Of a stretch of 64,000 nucleotides of DNA, positions 1 through 64,000 are shown piece after piece. The translations under genes were made by a program, and so were the position numbers. Origin of the DNA: Sanderia malayensis (taxonomy: Eukaryota; Cnidaria; Scyphozoa; Semaeostomeae; Pelagiidae); contig RQOL01000660.1 of the NCBI GenBank assembly GCA_013076295.1, positions 124,001-188,000 of the forward strand, in the 5' to 3' direction. The stretch's first letter is position 1, and each line of letters opens with the position of its first letter. A model generated the notes under the pieces. That model did not search any database, was not told where the DNA came from, and worked only from the letters and a program-made list of their open reading frames with translations.

Positions 1-3000
1 TTTGAACAACGGATCAATGCGTCTCTTGGATATTTAGCTATACTTCAAAACCACATCTTTCCTTTCATTAAAAAGAATTTTGGGGACTTTGATAATTTAT
101 CGAAAATATCCTGTGATAAATTATCGAAAAGTGCAGAACTTTTGCAACAATTTACTTAATTTGTAAAGGTTTCTCAAAAGATGATTAGCCTGAACTGAAA
201 AAGTAATTATCGCTGGCTAAATTTGTTTCACTTTGAAATGGCAATTGATTGTCGAAGTGTCTGGATAATTTCATGATGGGCGGGCAGTGCCACTGCAACC
301 AACCCTTTTTTAACTTATTGATATCCATTATTGATTATTGATATCTTTTTGATGTCCAAATTCACCCCTTTCAGAATTCCGGGAAATAAACATTCACATA
401 TGGGCACACGAAGTGCTTTCAAGTTGAAACGTGGTATGTTCTGCGTAGATTTTGCAGCATCGAATTACCGTGAAATGTCGATAAATCAAAGCAGTACTGG
501 TTTGCTTTACAACAATATCGAAACAAAACAAACAAACGCGTTTCTTGGCGTTATGCAAACACATGTTAACTGTTATTTTTATAGATGGCGTAAAATGGTG
601 CATGTGGGGTGATAAGGAAAGCGTTTAGGCCAAACATTACCAATCATTAGTAATATAGGTAGTAAATAAATATATCAACAATATGAAAACAATGAATACA
701 ACAGATAGAAGGTTATGAAATATTGTGGGGAATAGCAGCATGAGAGGGTAACGAAAACAAAGACTCACTTTCAGCTGTTGTTCTTCTGGTCGATCCTGAT
801 CTGAATGAAACTCATGCATGAATGAAACTCATGCCATGTGGTGTTCTGCAAGCATGGTCACACACACACGCAGCGGGCGCCCCAAGTCCAGCAAATGAGT
901 AGCATTTCATTGACAATTACGGCAAGATGATTGGCACAAATTTATCACGTGATTGGAATTATCCTGATGAGCATGACCTCGAGCCTGACTATAATTTTCT
1001 GTCATACGTATGACGCTATATCACGTGATTCTTCCGCTCTCTCATATGGAGACTGTGAGTTTCTTTTTCTTTCGACATGAATTGTTTTTTGTGTAAAAAC
1101 ATTTATTGCAAAAAATCTAGAGGATTGCAACAGGGGAGAAAATTCCTGGGACACCTAGGTTTTCAATATTCCAATGTCGCTGAATTTATTTTGGCCCAGT
1201 GATGAGAAAATACAGGTATGTATAAAAGATAACACTTTTGGGGGGATGGAGGGTTGCATTCTACTTCTAGGGAACAAAGTGCGCAGAAATATAGCATCAT
1301 CAACAAAAAACGTACAAAATAGTCAGAGCAAATTTTGCATGCAGCATACATCATTTATTACCTGCATGATCTCTTAATCCTTGCCATCTGTAGTCTCATA
1401 ACCATTTCTTCATTGCATTTCACCTTCACATTAGTTTTTGACTTGGGGTCATCGCTCGCTTTCACTTGCTCGCTCCAGCCCGTCAAGTAAGAAAGCTTAA
1501 CATGGTTGGTGCGCTGAATGCGCTAACGCTCATGCTTATTGCTATCCCAAATACAACTACAACGGCTTGATTTTCTCTGCTAACTCGCCTGGGAATCGTG
1601 TATCGTTATTCGTTAACTAGTTGGCACGCATTTGCGTGCTTCCGGGAGGTGTGAGAAAAAGTTAACTGACAAATCACATTGTTTCGTTATTCTGTGCCCC
1701 TAAAAACCCATTCCATGTACAATGGTTTTAAGTGCTTCTGCGTAGCGAAGCGTCTGCGCAGCAGCAGATAGAATCGAGTCCTTTTCGAGAAAAAACCTTG
1801 TTTGCTGGAAAACCTTGTGTGAAAAACAAATAAGTAGTTTCTTTGCAGCTCGTGCAAAGACCTTGTAGCGTCATCATCAGCTTCCAATAACCAGTCTTGA
1901 ACTGCTAGAACAACTTCTTCTAATCACAGTTGGGATCTAAAGAGAAGTGTTATTTTAAAATGTGTGTTATCTAGTATTTGAAAATTGAATTTATTTTTTG
2001 AAATTTTGATGTTTTGGGGGCATAAAATGGGGTACAAGGGGGCTTTGGACAAATTTTTAAACTCTTTCAATTTGCATCCAATTTAATAAAAAGTACAGTT
2101 TTGGGCCGATAAATTTGAAAATTGAAGTTACTTTTTGAAATTTTGATGTTTGGGGGCTATAAATTGTGGCTTCTACGACACAATTACATTCTAGAGGTCT
2201 GGGACTGAGCCTTACTTGTTTGGAATTTTGGCGCAAAATTCAAAATATTGATCACGATAATGAACTGTTTAGACATCAGATTCAAAATTAGAAAAATCTT
2301 TCGTGAAATTATGATTTATTTATCTGAAATATAATGAATTTCGAAGCCGACAGTGATTCTTCTGACAACAAAACACGCAACAGAAATTCCTTAAATCCCC
2401 GAACAATTGAATCCAGATGCTCCTTTGGAAACAAATGAATCTTTACGTGAGTTTTATTTGAGAGGGAGGGGCCTAATTGGAAATTCAGAATTTTTATTTT
2501 CAGCTACATACTACCATACGTGATACTAACAAAATTAAACAGTGTTTGCAAACATAATTTGTTCATTGGCTAACTACAACCCAATTATCAGTTTTTGCTA
2601 TGCTAATTTAATATGTACTTTTTGTTAGTTTGTTTAAATCAAACCCTATGTCAGTGACTTCCAGATGCGGACTGACTTATTGTTTTAGCAAACCGATCCA
2701 CGAATTGTAGAAAACGTAAACAAAAGGACAAAAATTTGAAAAAATATGACCATACATATTTTTTTCATTTTCATGCGGAATTTTTTTTTGTTTAACAAAG
2801 ATGCGGGCTCACAATTCTTGGATTCATTCATGCGAGCTTAACGCTTTTATATTTTGGGTACCTATGTGGCCCTTGGAACATCCGCACAAATGGCCCAACC
2901 GACCAGTCCAACCCTATTCATTATTTTTGTTTATCTTTTCCAAGATAATGGTTACTTTGTCTGTAAGAAGTGGAAATTGAAAAATAACGGTATTAATTAT

Positions 3001-4104
3001 AAGGCCTTGTGTCGTCCCAAAGTTCCCGGGTAAAAAAATTGAAAAAATTGCGTGCGAGGATGTAGAGTAATGTATAATTTTGTTGTAAACCATAATTTGA
3101 AAACATTTCTTATTCACAATAATCAGTGTCCTTTATATAGACACATTTCAAACCAGAACCGCACATAGAGAAAGTTGTCCGGGGGAGGGTGCCACACCAC
3201 CTCACTATCTTCCTAGTCGGTTCAAAAAGTTTAATATATACTGAAAAGAAATATTCAATAACTACATTAGCATTTTGGTTTTGTTCCGATAAAATGTGTT
3301 TCCAAAATTGTTATATTCTTGCTAAATGACCTGAGTGACAAGCTATTTAATTGCTACTTTAATGTAGTGCGCCCAATCGGTCCCAAGAGAAATTATGATG
3401 AAAGTTGGTCCAACTTAAAAGTTGGGCGTGCACCCGGAAACAAACTATCTTGCAGAAAATTTTTGTTGCCATGTATCTGTAGCTTTAACTTCGCATTTTT
3501 TCTAAAAGGTATAGTAACTCAAAGCGCTAAATTATATTTGAACTAAGACAAGCACAGAATACACAACAAACAAACGGTAGGCTGGTTGGAAACATGTGCC
3601 GCTTGCCAATGGAGTTAAACAAATCGATAACTACAAGCATCAAACTAAATTAGGTCAACTTACAAACATTAAAGGTAAAATCTATATTCTATAAACATCT
3701 AAATTTATCTGTACAAATTAATAATATTATTATTACACTTACCAGTTGCTATTCTTTGTAGCCATGAACCTTCATGCAAAAAGCCTAACACATCAATAAA
3801 ATGGCGAGGCTTACGACATGTTCTTTGTTACCGTACAAACTTTCTGATTTTGACTTCTTTCAAAGCCGTGTGTACAACCCTTTTATAGCTGCGATTTTGG
3901 AAACAATGTACTCCCTTGTCTATAAAAAGCATTGCTAAAACTGTAAGAAAACAACCCAAATATGGTAATACACGTGAGACATAATGAATCATGAAGAATG
4001 GATTACGGATCACAAAACAAAGTTATCATAAAGCAATATGAAGAATGTCCTTGAAGGTCCCTTGACAATTATTGCTTGCACGCAACAACATCTGCAAGAA
4101 AGTG
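1..4104. other. gene-poor AT-rich region
   Basis: No convincing coding exon was recognised. The open frames here are short, lack family motifs and mirror each other on both strands. The stretch holds a CA microsatellite near 850, a segment at about 560-800 that resembles 31,760-31,990, and a direct repeat of about 55 bp at 1,978 and 2,114. Distal regulatory DNA or small exons could be missed. Confidence 0.5.
1978..2169. repeat. pair of ~55-bp direct repeats
   Basis: Two near-identical segments begin at about 1,978 and 2,114. Both read TTTGAAAATTGAA, then TTTTTGAAATTTTGATGTTT, then a G-run and ATAAA. They are about 136 bp apart in the same orientation, separated by unrelated AT-rich DNA. This looks like a small local duplication; no function is evident. 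Confidence 0.6.
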
Positions 4105-4295
4105 CAGTCAACTCTGTCTAATTCCAACACCCTGGGGAAGCGTGAAAATGTTCGAATTACAAAAAGTTTGAATTAATAGAGGTTTGTTTGATAAGAATTG
4201 GTTTGGTTCATTGGTGATCCTTGAAGGGACAGAGAATCTTGTTCGAATTAGATAGAGTTCGAATTACACGAGTTCCAACTATGCAGATTTGACTG
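4105..4295. mobile_element. pogo/Tigger-like MITE, 191 bp
   Basis: The segment begins CAGTCAA and ends TTGACTG as an inverted repeat. Its interior carries repeated TTCGAATTA-type motifs. A second copy in inverted orientation lies at 36,160-36,344 inside a FAN1 intron, and there the element is flanked by TA on both sides. Termini starting CAG with TA target duplication are typical of pogo/Tigger non-autonomous elements. It encodes nothing. Confidence 0.65.
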
Positions 4296-5082
4296 TATGT
4301 ATGTATTTGAAGGTCCCAAATGTTCCGGTGTGTTTTCAAATGTTGCAAAAGTCTGAAGTTAAAACTATATATTTAAAAAATTAATGTTATTAATCACAAT
4401 ATAATTGCTTTTGAAGGATATACGCTAAATGGAAAAATGTAAAATATTCTCTAAGTAAATTGAAGTTTCCTTCTCGAACAAACATCAAGAATAAAAATAA
4501 TTATATAAAATTTGAATATAACAATAATATTTGCTTATAATAAACATAATTCAATTTCAAAACTTTATAAATCATTTGTTCCCATCATTTTAAGTAAGAC
4601 TTACAACGTTTACGCACAATTTTTTTTAATATGCGGATTACAAAATTTGGGTGTTTAAAAGTTACGCAGTTATATTCTAATAATTTTTCCAAAATGGCTT
4701 TGTAAATTTTTTACATCATGGAAATTTATTTCTGAGATATAATAAATTTCTATGTATTTCAAATTTTTTATATGGACTAAGATTACTTACTTATAATTTG
4801 GAAAAAGCATTTGCCATCTTTTGCTGTCAATATTCTTCCAGTTGTGGCTCTTCAAGCCTTTGTTGGTTGTTTAGGTCGTATAGGTATATAAACATTGTTT
4901 GAAGATGCAGCAGATGCTTTCAGAACAATTTGTAGAGTGGTACAAGAATTAGAGGAAAGGTCATTTAAGGAGTTGGAGAAAAATTTTGAAGACAAAACTT
5001 GAAAAGAAGCAGGCGGGGTAGAAGCAGATGTGTAAATCAAAAATAGCAAGAAATCTCTGCAATTAAGCATGTGTTGCTTAAT

Positions 5083-6729
5083 TGCAAATGGTAGCAAATG
5101 ATAGTTGGAGAAGACTTGAAGACAGCAGTAAAGGAACTACAAGACGTATGGGCCATACATTTGTATACAATGAGAAACAACATCAACTATATATCTTTGG
5201 TGGATGTAAGAACAAAAAGTGGCACCATGATATCCACACACTGAATACTAACACCTTGGAATGGAAACACTTGGAGGTCATTGCTAAACAAATGTAGCAA
5301 TAAATTATTTGAAATGAAGAGCATGTGATGGATGATAAATTGTAAAAATTTCAATTTCATCCACCATTTTTTTGGTGGTGTGTTCCCCAATCCTGGTCCA
5401 GTACCAGATGGATGCTCAAATGATGTTTACTTCTTCAACACAGGTAGGGTCACTATTTCCGAATTTGACTTGCTGCAAAACATTTATGCTTACCCAGACC
5501 ACAATCAGGGTGAGCTAATGACAAGTCATACCGTAAATCCTCGAATAAGCCCCCGGGAGCTTATTTGCAAAAATGAATTTTTGGGTGGGGGCTTATTCGA
5601 GGGGAGGGCTTATTCGAGGGGGGGGGGGGCTTATTTCAAAGTTTTGCTTTTCCTCAAAGGTTGACAGAAAAAAGACGACATAGGTTTCTCAATCAGCTAA
5701 GCTTTTTTCAGAAAGTGATGTGTGAAGATCTAACAAATATTATAATTTGTTTATCATCACGAAAATCGCGTTTCTTTTTGCTTTTTTGTCTCGAGTCAAA
5801 GGAAGTGATACTGTATAGCTATTGTCCTGTGGGGGCTTTCTCGAATTAAGATATTATTCTGCATTTATGCTTCCCTCGAATAAGACCCCATGGGGGCTTA
5901 TTCGAGGGGGGGGGGGCTTATTTGCAAAAATGATTTTTTAGGTGGGGGCTTAATCGAGGGGGGCGCTTATTCGAGCGTGGGGGCTTATTCGAGGATTTAC
6001 GGTACAAACTTTTGCATTGTATCTTGTGACAACAAAACCTTATTCTTATTTGCAATGCATTCTTTTTCAGCCATTCTGCAAATTTAGTTCATGGCAAATT
6101 ATTTATGTTTGGAGGATGGGATGCTCCAACTTGTGGACTTTAGACCTTGGTATGCCAATTTCGTATTTCATAATGCAGTATTTTACATTGCGATATATGT
6201 ATCAGAAAATCCAATGTGTAAAGATACATACATGGTTTCTGATTACTGTTTTGACAATCTGTTTAGTGTTGATGAATTTCCAATCTGTGAAGACAACAGG
6301 ACAAGCCCCTCCATATTGTAGCTGGCATGGGTCCCTATTGACAAGAGATGAGCAAAGAATTGTCATCCATGGTGGTTACAATGGCATTAATGCACTCAAT
6401 GATGTCTAAACATCACAACTAGGTAAGTTTTGATTTTGGAACAATAGGCTATAATCCTCACTAACTGATCTTTTTTGCTGATTTCTCTTGTAACATCCGC
6501 ACATACACATCATTGCACACAATTTTTACAACGTTATTTATTTCTTCACACAGCTTCTATGACCAGGAGCAAAATCTCAAATGATAAGTTAGCAGCAAGA
6601 GCTGGTCACTTGTTAATGAACACAAAGACATCTAACAGTTTCCAAAAAGATGAGGATAACATAATTATATTTGGTGGAGGAGACAATAATGGCACATTTT
6701 TAATGGTATACACAACTCACTTTGAATAA
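5083..6729 (+). pseudogene. Kelch-repeat gene, decayed
   Basis: Several exon-like pieces encode Kelch beta-propeller blades. 5,083-5,276 reads ...GHTFVYNEKQHQLYIFGGC... then LNTNTLEWKHLE and a GT donor. 5,370-5,443 encodes part of the next blade and also ends at a donor. 6,070-6,150 encodes HGKLFMFGGWD followed, in another frame, by LWTLDLG. 6,300-6,408 encodes RIVIHGGYNGINALNDV followed at once by TAA where a tryptophan is usual. 6,540-6,710 encodes another blade with IIIFGGGDN. Kelch blades normally act as protein-interaction surfaces. The in-frame stop, the shift between 6,120 and 6,160, and the absence of a clear start suggest a pseudogene, although unseen splicing could rescue part of it. 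One intron contains a MITE at 5,529-6,004. Confidence 0.65.
5529..6004. mobile_element. MITE, GGGGCTTATTCGAGG family, copy 1
   Basis: The element begins TACCGTAAATCCTCGAATAA and ends with the inverted sequence GAGGATTTACGGTA. Next to each end it carries many copies of GGGGGCTTATTCGAGGGG. It sits in an intron of the Kelch gene. Related copies are at 28,911-29,652 and 47,432-47,707. It has no coding capacity. Confidence 0.75.
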
Positions 6730-6828
6730 TAGAACACAACAGAAAATAACACAACAAGGATAATAGAATAAAATGAGGAATACATTCAATATGTGAATTA
6801 GTTGTATAAATTGTGATTTAAGCTTTTT

Positions 6829-6963
6829 GGCATGTATCATATCAGTTAAATGTTGAAATTTTACAATCTCAACATTTAACTGATATGATACATGCCTCAA
6901 CATTGTATAATCACTGGGTAATATTAGAATGGTACATAACATTCTAATATTATCCAGTGATTA
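6829..6963. repeat. two adjacent near-perfect stem-loops
   Basis: Arms at 6,829-6,856 and 6,869-6,896 are perfect 28-bp inverted repeats around a 12-base loop. Arms at 6,908-6,931 and 6,940-6,963 form a second 24-bp inverted repeat with one mismatch and an 8-base loop. The pair lies between the Kelch remnant and the 3' end of the TRAF gene. It could be cruciform DNA, RNA hairpins or remnants of small palindromic insertions. Confidence 0.85.
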
Positions 6964-7084
6964 TTTCAAGTTTCTTCTTCAAGGTGATAAAAAGCTACAA
7001 CATTTCATTATTTGACAATTTTTGTTTGTACAAAGTGTACAAATTGTTCATGAAGAGAGATCCTGTTTTCTTGTGAATTCTTTA

Positions 7085-9693
7085 TTAAACATATTCTGAT
7101 ACAAAATCTAATTTAAAGAATAATGCACCATCCCAGATAAAACAGTCTTCAATCTCTGAATGTGAAATAAACGTTGAAAAGCCCACAATAGGATTCATTT
7201 CCTTTGTTGGTTTTTGTACACTGGCATCATTCCGACTTGGAGAAATAACTTTTCTAACATGATCTCCATTGCGATTCAGCAAAGTTATTATAAACTTTGT
7301 TGGAAACGGAAACCTCAGAATATCGTCATATTTACCTTTCATAACAACACAATAAAAGGCAACATGAGTTCCAAAACCAATTTCCTCTTGTTCATTGCCA
7401 TTCAAAAACAGTTTACAGCAAGTTTTGTAACCAAATGTATGGGTGAACAATGGCGGAGAATAAAGCTCTGATACTTTTCCATCACGGGCCTCTTTCATAC
7501 GTCTATGAAAATTGTCTATTTTCCAAATATATTTCCCATCAGTAGTAGTGGCTTGGAACAACCTGACTTTCAAGTCAGTCTCGGCTAAGTTTGAGCGTGC
7601 ATGTTTTCTCTCCTTATCCAATTCTTTCAATTTCCTTTCCATATTGGGTTTATCCAGAGAAGCATTTTGAACAGAAATTTCCTTACTTTTCATTTCAAAT
7701 TGTTCCACCTTTGGAGTTACTCTCTGAATCAGCTTCATTAAAGCAGCCTTTTTCTTTTGGGTATCATTCTTTTGAGACCATGGCATTAATTGACTTAATC
7801 CATCTCTTCTTTCAGAGTAAAGTTTCTTTTCTACATCCAAACCTTCCTTAACTTTATCTGTCCTTGCCATTGACACATTTATTACCTTTTTCATTTCAGT
7901 CAAAGTATCAAAGTCGAGATCTAATTGGGCACTAATTCTACCACAAGTTGACGAAATTTCTATCTGTGTTTGCTCACTGAGAAAATTACTTGTCCATGTC
8001 CCTTGCTCTGACTTAGCAATAAAATAAAAATGACTGGATATATTTTCTTTGTAATGATCTTCAAGTTCACTTTTGTTACCACTGAAATCACATCCAAGTG
8101 ACACCATATCACATGTAAAACACTGCCAAGTACACACTTCCAAGTGTGGCAAAAAGAAAAATATGCTCCCTTCCCATGTGCAGCCCTTTTGCCTCATTGT
8201 GCAAAATACTTGTAGTTTGATGATATCTAAAAGAGCTGATCGATCTGAAATCTCTTCTTCTATCAATTGTTCACACGTAGGACAGAGTTTTTTGTTTTCT
8301 TCTCCCACAATTGGTAAGTCCTCACAGCATGATCTACAGATTCTGTTAAAAAAATTAAAAATTCATTTTTTCAAGATTATTTCCTGACAGCTGTATTGCA
8401 TTACTTCTACCATTTTGGGCCTGTAGCAACTAGGGAGACAGGGGTGGGTGGACAATCCCTCAATAGTTTTTGAAATATAGAGCACAACATTTTGGAGACC
8501 AACAAAACTAAATCCTCTGAGAAGCCCCAAAATCCTAACGAGCCCTCCTCTCTTCAAAAAACCTCCTCCACCTCCCTGTCTGTCCATTGACTGGCAAAAG
8601 CAACCATTTTCTACTCAAGTGGGTGTTAGACTGGTTAAATTTCTGTTGGTGTTAACTTGTGACACCATAATAAACAATAAACTCGACTTTTTAAACGGCA
8701 AACAACCCTCACCAAAACATGTTCCTTTGGTGTGATTTGTGAAATCAGATAGTGGACAAAAGTCATAACGTGTAATATGAATGAATCTGTGTCTGATTAG
8801 TGAATTGATGTCTTGTGAACCAGTGTCTTGCTCTTGAGAGTGAATAGATGAGGTGTGACTGCAGTGGAGCAATGTGAGAGAATCAATATCTTGTTAAAAA
8901 GTGTTTGTGAATCAATTTAACGCAAATGGTAAGTCCTTAATGTATGGAAATTCTAATGTCCTGAATCAATATTCCCCAGCTGTATGTTATATACCATTGC
9001 CATTTATAAGCATGTACATAGTGCAGATAGATTGTCTGTTAGGCGTTGATGGCTATATACCAGTGCTTCACGAGAGATTCTTGTAAAGATATGCAGTTAT
9101 AGTGGATAGAGGTAGTTTGCAGTGTATATATGCAAATAATAAACCATTCTCATCATCCCCAGAATATCTGTCAGGAGCTATGTACGTTGAACAGGGCCAC
9201 ATTTACCCATGGGCCCAGGTCCTCTAAGATTCTTAGATTCAGGGGGCCATTAAACTTTGAAAAACTTGAACTGTTGTTGATTTTATTCTTGTGTTTGAAT
9301 TGAGAAGTAATGTTTTGTTTTCAAACAACACTGTGGCTTCATTATTTGACAATATGTGATCCTATCCTCTAAATAATACACTGTTCCTTGAAGTTGGATA
9401 TCATAAACTGAGTTTGGCACCATCAGCCAATAATCAACATTTTCTTTTAATTTTATTTCCGTTAGCAAATCGTTAATTAATTAAAATTGTCCGTAAAATT
9501 TATGCCCACAGGAAGGGTGCTGAGTACTATACACGTGACAAACAATTTTTTTGGCACTTCAAGGGACACAAATCAATTTTGGGCCCAGGGCCCCAACAGA
9601 CTAGAATGCGATGCGGCCCGAAGGAAATTTGTCATGGCTGGGATGGCCTAAAGTTCTATATATAGGTCATAGACCTATCAACCGCTCATAATA

Positions 9694-9733
<40 letters not shown>

Positions 9734-10043
9734 TAATAATAATAAATATAAATGACGTAATAAATAACAGTTCAGTTCAGTTCAATAAATAACTTGAATT
9801 TGATTTGAAACTCGTATAAAAAAATCGTATAGAATCGAAAAACATTAGGTAAATTTGAGAATAAAACAATTAAAACATCAAATTCAAAACAAAATACCTG
9901 TCACCGCAACCAAGTTGCAACGGATCTTTTAACAGTTGTTTGCACGCAGGACACTTCAATGATTCTCTCAACTTTTCTTTAAACTGAAAATCATCAAAAT
10001 AATCATACGTGCTTGGATTGAAATTTTTTAACTGGACCGTCAT
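7085..10043 (-). CDS. TRAF-family adaptor / RING E3-type protein (RING, zf-TRAF, coiled coil, MATH)
   Basis: Two exons, 9,898-10,043 and 7,085-8,342, joined in phase 2 by a CAG|gta donor and an aacag acceptor. The join rebuilds a RING continuously as CPACKQ, GCGDRICRSCC and CPTCEQ. The protein is 467 residues: RING at about 31-74, TRAF-type zinc fingers at about 95-155, a predicted coiled coil at about 190-310, and a C-terminal MATH/TRAF-C domain at about 317-465 with YIWKIDNF, LYSPPLFTHTFGYK and PIVGFSTFISHSEIEDCFIWDG. TRAFs bind receptor tails through MATH trimers and, through RING, promote ubiquitin signalling to NF-kB and JNK. The usual RING histidine (CGH) is Asp here (CGD). A frame open to 10,169 would start 42 codons earlier, but that part overlaps kappaB motifs, so Met at 10,043 was chosen. 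The paralogue cannot be assigned. Confidence 0.92.
8343..9897 (-). other. intron of TRAF gene
   Basis: Bounded by good splice sites. It contains a (TAA)n microsatellite at about 9,690-9,750. Two GGGCCCAGG-containing segments, at about 9,190-9,250 and 9,560-9,660, may be the ends of a decayed element. No coding exon was recognised. Confidence 0.8.
9690..9755. repeat. (AAT)n microsatellite
   Basis: An uninterrupted run of AAT/ATA units with one interruption near 9,732, in the TRAF intron. Confidence 0.9.
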
Positions 10044-10149
10044 ATCACATCCACTGAATTCTGCTGGTAATTTTGCAATCTTTTGCCGCTTGTATCGCTT
10101 TATCACCACACCACACTGACCACACTCCTTGTAACGGACGGAAGGCAAA

Positions 10150-10180
10150 GGGAAATTCCCGTTGCCCAAGGGGAATTCCC
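10150..10180. promoter_or_regulatory. tandem NF-kB (kappaB) binding motifs
   Basis: GGGAAATTCCC at 10,150-10,160 and GGGGAATTCCC at 10,170-10,180 both fit the kappaB consensus GGGRNWYYCC exactly, and the first is a perfect palindrome. They are 20 bp apart centre to centre, about two helical turns, and lie 107-137 bp upstream of the chosen TRAF start codon at 10,043. TRAF genes feed the NF-kB pathway, so autoregulation is a natural inference. Binding is not shown by sequence alone. Confidence 0.75.
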
Positions 10181-10243
10181 TTACGATGAGATGAGGGAAT
10201 TAGATCATACTCGTGTGTGTCTCAGTTTCAAACACTATGTGAC

Positions 10244-10259
10244 GACGTCAATGACGTCA
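10244..10259. promoter_or_regulatory. CRE/ATF palindrome upstream of the TRAF gene
   Basis: A perfect TGACGTCA palindrome at 10,252-10,259 is preceded by an overlapping GACGTCA half at 10,244-10,250. It lies about 70 bp upstream of the kappaB pair. CREB/ATF and AP-1-type bZIP factors bind this motif in animals. Its function here is inferred from position. Confidence 0.6.
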
Positions 10260-10599
10260 AGAAGGACAATTTGATAAAAGCCCTGTCCACACTACACAAA
10301 CAAACTAACCCAGGTTTGACCCGGGTTAAATATAATCTAGAGCGAACCCTGTTTTGTCCACATTTGATTTTTATGTTTTGTAATAATATGGACACAAAGT
10401 TGGGGCAAACCCAGGTTTGCTAATCCTAGGCATGTGTAGTTAAATTCTATGTCGCGTGAACGGCCAATGGCAGCGAAAAAAGACGACAACAAAAGAACGA
10501 CAGAAATAATTTATCATCACACGATCAGCATGGAAATCGTCGAAGTAGCAGTTTATTGTGGTGTTTTTTCTAAAATGTTACTCCTGGCAATGCAATTTA

Positions 10600-11095
10600 T
10601 CAAAACAAAAATTATATTCTATCCCCTCAAAAAATTCCTTATTTACGCCATTGGTCAGAAGATGATACTGGCAAATTGCTTCCGTTATCACGGCGAATCC
10701 AAGCAATGTGTGAGAACAACATTCTTTAAGATGATAGATCTTGGGGCTTCTGCAGCATCAGATGTCATTGGCGCCGCTATCAAAAGTTATCTTGAAGAAT
10801 CTGGGCTGAGCCTCAATAAACTGATCGCTATGGGGGTTGATGGGTGCAGCACTATGGTTGGAATACACAACAGTGTATCCACCCAATTGAAAGCTTTAGT
10901 ACCAGGTATTGTGATGTTCAAGTGTGTGTGTCACAGCTTGCAACTGGCAGCTAGCAAAGCAGCAGAAGTCATGCCAGATTGCCAGCTCATTGCTCATTTT
11001 GATTTCATGGTGACGGAATCTTATAACTGGTTCTCGTTCTCGCATAGCACAAAGCGGCTAATAGAGTACCGTGAGCTCCATAAGGCAATAACGTG
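10600..11095 (+). pseudogene. hAT-superfamily transposase fragment (ZMYM/DUF4371-like)
   Basis: The open frame 10,449-11,141 encodes, from about residue 75, a stretch with GVDGCSTMVGIHNSV, FKCVCHSLQLAASKAAEVMP and NWFSFSHSTKRLIEYREL. These match the central RNase-H-like part of hAT-type transposases of the ZMYM/zinc finger 862-like group. The N-terminal zinc finger and C-terminal dimerisation domain are absent. The end merges with the gag part of a Ty3/gypsy element at about 11,095. It looks like a dead fragment. Confidence 0.7.
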
Positions 11096-14000
11096 CGAGA
11101 TTGCGGACCCGGATTCATCTTCACCGGCTTTTGATGCCTAACTACGCCGGCAGTTTTTTAAAGGGTTGCCAGTAGAGCTACAATTGAAGTTGTTGGAATC
11201 TCATCCCACCCCAACATTGGCCACAGTGACGTCATTTGCTCAGAGGTCCACTTGCCCTGCCACCGCATGCGCCGCTGTTACAATCAACCCCTCTTGGGCA
11301 TGGAGGAAAAGCCTCTGTGCCAGCTGCAACAACAACTACAACAGCAACAACAACAATTACAGATGGAAGGAACGTTACTGGCCTACTTGTTTTTTCTGTG
11401 GTGCACCCACCTTGGACATATGGTCAGGAATTGTAACAAACGTCAAGTCAAAGAGCGCAGAAATGTACCCTTTGCAATGGCTGGGGCCATCATCCACAGA
11501 ACTGTGTGAATAACCTTAATTTATCTCAGCCACATTCTGAACTACGTCAACAACCAGATCGTAAGTTTCCTTTAAACTTTCAAGGGGTCGGGATGCCTCA
11601 CTATTAGGTTGGAGTGATGAGCATCCCTCTACTTTTGCTTTTGGAACTACTTCTGTTGCTCCCCGTGCCCTAGTTCCTTGCCAACCCCTTGTTTCTTGTA
11701 ATTTTACTGGTGTACCTACAGTTGTCAGCTCTTGTTGACACAGAGTCAATGCAGTCTATTTTGAGTTTTGATGCTTTCCAGCACATTTTTCAGAGCTGTA
11801 CACAGCAAAACATTGTCCCACCGTTACTTGGAAGTAGTTCCAACCAACACTTGTGTATCTATTACTGGACAACCACTGCAACCTGCTGGTGCAGTGGTCT
11901 TCCAGTTCTCATTTCCTGGTTGTGATTTTGAATTTAAGTTTAAATTTCTTGTATGTGCTGCAACCCTTCCAACGCATTATGGGATGGGATTTTATTGTTC
12001 CCTTTCAATTACATTTGGCTTATTCTGGGGATTCCTATTTCTTAAATGGGTGGCATGGCAGTACTCCTTTGATACCTTGGGCCCTCTCTTATGGTTCAAC
12101 TTCCTCTAATTGTTCGATCCTGTCCAATTCTCCTCAGGTGGGTCCGCCTTCTGGCTTTGCCTAGTTGTCCAGCCAAGGGCCACAGTCACCCTCACTCTTG
12201 TTGATAATTTTTCCATCCCTGGTCGTAGTGAGTGTATTTTACAAACCAAGTTACCTCGAGGGTATTCTAAACAGTTAGGCATGGTGTGTAGTTTAGATGA
12301 TTCTCCCCTTATCATTGCATCAACCTTGAATCAACCCAGCCATAGTAAGGTCTTTGTACATGTTTTAAACTCCTCGGAGTCTCCAGTCGAATTACATTCT
12401 GGTCAGAAGATTGCCAAATTTCTTCCAGTTGTTGAGTCTCTTCCAGCTAGACTGAGATCATCTGTTGAAAACATTTGTGCTAGTGTTGTTTGCCAGCCAA
12501 GCATGGACTCTTGCACATTGCAAGAATTAGAGACAGCTGTTAGCTCTAGTTTATCTAGCCATGATCATAATCAGTTGTTCCAGACTTTGCTTAAATTTCC
12601 TGATGTGTTTAACAATGGCACCATGACTACTCATAAGATTAGCACAGGTGATTCCCCTCTGATCCATCAACACCCTCAATGCCTCCCCTATCACTACAGA
12701 GGTGGGGTTGACAAGCAAGTTCATGACATGCTTACCCAAGGTGTTATCAAACCTAGCACCAGCCCCTGGTCTTCTCCCATTGTCCTTGTAAAGAAAAAGG
12801 ATGGGTCTTATCAATTTTGTATTGATTATTGGAAATTAAATTTAGTAACCAAGCATGACCCTATTCCCTTGCCTCAAATTGATGACTTGCTGGACGCCTT
12901 AAATGGGTATAACATCTTTAGTACCTTGGACCTTCGCAGTGGATATTAGCAAGTCAGTGTAGACCCAGAAGGTAGGGAGAAAATAGCTTTCATGACACCT
13001 ACTGGTCTATATGAATTTTTACGAATGCCATATGGGCTATCCAGTGCCCTGGCTACCTTTTCACGGGCCATAAATGTTGTCCTGTCTGGTCTCGCCTACG
13101 AAACTTGCTTGTGCTATTTTGATGATGTAATTGTTTTTTCCAAAGATATCAACCAGCATTGTGATTGTTTGAAATCTGTTTTGCAACGTTTTCAAGAACA
13201 AAATCTCCGTTTTAAAGCTTCTAAGTGTTCATTGGCTCTCACGAGGTTGCTTACTTAGGGCAAACTATTTCTAAAGATGGTATTCATACTGACCCCAAAA
13301 AGGTTAAGGCAATTCAAGACATCCCAGCCCCTTCTACCCTGGAGAAGCTACGATCCTTTCTGGGACTTGCATGCAGGCTACTACACGCGGTTTATACCGG
13401 AGTTTGCCACCATTGCCTCTCCCCTAATGGCCCTCACTAAAAAAAGCTACTCGATTTCTATGGACAGATATCACCAAAAAGCATTTGAATACCTCAAAAC
13501 CTGCCTCTGCTCAGCACCTATTTTAGCCTACCCTTGCTTGAACAAGACCTTCATCCTACAAACTGACGCATCAGATGTTGGGTTGGTGCCGTCTTAACCC
13601 AGCTTGATGACTCAGGCCATGAAATGGTCATATCATATGCCAGTCGAACTCTCACAAGCCGAGAACAAAATTACACAGCAATGGAGAAAGAAGCATTGGC
13701 TGTTGTGTTTGCAACTGAACATTTTCGTGTATATTTTTTGGGCCGTCAGTTTCAACTTATTACTGATAATAGAGCTTTGATGAAGTGGCTCCATTCTATT
13801 CAAGCTATAGGTAGAATTGCTAGATGGATTATGCACTTTCAAGAATTTGATTTTGTCGTGTCACACCTCAAACCAAAATGCAGACGCTCTCTCTCGCTTA
13901 AATCATAGATGTTCCCCTTCTCCCTCTGAACCACCGAACCATTCCACGAACACCCCTGTCAACTGCTTTGTTGGTCTTATGCGAGGCACATATTTGTACA

Positions 14001-15640
14001 CCGCTCAACACCAAGATTCCAATATTTTGAAGGTCATTGAAATGAAAGAACAGGGCTTCTCTCGGCCCCCATAATTTGTGTGGTCCAAATATCAGCACTG
14101 GTCGCATATTGTTCTTGTTGGGACCAACGTTTTGTGGATCGTGGCATATTAATGAAATCAATAGACCCTAATAGCTCTTTTCCCAATAATGTTGTTGTTG
14201 TGCCTCAAAACTTAGTAAATGGTGTCCTCCATAGTCTACACAGTGGCCCTTCTGGGGGTCACATGGGTATTACTCGCACTATCTGCAGGGCTAATAAGCG
14301 GTTCTTCTGGCCTCAAATGCATGCATCAATTAAATCATTTATTCAAAGCTGTCCTGAATGTAGCCAAATTAAGCAGAATCCACACAACACCAAGGCCCCT
14401 TTATAACTAATTCAGATTAGCGAGCCATTTGTTTTTTGGGCTATGGACTATATGGGGCCTATTAAGGAAACATCACGCGGCAAAAACAGATACTTGTGCT
14501 CATGAACCACTTCACCAAATGGTGTGAAGCATTCCCTACTCCAGATCAGAAAGCGTCGAATGTAGCTAAAGTTTTTGTATCTCATGTTTTTTCTCGTTTT
14601 GGCCCACCTACAGTTCTCCATTCTGACCAGGGTCACAATTTTGATAGCATACTAATGCATGAAATATATGGTTTGATGGGCATCAAAAAGACCCGTACCA
14701 CTGCCTACCATCCTCAATGTAATGGACTTAATGCAGAGACACAATCGTACCCTTCCAAGTATCTTTGAAAATCGGAAACATAGCGAAACATAATAACTAC
14801 TAAAACTTTTCGTCTGGCACTCATCAGAGTAGTACGTCAGAAAGAGAACGAAAATGAAAACCAAATGAAAACAACAAAATTTCACTTAGGAATTTTAGAA
14901 TCTGTCTACATCAAAACCATGGATCCCATATTGTGTAGACAGAAAGAGTTCGTTTTCCCACTGGGACTCTTTCAGTAATCTATTGTTCGGTCACCGGTGA
15001 TGATTGGTTGTTTTGCACTTTACCAATCACTCACCTCTTTTCTGATTGGCCAATTTCGATCCTCTTCTGGGTATAATTGTTTGCTAGGTTTTCATTTTCG
15101 TTCTCTTTCTGACGTACTACTCCGATGAGTGTCAGACGAAAAGCTTTAGTAGTTATTATGTTTCGCTATGTTTCCGATTTTCAAAGCTATTTTGAAGTTC
15201 TGTACTGATCAAAGATTGTCCTTCAAAGTATCATATCTAGCTTTATGTCAGAACATAATGTCGATTGGGATGATTGGCTAAGGAAAGCTCTTAGCCACTC
15301 CAATCAACTTGCACAGCGTAATTTAGTCAATGTTAGAGCTAAGCAAGCTTCCCAGTATGACAACAAGAGTAAGATAAATTGGCAGCTCTTTGAGTCAGGA
15401 CAGACAGTCTGGCTTTGGCGCCCCAAGCATTGGAAATTCGGTAAACGATGGACTGGCCCTTACAGAATACAGTCAAGAGATGGGGTTAATTACCGGTTAA
15501 CATCGTCCATGGGAAAATCTCTTATTGCTCATCATAATATCTTGAAGCCTTGTGTCTTACCTTTAGGTCAAGGTTTTCCAGTCTATGCAGGGCCAGAAGC
15601 CCCTGGCATCAGGGTTTATTTATTTGGCAAATTTTAATCA
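11095..15640 (+). mobile_element. Ty3/gypsy LTR retrotransposon, decayed
   Basis: Domain order gag, PR, RT, RNase H, IN identifies Ty3/gypsy. Gag remnant: GLPVELQLKLLESHP and a frameshifted CCHC knuckle near 11,390-11,430. Protease: LVDTES at about 11,730, with the DTG signature changed to DTE. RT: VKKKDGSYQFCIDYWKLN (12,790-12,840), stop at 12,948, then YEFLRMPYGL and YFDDVIVFS. RNase H: QTDASDVG, SREQNYTAMEKEALAVVFA. Integrase: HHCC-type finger at 14,220-14,380, catalytic core with HSDQG and TTAYHPQCNG to about 14,740, and C-terminal domain at 15,245-15,637. Stops and frameshifts separate these parts, so the copy is inactive. The 5' end is missing and no LTR pair was found. A 456-bp insertion splits the integrase. 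Confidence 0.92.
14764..15219. mobile_element. palindromic MITE inserted in the gypsy integrase
   Basis: An inverted repeat of about 100 bp begins TTTGAAAATCGGAAACATAG near 14,764 and returns as its complement ending CCGATTTTCAAAG at 15,186. The insertion interrupts the integrase between RTLPSI and ISSFMSEHN. A 13-bp target sequence, CCTTCCAAGTATC at 14,751-14,763, recurs with one mismatch at 15,220-15,232, which looks like a target-site duplication. About 33 bp between the right arm and the repeat are not palindromic. It encodes nothing. Confidence 0.8.
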
Positions 15641-16076
15641 TATGGGCGTTGTCTTTCTAAACTTGTCATGACCACGCCCTTCTACTAACATTTAGAACGG
15701 TATCCTCCACTCATTTCGACTTCTGAGGAACAGAAACTGAAACATAGTTAATCATATTATGGCTATTTAGCGGATATTAAACTCAACATTAGAGGGTGAG
15801 GTGTGGTTTATTTCTTGTTGGAATCAGGTTTATTCAACTGACCTACCAGGTTCTATTTCTCGTCATTGTAAAATTTTTGAATAACAGACAGGGCAATTTG
15901 ATCGAATTTCATGTCACACTTTGTTCAAATCTCGACTTGGTAACTGTTTGATATGTGATTGTATTGTAGCCTACTTTGAAATATGTCGAAAAAACAAACT
16001 CCGATCAATTTCTTCACCATTCCTAATGATAACAGTACATAATGTACTGATAGGTTATCCTGTAAAAATATTCGAA

Positions 16077-16107
<31 letters not shown>

Positions 16108-16896
16108 GGAAGTAATACGATTAAGTCGCCTTGATAACAGTTTTGGCCAGAATCCTTGTCTGTAAGCCCCATTCTGCAGATTGTGAGAGGCTAGTATCTG
16201 CATACAGTCTCATGAAAACAAATTCAAGAAACCGATTTTAGCGACGAACAACCAATAACAAATTGTACATAAATTTGAATATGCCAGTATTGGGGCAATA
16301 TGACCCACAACCAGGTGTTCACACTTCATGACAGATACAAAACGCTGAACTCGAGATACCCCAAAAGTTGACAAGCAGTCTTGGTTTCGAAAAGTTTTTG
16401 AGAACCATAATATTGAAAGAAAGTGAAAATGAGCTGGTTCAGCGAACCTTTTAAACTGTTTAGTATTGACTGTTTACTAAGTTTGTTATTTGCATCGATG
16501 ACTACGAGAACGACGTTTACTCTGAGAATACTTTCTTGAAATTTGTCTAAAATGGTTTTGTTAAAACGTTATCACTACACAATCATGATTTATCACTGCA
16601 CAAATTGGTTATCACTGCACCTTAATATAAACCCTGCCTGACATTACCCTTCCCAAAACTGCCGAGACCGAGGTCGATCCAGAGGCTGGGAACCAACGGA
16701 ATATTGGAGGTGGTGCTGCCAGACCCACCAGACCCCCTTTTCTGCGACAGGTTGTTAATCCCCCCATTCGCTTTGGAAATGTTGTAGCACATTAATGCAT
16801 GCATACTCTGTCCGTTGTCCAAATTGTAAGGGAGGGGAAGATGTAATGTTATGATTGCGTAGAAATTGTAGCATGTCTGCGTTAATATATTAGAAG
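15641..16896. other. non-coding; possible gypsy 3' remnant
   Basis: No exon recognised. An (ATT)n microsatellite lies at 16,078-16,107. The part directly after the integrase may be a decayed 3' LTR, but no partner was found upstream. Confidence 0.5.
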
Positions 16897-17556
16897 TATT
16901 TTAATCGGAGGAACTTTCGCGGGAAGAAACTTTCGCGAGGCAAGAAAAACGCGAAATTAATCGAATTAACTTTCGCGTTTTAGGCAAAATCGGATATTTT
17001 GCGCGAATAAACTTTCGCGTTTCAGCTAAGTCGAAAATTTTGCGCGAATAAACTTTCGCGAAAAGTCTGAACAGAAACTTTAAACAGAAATCTTGAAGTA
17101 TCAGGAACTGGTAGAGAAGTTTTATGCAGAACCAAAAGCAATTTCTGCTCTTACTCCCCCCCAGTCAAGAAAAAAAAAGCTTACTGATACTACTTCATCA
17201 CGCAAACCTAGTCAAGACAGAGACATACGAACTATGCTTTTTAGTAAAACTAAAAAAGAAAAGGAACAGCATTAGAAACTGACGCCATTATAATTGATTG
17301 ACCAATGAAACTAACTAATGAAATGAAATGTTTTTCTTAGTTAATCGCCTTTCACTCTGGGATTACCAGTTTTTCACAATAGCGTTTTTGCGAGAATAAA
17401 CTTTCGCGAATTTCCAATTTTGAAATTTTAATTAAGAATAAACTTTCGCGAATTTCATATTTTAGAAAATTTCGCGCAATAAACTTTCGCGAATTTTGGC
17501 CAAAAACGCGAAAATCGCGAAAGTTTCTTCCCGCGAAAGTTTCTGCGATTAAAGTA
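16897..17556. mobile_element. 660-bp TIR element with iterated AAACTTTCGCG motif
   Basis: The ends form a 42-bp inverted repeat with three mismatches; the left starts TATTTTAATCGGAGGAACTT. Inside, AACTTTCGCG occurs eight times forward and twice reversed, mostly as AATAAACTTTCGCG and often next to GCGCGAA. The middle carries a 60-codon basic open frame at 17,093-17,275 without a recognised domain. Structure and size fit a non-autonomous DNA transposon. The iterated CpG-rich motif stands out against the AT-rich surroundings. Confidence 0.75.
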
Positions 17557-17934
17557 GTAGAATCATGTTCGTGTTAATTATAGAATTGTTTTCCTGTGAT
17601 GTACTTGCGACCGTGCCGTATGTCTGTTATTCGTTGTTGCTGTCACTATTGATTGATGTGTCATATTATGATTGTTATAATTTATGTAAAATGATAATAG
17701 TTATTTTAGTTGAATGATTGATCTCAAGCAAGCAACATCTCGTATTTTCTTGAGTATACCTGCTTTACCCGGCCACGCTACATCTCTCCATTTTATGGAA
17801 CCAGAAAACGTACCATTGTAGTTAATAATTTACCACTGTGATTGGTGTGATTTTCTGTGTCTGATCGAATCGCTATGCTTGCAAATTTAATAATGTAAAA
17901 CAATGACATTGAATTACTGCATTACTTCAATCGT
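17557..17934. other. non-coding spacer
   Basis: AT-rich DNA between the TTTCGCG element and the SINE-like head. No exon or repeat recognised. Confidence 0.5.
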
Positions 17935-18110
17935 CGGGTGCAGTGGCGTGGAGGTAGTGCCATGGGGTGTGCAACCGACCAGGTAAGTGGTTCGAGACGA
18001 CGGTAAGTCATTTAAATTCAATTTACCTTTGCCTGATCTCAAAGTACTTATCTGTAATTCTCCTTTAACTATCTCCTAACATATATCCAAGGATAGTAGT
18101 AAGTGGTAGT
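17935..18110 (+). repeat. tRNA-related SINE head
   Basis: Reads GGTGCAGTGGCGTGGAGGTA, then after about 35 bases GGTTCGAGACG. These resemble Pol III A-box (TGGCNNAGTGG) and B-box (GGTTCGANTCC) promoters at tRNA-like spacing. A copy in opposite orientation lies at about 18,470-18,597. No cloverleaf typical of a functional tRNA can be drawn, so a SINE head is preferred. Confidence 0.6.
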
Positions 18111-18469
18111 AGACTTCAATTAGAAAAGTTAGTAATAGTAGAGAGATTGGTAGTGGTGAATAGCAGCTAAGGGGACATCGCGCAAATAGTTGTAAATAGT
18201 AAGGCGTCATACGCTCTCGCCCGAAAAACTAAGGGGAGGCGGTTCAACTTTTTGTTACAAGAAAGCACCTCTACAGAAAACGCAGACCGAAATTATCTCC
18301 CCCTTGATTTTTCATGATTCGGGCAATGTTCCCCTTGCTTATTTTCTCAATTTGTGCGATGGTCCTATTGGTTTTCATCACTAGCGTTTTGTGTTTGTGA
18401 TCACTCACGCTTGTACTTTGTGAGAATGCTCAAATGTTATTGCATAATTATAGACAAGGCCAACTATCA

Positions 18470-18597
18470 ATGATAAATCAGAATTATACTTACATGGATG
18501 TAAATTAAAATCTAGCTACTTACCTGCTATCGAACCTCTTACCTGGTCGGTGCACAACCCGTAGCACTACCTCTAGGTTACTGCAACCGATAGAAGA
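18470..18597 (-). repeat. tRNA-related SINE head, inverted copy joining the satellite
   Basis: On the minus strand it reads GGTTGCAGTAACCTAGAGG, then CGACCAGGTAAGAGGTTCGA. It matches 17,935-18,010 in reverse orientation over about 100 bp. It also matches the first half of the satellite monomer that starts here, so it bridges the SINE head and the tandem array. Confidence 0.65.
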
Positions 18598-21500
18598 GAC
18601 GATATAAATGTCACTCTTAAACTCTATTACCAATTCAATTTGTAACATTGATCAAAAGTCAACCATTAGGCACCTGGTCTTGAACTTCTAGCCTGTCAGA
18701 TGCCAAACCATAGCACTACCTCTAGGCTACTGCAACCGATAGAAGAGACGATATAAATGTCACTCTTAAACTCTATCACGAATTCAATTTGTTTAACATT
18801 GATCAAAAGTCAACCATTAGGCACCTGGCCTTGAACTTCTAGCCTGTCAGATGCCAAGCCATAGCACTACCTCTAGGCTACTGCAACCGATAGAAGAGAC
18901 GATATAAATGTCACTCTTAAACTCTATCACGAATTCAATTTGTTTAACATTGATCAAAAGTCAACCATTAGGCACCTGGCCTTGAACTTCTAGCCTGTCA
19001 GATGCCAAACCATAGCACTACCTCTAGGCTACTGCAACCGATAGAAGAGACGATATAAATGTCACTCTTAAACTCTATCACGAATTCAATTTGTTTAACA
19101 TTGATCAAAAGTCAACCATTAGGCACCTGGCCTTGAACTTCTAGCCTGTCAGATGCCAAACCATAGCACTACCTCTAGGCTACTGCAACCGATAGAAGAG
19201 ACGATATAAATGTCACTCTTAAACTCTATCACGAATTCAATTTGTTTAACATTGATCAAAAGTCAACCATTAGGCACCTGGCCTTGAACTTCTAGCCTGT
19301 CAGATGCCAAACCATAGCACTACCTCTAGGCTACTGCAACCGATAGAAGAGACGATATAAATGTCACTCTTAAACTCTATCACGAATTCAATTTGTGTAA
19401 CATTGATCAAAAGTCAACCATTAGGCACCTGGCCTTGAACTTCTAGCCTGTCAGATGCCAAACCATAGCACTACCTCTAGGATACTGCAACCGATAGAAG
19501 AGACGATATAAATGTCACTCTTAAACTCTATGACGAATTCAATTTTTTAACATTGATCAAAAGTCAACCATTAGGCACCTGGCCTTAAACTTCTAGCCTG
19601 TCACATGCCAAACCATAGCACTACCTCTAGGCTACTGCAACCGATAAAAGAGACGATATAAATGTCACTCTTAAACTCTATCACCAATTCAATTTGTTTA
19701 ACATTGATCAAAAGTCAACCATTAGGCACCTGGTCTTGAACTTCTAGCCTGTCAGATGCCAAACCTTAGCACTACCTCTAGGCTACTGCAACCGATAGAA
19801 GAGACGATATAAATGTCACTCTTAAACTCTATCACCAATTCAATTTGTAACATTGATCAAAAGTCAACCATTAGGCACCTGGCCTTGAACTTCTAGCCTG
19901 TCAGATGCCAAACCATAGCACTACCTCTAGGCTACTGCAACCGATAGAAGAGACGATATAAATGTCACTCTTAAACTCTATCACGAATTCAATTTGTTTA
20001 ACATTGATCAAAAGTCAACCATTAGGCACCTGGTCTTGAACTTCTAGCCTGTCAGATGCCAAACCATAGCACTACCTCTAGGCTACTGCAACCGATAGAA
20101 GAGACGATATAAATGTCACTCTTAAACTCTATCACGAATTCAATTTGTTTAACATTGATCAAAAGTCAACCATTAGGCACCTGGCCTTGAACTTCTAGCC
20201 TGTCAGATGCCAAACCATAGCACTACCTCTAGGCTACTGCAACCGATAGAAGAGACGATATAAATGTCACTCTTAAACTCTATCACGAATTCAATTTGTT
20301 TAACATTGATCAAAAGTCAACCATTAGGCACCTGGCCTTAAACTTCTAGCCTGTCAGATGCCAAACCATAGCACTACCTCTAGGCTACTGCAACCGATAG
20401 AAGAGACGATATAAATGTCACTCTTAAACTCTATCACGAATTCAATTTGTTTAACATTGATCAAAAGTCAACCATTAGGCACCTGGCCTTGAACTTCTAG
20501 CCTGTCAGATGCCAAACCATAGCACTACCTCTAGGCTACTGCAACCGATAGAAGAGACGATATAAATGTCACTCTTAAACTCTATCACGAAATCAATTTG
20601 TTTAACATTGATCAAAAGTCAACCATTAGGCACCTGGCCTTGAACTTCTAACCTGGCAGATGCCAAACCATAGCACTACCTTTAGGCTACTGCAACCGAT
20701 GAATGAGACAATGTAGATGTCATTCTTAAACTCTATTACGAATTCAATTTGTGTAACATTGATCAAAAGTCAACCATTAGGCACCTGGCCTTGAACTTCT
20801 AGCCTGTCAGATGCCAAACCATAGCACTACCTCTAGGCTACTGCAACCGATAGAAGAGACGATATAAATGTCACTCTTAAACTCTATCACGAATTCAATT
20901 TGTTTAACATTGATCAAAAGTCAACCATTAGGCACCTGGCCTTGAACTTCTAACCTGGCAGATGCCAAACCATAGCACTACCTTTAGGCTACTGCAACCG
21001 ATGAATGAGACAATGTAAATGTCATTCTTAAACTCTATTACGAATTCAATTTGTGTAACATTGATCAAAAGTCAACCATTAGGCACCTGGCCTTGAACTT
21101 CTAGCCTGTCAGATGCCAAACCATAGCACTACCTCTAGGCTACTGCAACCGATAGAAGAGACGATATAAATGTCACTCTTAAACTCTATCACGAATTCAA
21201 TTTGTTTAACATTGATCAAAAGTCAACCTTTAGGCACCTGGCCTTGAACTTCTAGCTTGTCAGATGCCAAACCATAGCACTACCTCTAGGCTACTGCAAC
21301 CGATGAATGAGACAATGTAGATGTCATTCTTAAACTCTATTACGAATTCAATTTGTGTAACATTGATCAAAAGTCAACCATTAGGCACCTGGCCTTGAAC
21401 TTCTAGCCTGTCAGATGCCAAACCATAGCACTACCTCTAGGCTACTGCAACCGATAGAAGAGACGATATAAATGTCACTCTTAAACTCTATCACGAATTC

Positions 21501-24475
21501 AATTTGTTTAACATTGATCAAAAGTCAACCATTAGGCACCTGGTCTTGAACTTCTAGCCTGTCAGATGCCAAACCATAGCACTACCTCTAGGCTACTGCA
21601 ACCGATAGAAGAGACGATATAAATGTCACTCTTAAACTCTATCACGAATTCAATTTGTTTAACATTGATCAAAAGTCAACCATTAGGCACCTGGCCTTAA
21701 ACTTCTAGCCTGTCAGATGCCAAACCATAGCACTACCTCTAGGCTACTGCAACCGATAGAAGAGACGATATAAATGTCACTCTTAAACTCTATCACGAAT
21801 TCAATTTGTTTAACATTGATCAAAAGTCAACCATTAGGCACCTGGCCTTGAACTTCTAGCCTGTCAGATGCCAAACCATAGCACTACCTCTAGGCTACTG
21901 CAACCGATAGAAGAGACGATATAAATGTCACTCTTAAACTCTATCACGAAATCAATTTGTTTAACATTGATCAAAAGTCAACCATTAGGCACCTGGCCTT
22001 GAACTTCTAACCTGGCAGATGCCAAACCATAGCACTACCTTTAGGCTACTGCAACCGATGAATGAGACAATGTAGATGTCATTCTTAAACTCTATTACGA
22101 ATTCAATTTGTGTAACATTGATCAAAAGTCAACCATTAGGCACCTGGCCTTGAACTTCTAGCCTGTCAGATGCCAAACCATAGTACTACCTCTAGGCTAC
22201 TGCAACCGATAGAAGAGACGATATAAATGTCACTCTTAAACTCTATCACGAATTCAATTTGTTTAACATTGATCAAAAGTCAACCATTAGGCACCTGGCC
22301 TTGAACTTCTAACCTGGCAGATGCCAAACCATAGCACTACCTTTAGGCTACTGCAACCGATGAATGAGACAATGTAAATGTCATTCTTAAACTCTATTAC
22401 GAATTCAATTTGTGTAACATTGATCAAAAGTCAACCATTAGGCACCTGGCCTTGAACTTCTAGCCTGTCAGATGCCAAACCATAGCACTACCTCTAGGCT
22501 ACTGCAACCGATAGAAGAGACGATATAAATGTCACTCTTAAACTCTATCACGAATTCAATTTGTTTAACATTGATCAAAAGTCAACCATTAGGCACCTGG
22601 CCTTGAACTTCTAGCCTGTCAGATGCCAAACCATAGCACTACCTCTAGGATACTGCAACCGATAGAAGAGACGATATAAATGTCACTCTTAAACTCTATG
22701 ACGAATTCAATTTTTTAACATTGATCAAAAGTCAACCATTAGGCACCTGGCCTTAAACTTCTAGCCTGTCAGATGCCAAACCATAGCACTACCTCTAGGC
22801 TACTGCAACCGATAGAAGAGACAATGTAAATGTCATTCTTAAACTCTATTACGAATTCAATTTGTTTAACATTGATCAAAAGTCAACCTTTAGGCACCTG
22901 GCCTTGAACTTCTAGCTTGTCAGATGCCAAACCATAGCACTACCTCTAGGCTACTGCAACCGATAGAAGAGACGATATAAATGTCACTCTTAAACTCTAT
23001 CACGAATTCAATTTGTTTAACATTGATCAAAAGTCAACCATTAGGCACCTGGCCTTGAACTTCTAGCCTGTCAGATGCCAAACCATAGCACTACCTCTAG
23101 GATACTGCAACCGATAGAAGAGACGATATAAATGTCACTCTTAAACTCTATGACGAATTCAATTTTTTAACATTGATCAAAAGTCAACCATTAGGCACCT
23201 GGCCTTAAACTTCTAGCCTGTCACATGCCAAACCATAGCACTACCTCTAGGCTACTGCAACCGATAAAAGAGACGATATAAATGTCACTCTTAAACTCTA
23301 TCACGAATTCAATTTGTTTAACATTGATCAAAAGTCAACCATTAGGCACCTGGTCTTGAACTTCTAGCCTGTCAGATGCCAAACCATAGCACTACCTCTA
23401 GGCTACTGCAACCGATAGAAGAGACGATATAAATGTCACTCTTAAACTCTATCACCAATTCAATTTGTAACATTGATCAAAAGTCAACCATTAGGCACCT
23501 GGCCTTGAACTTCTAGCCTGTCAGATGCCAAACCATAGCACTACCTCTAGGCTACTGCAACCGATAGAAGAGACGATATAAATGTCACTCTTAAACTCTA
23601 TCACGAATTCAATTTGTTTAACATTGATCAAAAGTCAACCATTAGGCACCTGGTCTTGAACTTCTAGCCTGTCAGATGCTAAACCATAGCACTACCTCTA
23701 GGCTACTGCAACCGATAGAAGAGACGATATAAATGTCACTCTTAAACTCTATCACGAATTCAATTTGTTTAACATTGATCAAAAGTCAACCATTAGGCAC
23801 CTGGCCTTGAACTTCTAGCCTGTCAGATGCCAAACCATAGCACTACCTCTAGGCTACTGCAACCGATAGAAGAGACGATATAAATGTCACTCTTAAACTC
23901 TATCACGAATTCAATTTGTTTAACATTGATCAAAAGTCAACCATTAGGCACCTGGCCTTAAACTTCTAGCCTGTCAGATGCCAAACCATAGCACTACCTC
24001 TAGGCTACTGCAACCGATAGAAGAGACGATATAAATGTCACTCTTAAACTCTATCACGAATTCAATTTGTTTAACATTGATCAAAAGTCAACCATTAGGC
24101 ACCTGGCCTTGAACTTCTAGCCTGTCAGATGCCAAACCATAGCACTACCTCTAGGCTACTGCAACCGATAGAAAAGACGATATAAATGTCACTCTTAAAC
24201 TCTATCACGAATTCAATTTGTTTAACATTGATCAAAAGTCAACCATTAGGCACCTGGCCTTGAACTTCTAGCTTGTCAGATGCCAAACCATAGCACTACC
24301 TCTAGGCTACTGCAACCGATAGAAGAGACGATATAAATGTCACCCTTAAACTCTATTACCAATTCAATTTGTAACATTGATCAAAAGTCAACCATTAGGC
24401 ACCTGGTCTTGAACTTCTAGCCTGTCAGATGCCAAACCATAGCACTACCTCTAGGCTACTGCAACCGATGAATGG
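18540..24475. repeat. ~151-bp tandem satellite, 39-40 monomers
   Basis: The marker TGCAACCGAT recurs from 18,582 to 24,460 at intervals of 149-151 bp. Monomers are mostly over 95% alike, with a second variant type (GATGAATGAGACAATGTA). Shared variants show larger repeat blocks: a unit of nine monomers (offset 1,359 bp, e.g. 20,581 and 21,940) and a block duplicated at offset 3,620 bp (19,481 and 23,101). On the minus strand each monomer has TAGCCTAGAGG and AGTTCAAGGCC, resembling A and B boxes of tRNA-derived SINEs. No open frame longer than 60 codons occurs in the array. Confidence 0.97.
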
Positions 24476-26106
24476 GGTGGTGGTGGAACCACAAGGCGCA
24501 CCAGGATAGTAGCTACATTCTCCAAATCCCCGAGACTTGGACCATCGTCATTTTAATTAAATTATGGAAAATGCACCGAGTGCAAATGTTGACGCTCTTA
24601 TAAATTATTTGTTGTAAATTATGCGTTCAAGCAACGGGGAATTCTCTCGCAAAATATCAAAGCATAGATTCTGAAACAAAACATATGATGAAATAATAAT
24701 AACAATAACAATAATAATAACTTTGAATGACATACCTGGTTTCACGTAGCTGATAGTAACTGTTGTAGCATGTGAAGAATTATTAATTCTACAGTTGGGC
24801 GCTGCAATGCAAAAGGGGGCGCGATCTTATTTGATTGTGCCCCTGATTTGATGGATGTTCTTCGGCTATTGTTACTGCCACTCAGATGGTCTTGGTCTTG
24901 CTAGACATAGACACCAATGCCAGGCATTGGCTCATGGTTAATGCCAGCCATGGCTCACGATTGTACCGTCTTCAAACGTATATGCATGTAATGCAGTGCG
25001 AGGCGAAAAAAGGTTTGAAAGCAATAACAACTGACGTATTTCGCAATGACAAAAACATCGACATATGTTATTAGAAAAACTCACGCACCATCGAATTGCA
25101 GGCGAGAATAAACGTTAAAGTAACAATAACAGGAGCTGCTATTGTTACGTTAACGTTTATTATCGAACAGTTGGTTTCTAAATCCACTGACACAGCTCTG
25201 TCGAACGCTGATAAAAATAAAGAACAAAACAGATGTTGGTACATTAATAAAACGAAACATTTGTTACACCAGTTGAAATAAATTGATTGTCTCCGCAGAG
25301 TCGAGTCTCTAAACAGAGACCATAAAATCAGGGACACTATTTATGTTTTTGAAATGAACAAATGAGCCAACAAGCGCAATTTTCCAATAAAAACAAAACT
25401 GACAAACAAGAGACATATACACATGGAGTTAGAATTAAACACTTTTTGAGCAAAAATTGAATATAAAAGCATAATATAAACAAAATTAATAACAAAGAAC
25501 ATGATATTCTGCAATATAATTGGAAAAAAACAAAACATATCTAAAAAAATTAAATTGAAGAAAAAATAAACTAATTATATATCTTTTACTTAATAATAAA
25601 AAGATTGTTCACTGACATATGCGACTTTGCTTTTCGCTGCACAAGATCAGGCAGCGGGGGTATGTTGGGTTGGTTCCTTGAGGAATTCATAAATCTACAG
25701 ATACAACAAGCAACCCTAGAACGTGGATATGGCCTAGTCTACACCAAGGTCCTTGCTTATTAGATTTTGCGACACCAGTGCCACAGAAGACCTTGATCTT
25801 GTTAAGACAAAAGTCGAGAAAGGGTCTGATCACCATCCCCCCTGTTATGAGGGTAATGTAGCTAATTACAAAAAATTAAGAACGATAACAAAACTTTTCA
25901 ATTTAAAACGTAACGTAACGTATAACATTAACAAAAATGGCCAACTAGACTGATACTTATAAAAACATAACAAAACAACAAAACGGGTCCATGCATAAAA
26001 AGGCTAAGGTAAAGGTACTATAGCTACTATAGTAGCAAAAGACGATTCTGTCACGTGGGGGTAACAAACAATTATACAATTTAAATCAACCACCAACAAG
26101 AATAGC
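24476..26106. other. intergenic region with hairpin and microsatellite
   Basis: No convincing exon. An (AAT/AAC)n run lies at about 24,692-24,720. A 28-bp inverted repeat with three mismatches at 25,103-25,165 could form a hairpin. The rest is AT-rich. Confidence 0.6.
25103..25165. repeat. 63-bp imperfect hairpin
   Basis: Arms 25,103-25,130 and 25,138-25,165 pair at 25 of 28 positions around a 7-base loop. The arms contain AATAAACGTTAA and its complement. It may be a palindromic insertion or an RNA hairpin; nothing else supports a microRNA. Confidence 0.75.
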
Positions 26107-29100
26107 TCAGGGTGCCAAGTTACTCTGATGAGCTGGCAAGAAAGGAAAGACAGGAAAAGCCTGGCCTGCTGCAGGATGGGGGAGGGCGAAATCACCCATA
26201 AGATGATGTTCGTGCATCTTACCGTCATAATGAGCTCCGGACCCGTTGGTCTTAGGTGCTCCTATTGGAGTGCCAATCGAGGCTTGTTGCTGCTTTGGTT
26301 GTTGTTGTTGTGGGTGTTGAAGATTCAAGCCAGGCGGGGCACTGATTTTCTTCTGCTGAGTGTAGCTCCACTCCTGGTAGCGTCCAACATCACTAGACGC
26401 TTCTTCAAAGCTCGACTGTGGAAGGAGAGGAAATTCATACAAGTTAGCTAATGAGGAATGAATGGGAAATATAAAGCGTACACGGTCATTGCTAGAGACG
26501 GGCATTTAAAGCATCCATCAGCATAAAACACGCAACATGCAATTACACTCAAATTTCATAAATCACAAAAGCATCCTAAACAATGGTTCCCTTAAAATAA
26601 TCTGCATTTGCGGCATCATAGGAAGAATGTATGTTGTCAGGCTAACCTGAGTAACACCAGAATAATTCATTTGCAATCCCATGCTCAGACGTCTGCTGCA
26701 AGGACAATAACAAACGAAGGATTAGCAAGCTTGATTAGAGAGCATCAACAGATACCTGTAACAAAGTAGCATTAGCCAGCTGAATAGGAGAGAAAGCAAA
26801 ACTATTCTACCTGGGTTCCAAGTCACAACCGGCGAATGAAATCGGGAACGGCTTCAAACTCTGCAAGAAAATATTCAATGCGCGTTACAAGACCAATAAT
26901 ACAAATTTTCACAAATCACACAAGCTTCTAGTGATGCCTTGGAACATTACAGTGCACTGAGGGGCCTTTCACAATGCATTGAGCTCCGGGGCTTCAAACG
27001 AAAATCAAAGACCTTCACATTATTGCAGCAAGTATTTCGGGTAAAAGCATGCATTAAATTACCAAATGTCCAAAATCTTTGAACAAAGATATAAACAGAT
27101 CAACTAAAGAGGAGAACGGAAAGACGTGAAATCGACTTTACCTTGTCAGAAAAAACGTCACTGCTATCGCGACTCGGGGGCCAGGTCGATGAACTGGACA
27201 GACTATCAAGGTGGTAGAGGTTGGACGACGTTCGTTTGCTTTCCTTTGATTTCTGCTGGAGGAGATCGAACTTGCCCCAACTGCTACCATAGTTGTTAAT
27301 GGTGGACGACTGTGGAGAGCCGTACGATTCATATGACAGCGGTGAAAATGTCTCCGAGGATTTTTCCGATGATGTATCCAGACCGCTGCCTATGCTCCAG
27401 CCACTGAGCTTTTCGGACCCCTCAATCTGAAGGGGGTGGGGATTGCTCTTGCCACTGAAAAAAGAGCTCGAGCGTCTGGCACCAGCTTCAGGCTAAAAAC
27501 AAAATATTGCATTTAATACAACACGACAAAAGCCAAGGCAAGCCTCCTCTACCCGCAAAAATGCGACTAAATATTTGGTCCCTTGAACTGGCTACACAAC
27601 ATAACAATGAGATCATCAACAAAACACAAAACACTGATGATTGAGTATATGAATACAGTTCTAGTTTGTATCGAAATCGGGGAAGTCCTGACAATGAAAC
27701 TGGGGACTTCTCAGATGAACCATTTCCAAACACAAAAGGAAATGAATCAGAGAATTTAGATAAAGCTGGGCTGCTAATCATGCTTGATGATGATCATACT
27801 GACGACGAGGATCAATCAAGCTAGCCAAATGATGATGAGAATCCTGCTATATTCATATTGGATGCCTGAACGAAATGTTGTCTCTTTTATGGAGTTTTTT
27901 GTTTGACTACACATAGCATGCATTTTTAAGTGATAGCTAACAAAACCAAGTATTTTCACACTTTGCTATTTCTATTTCGTGTCTACCTATACAGCATATT
28001 GCAGTCACATTCTAACTTGTTGCTTGGTCAATAAATCATATCGGAAATAAAAAGAAATATACTTCGCAACTTTTATATATAATTTATTGGCAGTTAAATT
28101 TTCCGACTGTATTTTTAATTCATGGACGTCCATGCAAGAACAATTGCACGGCACAGAACAACAACACGCTCACGGAAATTAACATACCTTAAGATCATCG
28201 ATAATGCTTTCTGGGATGATCGAAACTCTTGATGGCATCTTCTGGATCCGGTTGACCGGATGTAGCATGGCAATAGGCTCTGCTGAAATTCAATGATCAC
28301 GATAATTGTTATAAATTATAATTTTCTACAACTGATTCAACCCGATGTGTATCTCAATCAATTTTACTGTTAATTTAATTTAAGCTGAGATCAAGAGTAA
28401 AATATAACTACAATAAAATATCTTATTGCTTGTTACACGTTATAGCTGTATTCCCTCACCCTTGTAGAAACTAAAAAAGCTCCCAGGGGGCTTAATATCC
28501 CACTTAATGCAATGTACGAGTTCTGTTACTAAGCATAAATACATTAATCAAACATCTAACATTACTTACAAACAACATCGAAATGCAAACTCACTTACCT
28601 GCAATAGCTCCATGAGTATTGCCATTCCTAACAATTTCGATTGGGGACTCCCCGCTTCCATTCATGCCTGATGACATTTGTGATGGCCACCTCTTTTTTC
28701 TGAATCTGCAACAATAATCGATACGGTTATACGGTAATATTCCATATTCCTATCTCGGAGGACACGGCAAGATTTACTTAACAAACATGGAAAGAGCAAA
28801 TGACTTCAGGGGTAATGGGTCAATACCAATAATTTCGGGGGAAAACAGGAGAGAAATAACTTCGGGGACAAACAGGAAAAGCAATGGGCTACAGGAGAAA
28901 TGTTTTTAGTTACCGTAAATCCTCGAATAAAGCCCCTGGGGGCTTATTTGCAAAAACGACATTTGAGTCTGATTATTGTTGATTTGCGCGCTGCGAAGCA
29001 GCAATGCAAATATTAAAATGCATTCGCTCAACCGGATGTCATGTAAAGTACGTTTTCAACGTCACAAAAGAGAGCAGAGAGCCCGGCCAATGAGCATGCT

Positions 29101-30568
29101 GCATTTGACATCCATAACAATAAGCATCCTGATTTGGGTGGCCAGAAATATCTGCGCGAGTTTTACGAAACATTCGAGAAAATATATGCGCAAAAATTAG
29201 CATATGAATGCGTTCACAGTTATTTTGTTTTTTCATATGTTTTGTTACTGTTTGCAAACTGTTGTTGAATTTTATTGTTCACATTCTCTTCCTGGCACCA
29301 TCCTCAACTGTTGGTGGCCCACATGGATATATATTGGTACGAACCCGGCATGTCATCGAATCTAACATTAAACAACCATCTGATTACTCTCATTCCGCTA
29401 ATCAATAATCTGCACTATCTAGCAAATCTTAAGATAGGGATATCTCCTCTACAATATTAAGCAAAATAAAAGCTATATACGATGCAGCCAATCAATAAAG
29501 TTATTGGATTAAACTTGCTGCTGTTTGCAACACATTTACTAAATAACTTCATTGTCTGGAAACTTGGGCTCCTTATATCCTAATATCCTTGCAAATGATT
29601 ATCAGGATGAGGGCTTATTCGAGGGGCGGGGCTTAATCGAGGATTTACGGTATCCTGTAGCTCTGTCAAATCCTCTTGCACTAAGAGAAATCTTCCACAA
29701 AAGCAGTACAAGTTCAGCGAGAAGACGAGACTATGAATCAATTGCTTCGCTGGACACATGGCACTAATCAACTGCTTCGCTGGACACATGGCACTTGAAA
29801 TCAAAGCACAAAGAATACAGAATTTGATACACATACTTGTCAAGCTCTTCCTGCGAGTGGGCAAAGTTGCACCGAGATCCTCTTGGGCAACGGCCGGGTC
29901 GAATGATGTCTCTACACATACTCGTTTTATACTTGCTGTTGTGCGTCTAAGATAAAACACGAGGAAAAGGTTACCACCGCGGAAAGGTCATTTCTAGTAT
30001 TTGCTTATCATCATCACATTCTCCCAGTAGGATTGAAGGCTTTGGGGGCCCTTCAAAATGACCCTTCTCAAGACAAACATTAGTGAGCCCTTAGGAATGA
30101 CTCCAGCCCAAGCCTATGCTGATTACACCACTGGGTACAAATCTACATGGAATATTTAAATAGACGAATACATATATATTCAAACCTGTGGGGCGTCCAT
30201 AGTTCCCTTCAGTTTCAAAAGTTCAAAACGCGTAGCACGAACCCGTACAAATTTAACCCCAGAAGGAGGGGTACCGTCTGGGCTCGGGTATCGTTGAAAG
30301 TCGTCTTTCATTTCTTGTAAATGTGCGGAATCTTGAGTTCGCTAAAAATAGTCACTGATAGTCGCAATTTCGCGTGACGTTGAACGCGGTTTAAAACAGT
30401 CTACTGGCCAGTTATGAGGGAGGAACAGGTAGATTACATTATCAGAAGAAATACTGCGTCACTTTGCACCAATGCGGTGCAAGTGTTAAACAGGATTAAA
30501 CAAAAGGTTGAGCCATGGCTTACCTTCTCGTGAAGTTCAAGCAATGACGACTCTCCATTTTTCGTTAT
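26107..30568 (-). CDS. RC3H1: Roquin (RC3H) CCCH zinc-finger protein, 3' part of gene
   Basis: Nine exons: 30,524-30,568; 30,186-30,341; 29,837-29,946; 28,599-28,705; 28,188-28,282; 27,142-27,492; 26,811-26,860; 26,647-26,695; 26,107-26,415. All join in frame with GT-AG sites and give 423 residues plus stop. Diagnostic is the CCCH finger in exon 29,837-29,946: [20 protein letters not shown], then [13 protein letters not shown], matching the Roquin CCCH module. The C-terminal part is Ser/Gln/Pro-rich, as expected for a disordered tail that recruits decay factors. Roquin represses mRNAs by binding stem-loops through its ROQ domain and recruiting CCR4-NOT. The RING and ROQ exons that should precede 30,568 were not found before the FAN1 5' end, so the gene is partial here. 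Two acceptors are NAGNAG (28,279/28,282 and 26,692/26,695). Orthology to RC3H1 versus RC3H2 is not meaningful outside vertebrates. Confidence 0.88.
27540..28110 (+). mobile_element. TCCGAAA-family element, copy 1 (Roquin intron)
   Basis: Shares most of its length with 61,210-61,875 (opposite strand) and part with 40,520-41,150. Landmarks are GATTGAGTATATGAATACAG, TTAGATAAAGCTGGGCTGCT and a terminal TTTATTGGCAGTTAAATTTT. It encodes an acidic peptide [18 protein letters not shown] near 27,757-27,815, also conserved in the 61.5-kb copy and probably the tail of a lost transposase. The superfamily is unknown. Confidence 0.7.
28911..29652. mobile_element. MITE, GGGGCTTATTCGAGG family, copy 2 (Roquin intron)
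   Basis: Starts TACCGTAAATCCTCGAATAA and ends GAGGATTTACGGTA. It lies in the intron between the CCCH exon and the next Roquin exon. The right third, including the region around ATGCAGCCAATCAATAAAGT, is shared with 47,432-47,707 in opposite orientation. Confidence 0.8.
29736..29795. repeat. 30-bp tandem duplication
   Basis: ATCAATTGCTTCGCTGGACA followed by CATGGCACTA is repeated at once with one or two changes. It lies in the Roquin intron just downstream, on the minus strand, of the CCCH exon donor. A recent local duplication. Confidence 0.8.
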
Positions 30569-30782
30569 CTAAAAAATGCCAAGTAATAAATATATTATTG
30601 GGAGCGGTTGAAGACATGGACACATGATACAGTTACAAAGAATACAGTCTCTTTCCAAATGGACATATTCAGACAGTGGACATTATTGTAGATAAAATGA
30701 ACAATTACAAGCCCCATATGAACCATTAACATGGGTAAACACATATAGATTTGACAATACGCGGACACATTGCTAATGCGGA

Positions 30783-30868
30783 TATAGTTATATATATATA
30801 TATAACTATATCCGCATATATATAACTATATATATATAACTATATATTATATATATAGATATATATAT
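30783..30868. repeat. (TA)n palindromic tract
   Basis: Alternating ATATAGTTATATATA units interrupted by TCCGCA, able to fold on themselves. It lies in the presumed 5' flank or intron of the Roquin gene. Confidence 0.85.
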
Positions 30869-31009
30869 TTCTACTTAAGGGGGCACATGGGGGGCCATGG
30901 GACTTTTTTGGGGGTGGAGGTGTTTACTAAAAATTCAAATATTGATTATTTGAAGAATTTAAAATTATCAAGTTTTCGCATATGATTGAAATATCTTCAT
31001 CATCGTCTG

Positions 31010-31320
31010 AAAAGTCTGCTTCGTCCTCAGCTTCAGCGACTCTACTTTCTAAATCTTCGTCTGGCAAATCCACCAACAACTCCGTAATGTCTTCTGGGAA
31101 AGGAACTGTAACCCAATTCTCCGTGAGATCTTCCTGCCAACCGTGATAACTTGGACCTCGATTTCCATGATCGGTATTGACGCCTGTCGCCAGATTCTTG
31201 CTACATAGTTGGCCCTTTTAATGTGCAACAATAAACTGCTTTGGCAAGGAGGTAGGAGTGATAAATCCGTTATTCTGCTTTCACGCGAGTAGTTTTTCCA
31301 AAATATTTTCTTTCGCACTT
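31010..31320 (-). pseudogene. C-terminal remnant of a transposon protein
   Basis: In one frame the minus strand encodes LLLHIKRANYVARIWRQA and, after a shift near 31,165, GWQEDLTENWVTVPFPED followed by a run rich in Asp and Glu ending DFSDDDEDI. The HIKRANY...IW...GW...W order recalls a tail seen in many invertebrate transposon-derived proteins. It is broken by a frameshift and short stops. Confidence 0.45.
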
Positions 31321-31759
31321 CGTTTACGAGTGAAAGAAAAGTTGGCCTTCTGTATTATCTTTATCTCTATTTTGTGATTTAAACAACATGACCCATGCAC
31401 GCATGATAACTGCGATTTCTTAGATTTCGATTTCTTATTTCGCATAAAATCCGTTATTTAATTCGTGTCAACAATATAGTCGCATTTTAACTAATATTCG
31501 ATCAATAACGGGATAACTAAGCTGTTCGCTTCGAGCTGTATAAAGAGGAAAAGTGGGACAAGGTTGCCTTGCCGAGGTAGACATCGTCGTCTGCCGTTGG
31601 GAATTCAATAATCTACTTCGCTCCTCAAGACAATTGTGTTACGTGTATCTCACACGTCGGTTTTTTACTACAACAACAGCTGTATAAAGGTGATAATCAA
31701 AAGTAATAATTGAACAAGCCTTGTATACAATTCTCCATGAAATTACCGTTTCAGGTACT

Positions 31760-31990
31760 TGTTCGCGTTATTATATTTCGTGCCATGCTTGAGATAGCAC
31801 GCAAGTGTGGTGAGAACGATAGCATTTAGGCCCCACGTTACCAAGCATGAGTAATATAATAATAAATAAAGATAATGTGAAAACAATAGATATAAGATAA
31901 TGAAATTTTGGGGAAAATAGCAGCACAAGATAATAGAGTAACGGAAATAGAGACACTTACCATCCGCTATTCCTAATCTTTACTCTCCTT
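31760..31990. repeat. diverged copy of segment at 560-800
   Basis: TTTAGGCC..ACGTTACCAAG, AATAAATAAAGATAATGTGA and GGGGAAAATAGCAGCA align with 625-760 (TTTAGGCCAAACATTACCAA and following), same orientation, with many substitutions. Both copies end in a GT-donor-like sequence on the minus strand. Whether they are old transposon copies or paralogous gene starts cannot be decided. Confidence 0.5.
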
Positions 31991-32433
31991 GCTGGTTGAC
32001 TGCTGGAATCATTCCGGGGTATCAAATCAAATTAAATCCATGGACCATGCCATGCGGTCACTTGGTTTTTGGAGGGAAAAGAACAATAGAGCCTCGTAAT
32101 GCAACGGAATAAATGACTTGAAAGCGAGGTTTTTTAAGGACGCCCTGTGGACCGGCTGCACGGAACAGTGGTAGAAGAGCGGAAAATAGAAGTCTCTTCC
32201 TGGTTCTTTTGCGAGACTGTCTGGCTTGATTGTGACATCAGTAATTGTTATTGACGTTACGAAATTTCCCGTATATGCTTTGAATTCATCTATTGGTCAG
32301 TTTTGACGTTAGTGGGGTGGGTCTGAGAACAGAAGTTTCGTGTTTCACTGTCATGCCATGCCAAGGACATCATTTGCTACAAAATTGCTGTTATTTAATG
32401 AATAGCTACATCGGTAACTTGTTGCAAATTACG

Positions 32434-32732
32434 TACCGTATTTCCTCGATTAAACGCCTAATCGAGGGGGGCCATTATTCGAGGGGGGGCGTTTATTAGA
32501 AAGTACAAGATCATAGCTTCTGTCATGTCATTGGGTACAGAAAAGGAGAAAATGGTTTAGTTGTGCCTTGCCTTTATCGAGCAACAATACACTACACCAA
32601 CTTAAAAAAAAGTTTTGTGGAGGGGGGCGTTTAATCGAAGGGGGCGTTTATTTCAAAAGATAGTAGCATAAAGGGACGTTTATTCGAGGGGGCTTCTAAT
32701 CGAGGGGGGCGTTTAATCGAGGAAATACGGTA
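32434..32732. mobile_element. MITE, GGGCGTTTAATCGAGG family, copy 1
   Basis: Starts TACCGTATTTCCTCGATTAA and ends GAGGAAATACGGTA. Both ends hold repeated GGGGGCGTTTAATCGAGG-type motifs. A related inverted copy lies at 33,027-33,352. The termini resemble those of the GGGGCTTATTCGAGG family, differing mainly at the AAT/TTT and AAG/AAC positions. Confidence 0.8.
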
Positions 32733-33026
32733 TTTCTTTCAATTTTGCTTGAGTTTCAGTCACTGATGAGGATGACTGAAATCATAATTCAAACTCAAAC
32801 AAATAATAATAGAGGACAGGATGGGTGGGAGAAGTCGATCCTTGTTCTATGCGCTACGCCTCAGAATGATTGTTGCATCTCTGTGAGCATGGCGATTGTT
32901 GTATCTCTATGAGCATGGCGTAAATATCCCTACTCGAATTAAATGCCAAAGAAACTACCGATGATGGACTCGTGGTCGGTACAGCTAAATTAGCCTGGAG
33001 GCTTGGGAATTAGAAATGCCAAGAAT

Positions 33027-33352
33027 TACCGTATTTCCTCGATTAAACGCCCATCCTCGATTAAAAGCCCCCCTCGAATAAACGCCCCCTTATGTTGCCA
33101 GCTTTTGCAATAAACGCCCCCTCGATTAAACGCTCCCTCTTTGTGCAAAACCATGGCGACTTTCATTTTCTACGCTGTTGTGCGATAAGGCAAGGCTCAA
33201 CTAAACCATTTTCTTTTTTTTGGACCCAATGACAGAGCCTGTGATCTTGTACTTTCTAATAAACGCCCCCCCTCGAATAATGGCCCTCCTCGATTAGGCG
33301 CCCCCTCAAAAAGTGCCGAGATTAATAAGCGTTTAATTGAGGAAATACGGTA
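33027..33352. mobile_element. MITE, GGGCGTTTAATCGAGG family, copy 2 (inverted)
   Basis: Starts TACCGTATTTCCTCGATTAA and ends GAGGAAATACGGTA. The middle is the reverse complement of copy 1 (for example GATCTTGTACTTTCTAATAA). It ends about 300 bp before the presumed FAN1 first exon. Confidence 0.8.
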
Positions 33353-33877
33353 AGAATATTGGTGATGTCTGCCCCCCCCCCTGGGTGTGTCACTGCATGA
33401 TCAAGGGATCCGATTTATATAAACCCGTCAACTCTCTGCTCGAGAAAAGCAAATGGTTAAGACTTCTTTCGACATTAATTCTGCAATATAGTTTCAATTC
33501 AAAATGCCATGCCAAGCTTAATTTTGAAAACCAGGGGGTAAGCATTTCTGACACAAACACCGTTATTGGCCTCGATATCGATGAAAATATTTGAATAGAC
33601 CAATCAAAGCGGCGTATTTTGAAATCCTGCTCTGTGAATGGAGGAGCAAACATTTGTTCTCGACCCGAGTTCCGATTCGGTTCGGTTAGTACGGTGCGGT
33701 GCGGTGCTGTGCTGTGCTGCTTAAGTGTGTGCTGCCTGTGCCATGCCACCATCATACCATGATGATGCCCTTTATGCTTGCTGTGGTAAGTCTCTCCTGT
33801 CATCTTGATGTATTCAACCCTTCAACTCGCTTCTACATGCGCAATTAGAAAGTCATTAAATTGCAGGAAAATTTTAG

Positions 33878-36800
33878 ATGCAGCAAGGTAAAAAGTCTGC
33901 ATTTAAAGCCTATTTTAGTAAACCTTCTTTGACATCGAATACTCCCAAAGCCAATGACAGACATGGGCCTTTTCAACCCAGACAGAAGATTAACTGTCCC
34001 GTCTGTTCCGTGGAAATAGAGTTTCAGAAAATAAATGAACATCTTGACGAGGCATGTTTGCGTTTAAATAAGGGCGATGTGGCTGTCCCTGTTGCAGTAG
34101 CCGTCCCTGGTTCTTCAGGTTTGGGTGATCAAATTATTACTACAGATGGAAACTGCGACAACCCCAACCCCAGCAGTACCAGTAAAAGACTCAAATTGAA
34201 TCCCTTTAATGAACGAAAGAGAGCCACACGAGACTCAAGGTCGGAGGCTGGAAGTGCAGATTCTAAATGCCAAGTCTTTTCTGAACCAACAAAGTGCCAG
34301 CATTCTGGAACCATGCACAAATCTTCAACAAACACAAAACAAAACAATGCTTCTTCGAGTAAAGCAATTGTCATTGATGATTGTGAAGATTCTCCAATGA
34401 CAGATGGTGACTGTTGTCAGACTATTGAAGACAAAGAATCTCAAATCGAATTTCAAGATGCAGAGACTATCAAGCAAGAACATGAAAATTATGCACCATA
34501 TTATTTAGCAAATTTCAAGTTCATCATTGATTTTGGCTTGCAGTACGATGGAGGCAAGAAGAAACTTTTCAATCAAGAGGATCGACTAATTGTTGATGTA
34601 TTCAACAGTTTGAAACAAGAGTCACAACTGCTCTATGTGAGACTGTTTTTACGAAAGAGCATGTGGTTCAAGTGTGCAAAACTGTCATATCCAGATATCG
34701 GCCAAGATTTGTCTCCCTTCTTGTCAGACCTTGTTTCAAACGGTAAGCTGGTATGCTGCCATGCTACCTTATTTTATTATGTGTTTATATAACCCTATGT
34801 TGACCCTTATTCATAAAAATTATTTTGAAGCCCCCTATTTTAAAGCAAGGCATGCATTGAACCTCAAAAGAGCCTTATTTTTATTGCCTCCATAAGATGA
34901 TCAGGACTGCAACTGAGGGTTGTGAGGCAACAATTTTTATGCCCAAAGCCCTGCAAGAAAGTAGGGTGACAGTGGTTTTTAGAATGGTGAATATCATTCC
35001 ACCGTTCCTGCATGCAACCCTCCTATGCCTTGGCCCCAAAAAAGTTCTCAGAAATAGCGACAACATTCAAACATGGATCTTGTAATGGATATTTTGCTTG
35101 GCCTGCCACTGTATTATCTTTTCCATTGCAGGTTTGTTGGTCGATAATGAAAGTCTTGACGAAATCAAGGAGATACTGAATCTGTTGTCTGCAGCAGAGG
35201 TACGCTGTCTTTGTCGCTCTTTGCAATTGTTCAAGGACAAGAGTGGACAGATGCTCACCTCAAAGAGTGACCATGTTGATGCAATTTTGAGTCATGGCAA
35301 TAATCAACAATCAATTTTATCTTTTACAACTTGGAAGTCTCCATCAAAGAATCCATTGAAAGCATCAATTGTACGAAGGTATTGTAGCATCTCAATTGTC
35401 ATTTTAAGCTCTGCATTTCTACTTCAATGTCCTTTGTCAAGTGTTAGTTGCCACAGGTTACCCACTCAATGGTGTTTTAACTACAATACCTTCATGGTCT
35501 AATAAATAAAATCTAATTGCTGCAGATATGTTAAAGTCCAGATGCATTAGATGTTTTATTGATATAATTTATAGATAACAGATTCAGTTGTGAATTTCAT
35601 TGTGTTTATTTGACACTAGATATAGTTGATGTTATTTAATCATGTAACAGCTCCAATGCAAAGAAAGTCATAATTTATAATAATTTAGCCACAGCTATTT
35701 GACTCTTGTATTTTTGTTACTACTTACATTTCTGCTTTTTTCACAGTGCAAAAAAGTATTTGGGTGAGTGTGTAAAGGTAGCAAGTGCACCAAAAGAACT
35801 ATTCTCAAGATTTTTTAATCTAGTTTTGATTGCCAATTATCCACCAGGCAGTGATGACAACGCCTTCCAGTCTCTCATGTAAGTATGATTATAAATTTTA
35901 ATGTTTTCCTATTTTCTGATTAGATTTATAATGTAATCTTTATATCATAGCACTCAGCCTGTTCAAAACCTAAAGGTTGAGTTTTATAGAACCAATTATT
36001 CTTTTATCATATTTTATTGAAAGTTTGTTATACTGTGGGCAAGTTATACTATAGGTTTTATGAAGCAGTTCCCAAAACGTACTGTTGGGTTAATTATTGT
36101 GAAATTCATGATAGGAGAGGTTGTCCTGTCAAAATTTTTAGTTATGAAACTTGAGATTACAGTCAAATTTGCATAGTTCGAACTTGTGTATTTCGAACTC
36201 TATCTAATTCGAAAGAAATTCTCTGTCCCTTCAAGGATCACTAATGAACCAATTGCCATAAAACAAACCTCTATAATTCGAACTTTTTGTAATTCGAACA
36301 TTTTCACACTCCCCCAGGTTGTTCGAATTAGACAGAGTTGACTGTATATACTTTTAATCATGAAACTTGTTATCAAGTGCCTGGAGTTTGAGTGAATGAA
36401 TGAAACATTAAATTCTTATGTTTCAGATACAAGATCTTGCTGATAAACAAAAAGGAAATCGTATATTCACCATACACAGTTTCATCCTGTCTCAGCATTT
36501 TCAGTAACAGAGATGAGTTTGTTCACTATTCGGAAGCACTCGCCCTAGAACAAGAATTATCAAGTCTCTTGGATGAAAAGAAATTCACCGAAGCTCTTTC
36601 GATCTATGAAACTGCAAAAATTGAATTCACCAAGGTTCTTGCATTGCTTTCGAACCAATCAGAACTCAAAGTAAGCTGTTTGCAATGATTTCGAATTCAG
36701 AATATTCTTTTATCGAATAGAAATATATACACTAGTAGAATGGAAACACAAGTTCAGAATATAAAATTGACATTTACATCATTGAGAATGCTTGACGAAA

Positions 36801-39800
36801 TGCAATGTTTGTTGGTTTTACAATGCTTATAACAGAAACCATGATCTATCTTGATATCTGGTTGGAATGTCTGTGGATATCAGCTAGGATGGGTGAACTT
36901 GAACAAGAATTATAATATTGCAGAGTGGGACAGTTTCTAGAGAAGAAAATAGCTGTTTTCTGACTGAACATAATGGAGTTTTTATTTAAATAATTCAGAC
37001 ATGCAATTGGTTAAATCAGTCAAGAACAGACAGCGCAACCCCCTTGATGTTTTCTATAGCTATGTGGTTGTTTTTGCCAGTTAATCTAGATGTGATATTG
37101 TGATATTTTATTCATTTTTCATAGAACCCTGTTGGGTGTGGTTCTGGTTCTCCGTTTCTACTTCGGTTTTCGGCGGAATGGGTTTACACACGCGTCTGCG
37201 GTAAATGTGTAGAAGTCCTGGAGAAGAATGGAAAGTATGGTGCTGCAGTTGATCTACTCAAATCACTGCTCAGCCAGAATGTCTACTGCACTAGCTCAAG
37301 AGGTTTCTTTTGGGAAAGGCTAACAATCGATGTTGAGAGATACATGAAGAATCCTGCTATGGTAAACAATGCTACGTTCACATTATATCAGCTGAATATG
37401 GCATTAAATGCGAATAGCATTAAGTGTAGAACATTTTTTTATCATTGCAGGCGTTAGACTGCATCAAAACTGCATTGGAGGATCCATTTGTTAGGACTGG
37501 AAAAAGGTTGGGCATTATCGCCAGAGCAACAAGAATATGTAATAATAAAAAGAACAAATTGTTGAAAATCAAATTGCCAGATGTAGAGATGGAAGAGTGC
37601 AACAATGACGTTAAGGAGGCAAGTGACGTTATTCGGCTCGCATTCTATTATTTTCAAACTAGAATGAAATAATTCACCTGTAAAGTGGAGGCCTCTAATG
37701 ACAATTCTTGGAACTAAATAAGGTTGTTGTAACACGGGAGCTCGTTAACCTAGAGGGGTAGCTTGTGCAGCATGAAATATTGCTGAAGAAAATTGATATC
37801 TAATTGCAAGCGATCGTAATATGAGAGGGAACCCACACTGAACTTCGGAAGATTTGATAATTTGAACTATTTGATTGAATTTTGCATTCAGATTGAGAGT
37901 TTGTCATGCTGAGATTCAATTACTTGCATGCTTCAACTCCAAGCCTTATATGTGAGCTTTCTGCAATTTACAGGTAACAATTACTGCGTCTTTGTACCTG
38001 GATACTTCGTCTGCACAAAGAGCTGTATTTCTATCAAGTGAACCTGCAAAAAATGGCCACACAGATGAGACTAATAAAATATTTACTGACGTAGAAAAAT
38101 GTGCTCTGCTTCACTACAAAAAATCAGGCTACCCCAAAGGAGTGCACGCTGAAAGCGCGTCATACACAATGATCTTTGCGTTGCTCTTTTGGGATGTTAT
38201 TTTCATGGACATTGCAGATGCCTTCGTGGGCCCATATCAGGTGAGTTTCACTGGAGATATTCATGCTGAGAAATCCAATTTTGCAGGCTAATTCCATAAT
38301 GTCCCGTTATACCTTCAGCTCTCTTTAAGTTTACTAACACATTTTACGAATGCCATCTCTTGAAAATACAGGCATTTGATGGACGTCCTGGGCCCTTGAA
38401 TCTGGAACTTATTTGAATTGTATTTTTTGCAATGCATTTCTAGGCGTGCCCTCTTGATTTCTTCACTGACTATTTCTACGAGAAGAGAAAGAAGAAAATC
38501 GATAAAAGGTTGGAGAAAATTCGAACTTCATCAAATGAGGTAACTTGTGACCAACCTGATAAAGGATGCTATTTTGAAACATTGTTTGGTTTATAATTTT
38601 TGTCGATTAGCTTTAGAAAATTTGCTTTAGTATTATTCTCCAATATGAATATAAAGATCCATGATCGATCTGAAAAATCAGGGATTCGTGCAATTCATTT
38701 GGTCCAAGTTGCTTGTGAACTTACTGAATTGAGGTGCTGGACGCTCTGATGAGTATACTAATTCGATTAAATCTGAACGTAATCAATGGTAACCCTGTAT
38801 ATTTACATTTTAGGACTTGAGGCAACTCATCTACGATTCTTGGACGCAGCACGAGGGCCACTGCTGCGTTGGAGCCAATTGGAAGATTTTTGATAGCGTG
38901 AAGGATATCATGGTAAATATTTTTATGTTTAAATTCCATGTCACTTTTTCTGGAATTGCATTCGGTTTTCTTTGAACACTTATTTACTTTATGTCCATGT
39001 CCAATGAAGTCTTTTAAAAACGAAACTTAAAGCTGACCAAAAGGATAACACAATGACTCGTTAGACAGAGGATGATATTCATGGGACCTATCCTATGAAG
39101 CAGTTCAGAGGATTGTTTTATTCGTTTTGCCCAAACTCCCATGATGTGAAGAATTTGTTAAAAAAAATAGATCGTACCAATCAAATATTATAGTTATTGT
39201 CATTGTCTAATTAGCATAATTGTTTTGCTTTTTGTTTCATTAATCCATACTGTTGCCTTTACCGTGTTGTATTAATCTCTGCAGGATGTTATTTCATGTT
39301 TGGGAGGCATTGCCACGTCTGGTATATGCGAATTGCTTTGTAAGGATTACAAGGATCGATGTAGTGGAATGCCTGATCTTCTTGTTTGGAATCCTTCAAC
39401 CTGTCTTTGCAAGGTAGGCTTGTTTTATGTTGAATTTCACTGCGATTCTTCAATTACCTTTCTATTGACACGATAAAATGACTGAATTCAATTTGTAACT
39501 TTGCTTGCTCCTTGTCTGGACGCTCTTGCATACTCTTCAAATAGACAGCTGTGAAATAGTGTACTCGGAGATGCAAGTTTATTTCTCGGCTCTTCACATA
39601 GAAGTGTCCAATGTAAAAATATTACCAATACAATGTAAATTATTTTAGATTCGGGGTTTGTTTTGTACTAAGTCGAACAAGCAGACTATGGGTTAGGGTG
39701 AGGGTTATCCCTGACCAAAAAACCGAATGTTGGCATGTATTTTTTTTTGTTTCCATGTTGATAATCCTACTTTACCGATTTTTAATCAAGGCAGTCGAAG

Positions 39801-40241
39801 TCAAAGGTCCTGGAGACAAGCTGTCGCATAAGCAAGTAATTTGGCTTAATGTACTCTCTTCCCTTGGAATCGATGCAGAAACGTGTCATGTTAAAGGTAA
39901 AGCGTTATCCTTTATTTTTTCATGTTTAAAATTGAATTGATAGAGACGAGAGGTCTGATAGAAAGATCTGATCAAATCGTATTGGTTTGGAGCATTGAGA
40001 AATCCGCCACCTTAGCCCCTCTTTTGTAATGAACGCCCTCTGCATGCAGTGTCAAGAATTGATTAACAACTTCTGTTTAATACAAGGTTCTTAAATGCAC
40101 AAAAGGAACTTAGGTTGATAAACAGATTAATGCATAGTTTACGCAGAAGTTGCGATGATTTATCGTTTTTGGTTTTGTTTCGTTTTAGGCATTGGTGGAA
40201 AAAGGAAACTGCTTTCTAAAGGTTCTGCAGTTGAGCAATAA
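33878..40241 (+). CDS. FAN1: FANCD2/FANCI-associated nuclease 1
   Basis: Twelve exons: 33,878-34,742; 35,132-35,378; 35,747-35,878; 36,427-36,670; 37,125-37,361; 37,451-37,618; 37,974-38,240; 38,444-38,539; 38,814-38,912; 39,285-39,413; 39,791-39,896; 40,189-40,241. They join in frame to 880 residues plus stop (the human protein is 1,017). A UBZ4 finger at about 38-63 has C-x2-C-x11-H-x4-C. The central region aligns with FAN1 SAP-like and TPR parts. The C-terminal VRR-NUC domain has MPD (D816) and [18 protein letters not shown] (E831, K833), with the same D-to-E spacing as human D960/E975/K977. FAN1 is a structure-specific nuclease for interstrand crosslink repair in the nucleus. The intron after 37,618 appears to use a GC donor, and the acceptor before 39,791 is AAG. 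An acceptor near 33,867 suggests a 5'UTR intron from a donor near 33,784. One intron carries a MITE. Confidence 0.96.
36160..36344. mobile_element. pogo/Tigger-like MITE, 185 bp, in a FAN1 intron
   Basis: Begins CAGTCAAATTTGCATAGTTC and ends AGACAGAGTTGACTG, flanked by TA on both sides. It is an inverted relative of 4,105-4,295. It lies in the intron between exons 35,747-35,878 and 36,427-36,670. Confidence 0.75.
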
Positions 40242-40519
40242 ATTCCAGAAGAGAAAGGGAGGTACGTTCGTTGTTCATGGCTGGTGAAGGTTAGTTCACG
40301 TTAGTTAAACCAAATTAGTCCGGTGGAAAGACAGTTTTATTGCAAATCGCAGCTTCAATTGTGTGTTCTACTAAATGAACTGTTGTATAATGTAGTGAAA
40401 TTGTTAGGTCTTGCAGCCATTTGCCATTGCTTCCAAGGAAGGCTGCTTTGTAGACTCACTACATTGCGTCCCTGTGCTTTCGCTTGTTTATTCGCTCCGT
40501 GAACAGGGGCCTATCACAT

Positions 40520-41150
40520 TTTGGCTTCGAAAATCGGACCTCGAGAACAATTTTTTGGTCTTCCAATCACAGATCAGGGTCTCAAAAGACGAAGTTCTGA
40601 GGAATCCTAATTTCGGACAAAACTTTCGGACACACTGCAAAAAGAACTTTCGAAAAACATCTTCAACGTTCATAACACAACATAACATTGTGATCTTGAA
40701 CAAAACACGAAACACTAGTGATTGAGTATATAAATACAGTTCTAATTTGCATCAAATTCGAGGAAAGGGTCCTCTGGTTCAATTGTTGAAGTAATAACGT
40801 CATTAATTCCAGTGACATCAAAACCTCTTGTGATTTTGTTGGTTTCTCAAATGGTCATATTAACCAATCAACCACTTTCCATGTGCTGGCTTCAAACCAA
40901 ACAATGTTGTCTTTATGTCAATTGAATGAACTTGAACCCCTGCATTGATTTGTTCAGCTACTTCTGTTGCATACCACTCTTCACTCTTGCCATTTCTATT
41001 TTGTCTCTATATCTATACAGGGTATTGCAGTCACTTTCTAAATTATTGCTTGGTCAATAAATCATATCGGAATCTTAAGGAAATATACTTCACACATGTT
41101 CTATGTAGTTTATTGGCAGTAAAATTTTCCGACGGTAAAATTTTGGGGGA
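40520..41150 (+). mobile_element. TCCGAAA-family element, copy 2
   Basis: Shares GATTGAGTATATAAATACAG, GGTATTGCAGTCACTTTCTA and TTTATTGGCAGTAAAATTTT with copies at 27.5 and 61.2 kb. The left end carries TTCGAAAATCGGACCTC and TTTCGGACAAAACTTTCGG. The middle differs from the other copies and lacks the acidic peptide. Confidence 0.65.
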
Positions 41151-41274
41151 TTAATGTACGCCCCAAATTTTGGCAGCCGTTCCCGTTTTTTGTTGTTTAT
41201 CCACGTCTTCCCCGTGCCTTCTTGCAGGCCAGATCTTTACGCGAGGCTCTGTATTCTGTCTCGGAAATTTTTTA

Positions 41275-42813
41275 TTACCACCGAATTAAACCTGCATTAA
41301 ATTCTTCTTCCAGCAACCGAAGGAGCCCGTCCACTAGCCATGCGTGCGGTAAGGACTTCTCCAGCCTTTCGTCTTTGATCAGGTTGCGAAACCTACCGTG
41401 GACTACATGACTAGATAGTTCCGTTTCCGCCTTGGCCTGGAAGTGTCTCTTGATCTGGGCTTTGTACTCCGTAACGCTCCTGTCTTGGGCGTTCCGGCGG
41501 AGTTGTAGTCCTCGCTCGTCGACTAGGAAGTCGTCGGCTAGTCCTACTTGAGAAAGAACGTGTCGGGCCTTCCCGATCACGGTCTGACGTCTCCTTCCTG
41601 GCCTGTCCGTCTCTAGCGCATACATGCAACGCCACAATCGCTCACCAAACTCGTCTGAGCACTTCCCGAGGTAGTCCACCAGCCCTAGTATGGTGATGCA
41701 GTACACTTCTTCAAGAAGAGGCATTCCCCTACCTCCCAGCCTCCTGGGTAGGTAAAGTCTCGCAATGGAGGACGAACCGTCATGATACCGGGTCTTACGC
41801 AACTGGCCTCGGATTTGCCTGTCTACTGTGCACATGTCACCCTTCGTCCAGACCTGTGCGGCTATGTAGTATCTCATAGTCCCCGCTATTTTGCAGCTAA
41901 GAGCTTTAGTCAAATTGCCGCTATTCAGGTCGGTTTTAAGCAATTCTTGCACCGTGGGGTTAACTTTCGTCAACACTCGGCGCCCAGTCTCGCTACGGTT
42001 TACCCGAAATAGCTGCTGGAGTCCCAGATACTTATAGCAGTCCTCCTCTTTGAGTAGTGGTATGCCGTGATACGAACTCTCCGCTTCTTCGTGTACCTCG
42101 ACCTGTCCCCGGTTATTCCTGTGCGCGATGGCACACTTCCTCAGGCCGAGTTCCATCCCTATTGCACGCGAGGCTCTCTCCACAACTCGTATGGCTTTTT
42201 CGAGGTCTTTCTGTGTTGGCAAGTAAACCTTTAGGTCATCCATGTAGAGAAGATGGCTGATAGTTTCGTTATCCCTGATCGTGTAAGCAGCGCATCTCCT
42301 GCGGATGGCCGCTGATAGCGGGGCTATGGCGAGGCAAAAGAGTAGCGGTGAAAGTGAGTCTCCTTGGAATAGGCCCCTCACTATTGGTAACTCCTTTGTG
42401 CGGCAGGGGCGCCCGCTTGACACAAAGTTGAAAGCTGTCCTCCAGTGAGGCATTACGCGCCTAATCGTGTTCGTGACAATCCGAGGTGCCTTCATGGCTT
42501 CCAGTGTGCACAGCATGTGCTCGTGAGGTACCAGATCGAACGCCTTTTTGAAATCAACCCAAGCAACTGATAGTGGTCTTTTGTAGCTCCTGGAGTGGGC
42601 TTCTATGTTTTGGTCCAGGTCTTTAATAACTTTTTCAAGTTTGTGAAATAGTTTTGAACCGATATTTTTATTCAGACGGAAAACTCTGTTCATCGCGATT
42701 ACCTCTGATTTCCCCAAAGACAGTGTTTTTTGCCTTTTAAGGAAACCATCAACGAAGTCCCTTCCAGCCATTTTCTTTCCTTTGTTGAAAGGGTGGTCAG
42801 CTTTGTTGTGCAC
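41275..42813 (-). mobile_element. non-LTR retrotransposon RT fused behind a pogo transposase fragment
   Basis: One open frame of 512 codons. Residues from about 75 encode a reverse transcriptase of LINE type: AWVDFKKAFDLVPHEHML, VRGLFQGDSLSPLLFCLA and the catalytic YMDDLKVY, then a thumb-like region and HVVHGRFRNLIKDERLEKSL. The N-terminal 60-70 residues (PFNKGKKMAGRDFVDGFLKR, VFRLNK, SKLFHKLEKVIKD) are instead the CENP-B-like DNA-binding region of a pogo/Tigger transposase. The RT lacks its own N-terminus and the zinc-knuckle or endonuclease domains expected on either side, so the LINE is 5'-truncated and probably inserted into a pogo element. The absence of stops over 512 codons is notable. 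No start is evident; the first listed codon is GTG. Confidence 0.85.
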
Positions 42814-43140
42814 TGCAAATTCAAGTCTTCACATTTCGTTGATGGAGAGACCGTAAAATGCCGAGTCCATCTGCTTGACATAATCAGCCAGTTCTTTCTC
42901 TTAATTTTTTGACAACACATTGCTGGATGGGCAGACGAACCTTCTATGAAGTTGATTCTTTTGTATCGTTTCAATTTTCCTGTTGCTTTCCGATGCAAAG
43001 CATCTTTTTGAACACAAAGGACCACTGTTGCTTTTCTTACCCGAAACTCCTTTTTACGAACCTTTTTTTTTGCAGACCTCATTTGGGACTCGTCCCAGCA
43101 CCCCCTGGCTAATTTATTTTGCCTCCGCAAGCATGCTGAA
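42640..43140 (-). pseudogene. pogo/Tigger transposase N-terminal fragment
   Basis: In two frames the minus strand encodes GCWDESQMRSAKKKVRKKEF and LCVQKDALHRKATGKLKRYK (psq-type helix-turn-helix), then EKELADYVKQMDSAFYGLSI and HPFNKGKKMAGRDFVDGFLK (CENP-B-type helix-turn-helix). An internal stop and a frameshift separate the parts. The last part reads straight into the LINE RT frame. The catalytic DDE domain is absent. Confidence 0.75.
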
Positions 43141-46100
43141 TTTGAAGGCATCTTAAACGGAGCAGAAAGAACAAGATTAATACGAAAAGACAAATTAAAC
43201 TTGAAAATTGAAATCATTGAAAAATTTAACATACTATATTTACAAGAAAATAACAACTTGAGCCATACCCGCTCCAATCTATCTTATGATATGATATGAA
43301 GAAAACGTCACACTTGAAGGCCTCTTTTGGTTCAGATGATGCTTCATCTGAACACATCTCGTTAAATCCTTTTTCTCGCTCTTCGGCTTGCAAAATCATA
43401 TTCTGTTCCTGACTTTTCTGCGATTTCTTTCGCTTAAACAATAAACTCGTCAAATTTACGATCATTTCTTAATGCTTGGACTTCCTTAATGCATGTGTCG
43501 ATAAGGAGAAGAGCTTCGGCCAAGTCTCACGGCTTTGTAGTATTTTGCTCAGGATGTTTGTCGTTTGCATTATTTGATCAAATATGACCGCCATGAGCGT
43601 GAATTTGAGCTTTCATTATAGTAAGGATTCCATTAGCCTTTGTTACGACGTCAGGCACCATTTCGTCGTTTACGTCGTTTTTAAGTTAAGAAACTTTCAA
43701 GAATACATAGTAAAAATCTGTCTAAGTAAATTCGAGAAATTGCCGAAAAAAGTTAATATTCACCGACAAATAATTTTTTGGGGGTCGTTCGCCCCCCCAA
43801 CCAAACCTCCCACAATATCCGCCTCTGGGTAGAATTTAAGATGACAATGGTGTTTTTATCTCAAGTCAAAAGTAATACAATATAATACCATTTTCCGCAA
43901 ATATATCTGCCTGCCCTTCTGGGCGCACCCCTTCTTTTCTCTTCCCCGCACTCTTTTTCTTTATTCGTTTTTCTTTAGGAATTACAAACTTTTTGTTGAT
44001 GTGTTCCAGGCACTTGACAATGCTGCCACCCTGGCGTGGCTTCGTGTGGAAAAGCGAATGCTAAAAACAACAAATCGATACATTGTGGTTTTAGAAACAT
44101 ACGATTATCAAGATTTTCCAATTGTGAAATAATGAAAAGCAACTTATGCATCCACCATCGCTATCGGCCATATCTGGGAATTTACGATACTGACCAAGTG
44201 ACAGGCCAATTGTTTTTTAAAACAGAGCTTGGATAACTAAAAGCAAATGTAAATGCGGTTGAAGGACTTCAGAACAAAAATGTAATATTATAGATGGCTA
44301 ATATCGCACTACATCGACGTAGGCCAAATTGGCGGATACTATAATTTTTGTTACATTCGTGATTACATGCGTCTCTAGAATGTTCTAAAACGTTTGAGAA
44401 GGGATACACTGTGAATTGGCACAAACGTATCGTGGTAAGTCGGTGAGAGTGTCCAACGACAAAGGTGGAAAACGCATCCAGAGATTTAAATAGCGTTGTC
44501 ATTTCAAAGGTTACATGGTGAGCGGCATCACCAAATAATGCGGGGGGAAATCGCTCTCCAAACGGATAATAAACCGTTGCGGACTCTCTCGAGGATGTTG
44601 TCCGTTATAGAGTTGTCAGTCAGGCCCGAGAAAACATATTTTGCCATCTCCTCAAATTTTTTTTTTCTATTGTGTTCAGGGGTATATCCAGCCGTAAATT
44701 GGAGGGATTCATAAGGGTAATTCATAAGGTGTTCTCGAGAAAATTTGGTCACGGCCAAATTTTTAAAGTCTTGCGTTGCAACAGTATCAGAAAAAGAAGC
44801 AAACAGAGCTTGTAGCTTTGCATGCAGTAATCAACCATAAACCATCAACACAGTATTTACTCTGGTCCTAGTCTCTGGTCGGTCATATTCCTATTGAAAT
44901 CTCTCATCTCAGATTATTTGATGAAAAATAAGGAAGAAAACTTTGTTTCAGCTGTGGGTTGCTGGAACGAAAGTACGCGAAGTTGGACTTTTTGGACTTT
45001 CGAATTTTTCCGCCTTTGCAGTCGATTTGAGACGATTTGAAGAGGAATTAAAAGAAATATTTTCACTTCGAGGGAGATATTTTTAGAATAAGTTTTTTTC
45101 GCAGCACTGTGATAATAATAATAAAATAATTAATAATAACATTTTGTTTATACGCGAAAGACCCTTCAGGTATGATACCAAAATTACCAGAATAAAAATA
45201 TACAAATATCAAGGTTGATCATAGCCCGTTAAGTAGGTGGACTTTAAAATGAGGGGGTATGGAAAAATTTGAGGACACGCTCTCTACTTTGACTTATTCT
45301 AGCTACATGTTAGCCAATGCTAAATTTTGTTTGTATCTCTTATTTTTAGATAAATTTTCAAAAACGCCAACTTTTACTCACACACCTCTCTCAGTCACTT
45401 TCAAGTATTTCTCGGAAAAATTATTACCCTAGGTTAGCTATATAGCTGCCGAACTGCTTATCCCCCGTTTTTGAAAGAATCTTGAGAACGATCTTTTGAC
45501 AGAATACCACTGTATTCAATAAATAGAAAAGGGTGTATTATTGTCGTTTATATTCCTTTGCTTTTTCGATGGTTAATAGTACATATAGTCAGACTGGTCT
45601 TTTCTCTTGCTTCTCTTGCGCCTTAGTTCCCTGGCAGTCGCATTTCGTTTATCTGCCGGCATGTTGTCTTCTGTTTGACAATCAGCAGCATCTAATTCTT
45701 CTGTTTTTTCTGCTAATGTCAGTGTATCCCCTAAATCTAAGCAAACCACCAACATAGCAACCCTCTGACAAGACTATCTCATCGTCACCTATGTTGAAGT
45801 CCCCATCTTTCAAGAAAACGATTATTTTTTCCAATTCTATGTTTGACTTTTCAACTGAATAAAAATGTAACAGTGCAAAAGGATTTCGACAGATAACTGA
45901 AAAGCTCAATGGGCTCAATACGCACTTTTTTGGGTGGCTTATTTCATCAAATGAATAATTCTCACAAAATTTAAAAAATATTTAGTTGTTTCTTTATTTC
46001 ATATTTCATACTGGGAATTAACGTTCTTTCATATTTCAATACCGAAAAACCTAAATATTTATATCCCCCCAAAAAATTCCCGATTTCATATTTCAAATAC

Positions 46101-46180
46101 CCCTTATAGGGCCTCAGTCAGTCAATGCTTCAATTCGATTATTTGTGACAAATGTGGGTGTGGTCCATGTACAGCCACAA
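43141..46180. other. no recognised gene
   Basis: About 3 kb of AT-rich DNA with short open frames only. 45,573-45,918 (-) has an acidic then basic low-complexity open frame that may be an unrecognised transposon tail. Nothing else can be supported. Confidence 0.5.
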
Positions 46181-46939
46181 GGACACCGTTATGTACCCCT
46201 CAGATTTTGAGCTGGATCCGCTCCTGCATACACGGCTTTGATTTCCTGCTTCGCCCTGGACCAATGCGCCTCTACACCATTAATGTGGACGCGTGTGATG
46301 GGTTCCATGATGTTGTCGCTATGGATGACGACCCCGTGTTGGTAGCCGTACCTTGGCAGCCGCCTATAAGAAGCCCATCCATGGGAATATATGGTACTGC
46401 CAGGGGTGATGTGTGCTCTGATGATAGGAATGAGCACCCTGGCAGTCCGCGCTTCCACGAATTGGATGTACCCGACATGCGTGGTCCTGTCGTACATGCC
46501 GAACACCCATTGGTCATGCTGCGCCCTTACGTCACCAAGTTGGTACTTGCGTTTTATCATAAAACTTTCGTCTATTTCGACGATATGTCCCACGCCACCA
46601 AAAACGAATGGCAGAGCCAACAATTTGTGTGAGCATTCCTCTCGCATCAGGTTGTACCAGTTGACAACTGTTGGCTCTGAGAGGCCAAGAACAATCGTTG
46701 TTGTCGTCAGGCGCATTCCAACTGACCAGCAGTAGATTAGTGCCACCAACACCCTCAATGGCAGCTTCGACTTCTCGAAAAACGAATCGTATCTTATGCT
46801 CTTCGTAGCACGGCATAGACGCGCGGGGCAACGCCACCTGTATCCGTCAGTTCCATCGCGTGGAGATAGGGCCATCTGTCTCCGGCAATCGCGGTGGTCA
46901 CACCGACATACCCGCTTTAGAAGTCGCCTCTGCTGTAGC

Positions 46940-48007
46940 CAGGGACGTCACTTCATAATTTTTTTGGGGGGGGGTGTAAACAGTTTTGCCCTGTGAAAGT
47001 TTTCCTTGTAAAACGAGTAGATAGACTAGGTACGTAATAGTTTTAAAAACCAAAGCAAACAAACAATCGATATTTTGTAAATAAAAGTCAACATAAAGAC
47101 TAATTTTACACTAATTTATTTGATTGAAAGTCTTCTCATTTCTTTTTTTGCCATGTTTTCAACACTTTATTAAGCACAATAGTGTCTGTTAAGTCTTTTT
47201 CACACGCTATTAGAATTAGATCATTTAATCGTTCACTTTCATTTTAGATCGCAGCGAGTTTTTGATTTTAAGTTTGCTAAAGGTTCAGTTTGCCTCTGAA
47301 AATAACCTTTCACAACACATTTTCATAAACGTAAACTTTGTCTCTGCTCTGATGACTAATGATTATTTTCAAAATCTGCAAGCACCTTTTGGAATTTTAA
47401 ATCGGAAATCGCGCGGAAATCTTAATCAAAATACCATAAATCCTCGAAAAAGCCCCCACCTCCGAATAAGCCCTCCCCTTGAACAAGCCCCCATCCTGAT
47501 AATCATTTGCAAGGATATTGAAGCCAAGTTTCCAGACACTGAAGTTGTTTAGTGAATGTATTGCAAATAGCAGAAAGTTTAAACCAATAACTTTATTGAT
47601 TGGCTGCATCGTATAGCTTTTATTTTGCTTAATATTGAACAATTATCCAGCTAAAATTTCGTTTTCGCAAATAAGCCCCTGGGGGCTTATTCGAGGATTT
47701 ACGGTATCCTACGTCAGAATACACCACCTGAAGGAAGACATAGAAATACGGAAAACATTGTAATTTACGGAAAATGGAATGGAATAAAGGGCTCGGGCCG
47801 AGGAATTTACATTCATAAGAAGATGTGTATTGAACATGGCAATGAAGGAAATAGAAACTAAAAAGTTTGTGAAACTTGAGTTCTAATATTTTTTGCCCTG
47901 CGAGAATATAATATTTATTTCAGTTTTGCCCTGCGAACTGCCGTTTTTCAGGATTGGGGGGGTTAACCACCCCCCCCAAACCCCCTCCCCCAATAGTGAC
48001 GTCCCTG
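46940..48007. mobile_element. hAT-type MITE inserted in the Merlin transposase
   Basis: Perfect 13-bp inverted termini CAGGGACGTCACT and AGTGACGTCCCTG. They are flanked by an exact 8-bp target duplication GCTGTAGC at 46,932-46,939 and 48,008-48,015. Both features are typical of hAT elements. Inside are G-runs or C-runs near each end and a nested MITE at 47,432-47,707. No transposase. Confidence 0.9.
47432..47707. mobile_element. MITE, GGGGCTTATTCGAGG family, copy 3 (nested)
   Basis: Begins TACCATAAATCCTCGAAAAA and ends GAGGATTTACGGTA. Its middle is the reverse complement of 29,480-29,620 (around TGATAATCATTTGCAAGGAT). It is nested inside the hAT-type MITE, so it is the youngest layer of three. 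Confidence 0.8.
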
Positions 48008-48618
48008 GCTGTAGCCAACCAATTAACTGAATTTGATCCAACGTAAGGACAGTGAAGAGCTCGAATATATTCATGATAGTTCCCAGGAGAGCTGTAAGAT
48101 TGTCTTTTCTAAGAGTGTATGCGGCTTTGCTCTCAATCAATCACGATTGCCTCTTCTTGCTATTTTCTAAAGTTTATTTATTATGAAAGTGCACTTCTAT
48201 AGATATTTTGTCTTCACCCTCCTTTTCAGCTTTCTATCCCAACAGCGTCTGCTGTTGCAAGTCAAATTTCTATATTTTCTTTTCAACTTGTTTATTGGCA
48301 AAAGTTTCCATTTTTGCTAATATGGCCTTGTTTTCATGCAAAAATGCATAAAGATTGGGATCTCAATTTTTCCTTCAGGAATCGAGATGCCGTTTCAGGA
48401 CTTTGAAATGGTTGATAGATCTAAAAAACTTTCATGTTGCAACTAGTTGCCAAATCCGTTGTTATTATTTTGAGCAATGGAGATTTCCCGGCTCTCCCTG
48501 ATTCTTTGTTATTGCTGAGTTTACGTGTGCCATTGCTTTGTGCAGTGCTGAGGGGCTGGTTAGGCTTTAGACAATTTCTGTTAAGCCAGCGATTCTTCCC
48601 ATGATAGCAGCTCTGATG

Positions 48619-48957
48619 TTAACGCTTTGCATGGGAAATCTCTGATGTTAACGCTGGAAGGGAATATCCTTTCACTCTTTGTGGCTTGTAGATTAGCACC
48701 GGATTAAACTCCCCTTTCTCTAGTTCATTTACCCAATAGTGGACGCTTCTTGTGTCTTTGGGGTCCTTTTCCATGAGATTAGCATTCATCTGGTGTTTAA
48801 CATTTATTACGTCCTTTCGGTTAATGACATGTTGCTTATATAGTCCATCCGCAGTGCTGTCACGAATATGGTCAAGAATAGATTCAATAGTGATTCCTTT
48901 GGCAAGTTTCCCGGCAATGTCTTGTCGAATTTGAACAACAACAACACTGTCGAACAA
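48619..48957 (-). pseudogene. MULE/SWIM-like transposon-derived protein, middle fragment
   Basis: Encodes IAGKLAKGITIESILDHIRD, then INRKDVINVKHQMNANLMEK and SVHYWVNELEKGEFNPVLIY. This matches the region just after the N-terminal finger in MULE-like, SWIM-domain proteins that are widespread in invertebrates. An acceptor-like TTCGACAG precedes it at about 48,945. The preceding exons appear at 51,250-51,690 on the same strand, with a 1.3-kb chimeric unit lying between. Confidence 0.6.
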
Positions 48958-49257
48958 CTGGCGCCTTGTTAACTACTTTATAGTTGTCAACCCTGTAAGC
49001 TTTGCTCCTACCCACCCATCCACCCCTATACTATTTGTGACAGGAGATAGAAGCTCCAACACCTACTCTCGATTGACGTGCGATTCTGGTGTCAGTTGCA
49101 GACACAAAGGTCTATAGAAGACAAATTTTGTCCTTTTTGCACACATTTTACCTTGTTCAGTGAATCATTCCATTCTATGATTTTCTTTCATTCATGGAGA
49201 CAAGAGATATAGTGCCAAGCGGTCAGATGGCAAGCGGTCATAACCACGAGTTTTTAT

Positions 49258-50534
49258 ATAACCATGGATATGATCAATAGACTTGCATTCATTATTCAAC
49301 TGAGGGTTAACATGCCAATTGAACAGCATCTCATATATGACTCAAAAAGAGCTATCAACAATTGGATAGTAGCATTCATTTAGCCTGCCAACAACACTTG
49401 AAATTGCAGAAATCGTAATGAATGATGAAAAACTGTAATTATTTGCAACATTTGCAGCTTCTGAGAATACAGCTGGAACTCTATCATTTTTTGAAAATTA
49501 TTTGTATGCCTCATTAGAGATGTATAAAGAAAAAATTGTATTCTCATCAGCAACTTGAATATCTTTGATATGGCCATAAAGAAGAGGATGATCAGCACAG
49601 TAACCTGGCATGCAATAATAGCTCCATACATGTCAGACATCGAAGATAAACAGACAAATTTTCGTCCCCAATCAATGAAATGGATGAAGCAGCATTATGC
49701 CAATTAATTTCAAATGACAATCGAATGATACTCACCATCCAAGCAGCGTGCTTCTGAAGCAGTGCTTGGGTCACTTTCCCTATTGCGTTGATCCCTCTTT
49801 CTATTTCTATTGATCTTCCACATTACCCCAGCTATTGCAATTACAGCCAACACTATAAGGGTTGATAAATTGATAAATTCAATATTTACACAATAAGTTG
49901 AAATGTTCTCGAAAAACGAATCGTATCTTATGCTCTTCGTAGCACGGCATACACGCGCAGGGCAACGCCACCTGTATCCGTCGGTGCCATCGCGTGGAGA
50001 CAGGGCCATCTGTCTCCGACAATTGCGGCGGTCACAGCGACACACCTGCTTCAAAAGTTGCCTCTGCTGCAGCCAACCAATTAACTGAATTTGATCCAAC
50101 GTAAGGGCAGTGAAGAGCTCGAATATATTCATGATAGGTTCCCAGGAGAGCTGTAAGATTGTCTTTTGTAAGAGTGTATGCCGCTTTGCTCTCAATCAAT
50201 CACGATTGCCTCTTCTTGCTATTTTCTAAAGTTTATTTATTATGAAAGTGCACTTCTATAGATATTTTGTCTTCACCCTCCTTTTCAGCTTTCTATCCCA
50301 ACAGCGTCAATTAATTTCAAATGACAATCGAATGATACTCACCATCCAAGCAGCGTGCTTCTGAAGCAGTGCTTGGGTCACTTTCCCTATTGCGTTGATC
50401 CCTCTTTCTATTTCTATTGATCTTCCACATTACCCCAGCTATTGCAATTACAGCCAACACTATAAGGGTTGATAAATTGATAAATTCAATATTTACACAA
50501 TAGGTTGAAGATTTCCAGCTCTATTTTTTTCCTG
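49258..50534 (-). mobile_element. chimeric repeat unit, copy 1 (Merlin exon plus membrane-segment exon)
   Basis: Nearly identical to 57,331-58,606 at a constant offset of about 8,072 bp. Order on the minus strand: membrane-segment exon (50,510-50,315), Merlin N-terminal exon (about 50,195-49,909), a second copy of the membrane-segment exon (49,905-49,700, ending at a GTGAGT donor), and a Cys-containing stretch (49,640-49,270) with LNECYYPIVDSSFCVIYEML and FNCHVNPQLNNECKS. The unit mixes transposase and apparently host-like exons. Its ends show no clear TIR or target duplication. Confidence 0.75.
49710..50195 (-). CDS. chimeric Merlin N-terminus / single-pass membrane ORF, copy 1
   Basis: An open frame of 161 codons. 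Residues 1-95 are the Merlin N-terminus (NIFELFTALTLDQIQLIGWL, CRCDRRNCRRQMALSPRDGT, WRCPARVCRATKSIRYDSFF). The frame then runs without a break into NISTYCVNIEFINLSTLIVL, a hydrophobic stretch STLIVLAVIAIAGVMW and a charged tail KINRNRKRDQRNRESDPSTA. The tail ends at SEARCLDG followed by GTGAGT, so the last residues may be intron. Compared with the copy at 57,782-58,267, I see two amino-acid differences (A/V and V/L). Expression is not known; the catalytic domain is absent. It may be a Merlin fragment that captured a host exon. Confidence 0.5.
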   Translation of the reverse strand: MRAKRHTLLQKTILQLSWEPIMNIFELFTALTLDQIQLIGWLQQRQLLKQVCRCDRRNCRRQMALSPRDGTDGYRWRCPARVCRATKSIRYDSFFENISTYCVNIEFINLSTLIVLAVIAIAGVMWKINRNRKRDQRNRESDPSTASEARCLDGEYHSIVI

Positions 50535-50716
50535 TAAGCTTAGCTCCTGTAACCCTGTAAGCTTTGCTCCTACCCACCCATCCAACCCTATACTATTTGT
50601 GAGAGGAGGTAGAAGCTCCGACACCTACTCTCGATTGACGTGCGATTCTGATGTAAGTTTCAGACACAAAGGTCTATAATAGACAAATTTTGTCCTTTTT
50701 GCACACATTTTACCTT

Positions 50717-51220
50717 CTAAACATTTTACCACACACATTCTAAACATTTTACCCACCTCTTGTGTGAGGCATTGTAAGCTGTCATTTATGATGCGAGTAA
50801 CGAGAGCATAAGCACAGAGAACAACTCTTTTTAAGCAAAAATCCTGTTAAATATCCTTTCATACATAAGTTTAACGCAAAATTCTAGTCAGCAAAAAGAT
50901 ATCTATTCTAAAGTGGTCCTTTTTTGACTTTTTCTTTTTTTTGCCCTCTTGGTCATTTCTCCGTTGTTCTCTTTTCACCAGGAGATTTGCTTTTAAGCTC
51001 TTGCAGGACTGTTGAAGAAGCAACACTTGGGTCTTTCCTACATCCCCCTTTTAGTTCTGCCAGGACATCATTCAACGATGATGTTGATGAACAAGCCTTT
51101 GCTTTTTCTTCTTTTTGCAACAGTGGCAAGATATCTAAGATGCTGCCACTTTTTATAAACTCTTGTGCCCTCTCTGCTGCCCTGTTCTGTTCATCTTTCA
51201 GGAATATTCAGTTGGATTGC
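50717..51220. other. no recognised gene
   Basis: Short frames only; no motif recognised. It may be intron of the MULE-like gene, whose pieces lie on both sides. Confidence 0.4.
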
Positions 51221-51239
51221 CTAACAAGACTTAGGCCAC

Positions 51240-51690
51240 TTTTTAATTGAACTGCAACAGCAAACATGGCTGCGCCAACCTAATCTTCTATTTGTGGCGG
51301 GAATTCTTATGTGGCCAAGCTTCATTGAGTGCCCGAAATGGCCTAGACAGGCTTCCACGCACATTTTACCATCGCTCTTTGATGTGGTAACTTGGGCTGT
51401 GCAGTACCCATCGATTTTCGACGTGCCTTGTTGCTTCATTGCTCTGTTGCCAGTGCCTCGTGGCTTGTGGGTACCAGTTCTGTTGCATCTATACCAATAA
51501 ATTGTATGCTGCTTACCTTCTTTTTCTGTATTTTACAAACCACGATGTAGTTTCCTTTTCGACATTTTCTTTCCATATTAAAAATGCTCTCGTCGTTTTG
51601 TGTTTCTTTTTCACAACATCTAACTTTTCTCCGTGTGTCTCTGTCACATGCTGTACAAGCATTTTCATTGTTTCGCATCTAGCGTGTAGA
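51240..51690 (-). pseudogene. MULE/SWIM-like transposon-derived protein, N-terminal exons
   Basis: Exon 51,517 to about 51,690 encodes MLVQHVTETHGEKLDVVKKK, then FLIWKENVEKETTSWFVKYR. Exon from 51,479 downwards encodes SKIDGYCTAQVTTSKSDGKM, then CLGHFGHSMKLGHIRIPATN. Both match consecutive N-terminal blocks of MULE-like proteins (C2H2-like finger, then a Cys/His block). Joining them in frame needs removal of 51,480-51,516, a 37-nt GT-AG segment. The next block is at 48,957, about 2.3 kb away. The whole is a broken or intron-rich remnant. Confidence 0.6.
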
Positions 51691-51744
51691 AGAGAAACAG
51701 TCAGAACTAAATAGTTGCCTACTTGGAAATCGAACAAATTCAAT

Positions 51745-52620
51745 TAACATTCAATGCCAGTTCTAACCATTTTCTTCATTTACTCTTATCAACCTTTCCG
51801 TCAAAAGTTTCAAATAATATGTTGAATGCAAAAATGGTCACAATGATGCCATAAAAAACTACCAGCTTGATCATCTTTGCTATATAATACAGTAGATAAG
51901 AATATCCTGACATCAGGACATTGCAGACATGTTATAGTTAAATCCAAGCATCCTTGCACTCTCCCACCTTTGCGAACTTTAGCACTTTTGACACTCCTGC
52001 GGGGGCCAACACCCACGTCAACCTGTGGAGGGCTGTAAACTTGTCACGGTCTGAGCCTCTTTTTTTTTATACTACCATTTCGTCTTTTGTGAGATTGAAC
52101 TGGTAAACATACAAACAAAATAGAGAATGACACAATCATAGTTAGTCCTTCTTTTCTTGCAGATAACCAACAGACCTTTTTAATGATCTATATTTTGACC
52201 TATCTAGGTGTCGTTTGTTAGGTTAAGATCCGATTTGAAAGTAGCTCGGGTTGAGGAAAGAAATAACGTCGTCATAATCACCTGTTGGTATTTTTCTCCT
52301 GTCATCGTCGGAAGGTTTTCAAAATTCTCTTTAGGGTCTTACTATTAAAGCATAGTACATAAGAAATTGCAGAGTCAAGTTTTCTCTCAAATACTTTTGA
52401 CATTTTCCCATTTCTTCTCTTCGAATAAGTCAACAACGCGACTGAATTTTGGTTTCAAACGTCGCTCCAGGTCGACACAGATGTGGCGTTAATGATCATG
52501 GAAGCCAAAGAAAAGGCTTTTCCAAATTTGACACAAAGAAGGAAAATTTGCTTACGACAAATTGTCAGTCAAATTGTTCAATGTTCTCGACGACTTTCTT
52601 GCCACTCTATCTTTATCTCT
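51745..52620. other. no recognised gene
   Basis: AT-rich, with short frames only. Possibly the internal part of a decayed hAT element, whose C-terminus begins at 52,640. Confidence 0.4.
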
Positions 52621-52639
52621 ATATTATATCTTTCCATAT

Positions 52640-53100
52640 ATGATCCCCTAACACTGGAATAGAGGGAAGACAGCCTAGGACTAACATCAAAGGACAAGGG
52701 AACCCTTCATCAACTTTAATAACGGCCTCAATCGTACGCACTGCTAATCTGTTTCTTAGCTTTGTTTTGTTATTGTTTATTTTGGAGAAAGTTCTCTCTA
52801 CAACTGCAGTGCTTTGCGGCAAAGCAGTTATCTCCAGCATGAATTTTCCCAGGGCTTTATAGCTTTCCATATTTCCAAAATCTTTCATTTTTGCCTCTTT
52901 CCAATCTCGATTAAGTATGTCATCACCTATTAATAGTGAACGCCATTGCATGTCAATCGTTTGCTTACACGCACCTGCAATCCTTGGAAGGCATTGTTGC
53001 AGGACCGAAGCAGCACCGAGAGAAGATTTTCCACTTATTATTTCAGATTGATAAATGCTTTGTATAAGTGGGTATAACTGTATACAACTCGTTGATTCCT
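52640..53100 (-). pseudogene. hAT transposase C-terminal dimerisation domain
   Basis: Encodes LGKFMLEITALPQSTAVVER followed by TFSKINNNKTKLRNRL and a short tail, the standard hAT C-terminal dimerisation motif. The N-terminal and catalytic parts are missing. It abuts a Harbinger fragment at about 53,140 in the same direction. Confidence 0.85.
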
Positions 53101-53139
53101 TTTTGGTCGACAGATTGACCTGACCGTTCCATCTACAAA

Positions 53140-53631
53140 ACCCCAACAATTCTCTAGTACAGCTCCTTTGTCATGGATTGCATCTGCAAATCTTTCGAGA
53201 TCAGGAGAAGATAGCCAAGGTTGATCCAAATCTCTGAATAGATAACTATATCTGTCAAAGATCATGTCTGTAACCATATTAGAAGCCATACAAAGTTGGG
53301 AAACTGGCCTAGCAAACCGTGGAATAAGGTCCACGTATCTGCATGGATAGGTGTATCTTTTCAGGCAAATACAGAGAGCCTCCACAGCATCAAAAACAAT
53401 TCCATTGCTGCCCCTAAGGACTTCAGGAAGCTCAAATAAGCGAACAAGATTATAAATTTCTTCTCTTCTAAACCTAAACTCCACTTCACATTCATTTTCA
53501 TCCACGTTCTCCAAATTAAATCTTTCGTACAGCCAATATGGCTGAGCATGGTGTATATTACGTTTATCAGCCTCTTCAAGCAGTGTTTCATTGAATTTTC
53601 TGATAACTGTTTTCCGATAATTTCTAATCAT
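53140..53631 (-). pseudogene. PIF/Harbinger transposase N-terminal half
   Basis: Encodes FRFRREEIYNLVRLFELPEV, VEALCICLKRYTYPCRYVDL, then NCWGFVDGTVRSICRPKRNQ and RVVY. This is the N-terminal helical part and the first catalytic Asp (the D in FVDGT) of DDE_Tnp_4 transposases. After QRVVY the homology stops, and unrelated sequence joins it to a hAT C-terminus. The later two catalytic acids are absent. A GGATCCAG-containing terminal-repeat-like sequence lies just upstream at 53,650-53,670. Confidence 0.87.
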
Positions 53632-53879
53632 TATGACTCGATAAACTTCAGGCGCGGATCCAGGAGAAAGTCTGAGCGTCGCAAATGGGGTCCAGGGGGG
53701 GGGGGGCAGGTCCCAAGAAAGTTTTTGAAACCACGCCTTTATGTATTTTATTTAACTTTGTGCTTGTGCTTTGTGCTTCAATGAGCCTCATTCGACGAAG
53801 ATGACGAATAGCAAACGGTTCAATGACTTCTTTAATGTCTTAGTCAATAGAGCGATGAACGTGAAGCAAAGACCATTTA

Positions 53880-54547
53880 AGCGTAGTTTACACGAGCAAT
53901 TTTCTATGACAATTTTCTTTGACAAGTTTCCTTGTTCGTGTGGATGGATATTTGACAATTTTTTAATTGTCAAATGCATTTGCTCGTGTGGATGAGCAGC
54001 AAGTTTCTTTGACAAGTTTTCGTTCTGAAGGCAATGGATTTAGCCACCGGTATTTAGTAGACATAAATTTAAAATGCAAGTCGACGAGAGGGATCTCATC
54101 CTTTGGCATATTTTTTATTTCGGCATACTCCGTCTTTTTAATGTTCCTGTTTTTATACCTCTCAGATTTGGAATTCCATAGGCCTTCGCAACTCCCGGAG
54201 GGCTTCTAACAATGTAGATGTGGCTTGATCTGTCCAAATCAGTCTGGCAGTCATTGCAACGAAAAATTAATGGCGCAAAAAATGCTTGCGTTGTGTAATA
54301 CGAGGTCTGGGGTCCAAAGAAAATTGTCAAGTTTACTTGTCAAAGCGTTTAAACGAGCAAGTTTCACATATGACAATTTTTCATATGACAAGTATGATTT
54401 TTCAAAAGCTGACATGCCAGCTTTTGAAAAAGTACACTTGTCATATGAAAAATTGTCATATGAGCTCAAATTGACCTCATCTACACGAGCAAAATAAAAT
54501 TGTCAATTAAAAATTGTCATAGAAAACTTGCTCGTGTAAACTACGCT
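53880..54547. mobile_element. 668-bp Harbinger-type MITE with internal hairpin
   Basis: The termini AGCGTAGTTTACACGAGCAA and TTGCTCGTGTAAACTACGCT are perfect inverted repeats. Both are flanked by TTA (53,877-53,879 and 54,548-54,550), the usual PIF/Harbinger target duplication. The subterminal region repeats TTGACAAGTTT/TGACAATTTT motifs. An imperfect palindrome with 45-nt arms lies at 54,367-54,411 and 54,418-54,462. No coding capacity; the frames inside are palindrome artefacts. Confidence 0.9.
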
Positions 54548-54559
54548 TTAGCATTTGTT

Positions 54560-55790
54560 CACACATGGTGTCGCAAGGATTTTCAATCCCGTGTAGATAT
54601 TTGGAAATGTTATTTTGTCTATCAAAGCCAAAAGAGAAGATATGTATGCGGGGGGCACTTTTAATTGATTTGCAGTAATCCACCCACGTATTCAATTCGG
54701 TATTGATGTAGCGTGGCTCTGGGAGTTCCTGGTACATATGCAAAAATAGTTTAAATTTTTGTCTCCATTCTCGTAGCGACACAACTCTTGCCGGGAATTG
54801 CCCTGTTTCTCTCAGAAAAACGATTTTGCATTTCTGAAGTGAGATGATCAATGAATGGGAGAGTTAAAACTCTTTCATAATACTCAGAAATGCTCTCCGC
54901 TGGCGTATTTGCACGGTTTAGCTGCTTTTGAGCAGTTCGTAGTTTGCCTGGTTCGATGTTAATAGAAGATGCTAACTTTTCTGCCTCTCCATACCAACGG
55001 CAGTGGAATATGGATTTCTCCATCCTTAGCCGTTGCAGCGAGGCATACAAGAGAGTGATCTTTTCATTTGCAGCAACAACATCAATAGAAGGAGTTTGAA
55101 GTTGCTCTTTCAGAGTAATTTCCAAGCAGCGGGAAACTATTATTAGACAGACTATGACCTGAAAAGATGTTGTTGCATAAAATAGCCCACTGGCATCAGT
55201 AACAGAATTTGTGTTGCAAATTATATCTGTATTTAACATAATAGCTTCAAGACAATTGACAATGGCCACATAAAACTCAGCAAAAACATCAAGACCATCA
55301 ATTCTTGCAACCCATCTAGTGCGGCAATTGGAGCATATTTCTCAACGAATTTGATTAAGAACTCGTATCTCTTAGGGCTGTTGTTAAAGTATTCGGAGAC
55401 TACACGAACATTTCCCATCATATTCCTCACAACCTAACCTGAATGCTACCTGCAGATGCTACACGGAGGTCCAGCACATGACTCATGAGACCCACAATGA
55501 ACATAAGGCGCATTTGCATGATAAGAGCAGGTGCACCTGAGCATTTACCAGCCATATTTCCTGCTCCATCATATCCTTGACCACGGCATAAATCCATGTC
55601 AATGGTCAGATCCTGAATGCCATCAGCAATCTTCCTCGACATAGCCTCTCCAGTTAAACCTTCATTACAATGCAAAAATGAAAGTAAAGTTTCCTTGATG
55701 TCGCAACAGTTATTTATGTGACGAAGCAGTAGTAACGTAAAACCAAAAACATAATACAAGTGATTTTCTATTTTCTTCAATCTCAATCCT
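54560..55790 (-). pseudogene. hAT-like transposase (DUF4371 / 52-kDa repressor-like)
   Basis: Minus-strand pieces in several frames: DIKETLLSFLHCNEGLTGEA and CRGQGYDGAGNMAGKCSGAP (55,500-55,720), SHVLDLRVAS (about 55,460), EKYAPIAALDGLQ (about 55,320), then a helical region to IDHLTSEMQNRFSERN (about 54,820) and a C-terminal stretch to about 54,560. GxGYDGAGNMAGKxxG is a signature of DUF4371-type hAT transposases. Frameshifts and stops break it. Confidence 0.8.
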
Positions 55791-55832
55791 CAACAAAAAC
55801 ATCTCATCCCTATCTATCTCCTATCTCTCTCT

Positions 55833-56345
55833 CTACTTTCTCATCTCGACTAAGTCTTGTCGCAGATACTTCACATCTTGTAATGGTTTGGTTATGGATT
55901 TGAGTTTGGCAATCATATTCCAAAACATTTTTGGGTTGTTGTTTTCAATAGATAGAAGTTTGTCCTTGAGACCGTTGTTATATGTTTTGGCTGCTTTGCG
56001 AATCAAAGTTTTATAATGGAAATATAGAGCCCTGTATTTTTGTTGCAAATCACGGTCAAAGGGACATTGCCTCATGTTAGCAAGTCGTGAGAGTTTATTT
56101 TTAGTTACTTGGCAATCCTTAGTATACCATTTTTTTGTGGTTTTTTCTTAATCCTTGTTCCCTTAAATCTTTTGGTGCTTTTGGAAATAGACGTGTTAGC
56201 TACATCTAAAATAATATTGGTTAGCTGGTTAACAGCCTCATTTGTCCCATTTTGATCATTCGAGAAAGCAGAGTTTTGGAAGGAAGCCAATCGGTCAAGA
56301 ATTGTAGAATTGCTATCATTATTACATAGTTGAACCTCGATATCT
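55833..56345 (-). pseudogene. LINE ORF2 linker fragment (between endonuclease and RT)
   Basis: Encodes TNIILDVANTSISKSTKRFK, then, after a stop, CPFDRDLQQKYRALYFHYKT, LIRKAAKTYNNGLKDKLLSI and ENNNPKMFWNMIAKLKSI. This matches the linker before the RT in CR1/L2-type and related LINEs. Neither endonuclease nor RT is present next to it. Confidence 0.7.
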
Positions 56346-57065
56346 CGCACACGGTTTAACTCGAACTCCTCGATAACTCGAACTGGCTTTCACTTCCCTT
56401 GGATTTACTATAGTGTTAAGCACAAGGGCATTTTTTAAGGAAATTTGACTAGTGGGTCAAGTCCGTAGGAGGGCCCACTCCTTCGCGACCAGAGCCCTTG
56501 ACCCCGTGACCCCTAAAGCCACTAAAGCTACGAAAATGAGTATACCAAGAATAAGAATTCAATAAAACTTTAATAATATGTTTAACATTTAAAAAAAGTG
56601 CCATTCATCGTAAAATTCCCGTATTGTGCGACCAATCATGTCATGGTCGTATACTCGATCTTTTACTTCATCGATTCTTTCTTGTGCCTCATCTTCAGTT
56701 GGCTCAAGCTCTTCATCAGATGCAATGTCTTCATCTTGAGGCGGGGTGCAACTTCTTGTGGAGGTCATTCTACGTGATTTTCGCCAGCTGCTACTTGTAA
56801 TGGTGGTGGCAACTTATAGCCAGGTAACCCTTCTGGCTGGATTTTTTCATCTTCAGAGCCGTCCGCAGTTATCAAGCAACCTGTTTTCTCAAAGCAGCGG
56901 TAGCGTGATTTTGCATAACTGTCGCTAGACAAACGCTTAAAAGCCTCACCCACCCAATGCGTGATCAGGATTCTTCGCTGCTTTGCATCAAGCTTTTGCT
57001 CAGAATTACCCAGCCACAGATCGATGTTTTCATCGTCTTCATCATAAAATTTTTCATTTTATTGT
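56335..57065 (-). pseudogene. pogo/Tigger element remnant: TIR and transposase tail
   Basis: The left end, TAGTTGAACCTCGATATCTC, is a typical Tigger terminus. Minus-strand 56,765-57,060 encodes DEDDENIDLWLGN, HWVGEAFKRLSSDSYAKSRY and RCFEKTGCLITADGSEDEKI. This matches the C-terminal tail of Tigger-like transposases (WVxxAW...SFxxCG...DGSED). The DDE domain is deleted. Confidence 0.7.
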
Positions 57066-57330
57066 AAAATCAATATGAAAATAAAGTCATTAAGATTGTA
57101 AACAATTTTCAAAAATATTTTTCAGCAAAACAAACTGCTGCAAAGCAAACAAACAAGTTTATATGATAATAAATTGATAACTCGGGTTTAATCAGAATGT
57201 TCTGTGACTAAAATGCTAAGAAGTTTCATTCTTCTTGGGTGCTTGTTAGCAAATCGGTCAATAATCGTTTGTGGTTCTAGGTCTATTTCTCTATGGACAT
57301 GCAACATTGCAGGTCCATTCACCCTATTCT

Positions 57331-58606
57331 CAACCATGGATAGGATCAATAGACTTGCATTCATTATTCAACTGAGGGTTAACATGGCAATTGAACAGCA
57401 TCTCATATATGACACAAAAAGAGCTATCAACAATTGGATAGTAGCATTCATTTAGCCTGCCAACAACACTTGAAATTGCAGAAATCGTAATGAATGATGA
57501 AAAACTGTAATTATTTGCAACATTTGCAGCTTCTGAGAATACAGCTGGAACTCTATCATTTTTTGAAAATTATTTGTATGCCTCATTAGAGATGTATAAA
57601 GAAAAAATTGTATTCTCATCAGCAACTTGAATATCTTTGGTATGGCCATAAAGAAGAGGATGATCAGCACAGTAACCTGGCATGCAATAATAGCTCCATA
57701 CATGTCAGACATCGAAGATAAACAGACAAATTTTCGTCCCCAATCAATGAAATGGATGAAGCAGCATTATGCCAATTAATTTCAAATGACAATCGAATGA
57801 TACTCACCATCCAAGCAGCGTGCTTCTGAAGCAGTGCTTGGGTCACTTTCCCTATTGCGTTGATCCCTCTTTCTATTTCTATTGATCTTCCACATTACCC
57901 CAGCTATTGCAATTACAGCCAACACTATAAGGGTTGATAAATTGATAAATTCAATATTTACACAATAGGTTGAAATGTTCTCGAAAAACGAATCGTATCT
58001 TATGCTCTTCGTAGCACGGCATAGACGCGCAGGGCAACGCCACCTGTATCCGTCGGTGCCATCGCGTGGAGACAGGGCCATCTGTCTCCGACAATTGCGG
58101 CGGTCACAGCGACACACCTGCTTCAAAAGTTGCCTCTGCTGCAGCCAACCAATTAACTGAATTTGATCCAACGTTAGGACAGTGAAGAGCTCGAATATAT
58201 TCATGATAGGTTCCCAGGAGAGCTGTAAGATTGTCTTTTGTAAAAGTGTATGCCGCTTTGCTCTCAATCAATCACGATTGCCTCTTCTTGCTATTTTCTA
58301 AAGTTTATTTATTATGAAAGTGCACTTCTATAGATATTTTGTCTTCACCCTCCTTTTCAGCTTTCTATCCCAACAGCGTCAATTAATTTCAAATGACAAT
58401 CGAATGATACTCACCATCCAAGCAGCGTGCTTCTGAAGCAGTGCTTGGGTCACTTTCCCTATTGCGTTGATCCCTCTTTCTATTTCTATTGATCTTCCAC
58501 ATTACCCCAGCTATTGAAATTACAGCCAACACTATAAGGGTTGATAAATTGATAAATTCAATATTTACACAATAGGTTGAAGATTTCCAGCTCTATTTTT
58601 TTCACA
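57331..58606 (-). mobile_element. chimeric repeat unit, copy 2
   Basis: Matches 49,258-50,534 base for base except for scattered substitutions, including the internal duplication of the membrane-segment exon (57,775-57,975 and 58,385-58,580). The neighbouring DNA is unrelated to that of copy 1. The high identity suggests recent transposition or gene conversion. Confidence 0.8.
57782..58267 (-). CDS. chimeric Merlin N-terminus / membrane-segment ORF, copy 2
   Basis: A 161-codon open frame matching that at 49,710-50,195 with two visible residue differences. The Merlin part stops at SIRYDSFFE and is followed directly by NISTYCVNIEF and the hydrophobic stretch. In the fuller Merlin copy at 46.2 kb the same point continues as KSKLPLRVLVALIYCW, so the fusion point is clear. 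No expression evidence. Confidence 0.5.
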   Translation of the reverse strand: MRAKRHTLLQKTILQLSWEPIMNIFELFTVLTLDQIQLIGWLQQRQLLKQVCRCDRRNCRRQMALSPRDGTDGYRWRCPARLCRATKSIRYDSFFENISTYCVNIEFINLSTLIVLAVIAIAGVMWKINRNRKRDQRNRESDPSTASEARCLDGEYHSIVI

Positions 58607-59115
58607 AGCTGGAAACTGCAACCTTGCTGCTTCGTCGGGCCTAGGCAAACCCAAACGCAAGCTCATTTTTACTCCTGTGGTCAGTACTCTGCCACTCTTC
58701 ACGAGACCTTGATCACTTGAGCAACCCTCATACGATGATTTGATTGGTCTGCGAACTATTTTTGAAATAAAGAGTTGCTCCCGCTCAATTTGAGCAACTT
58801 TTCTTCACAACAATGATTGGCCAGCAACCTATTTTTCCTCATGACAAACACCGGGCTAATATGCAGACCAAATTAGCTGGAATCGGCATGAAACGAAAAG
58901 GAAAAATTGTCAAGACAGAATCGCAATCTGAGCAACTCAAAAAGAGATTTTACAACAATCCCAATCATGCTCAAGATGCTTATAATATTAGATAGGACTT
59001 TGGGCAAAATGTTCTATACGTATTTTAAGTTTTTTCTTAAAAATTTGAGGGGTGCTCAAGCAACCTCCGCACCCCTCTGGATCCGCCACTGCCAGCTAGC
59101 CCGTACCATACAATG
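58607..59115. other. no recognised gene; MITE terminus-like sequence
   Basis: Short frames only. CCCTCTGGATCCGCCACTG at about 59,073-59,091 resembles the terminal repeat of many CAGTGGCGGATC-type DNA elements and is complementary to the start of the 53,650 sequence. Confidence 0.45.
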
Positions 59116-59119
59116 CCAT

Positions 59120-59743
59120 TTATTTTTCTGACTTCACTGCAGAATACTTCGTTTGACTGAGTTTGGCTTGCCAGTAGACATCGACGTCTTTTATCTGTCT
59201 CACAAGATCTCTGCTAGCATTTATCATCTGGGCTGGTGAACTTGCATCTAATATCTTCTTTAAATTGTTGATTGTTTCATCTTGCTCAATATTCATGCAC
59301 TGGTCTAGAAAATTTTCAACTCTGATTGGGCCATCTTCTCTGCGTAGTGCCTTGGCCCATCTCACACGTGTAGCTCGGTTACGAACAGAAATAAATGGTT
59401 TTCCTTTTCTTACTCTACTTTTAATGGCATGCTTTTGCAGAATACGCTTTACTGTCCACCTGGAAGGATTTTCATGATGATAAATATCCTGTAATTTTGT
59501 GCCAAGTTTTTTTAATCTGAAAGTCTGGACATTTCTTTCTCCTCGAGCGTCAAATTTTCTTGGTCGTCCAATTCTCTTTGGTTTTTCAATGGAGCCAGTT
59601 TTTTTAAACAACTTATAAATCCTGAGGACTGTAGAATGATAACAGTCAAAATTTTGCGCAATTTTACGATAAGAAACACCATTATTTATTAATTTTATTA
59701 TCGTCAATTTTTGGTCAACTGACAATTCCCGTCGTTTTGCCAT
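59120..59743 (-). CDS. Tc1/mariner-type HTH protein without DDE domain
   Basis: An open frame of 207 codons starting at ATG. Residues 1-65 are a Tc1-type helix-turn-helix (LSVDQKLTIIKLINNGVSYR, TVLRIYKLFKKTGSIEKPKR, then GRPRK). Residues 66-135 are the second DNA-binding subdomain (WTVKRILQKHAIKSRVRKGK, NRATRVRWAKAL). Tc1 transposases continue here with the first catalytic Asp; instead the frame runs into an unrelated acidic and helical tail (ENFLDQCMNIEQDETINNLK, DLVRQIKDVDVYWQAKLSQT). It is either a truncated transposase joined to other DNA or a domesticated DNA-binding protein. No intron signals were needed. Confidence 0.65.
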   Translation of the reverse strand: MAKRRELSVDQKLTIIKLINNGVSYRKIAQNFDCYHSTVLRIYKLFKKTGSIEKPKRIGRPRKFDARGERNVQTFRLKKLGTKLQDIYHHENPSRWTVKRILQKHAIKSRVRKGKPFISVRNRATRVRWAKALRREDGPIRVENFLDQCMNIEQDETINNLKKILDASSPAQMINASRDLVRQIKDVDVYWQAKLSQTKYSAVKSEK

Positions 59744-60784
59744 GGTTCAGATTTTTGTCCATAGTTTTTTTGTTTACAAAAATATTTTGTTTGTAGAATT
59801 TTTTCTATGGCGTCAATATGATTTTGAAACTTCCCGCCAAATTTCAAAGATATATTGGCACACGAATTAATTTTGAATTCAAGTCAATTCAATTTCATTC
59901 ATTCAAGCTTTTAATTACAGGGTACACAACTTAATTAATTACAAATATATAAAGCTTAGGGCAAATAAAAAGAACTCGGAGGAGCTATCGAGAATATGTT
60001 TGTTTGTTGTTGTTCACCTTAATCTGGACTGAACGCCATTTTTCATCCGTTGGTGCGTTACTTATGCTCACTAAGTGTATTGCTATCAAGTACCGTCAAC
60101 CGGGGTGACTTTGATCAATTTTGAAGGTTTTTTTTTAAATAAATCAAAGGGGAATTGTCTTGTGGGTAATAATTTACTCCCAATAAAACAGTTTGGGTCA
60201 CATATACAATATACCAGAATGTATGTGATGTTTGGAAAGTGTTTCTTTATCTTTTTTACAGTTTTAGGAATGAACAAAGCCACCCCGCCAATGGGGTGAC
60301 TTTGTTCACTTTAGAATTTGTAATATATTCACAACTGTGTTGACAAATATCAATAGTAGTATATTAAAAGCCTCAAATATTATGAAACATCTTTTTAAAA
60401 TCCATATTAGTGTGTTAAACAACGCAATAAATTAGTAAGTTAAATTAGTAAATTACTACTTTTCAACACGCAAGTTTGCAATGAACAGGCAGAGTCATAG
60501 CACTGCTGAAATTATTTGGAAGTGGGGACAAGGGGCATATTCTAGTTATAAGTTATGTTGATTTCATTTTGCTGCTCTTTGATCACTCTGAGTCCAGTAA
60601 AGTGTTCAACCTTCCATGGACAAATTGCTAAAATTGTGCAACCTTCCCAAAGGGTGTGGGGCATAACCATCAATATAACAACCAACCTCAAAATATGTAA
60701 ACTTCCTGACTCTACTTGAAATTATTTGGAAGTACAAGGACCCCTGGGGCACCTAGGTGCTATCAGTTAAAATGTTGATTGAGT
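59744..60784. other. non-coding with GGGGTGACTTTG terminal-type repeats
   Basis: GGGGTGACTTTGATCA at about 60,102 and GGGGTGACTTTGTTCA at about 60,294 are direct repeats. The first follows TACCGTCAACC, as in termini of some pogo-like elements. They probably belong to the element encoding the HTH at 60,785-61,027. Confidence 0.5.
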
Positions 60785-61027
60785 TCAACAGCTCTTTTTC
60801 GCAATCATCTGACAATTGCTGATCATTGCTTGCTTCTGTCCCCCTGGCTTTCGACTGTGGTAGTTGTTCAATTTGTTTCTCAAAGTACCATATGCAATGT
60901 CATACTTTTTGGCTGCATTTCTTATTGATGAACCCTGCAATACAGCAGTGTAGGCACATTCTAGGGATTTGTCATCATATGACTGATATTTTCTTCCATC
61001 CCTCTTTCTCTTATAATTTCGAACCAT
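60785..61027 (-). pseudogene. pogo-type transposase N-terminal psq helix-turn-helix
   Basis: Encodes MVRNYKRKRDGRKYQSYDDK, ECAYTAVLQGSSIRNAAKKY and DIAYGTLRNKLNNYHSRKPG, a psq-type HTH usual at the N-terminus of pogo transposases. After about residue 70 the homology continues in the next frame (QLSDDCEKELLNSINILTD), so a frameshift is present. The CENP-B and DDE parts are missing. Confidence 0.75.
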
Positions 61028-61209
61028 TTTTCAAATCTGAAATGAAATGAAATAAAAGTTATGAAACATGGTTGTACACAGTAACCTATTGGCATGCCTC
61101 TTTTGTGACAGTGATGATTTAATTACAGAAGAAGTGACATTTTAATCACTAGAGTGTATAATATTGTTTAGTTGGAGATGCATTGAATACATTGTATTAG
61201 CAGAGTGCT

Positions 61210-61875
61210 TTCCTTCGAAATTTTTACCATCCGAAAATCTCACCGTCCGAAAATTTTACTGCCAATAAACTACATTTATGTAAAAGTTGCGAAGTATATT
61301 TCCTCAACATTCCGATATGATTTATTGTCCAAGCAATAATTTAGAAAGTGACTGCACTATCCTGTAAAGGCAGACACGAAATAGAAATAGCAAGAAAGTG
61401 TGAAAATACTTGGTTTTGTTAGCTATCACTTAAAAATGCATGCTATGTGTGGTCAAACAAAAAACTCCATAAAAGAGCCAACATTTCGTTCAGGCATCCA
61501 ATATGAATATAGCAGGATTTTTCTCATCATTTGACTTGCTTGATTGATCCTCGTCGTCAGTATGATCATCATCAAGCATGATTAGCAGCCCAGCTTTATC
61601 TAACGGAAATGGTTCATGTGAGAATTCCCCAATTTCATTGTCAGGACTTCCCCGATTTCGATACAAACTAGAACTGTATTCATATACTCAATCATTAGTG
61701 TTTTGTTGTAGATCTCATTATGTTGTTTAATGAACCTTGAAGATATTATCCGAAAGACCTTTGAGTCTTTTTACATTTTGTCCGAAATTGTCCGAAATCA
61801 GGATATTTGAGTCCGAAATTTTCTGTCCGAAAATTAAACGTCCGAAATTAAGCCGTCCGAAATTTTTGGGGAAAT
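61210..61875 (-). mobile_element. TCCGAAA-family element, copy 3
   Basis: Ends carry clusters of GTCCGAAA/TTTCGGAC repeats at 61,740-61,870 and 61,215-61,260. The interior matches 27,600-28,100 on the opposite strand and includes the acidic peptide [18 protein letters not shown] near 61,545-61,600. A non-autonomous DNA element of unknown superfamily. Confidence 0.75.
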
Positions 61876-61879
61876 GTAA

Positions 61880-63102
61880 GTCCCTTGGCTGACCAGGCAA
61901 GGCAAAGCACAATGACGAAATCTAGTGAGTCTAGCTGGTATCATGAAGGTCATTCGTAATATAAACCATCAAATTCATACAGTTGAACCTCCTTTGAATT
62001 AAAACAAAACTTTGTTTGACTTATTGAGGTTCACCTGTCTATCATATAGTTTTTATCAGAAATTTTTTATTGTTTGCCACCAATAATTGTTTGTTGGGGA
62101 TTCCAACAATAGGTTTGATAATTTTTGGGGATGATATTAAATCTTCTATTTTCATATTATTGTAACATGGTAATTTCGAAGGACTGTTCCTGGATAACTT
62201 TATCAGTAGTATTAGCAGTGTAAGCAATTGGCATAATAAGTAGCAATAGATTACCTGATATCATATAAGCTTTTGCATTGCTAATCATGCATGATTATTT
62301 CACCACTTAACCTTTTTATGCCCCAAACCCTACCCTGTCTTTTATGTTTCAAGCTTTTAGAACAGCAATTTTTTGTCAACCGTATCAATTTTTTGCATTT
62401 CTATTGTTAATTGATGATAATTTTGTAAATGTAATATGTACTTCACTAATTTATTCCTCATAATTAACTAGAAATGTCTATATTTCATGTTTATCCATAA
62501 CAAAATTTGTGAAGCTATCATTCCAAAGCCTTCTCTTTAATAAAATGTCTTTGGATGCCATGTAAGCAATTCATAGAACAACTTTGCTGTTTCAGAAAAT
62601 TGGGAAAACTACAACCTGAATACCCCTGCCCCCAGTTATTCAACTTTTCAAACTTCAAAATAAGCTTAGGCATCAAAAAGTAACCAAACTCTAACATTGA
62701 TGGACCATGAAAAGTACCCTTCAGAAAACTGTGCCCCCACCAAGCTACAAATATTTGATATGTCTTTGTTGAGCAGACCACTAATTGATATTATTACATA
62801 AGAGCTTGACAGAGAATAAGGCAAATGTGTCAAAACTTTATTTACATTATACAAGAAATACTTTTATATCAAAGGTAATATATTCACAAATAAAATGTTA
62901 CAGCATTAAATTTATTGACAAACAATTGTTTATCAGATCAATAATGATGGAAAATTTTAAGGTTAATGCAACATTACTAAAATATTCAAGCATAGCTGGC
63001 TGAAACAATGTCAGGCTCAGTTCAAAGTAGACCTAGTTTACTTTCATTCAAAAACATTGCAGTTCATCTAGAATGATAATATTGCAAGCAAATGTATTTT
63101 AT
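61880..63102. other. 3' flank of the cyclin gene, non-coding
   Basis: No exon recognised. An AATAAA on the minus strand at about 62,909-62,914 could be the cyclin polyadenylation signal. The rest is AT-rich. Confidence 0.55.
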
Positions 63103-63927
63103 TTATAAACCTTCATCAGATAGACATTTGATAGAGTCCTCTTCAATTTCAATAAATGTGCTCACTTTCATTTGCTTGCTTGCAGCATATTTTGATCTCA
63201 CAGCCTGAAAATGGAACACACACAGTGTCAATTAATTGAATCTAAAAATAGAAGAGCAAGTAAATAGACCATTGAAAGCAACAAGGATAGAATGGAAATA
63301 CAAAAAAGTCCTACTTGAAGTTTTGATGACTCTGCCCGAATAACCAAATCAACAAGACTTTGAACAGCAGGTTTCAATTCTTCTTCACTGAAAGAGCTGT
63401 AATGTTCAAGAGTTTTGGTCCATTTTGAGTTCTTCAATATTTGTCCAGATAACATTAGCGAAGCAGCAGCAATCTGAGATGGAAATAATCTGGCCATTTT
63501 ATAGTCAACCAGAGTGAGTTCCATGAAGTATTTTGCTAATGTGTGTTGTCTTGCATTGGCCTGAAGGTAGAAAAAATTCAACTGTTTTATTTATCTATTA
63601 CATCACAGCAGTTTCTATCAAACAATTTAATTATAATAAGCAAATTATAAAAACATTGCAATTAATAATTAAAATTTGTCATCACTATACCTGTGCAGCT
63701 TTGGAATATCTTCGTAAAAAATTCAAACAGAACGGATTGCTGAGATCAAAATTCAAAGTCTTTAAGACGAGCTGTTCCATTTTCCTTATTTGTCCTTTTG
63801 TGTAGGAATTGTCACTAATGTACACAAAATCTCCGATTTCAGGTGCATATGTCTCTTCATATTTTGATGCCAACAACATTGCACTAACACCGACAAGTTG
63901 TAATTTGGAACGACTCACAACATGACG
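63103..63927 (-). CDS. CCNB: mitotic B-type cyclin, last three exons
   Basis: Exons 63,691-63,927, 63,315-63,560 and 63,103-63,204, all in phase 0 with GT-AG sites; the start lies beyond the window. They encode the second half of the cyclin box: [60 protein letters not shown] and [10 protein letters not shown]. The C-terminal cyclin fold follows: [35 protein letters not shown] and [16 protein letters not shown]. KLQLVGVxAMLxASKYEE and QHTLAKYxMELTLxDY are typical of cyclin B, which activates CDK1 at mitotic entry. [10 protein letters not shown] is somewhat B3-like, so the subtype is open. The destruction box would be upstream and is not seen. Confidence 0.95.
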
Positions 63928-64000
63928 CTAAAATATAAAATGGTAAATTTTAATAAAATTTTATCAAATCAATGGAAACATGCTTTTCAAGAATTTATCA

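Follow-up and report, generated by a model that had tools for sequence, protein, structure and literature searches.

A candidate NF-kB-responsive promoter with paired kB sites upstream of a TRAF gene in an early-branching animal

Is a TRAF gene of an early-branching animal under the control of NF-kB, as suggested by a cluster of motifs that immediately precedes its start codon? The gene is encoded on the minus strand of the window, that is, the entire 64,000-nucleotide stretch of DNA analyzed here (C616:124001-188000 of a 184 Mb genome; unless a contig is given, all coordinates are those of the window). The motifs all fall within the presumed proximal promoter and 5' leader of the gene, a stretch of about 234 bp (10044..10277, minus strand) for which there is no other match among the best candidates scored in a genome search. 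The evidence described below makes it probable that this stretch is an NF-kB-responsive TRAF promoter that functions in an NF-kB/TRAF feedback circuit.

The gene consists of two coding exons and encodes a TRAF protein of 467 residues with a MATH domain and a probable RING domain, with the reading frame intact. Coding exon 1 (9898..10043, minus strand; ATG at 10043-10041, donor GT at 9897-9896) covers the first half of the probable RING domain (match of residues 1-50), and coding exon 2 (7085..8342, minus strand; stop codon at 7087-7085) covers the second RING half, a zinc-finger-like region, a middle region and the MATH domain; the intron between them contains a long ATT/TAA run. The C-terminal MATH/TRAF-C domain is identified with an E-value of 5.1e-27 (PF21355, 95.1 bits against a cut-off of 27.4), and both ends of the protein match solved structures, namely, TRAF3 at the C-terminus (chain 8zuk_A, E-value 6.4e-32; the solved TRAF3 structures match up to residues 253-460) and TRAF5 at residues 17-128 (chain 7l3l_A, E-value 1.2e-10), so that the assignment to the TRAF family in the initial annotation is supported. 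The probable RING domain matches PF15227 below the cut-off (E-value 9.4e-5, 22.9 bits against 30), and the sole match in the zinc finger region is to Sina_ZnF (residues 92-149, 21.9 bits against a cut-off of 32). The homologue P0001 shows 38% identity over 99% of the protein and aligns from its N-terminus, which supports the ATG at 10043. The 3.9 kb read for a paralogue fragment (69% identity over 29 residues) are devoid of kB sites. Just 3' of the TRAF stop codon (6830-6990), long imperfect inverted repeats are apparent by eye and possibly represent small hairpin elements.

On the gene strand, the order of elements is as follows: a perfect CRE/ATF (bZIP) site, TGACGTCA (10252..10259, minus strand; ends 208 bp before the ATG); an adjoining second CRE-like box, TGACGTCGTCA (10240..10250, minus strand); the distal kB site GGGAATTCCCC, which reads GGGGAATTCCC on the plus strand (10170..10180, minus strand; ends 126 bp before the ATG); the proximal kB site GGGAATTTCCC, or GGGAAATTCCC on the plus strand (10150..10160, minus strand; ends 106 bp before the ATG); a start-stop upstream ORF, ATGTGA (10045..10050, minus strand), 1 bp before the TRAF start; and the ATG itself (10043). 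Thus, all three mismatch-free motifs of the initial annotation are present, and its statement that the kB sites lie two helical turns apart is accurate, their starts being separated by 20 bp. The upstream ORF (10050-10045 on the minus strand) could dampen translation of the TRAF gene.

On the far side, this stretch is bounded by the end of a repeated element that starts at about AAGCCCTGTCCACACTACACAA (10278..10622, plus strand) and has 40 other matches in the genome. A genome search with positions 10040-10440 of the window retrieves the query itself and these 40 matches, all of which start at query positions 226-261, that is, at 10265-10300 of the window. Nine copies were compared: seven of them remain similar as far as 10622, and in five of the nine an inverted copy of the repeat end is found 0.6-0.7 kb away. 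Given that the repeat starts at about 10278, the motifs are confined to the ~234 bp between the repeat and the start codon. Beyond the boundary, the region 10278-15637 (plus strand) consists of the repeat end followed by broken ORFs that by eye resemble hAT-type and gypsy-type remains; two of these ORFs have no Pfam match.

The kB pair in this position can hardly be due to chance. According to Markov models of the window, each of the kB 11-mers is expected 0.016-0.031 times per 64 kb. In the entire genome, there are 90 copies of GGGAAATTCCC and 195 raw matches of GGGGAATTCCC, in which GGGGAATTCCCC is counted twice; under the assumption of independence, these counts yield an expectation of 0.006 mixed kB pairs at most 30 bp apart per whole genome. 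With relaxed kB motifs, the six occurrences in a 191.7 kb background translate into 0.007 expected in 234 bp, against two observed; this background, made up of the rest of the window and of loci fetched for other reasons, was not chosen for kB sites and is not a random sample. The CRE alone is unremarkable: TGACGTCA is found twice in the window, where 0.62 copies are expected, and a count of two is also reached in 16 of 100 shuffles. The initial claim that two neighboring kB sites are unlikely to have arisen by chance stands. The tandem CRE ATGACGTCAATGACGTC is neither unique nor clearly enriched in the genome: with up to two mismatches allowed, it has 68 matches, the reversed control has 40, and the window copy deviates at one position.

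Support for genuine NF-kB sites also comes from other genes of this genome. A Pfam search for the Rel homology domain (RHD) yields three exon matches over the cut-off, all from the same locus (C809:955273-956753, minus strand) and two of them recovered in a second search, and no other Rel-homology locus was found. When the RHD exons are joined, the best match among solved structures is NF-kB p105/p50 (E-value 4.5e-25); by this match, the Rel protein of the genome is p50-like. The 11-bp symmetrical form of the kB site would suit dimers of the p50 class. One of the copies of GGGAAATTCCC precedes the first RHD exon match of this gene by 1,128 bp and is located 69 bp before the ATG of the first exon (MKGAANISVNPEVNQKQSG), which is itself a prediction from the sequence, and 392 bp before the next candidate ATG. 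A second kB word, GGGACTTTCC, lies 343 bp upstream of this GGGAAATTCCC.

The TRAF/MATH genes of this genome have undergone a large expansion, with at least 91 exon matches, a lower bound. For one of the genes among these matches, denoted TRAF-B (C781:479146), GGGAAATTCCC is found 3.3 kb before the MATH exon. The gene model P0055, which is identical to TRAF-B over the MATH exon and has its first residue at position 1424 of the respective stretch (L053), places the site 168 bp before the start codon. It is followed by GGGAAAATCCC, 44 bp downstream and 113 bp before the start codon, and by TATATAAG, which begins 40 bp after GGGAAAATCCC and 73 bp before the start codon. The named non-bilaterian relatives of TRAF-B among the best 120 of 385 matches include Ephydatia muelleri and the gorgonian Paramuricea. 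TRAF3_RING exons were found for four further TRAF genes, and 1.0-1.1 kb around or upstream of each was read. A kB site is present in one of the four (C726), where GGGGATTTCCC precedes the ATG by 505 bp and the candidate splice donor of a non-coding first exon by 143 bp; in the other three, there is no kB site within the 1.0-1.1 kb, a stretch that in some of them may be intronic. Thus, the feedback promoter postulated in the initial annotation gains support on two points: this genome has a gene for a p50-like Rel protein, and the NF-kB gene, like at least one TRAF gene besides that of the window, has the same rare site close to its start. The accompanying proposal of a kB/bZIP layout fares less well: the CRE is present in the window promoter, but TGACGTCA is absent within 800 bp of both the NF-kB gene site and the TRAF-B site.

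Across the genome, GGGAAATTCCC is found within 5 kb on the 5' side of three of 121 TRAF/MATH, Rel, TIR, Death and IRF matches, against 0.30 expected (P = 0.003), and within 5 kb on the 3' side of none of the 121. This list comprises 88 TRAF/MATH matches (from the 91, three matches to second exons were removed by hand) and 33 others, a few of the entries being exons of one gene. When the window is excluded, GGGAAATTCCC is still located within 200 bp of the start codon at two genes, namely, the Rel gene and TRAF-B, whereas 0.012 are expected for 120 (P = 7e-5) in a list where the starts were located for only a few; at 400 bp, the expectation is 0.023 (P = 3e-4). At 10 kb, a fourth gene match (on C421) is added, with a GGGAAATTCCC that belongs to a repeat family. 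The association does not extend to the other classes: no GGGAAATTCCC is present within 5 kb upstream of the TIR (3), Death (27) and IRF (2) matches, and of the upstream stretches read for six such pathway genes (MyD88-like, IRF, TIR and Death), none has a kB site within 1.6 kb. One GGGAATTTCC is found about 1.65 kb before the possible starts of the MyD88-like gene; the other five stretches are free of kB sites.

The possibility that kB sites are general markers of immune genes was considered and rejected. The neighborhoods of 60 other GGGAAATTCCC occurrences were read; together with the window and the NF-kB and TRAF-B loci, these account for 64 of the 90 sites (one neighborhood, L082, holds two), and 25 of the 60 fall into seven clusters of similar copies. 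The 60 loci contain 638 stop-to-stop ORFs of at least 50 residues; 11 near-duplicate loci were left out, the 150 longest ORFs were listed, 14 were dropped by hand, and the remaining 136 were scanned against Pfam, a test that misses small exons. No immune family appears among the 25 of 33 matched families that were listed; these include receptor, zinc-finger, helicase, transposase, reverse-transcriptase and protease families. The kB word is therefore no reliable marker in itself, and the argument rests on its place at the few genes described above. Similarly, all three kB words are in excess over the reversed-letter control (195 vs 12 for GGGGAATTCCC, 90 vs 25 for GGGAAATTCCC and 179 vs 19 for GGGGATTTCCC), but this excess does not translate into kB promoters throughout the genome because repeats account for many of the copies. 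For example, among the eight GGGGAATTCCC loci that were read, L001 to L006 represent one repeat family, with L005 and L006 being one and the same locus in the two orientations.

The window, NF-kB and TRAF-B sites are distinguished by company as well: a second kB word within 500 bp is found at all three of these loci, compared to nine of the 60 other loci, or seven of 42 after thinning of the clusters (Fisher P = 0.008), with the proviso that the three were not chosen blindly.

Among the explanations other than an NF-kB-responsive promoter, the one that survives best, although it appears unlikely, is that the pair arose by chance or by a non-functional local duplication, such that one kB-like word was copied 20 bp away and then picked out by eye. 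The two cores differ in only one of the 11 positions, so that an old local duplication of one kB site would lessen the surprise of the pair; furthermore, the motif was chosen in the initial annotation after it had been seen, and repeats raise the number of such words in the genome. Against this explanation stand the expectation for the pair, which is far below one per genome as given above, and the recurrence of this site close to the starts of the NF-kB gene and of TRAF-B; in addition, the flanking letters of the two window sites have by eye no duplicated look and do not align as a duplication would.

Another explanation, which is quite improbable, holds that a cassette of kB and CRE words was brought in by a transposable element and may serve, or have served, this element rather than the TRAF gene. 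The repeat indeed begins only about 18 bp upstream of the CRE, and CRE and kB words occur jointly in several repeats of this genome. In one family (L061, L065 and L066, located on C392 and twice on C437), each of the three copies read has two kB sites exactly 20 bp apart, and two of the three have a CRE at 126-141 bp from the kB sites; thus, this family shares the kB geometry of the window promoter, without any sequence match to it. Two further members of this family, C421:45514/45534 and C658:37751/37771, have the 20-bp spacing according to their listed positions. In another case (L105, positions 647-807; C817:316930-318530), two GTGACGTCAGGGGA(A)TTTCCCCG modules, in each of which a CRE is fused to a kB site, are 138 bp apart, near a reverse-transcriptase-like ORF. 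For GGGGATTTCCC, 12 same-strand pairs with a spacing of 136-139 bp were noticed by eye, which make up 24 of about 100 places listed, and several of the GGGGATTTCCC pairs have a mirrored counterpart at a distance of 3.7-5.7 kb. CRE and kB modules may thus be carried through the genome by a repeat with inverted ends. Counting all of the 60 other GGGAAATTCCC sites, a CRE TGACGTCA is found within 150 bp of five (L061, L066, L095, L105 and L107), compared to about 0.6 expected from six CREs in the 191.7 kb background; among the five, L061 and L066 belong to one repeat family and L105 looks repeat-borne. The sequence itself, however, speaks against an origin of the window promoter from such an element. 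No other copy of the window from 10040 to about 10264 is present among the best candidates of the genome search, which are the ones that this search scores, and the 200 bp on either side of the window kB site give no alignment longer than 30 bp with any of the 70 other kB centers compared, so that the spacing is common and the sequence is not. The kB sites of the NF-kB gene and TRAF-B likewise give no alignment longer than 30 bp with the other kB centers compared.

Sites of the type TCCCnnGGGA, which are recognized by EBF, resemble a kB word turned inside out. It is very improbable that the promoter is regulated by some other factor that binds GGGAA..TTCCC, such as a zinc-finger or EBF-like protein, and not by NF-kB: the consensus alone does not name its binder and kB words cluster elsewhere too (a second kB word within 100 bp at four of 42 repeat-thinned loci, against 0.26 expected), but the location of the site near the NF-kB and TRAF starts, together with the GGGACTTTCC at the NF-kB gene, is not readily explained by such a factor.

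Under the preferred reading, namely, an NF-kB-responsive TRAF promoter, p50-like NF-kB would bind one or both of the 11-bp kB sites, which, being two turns apart, would be exposed on the same face of the helix, and a bZIP dimer (CREB, ATF or AP-1) at the neighboring CRE pair would probably help to raise TRAF transcription. NF-kB would raise the expression of its own gene in the same manner, via the kB site at the NF-kB gene start, so that the same kind of site would operate at the starts of the NF-kB gene and of at least one further TRAF gene, and probably of two. Once activated, NF-kB would in this way increase its own level together with that of TRAF adaptors of its pathway, which amounts to a feedback circuit, the sign of which cannot be read from the sequence. 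The parts of this circuit that we infer are the transcription start, the first exon of the NF-kB gene, binding, inducibility, co-operation of the CRE, and feedback.

Circuits of this kind have precedents. In mammals, TRAF1 is an established target of NF-kB and feeds back on it (PMC8286839). The likeness consists in a TRAF gene under NF-kB control, the product of which acts on an NF-kB-activating pathway (PMC8286839); in the window, such control is predicted. TRAF1 is described as lacking a RING domain (PMC8286839), whereas the TRAF of the window appears to have one; furthermore, induction was measured for mammalian TRAF1 and is inferred from sequence in the present case, and no orthology to TRAF1 is claimed. 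In the sea anemones Nematostella and Exaiptasia, the predicted NF-kB targets include several TRAF3-like genes (PMC13042239), which is another instance of TRAF genes as likely NF-kB targets in a non-bilaterian animal; compared to these predictions, the present case provides the exact sites, their rarity, and a matching site at the NF-kB gene. In Ephydatia, TRAF3-like expression is reported among the genes related to algal symbiosis (PMC7882143), and the 2026 review calls the TRAFs that are up-regulated in symbiotic Ephydatia "typically negative regulators" (PMC13042239). By this statement of the review, TRAFs are not simply activators of NF-kB, and the premise of the initial annotation that TRAF proteins activate NF-kB was too simple.

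The closest parallel at the level of expression is the sponge Amphimedon, where exposure to native bacteria causes, at 2 h, a transient induction of NF-kB, Jun, Fos, 11 other bZIP genes and eight TRAFs; the early response also includes IRF, and NF-kB enters the nuclei (PMC13372038, 2026). This co-induced set is what the kB and CRE layout of the window would predict. The evidence in the Amphimedon study is expression and nuclear entry, and the terms "motif" and "binding site" are absent from its main text (PMC13372038), whereas the evidence from the window consists of sites. In the unicellular holozoan Capsaspora, gel shifts with a GGGAATTCCC probe show NF-kB complexes, and kB sites were sought in 500-bp upstream regions (PMC8677719); the type of site and the logic of the promoter scan outside bilaterians are the same as here, and the difference is that the pertinent passages of that paper mention no TRAF promoter. 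Among the titles listed by literature searches, none was recognized as describing kB sites in the promoter of a TRAF or NF-kB gene of a sponge. Thus, TRAF genes as NF-kB targets are already known from elsewhere, and this particular member of the kind appears to be new.

The combined observations suggest an old self-regulating immune circuit of a kind known from other animals. A broader and distinctly tentative proposal, which we regard as possible rather than likely, is that in an early-branching animal NF-kB and several TRAFs share rare 11-bp p50-type kB sites at the starts of their genes as parts of one cis-encoded autoregulatory loop, and that the spread of such promoters could have been due to repeats carrying kB and CRE words. 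In that case, the NF-kB/TRAF loop would either predate the split of this lineage from other animals or have arisen there again. The element of about 115 bp (10145-10260) is a concrete candidate for the link behind the co-induction of NF-kB, bZIP and TRAF genes observed in Amphimedon (PMC13372038), and the matching sites at the NF-kB gene and TRAF-B make the notion that NF-kB controls its own adaptors in basal animals directly testable.

Two further observations concern loci outside this set. Outside the repeat clusters, GGGAAATTCCC is accompanied by a second kB word at a distance of 32 bp in L083, 21 bp in L086 and 29 bp in L082, and in L082 a UPF0193 match lies beside the kB sites. In the MyD88-like gene (L115, C405:2426700-2429000, minus strand), the Death and TIR matches are about 1 kb apart, and a perfect CRE lies 13 or 58 bp upstream of the start codon, depending on which of two candidate ATGs is taken.
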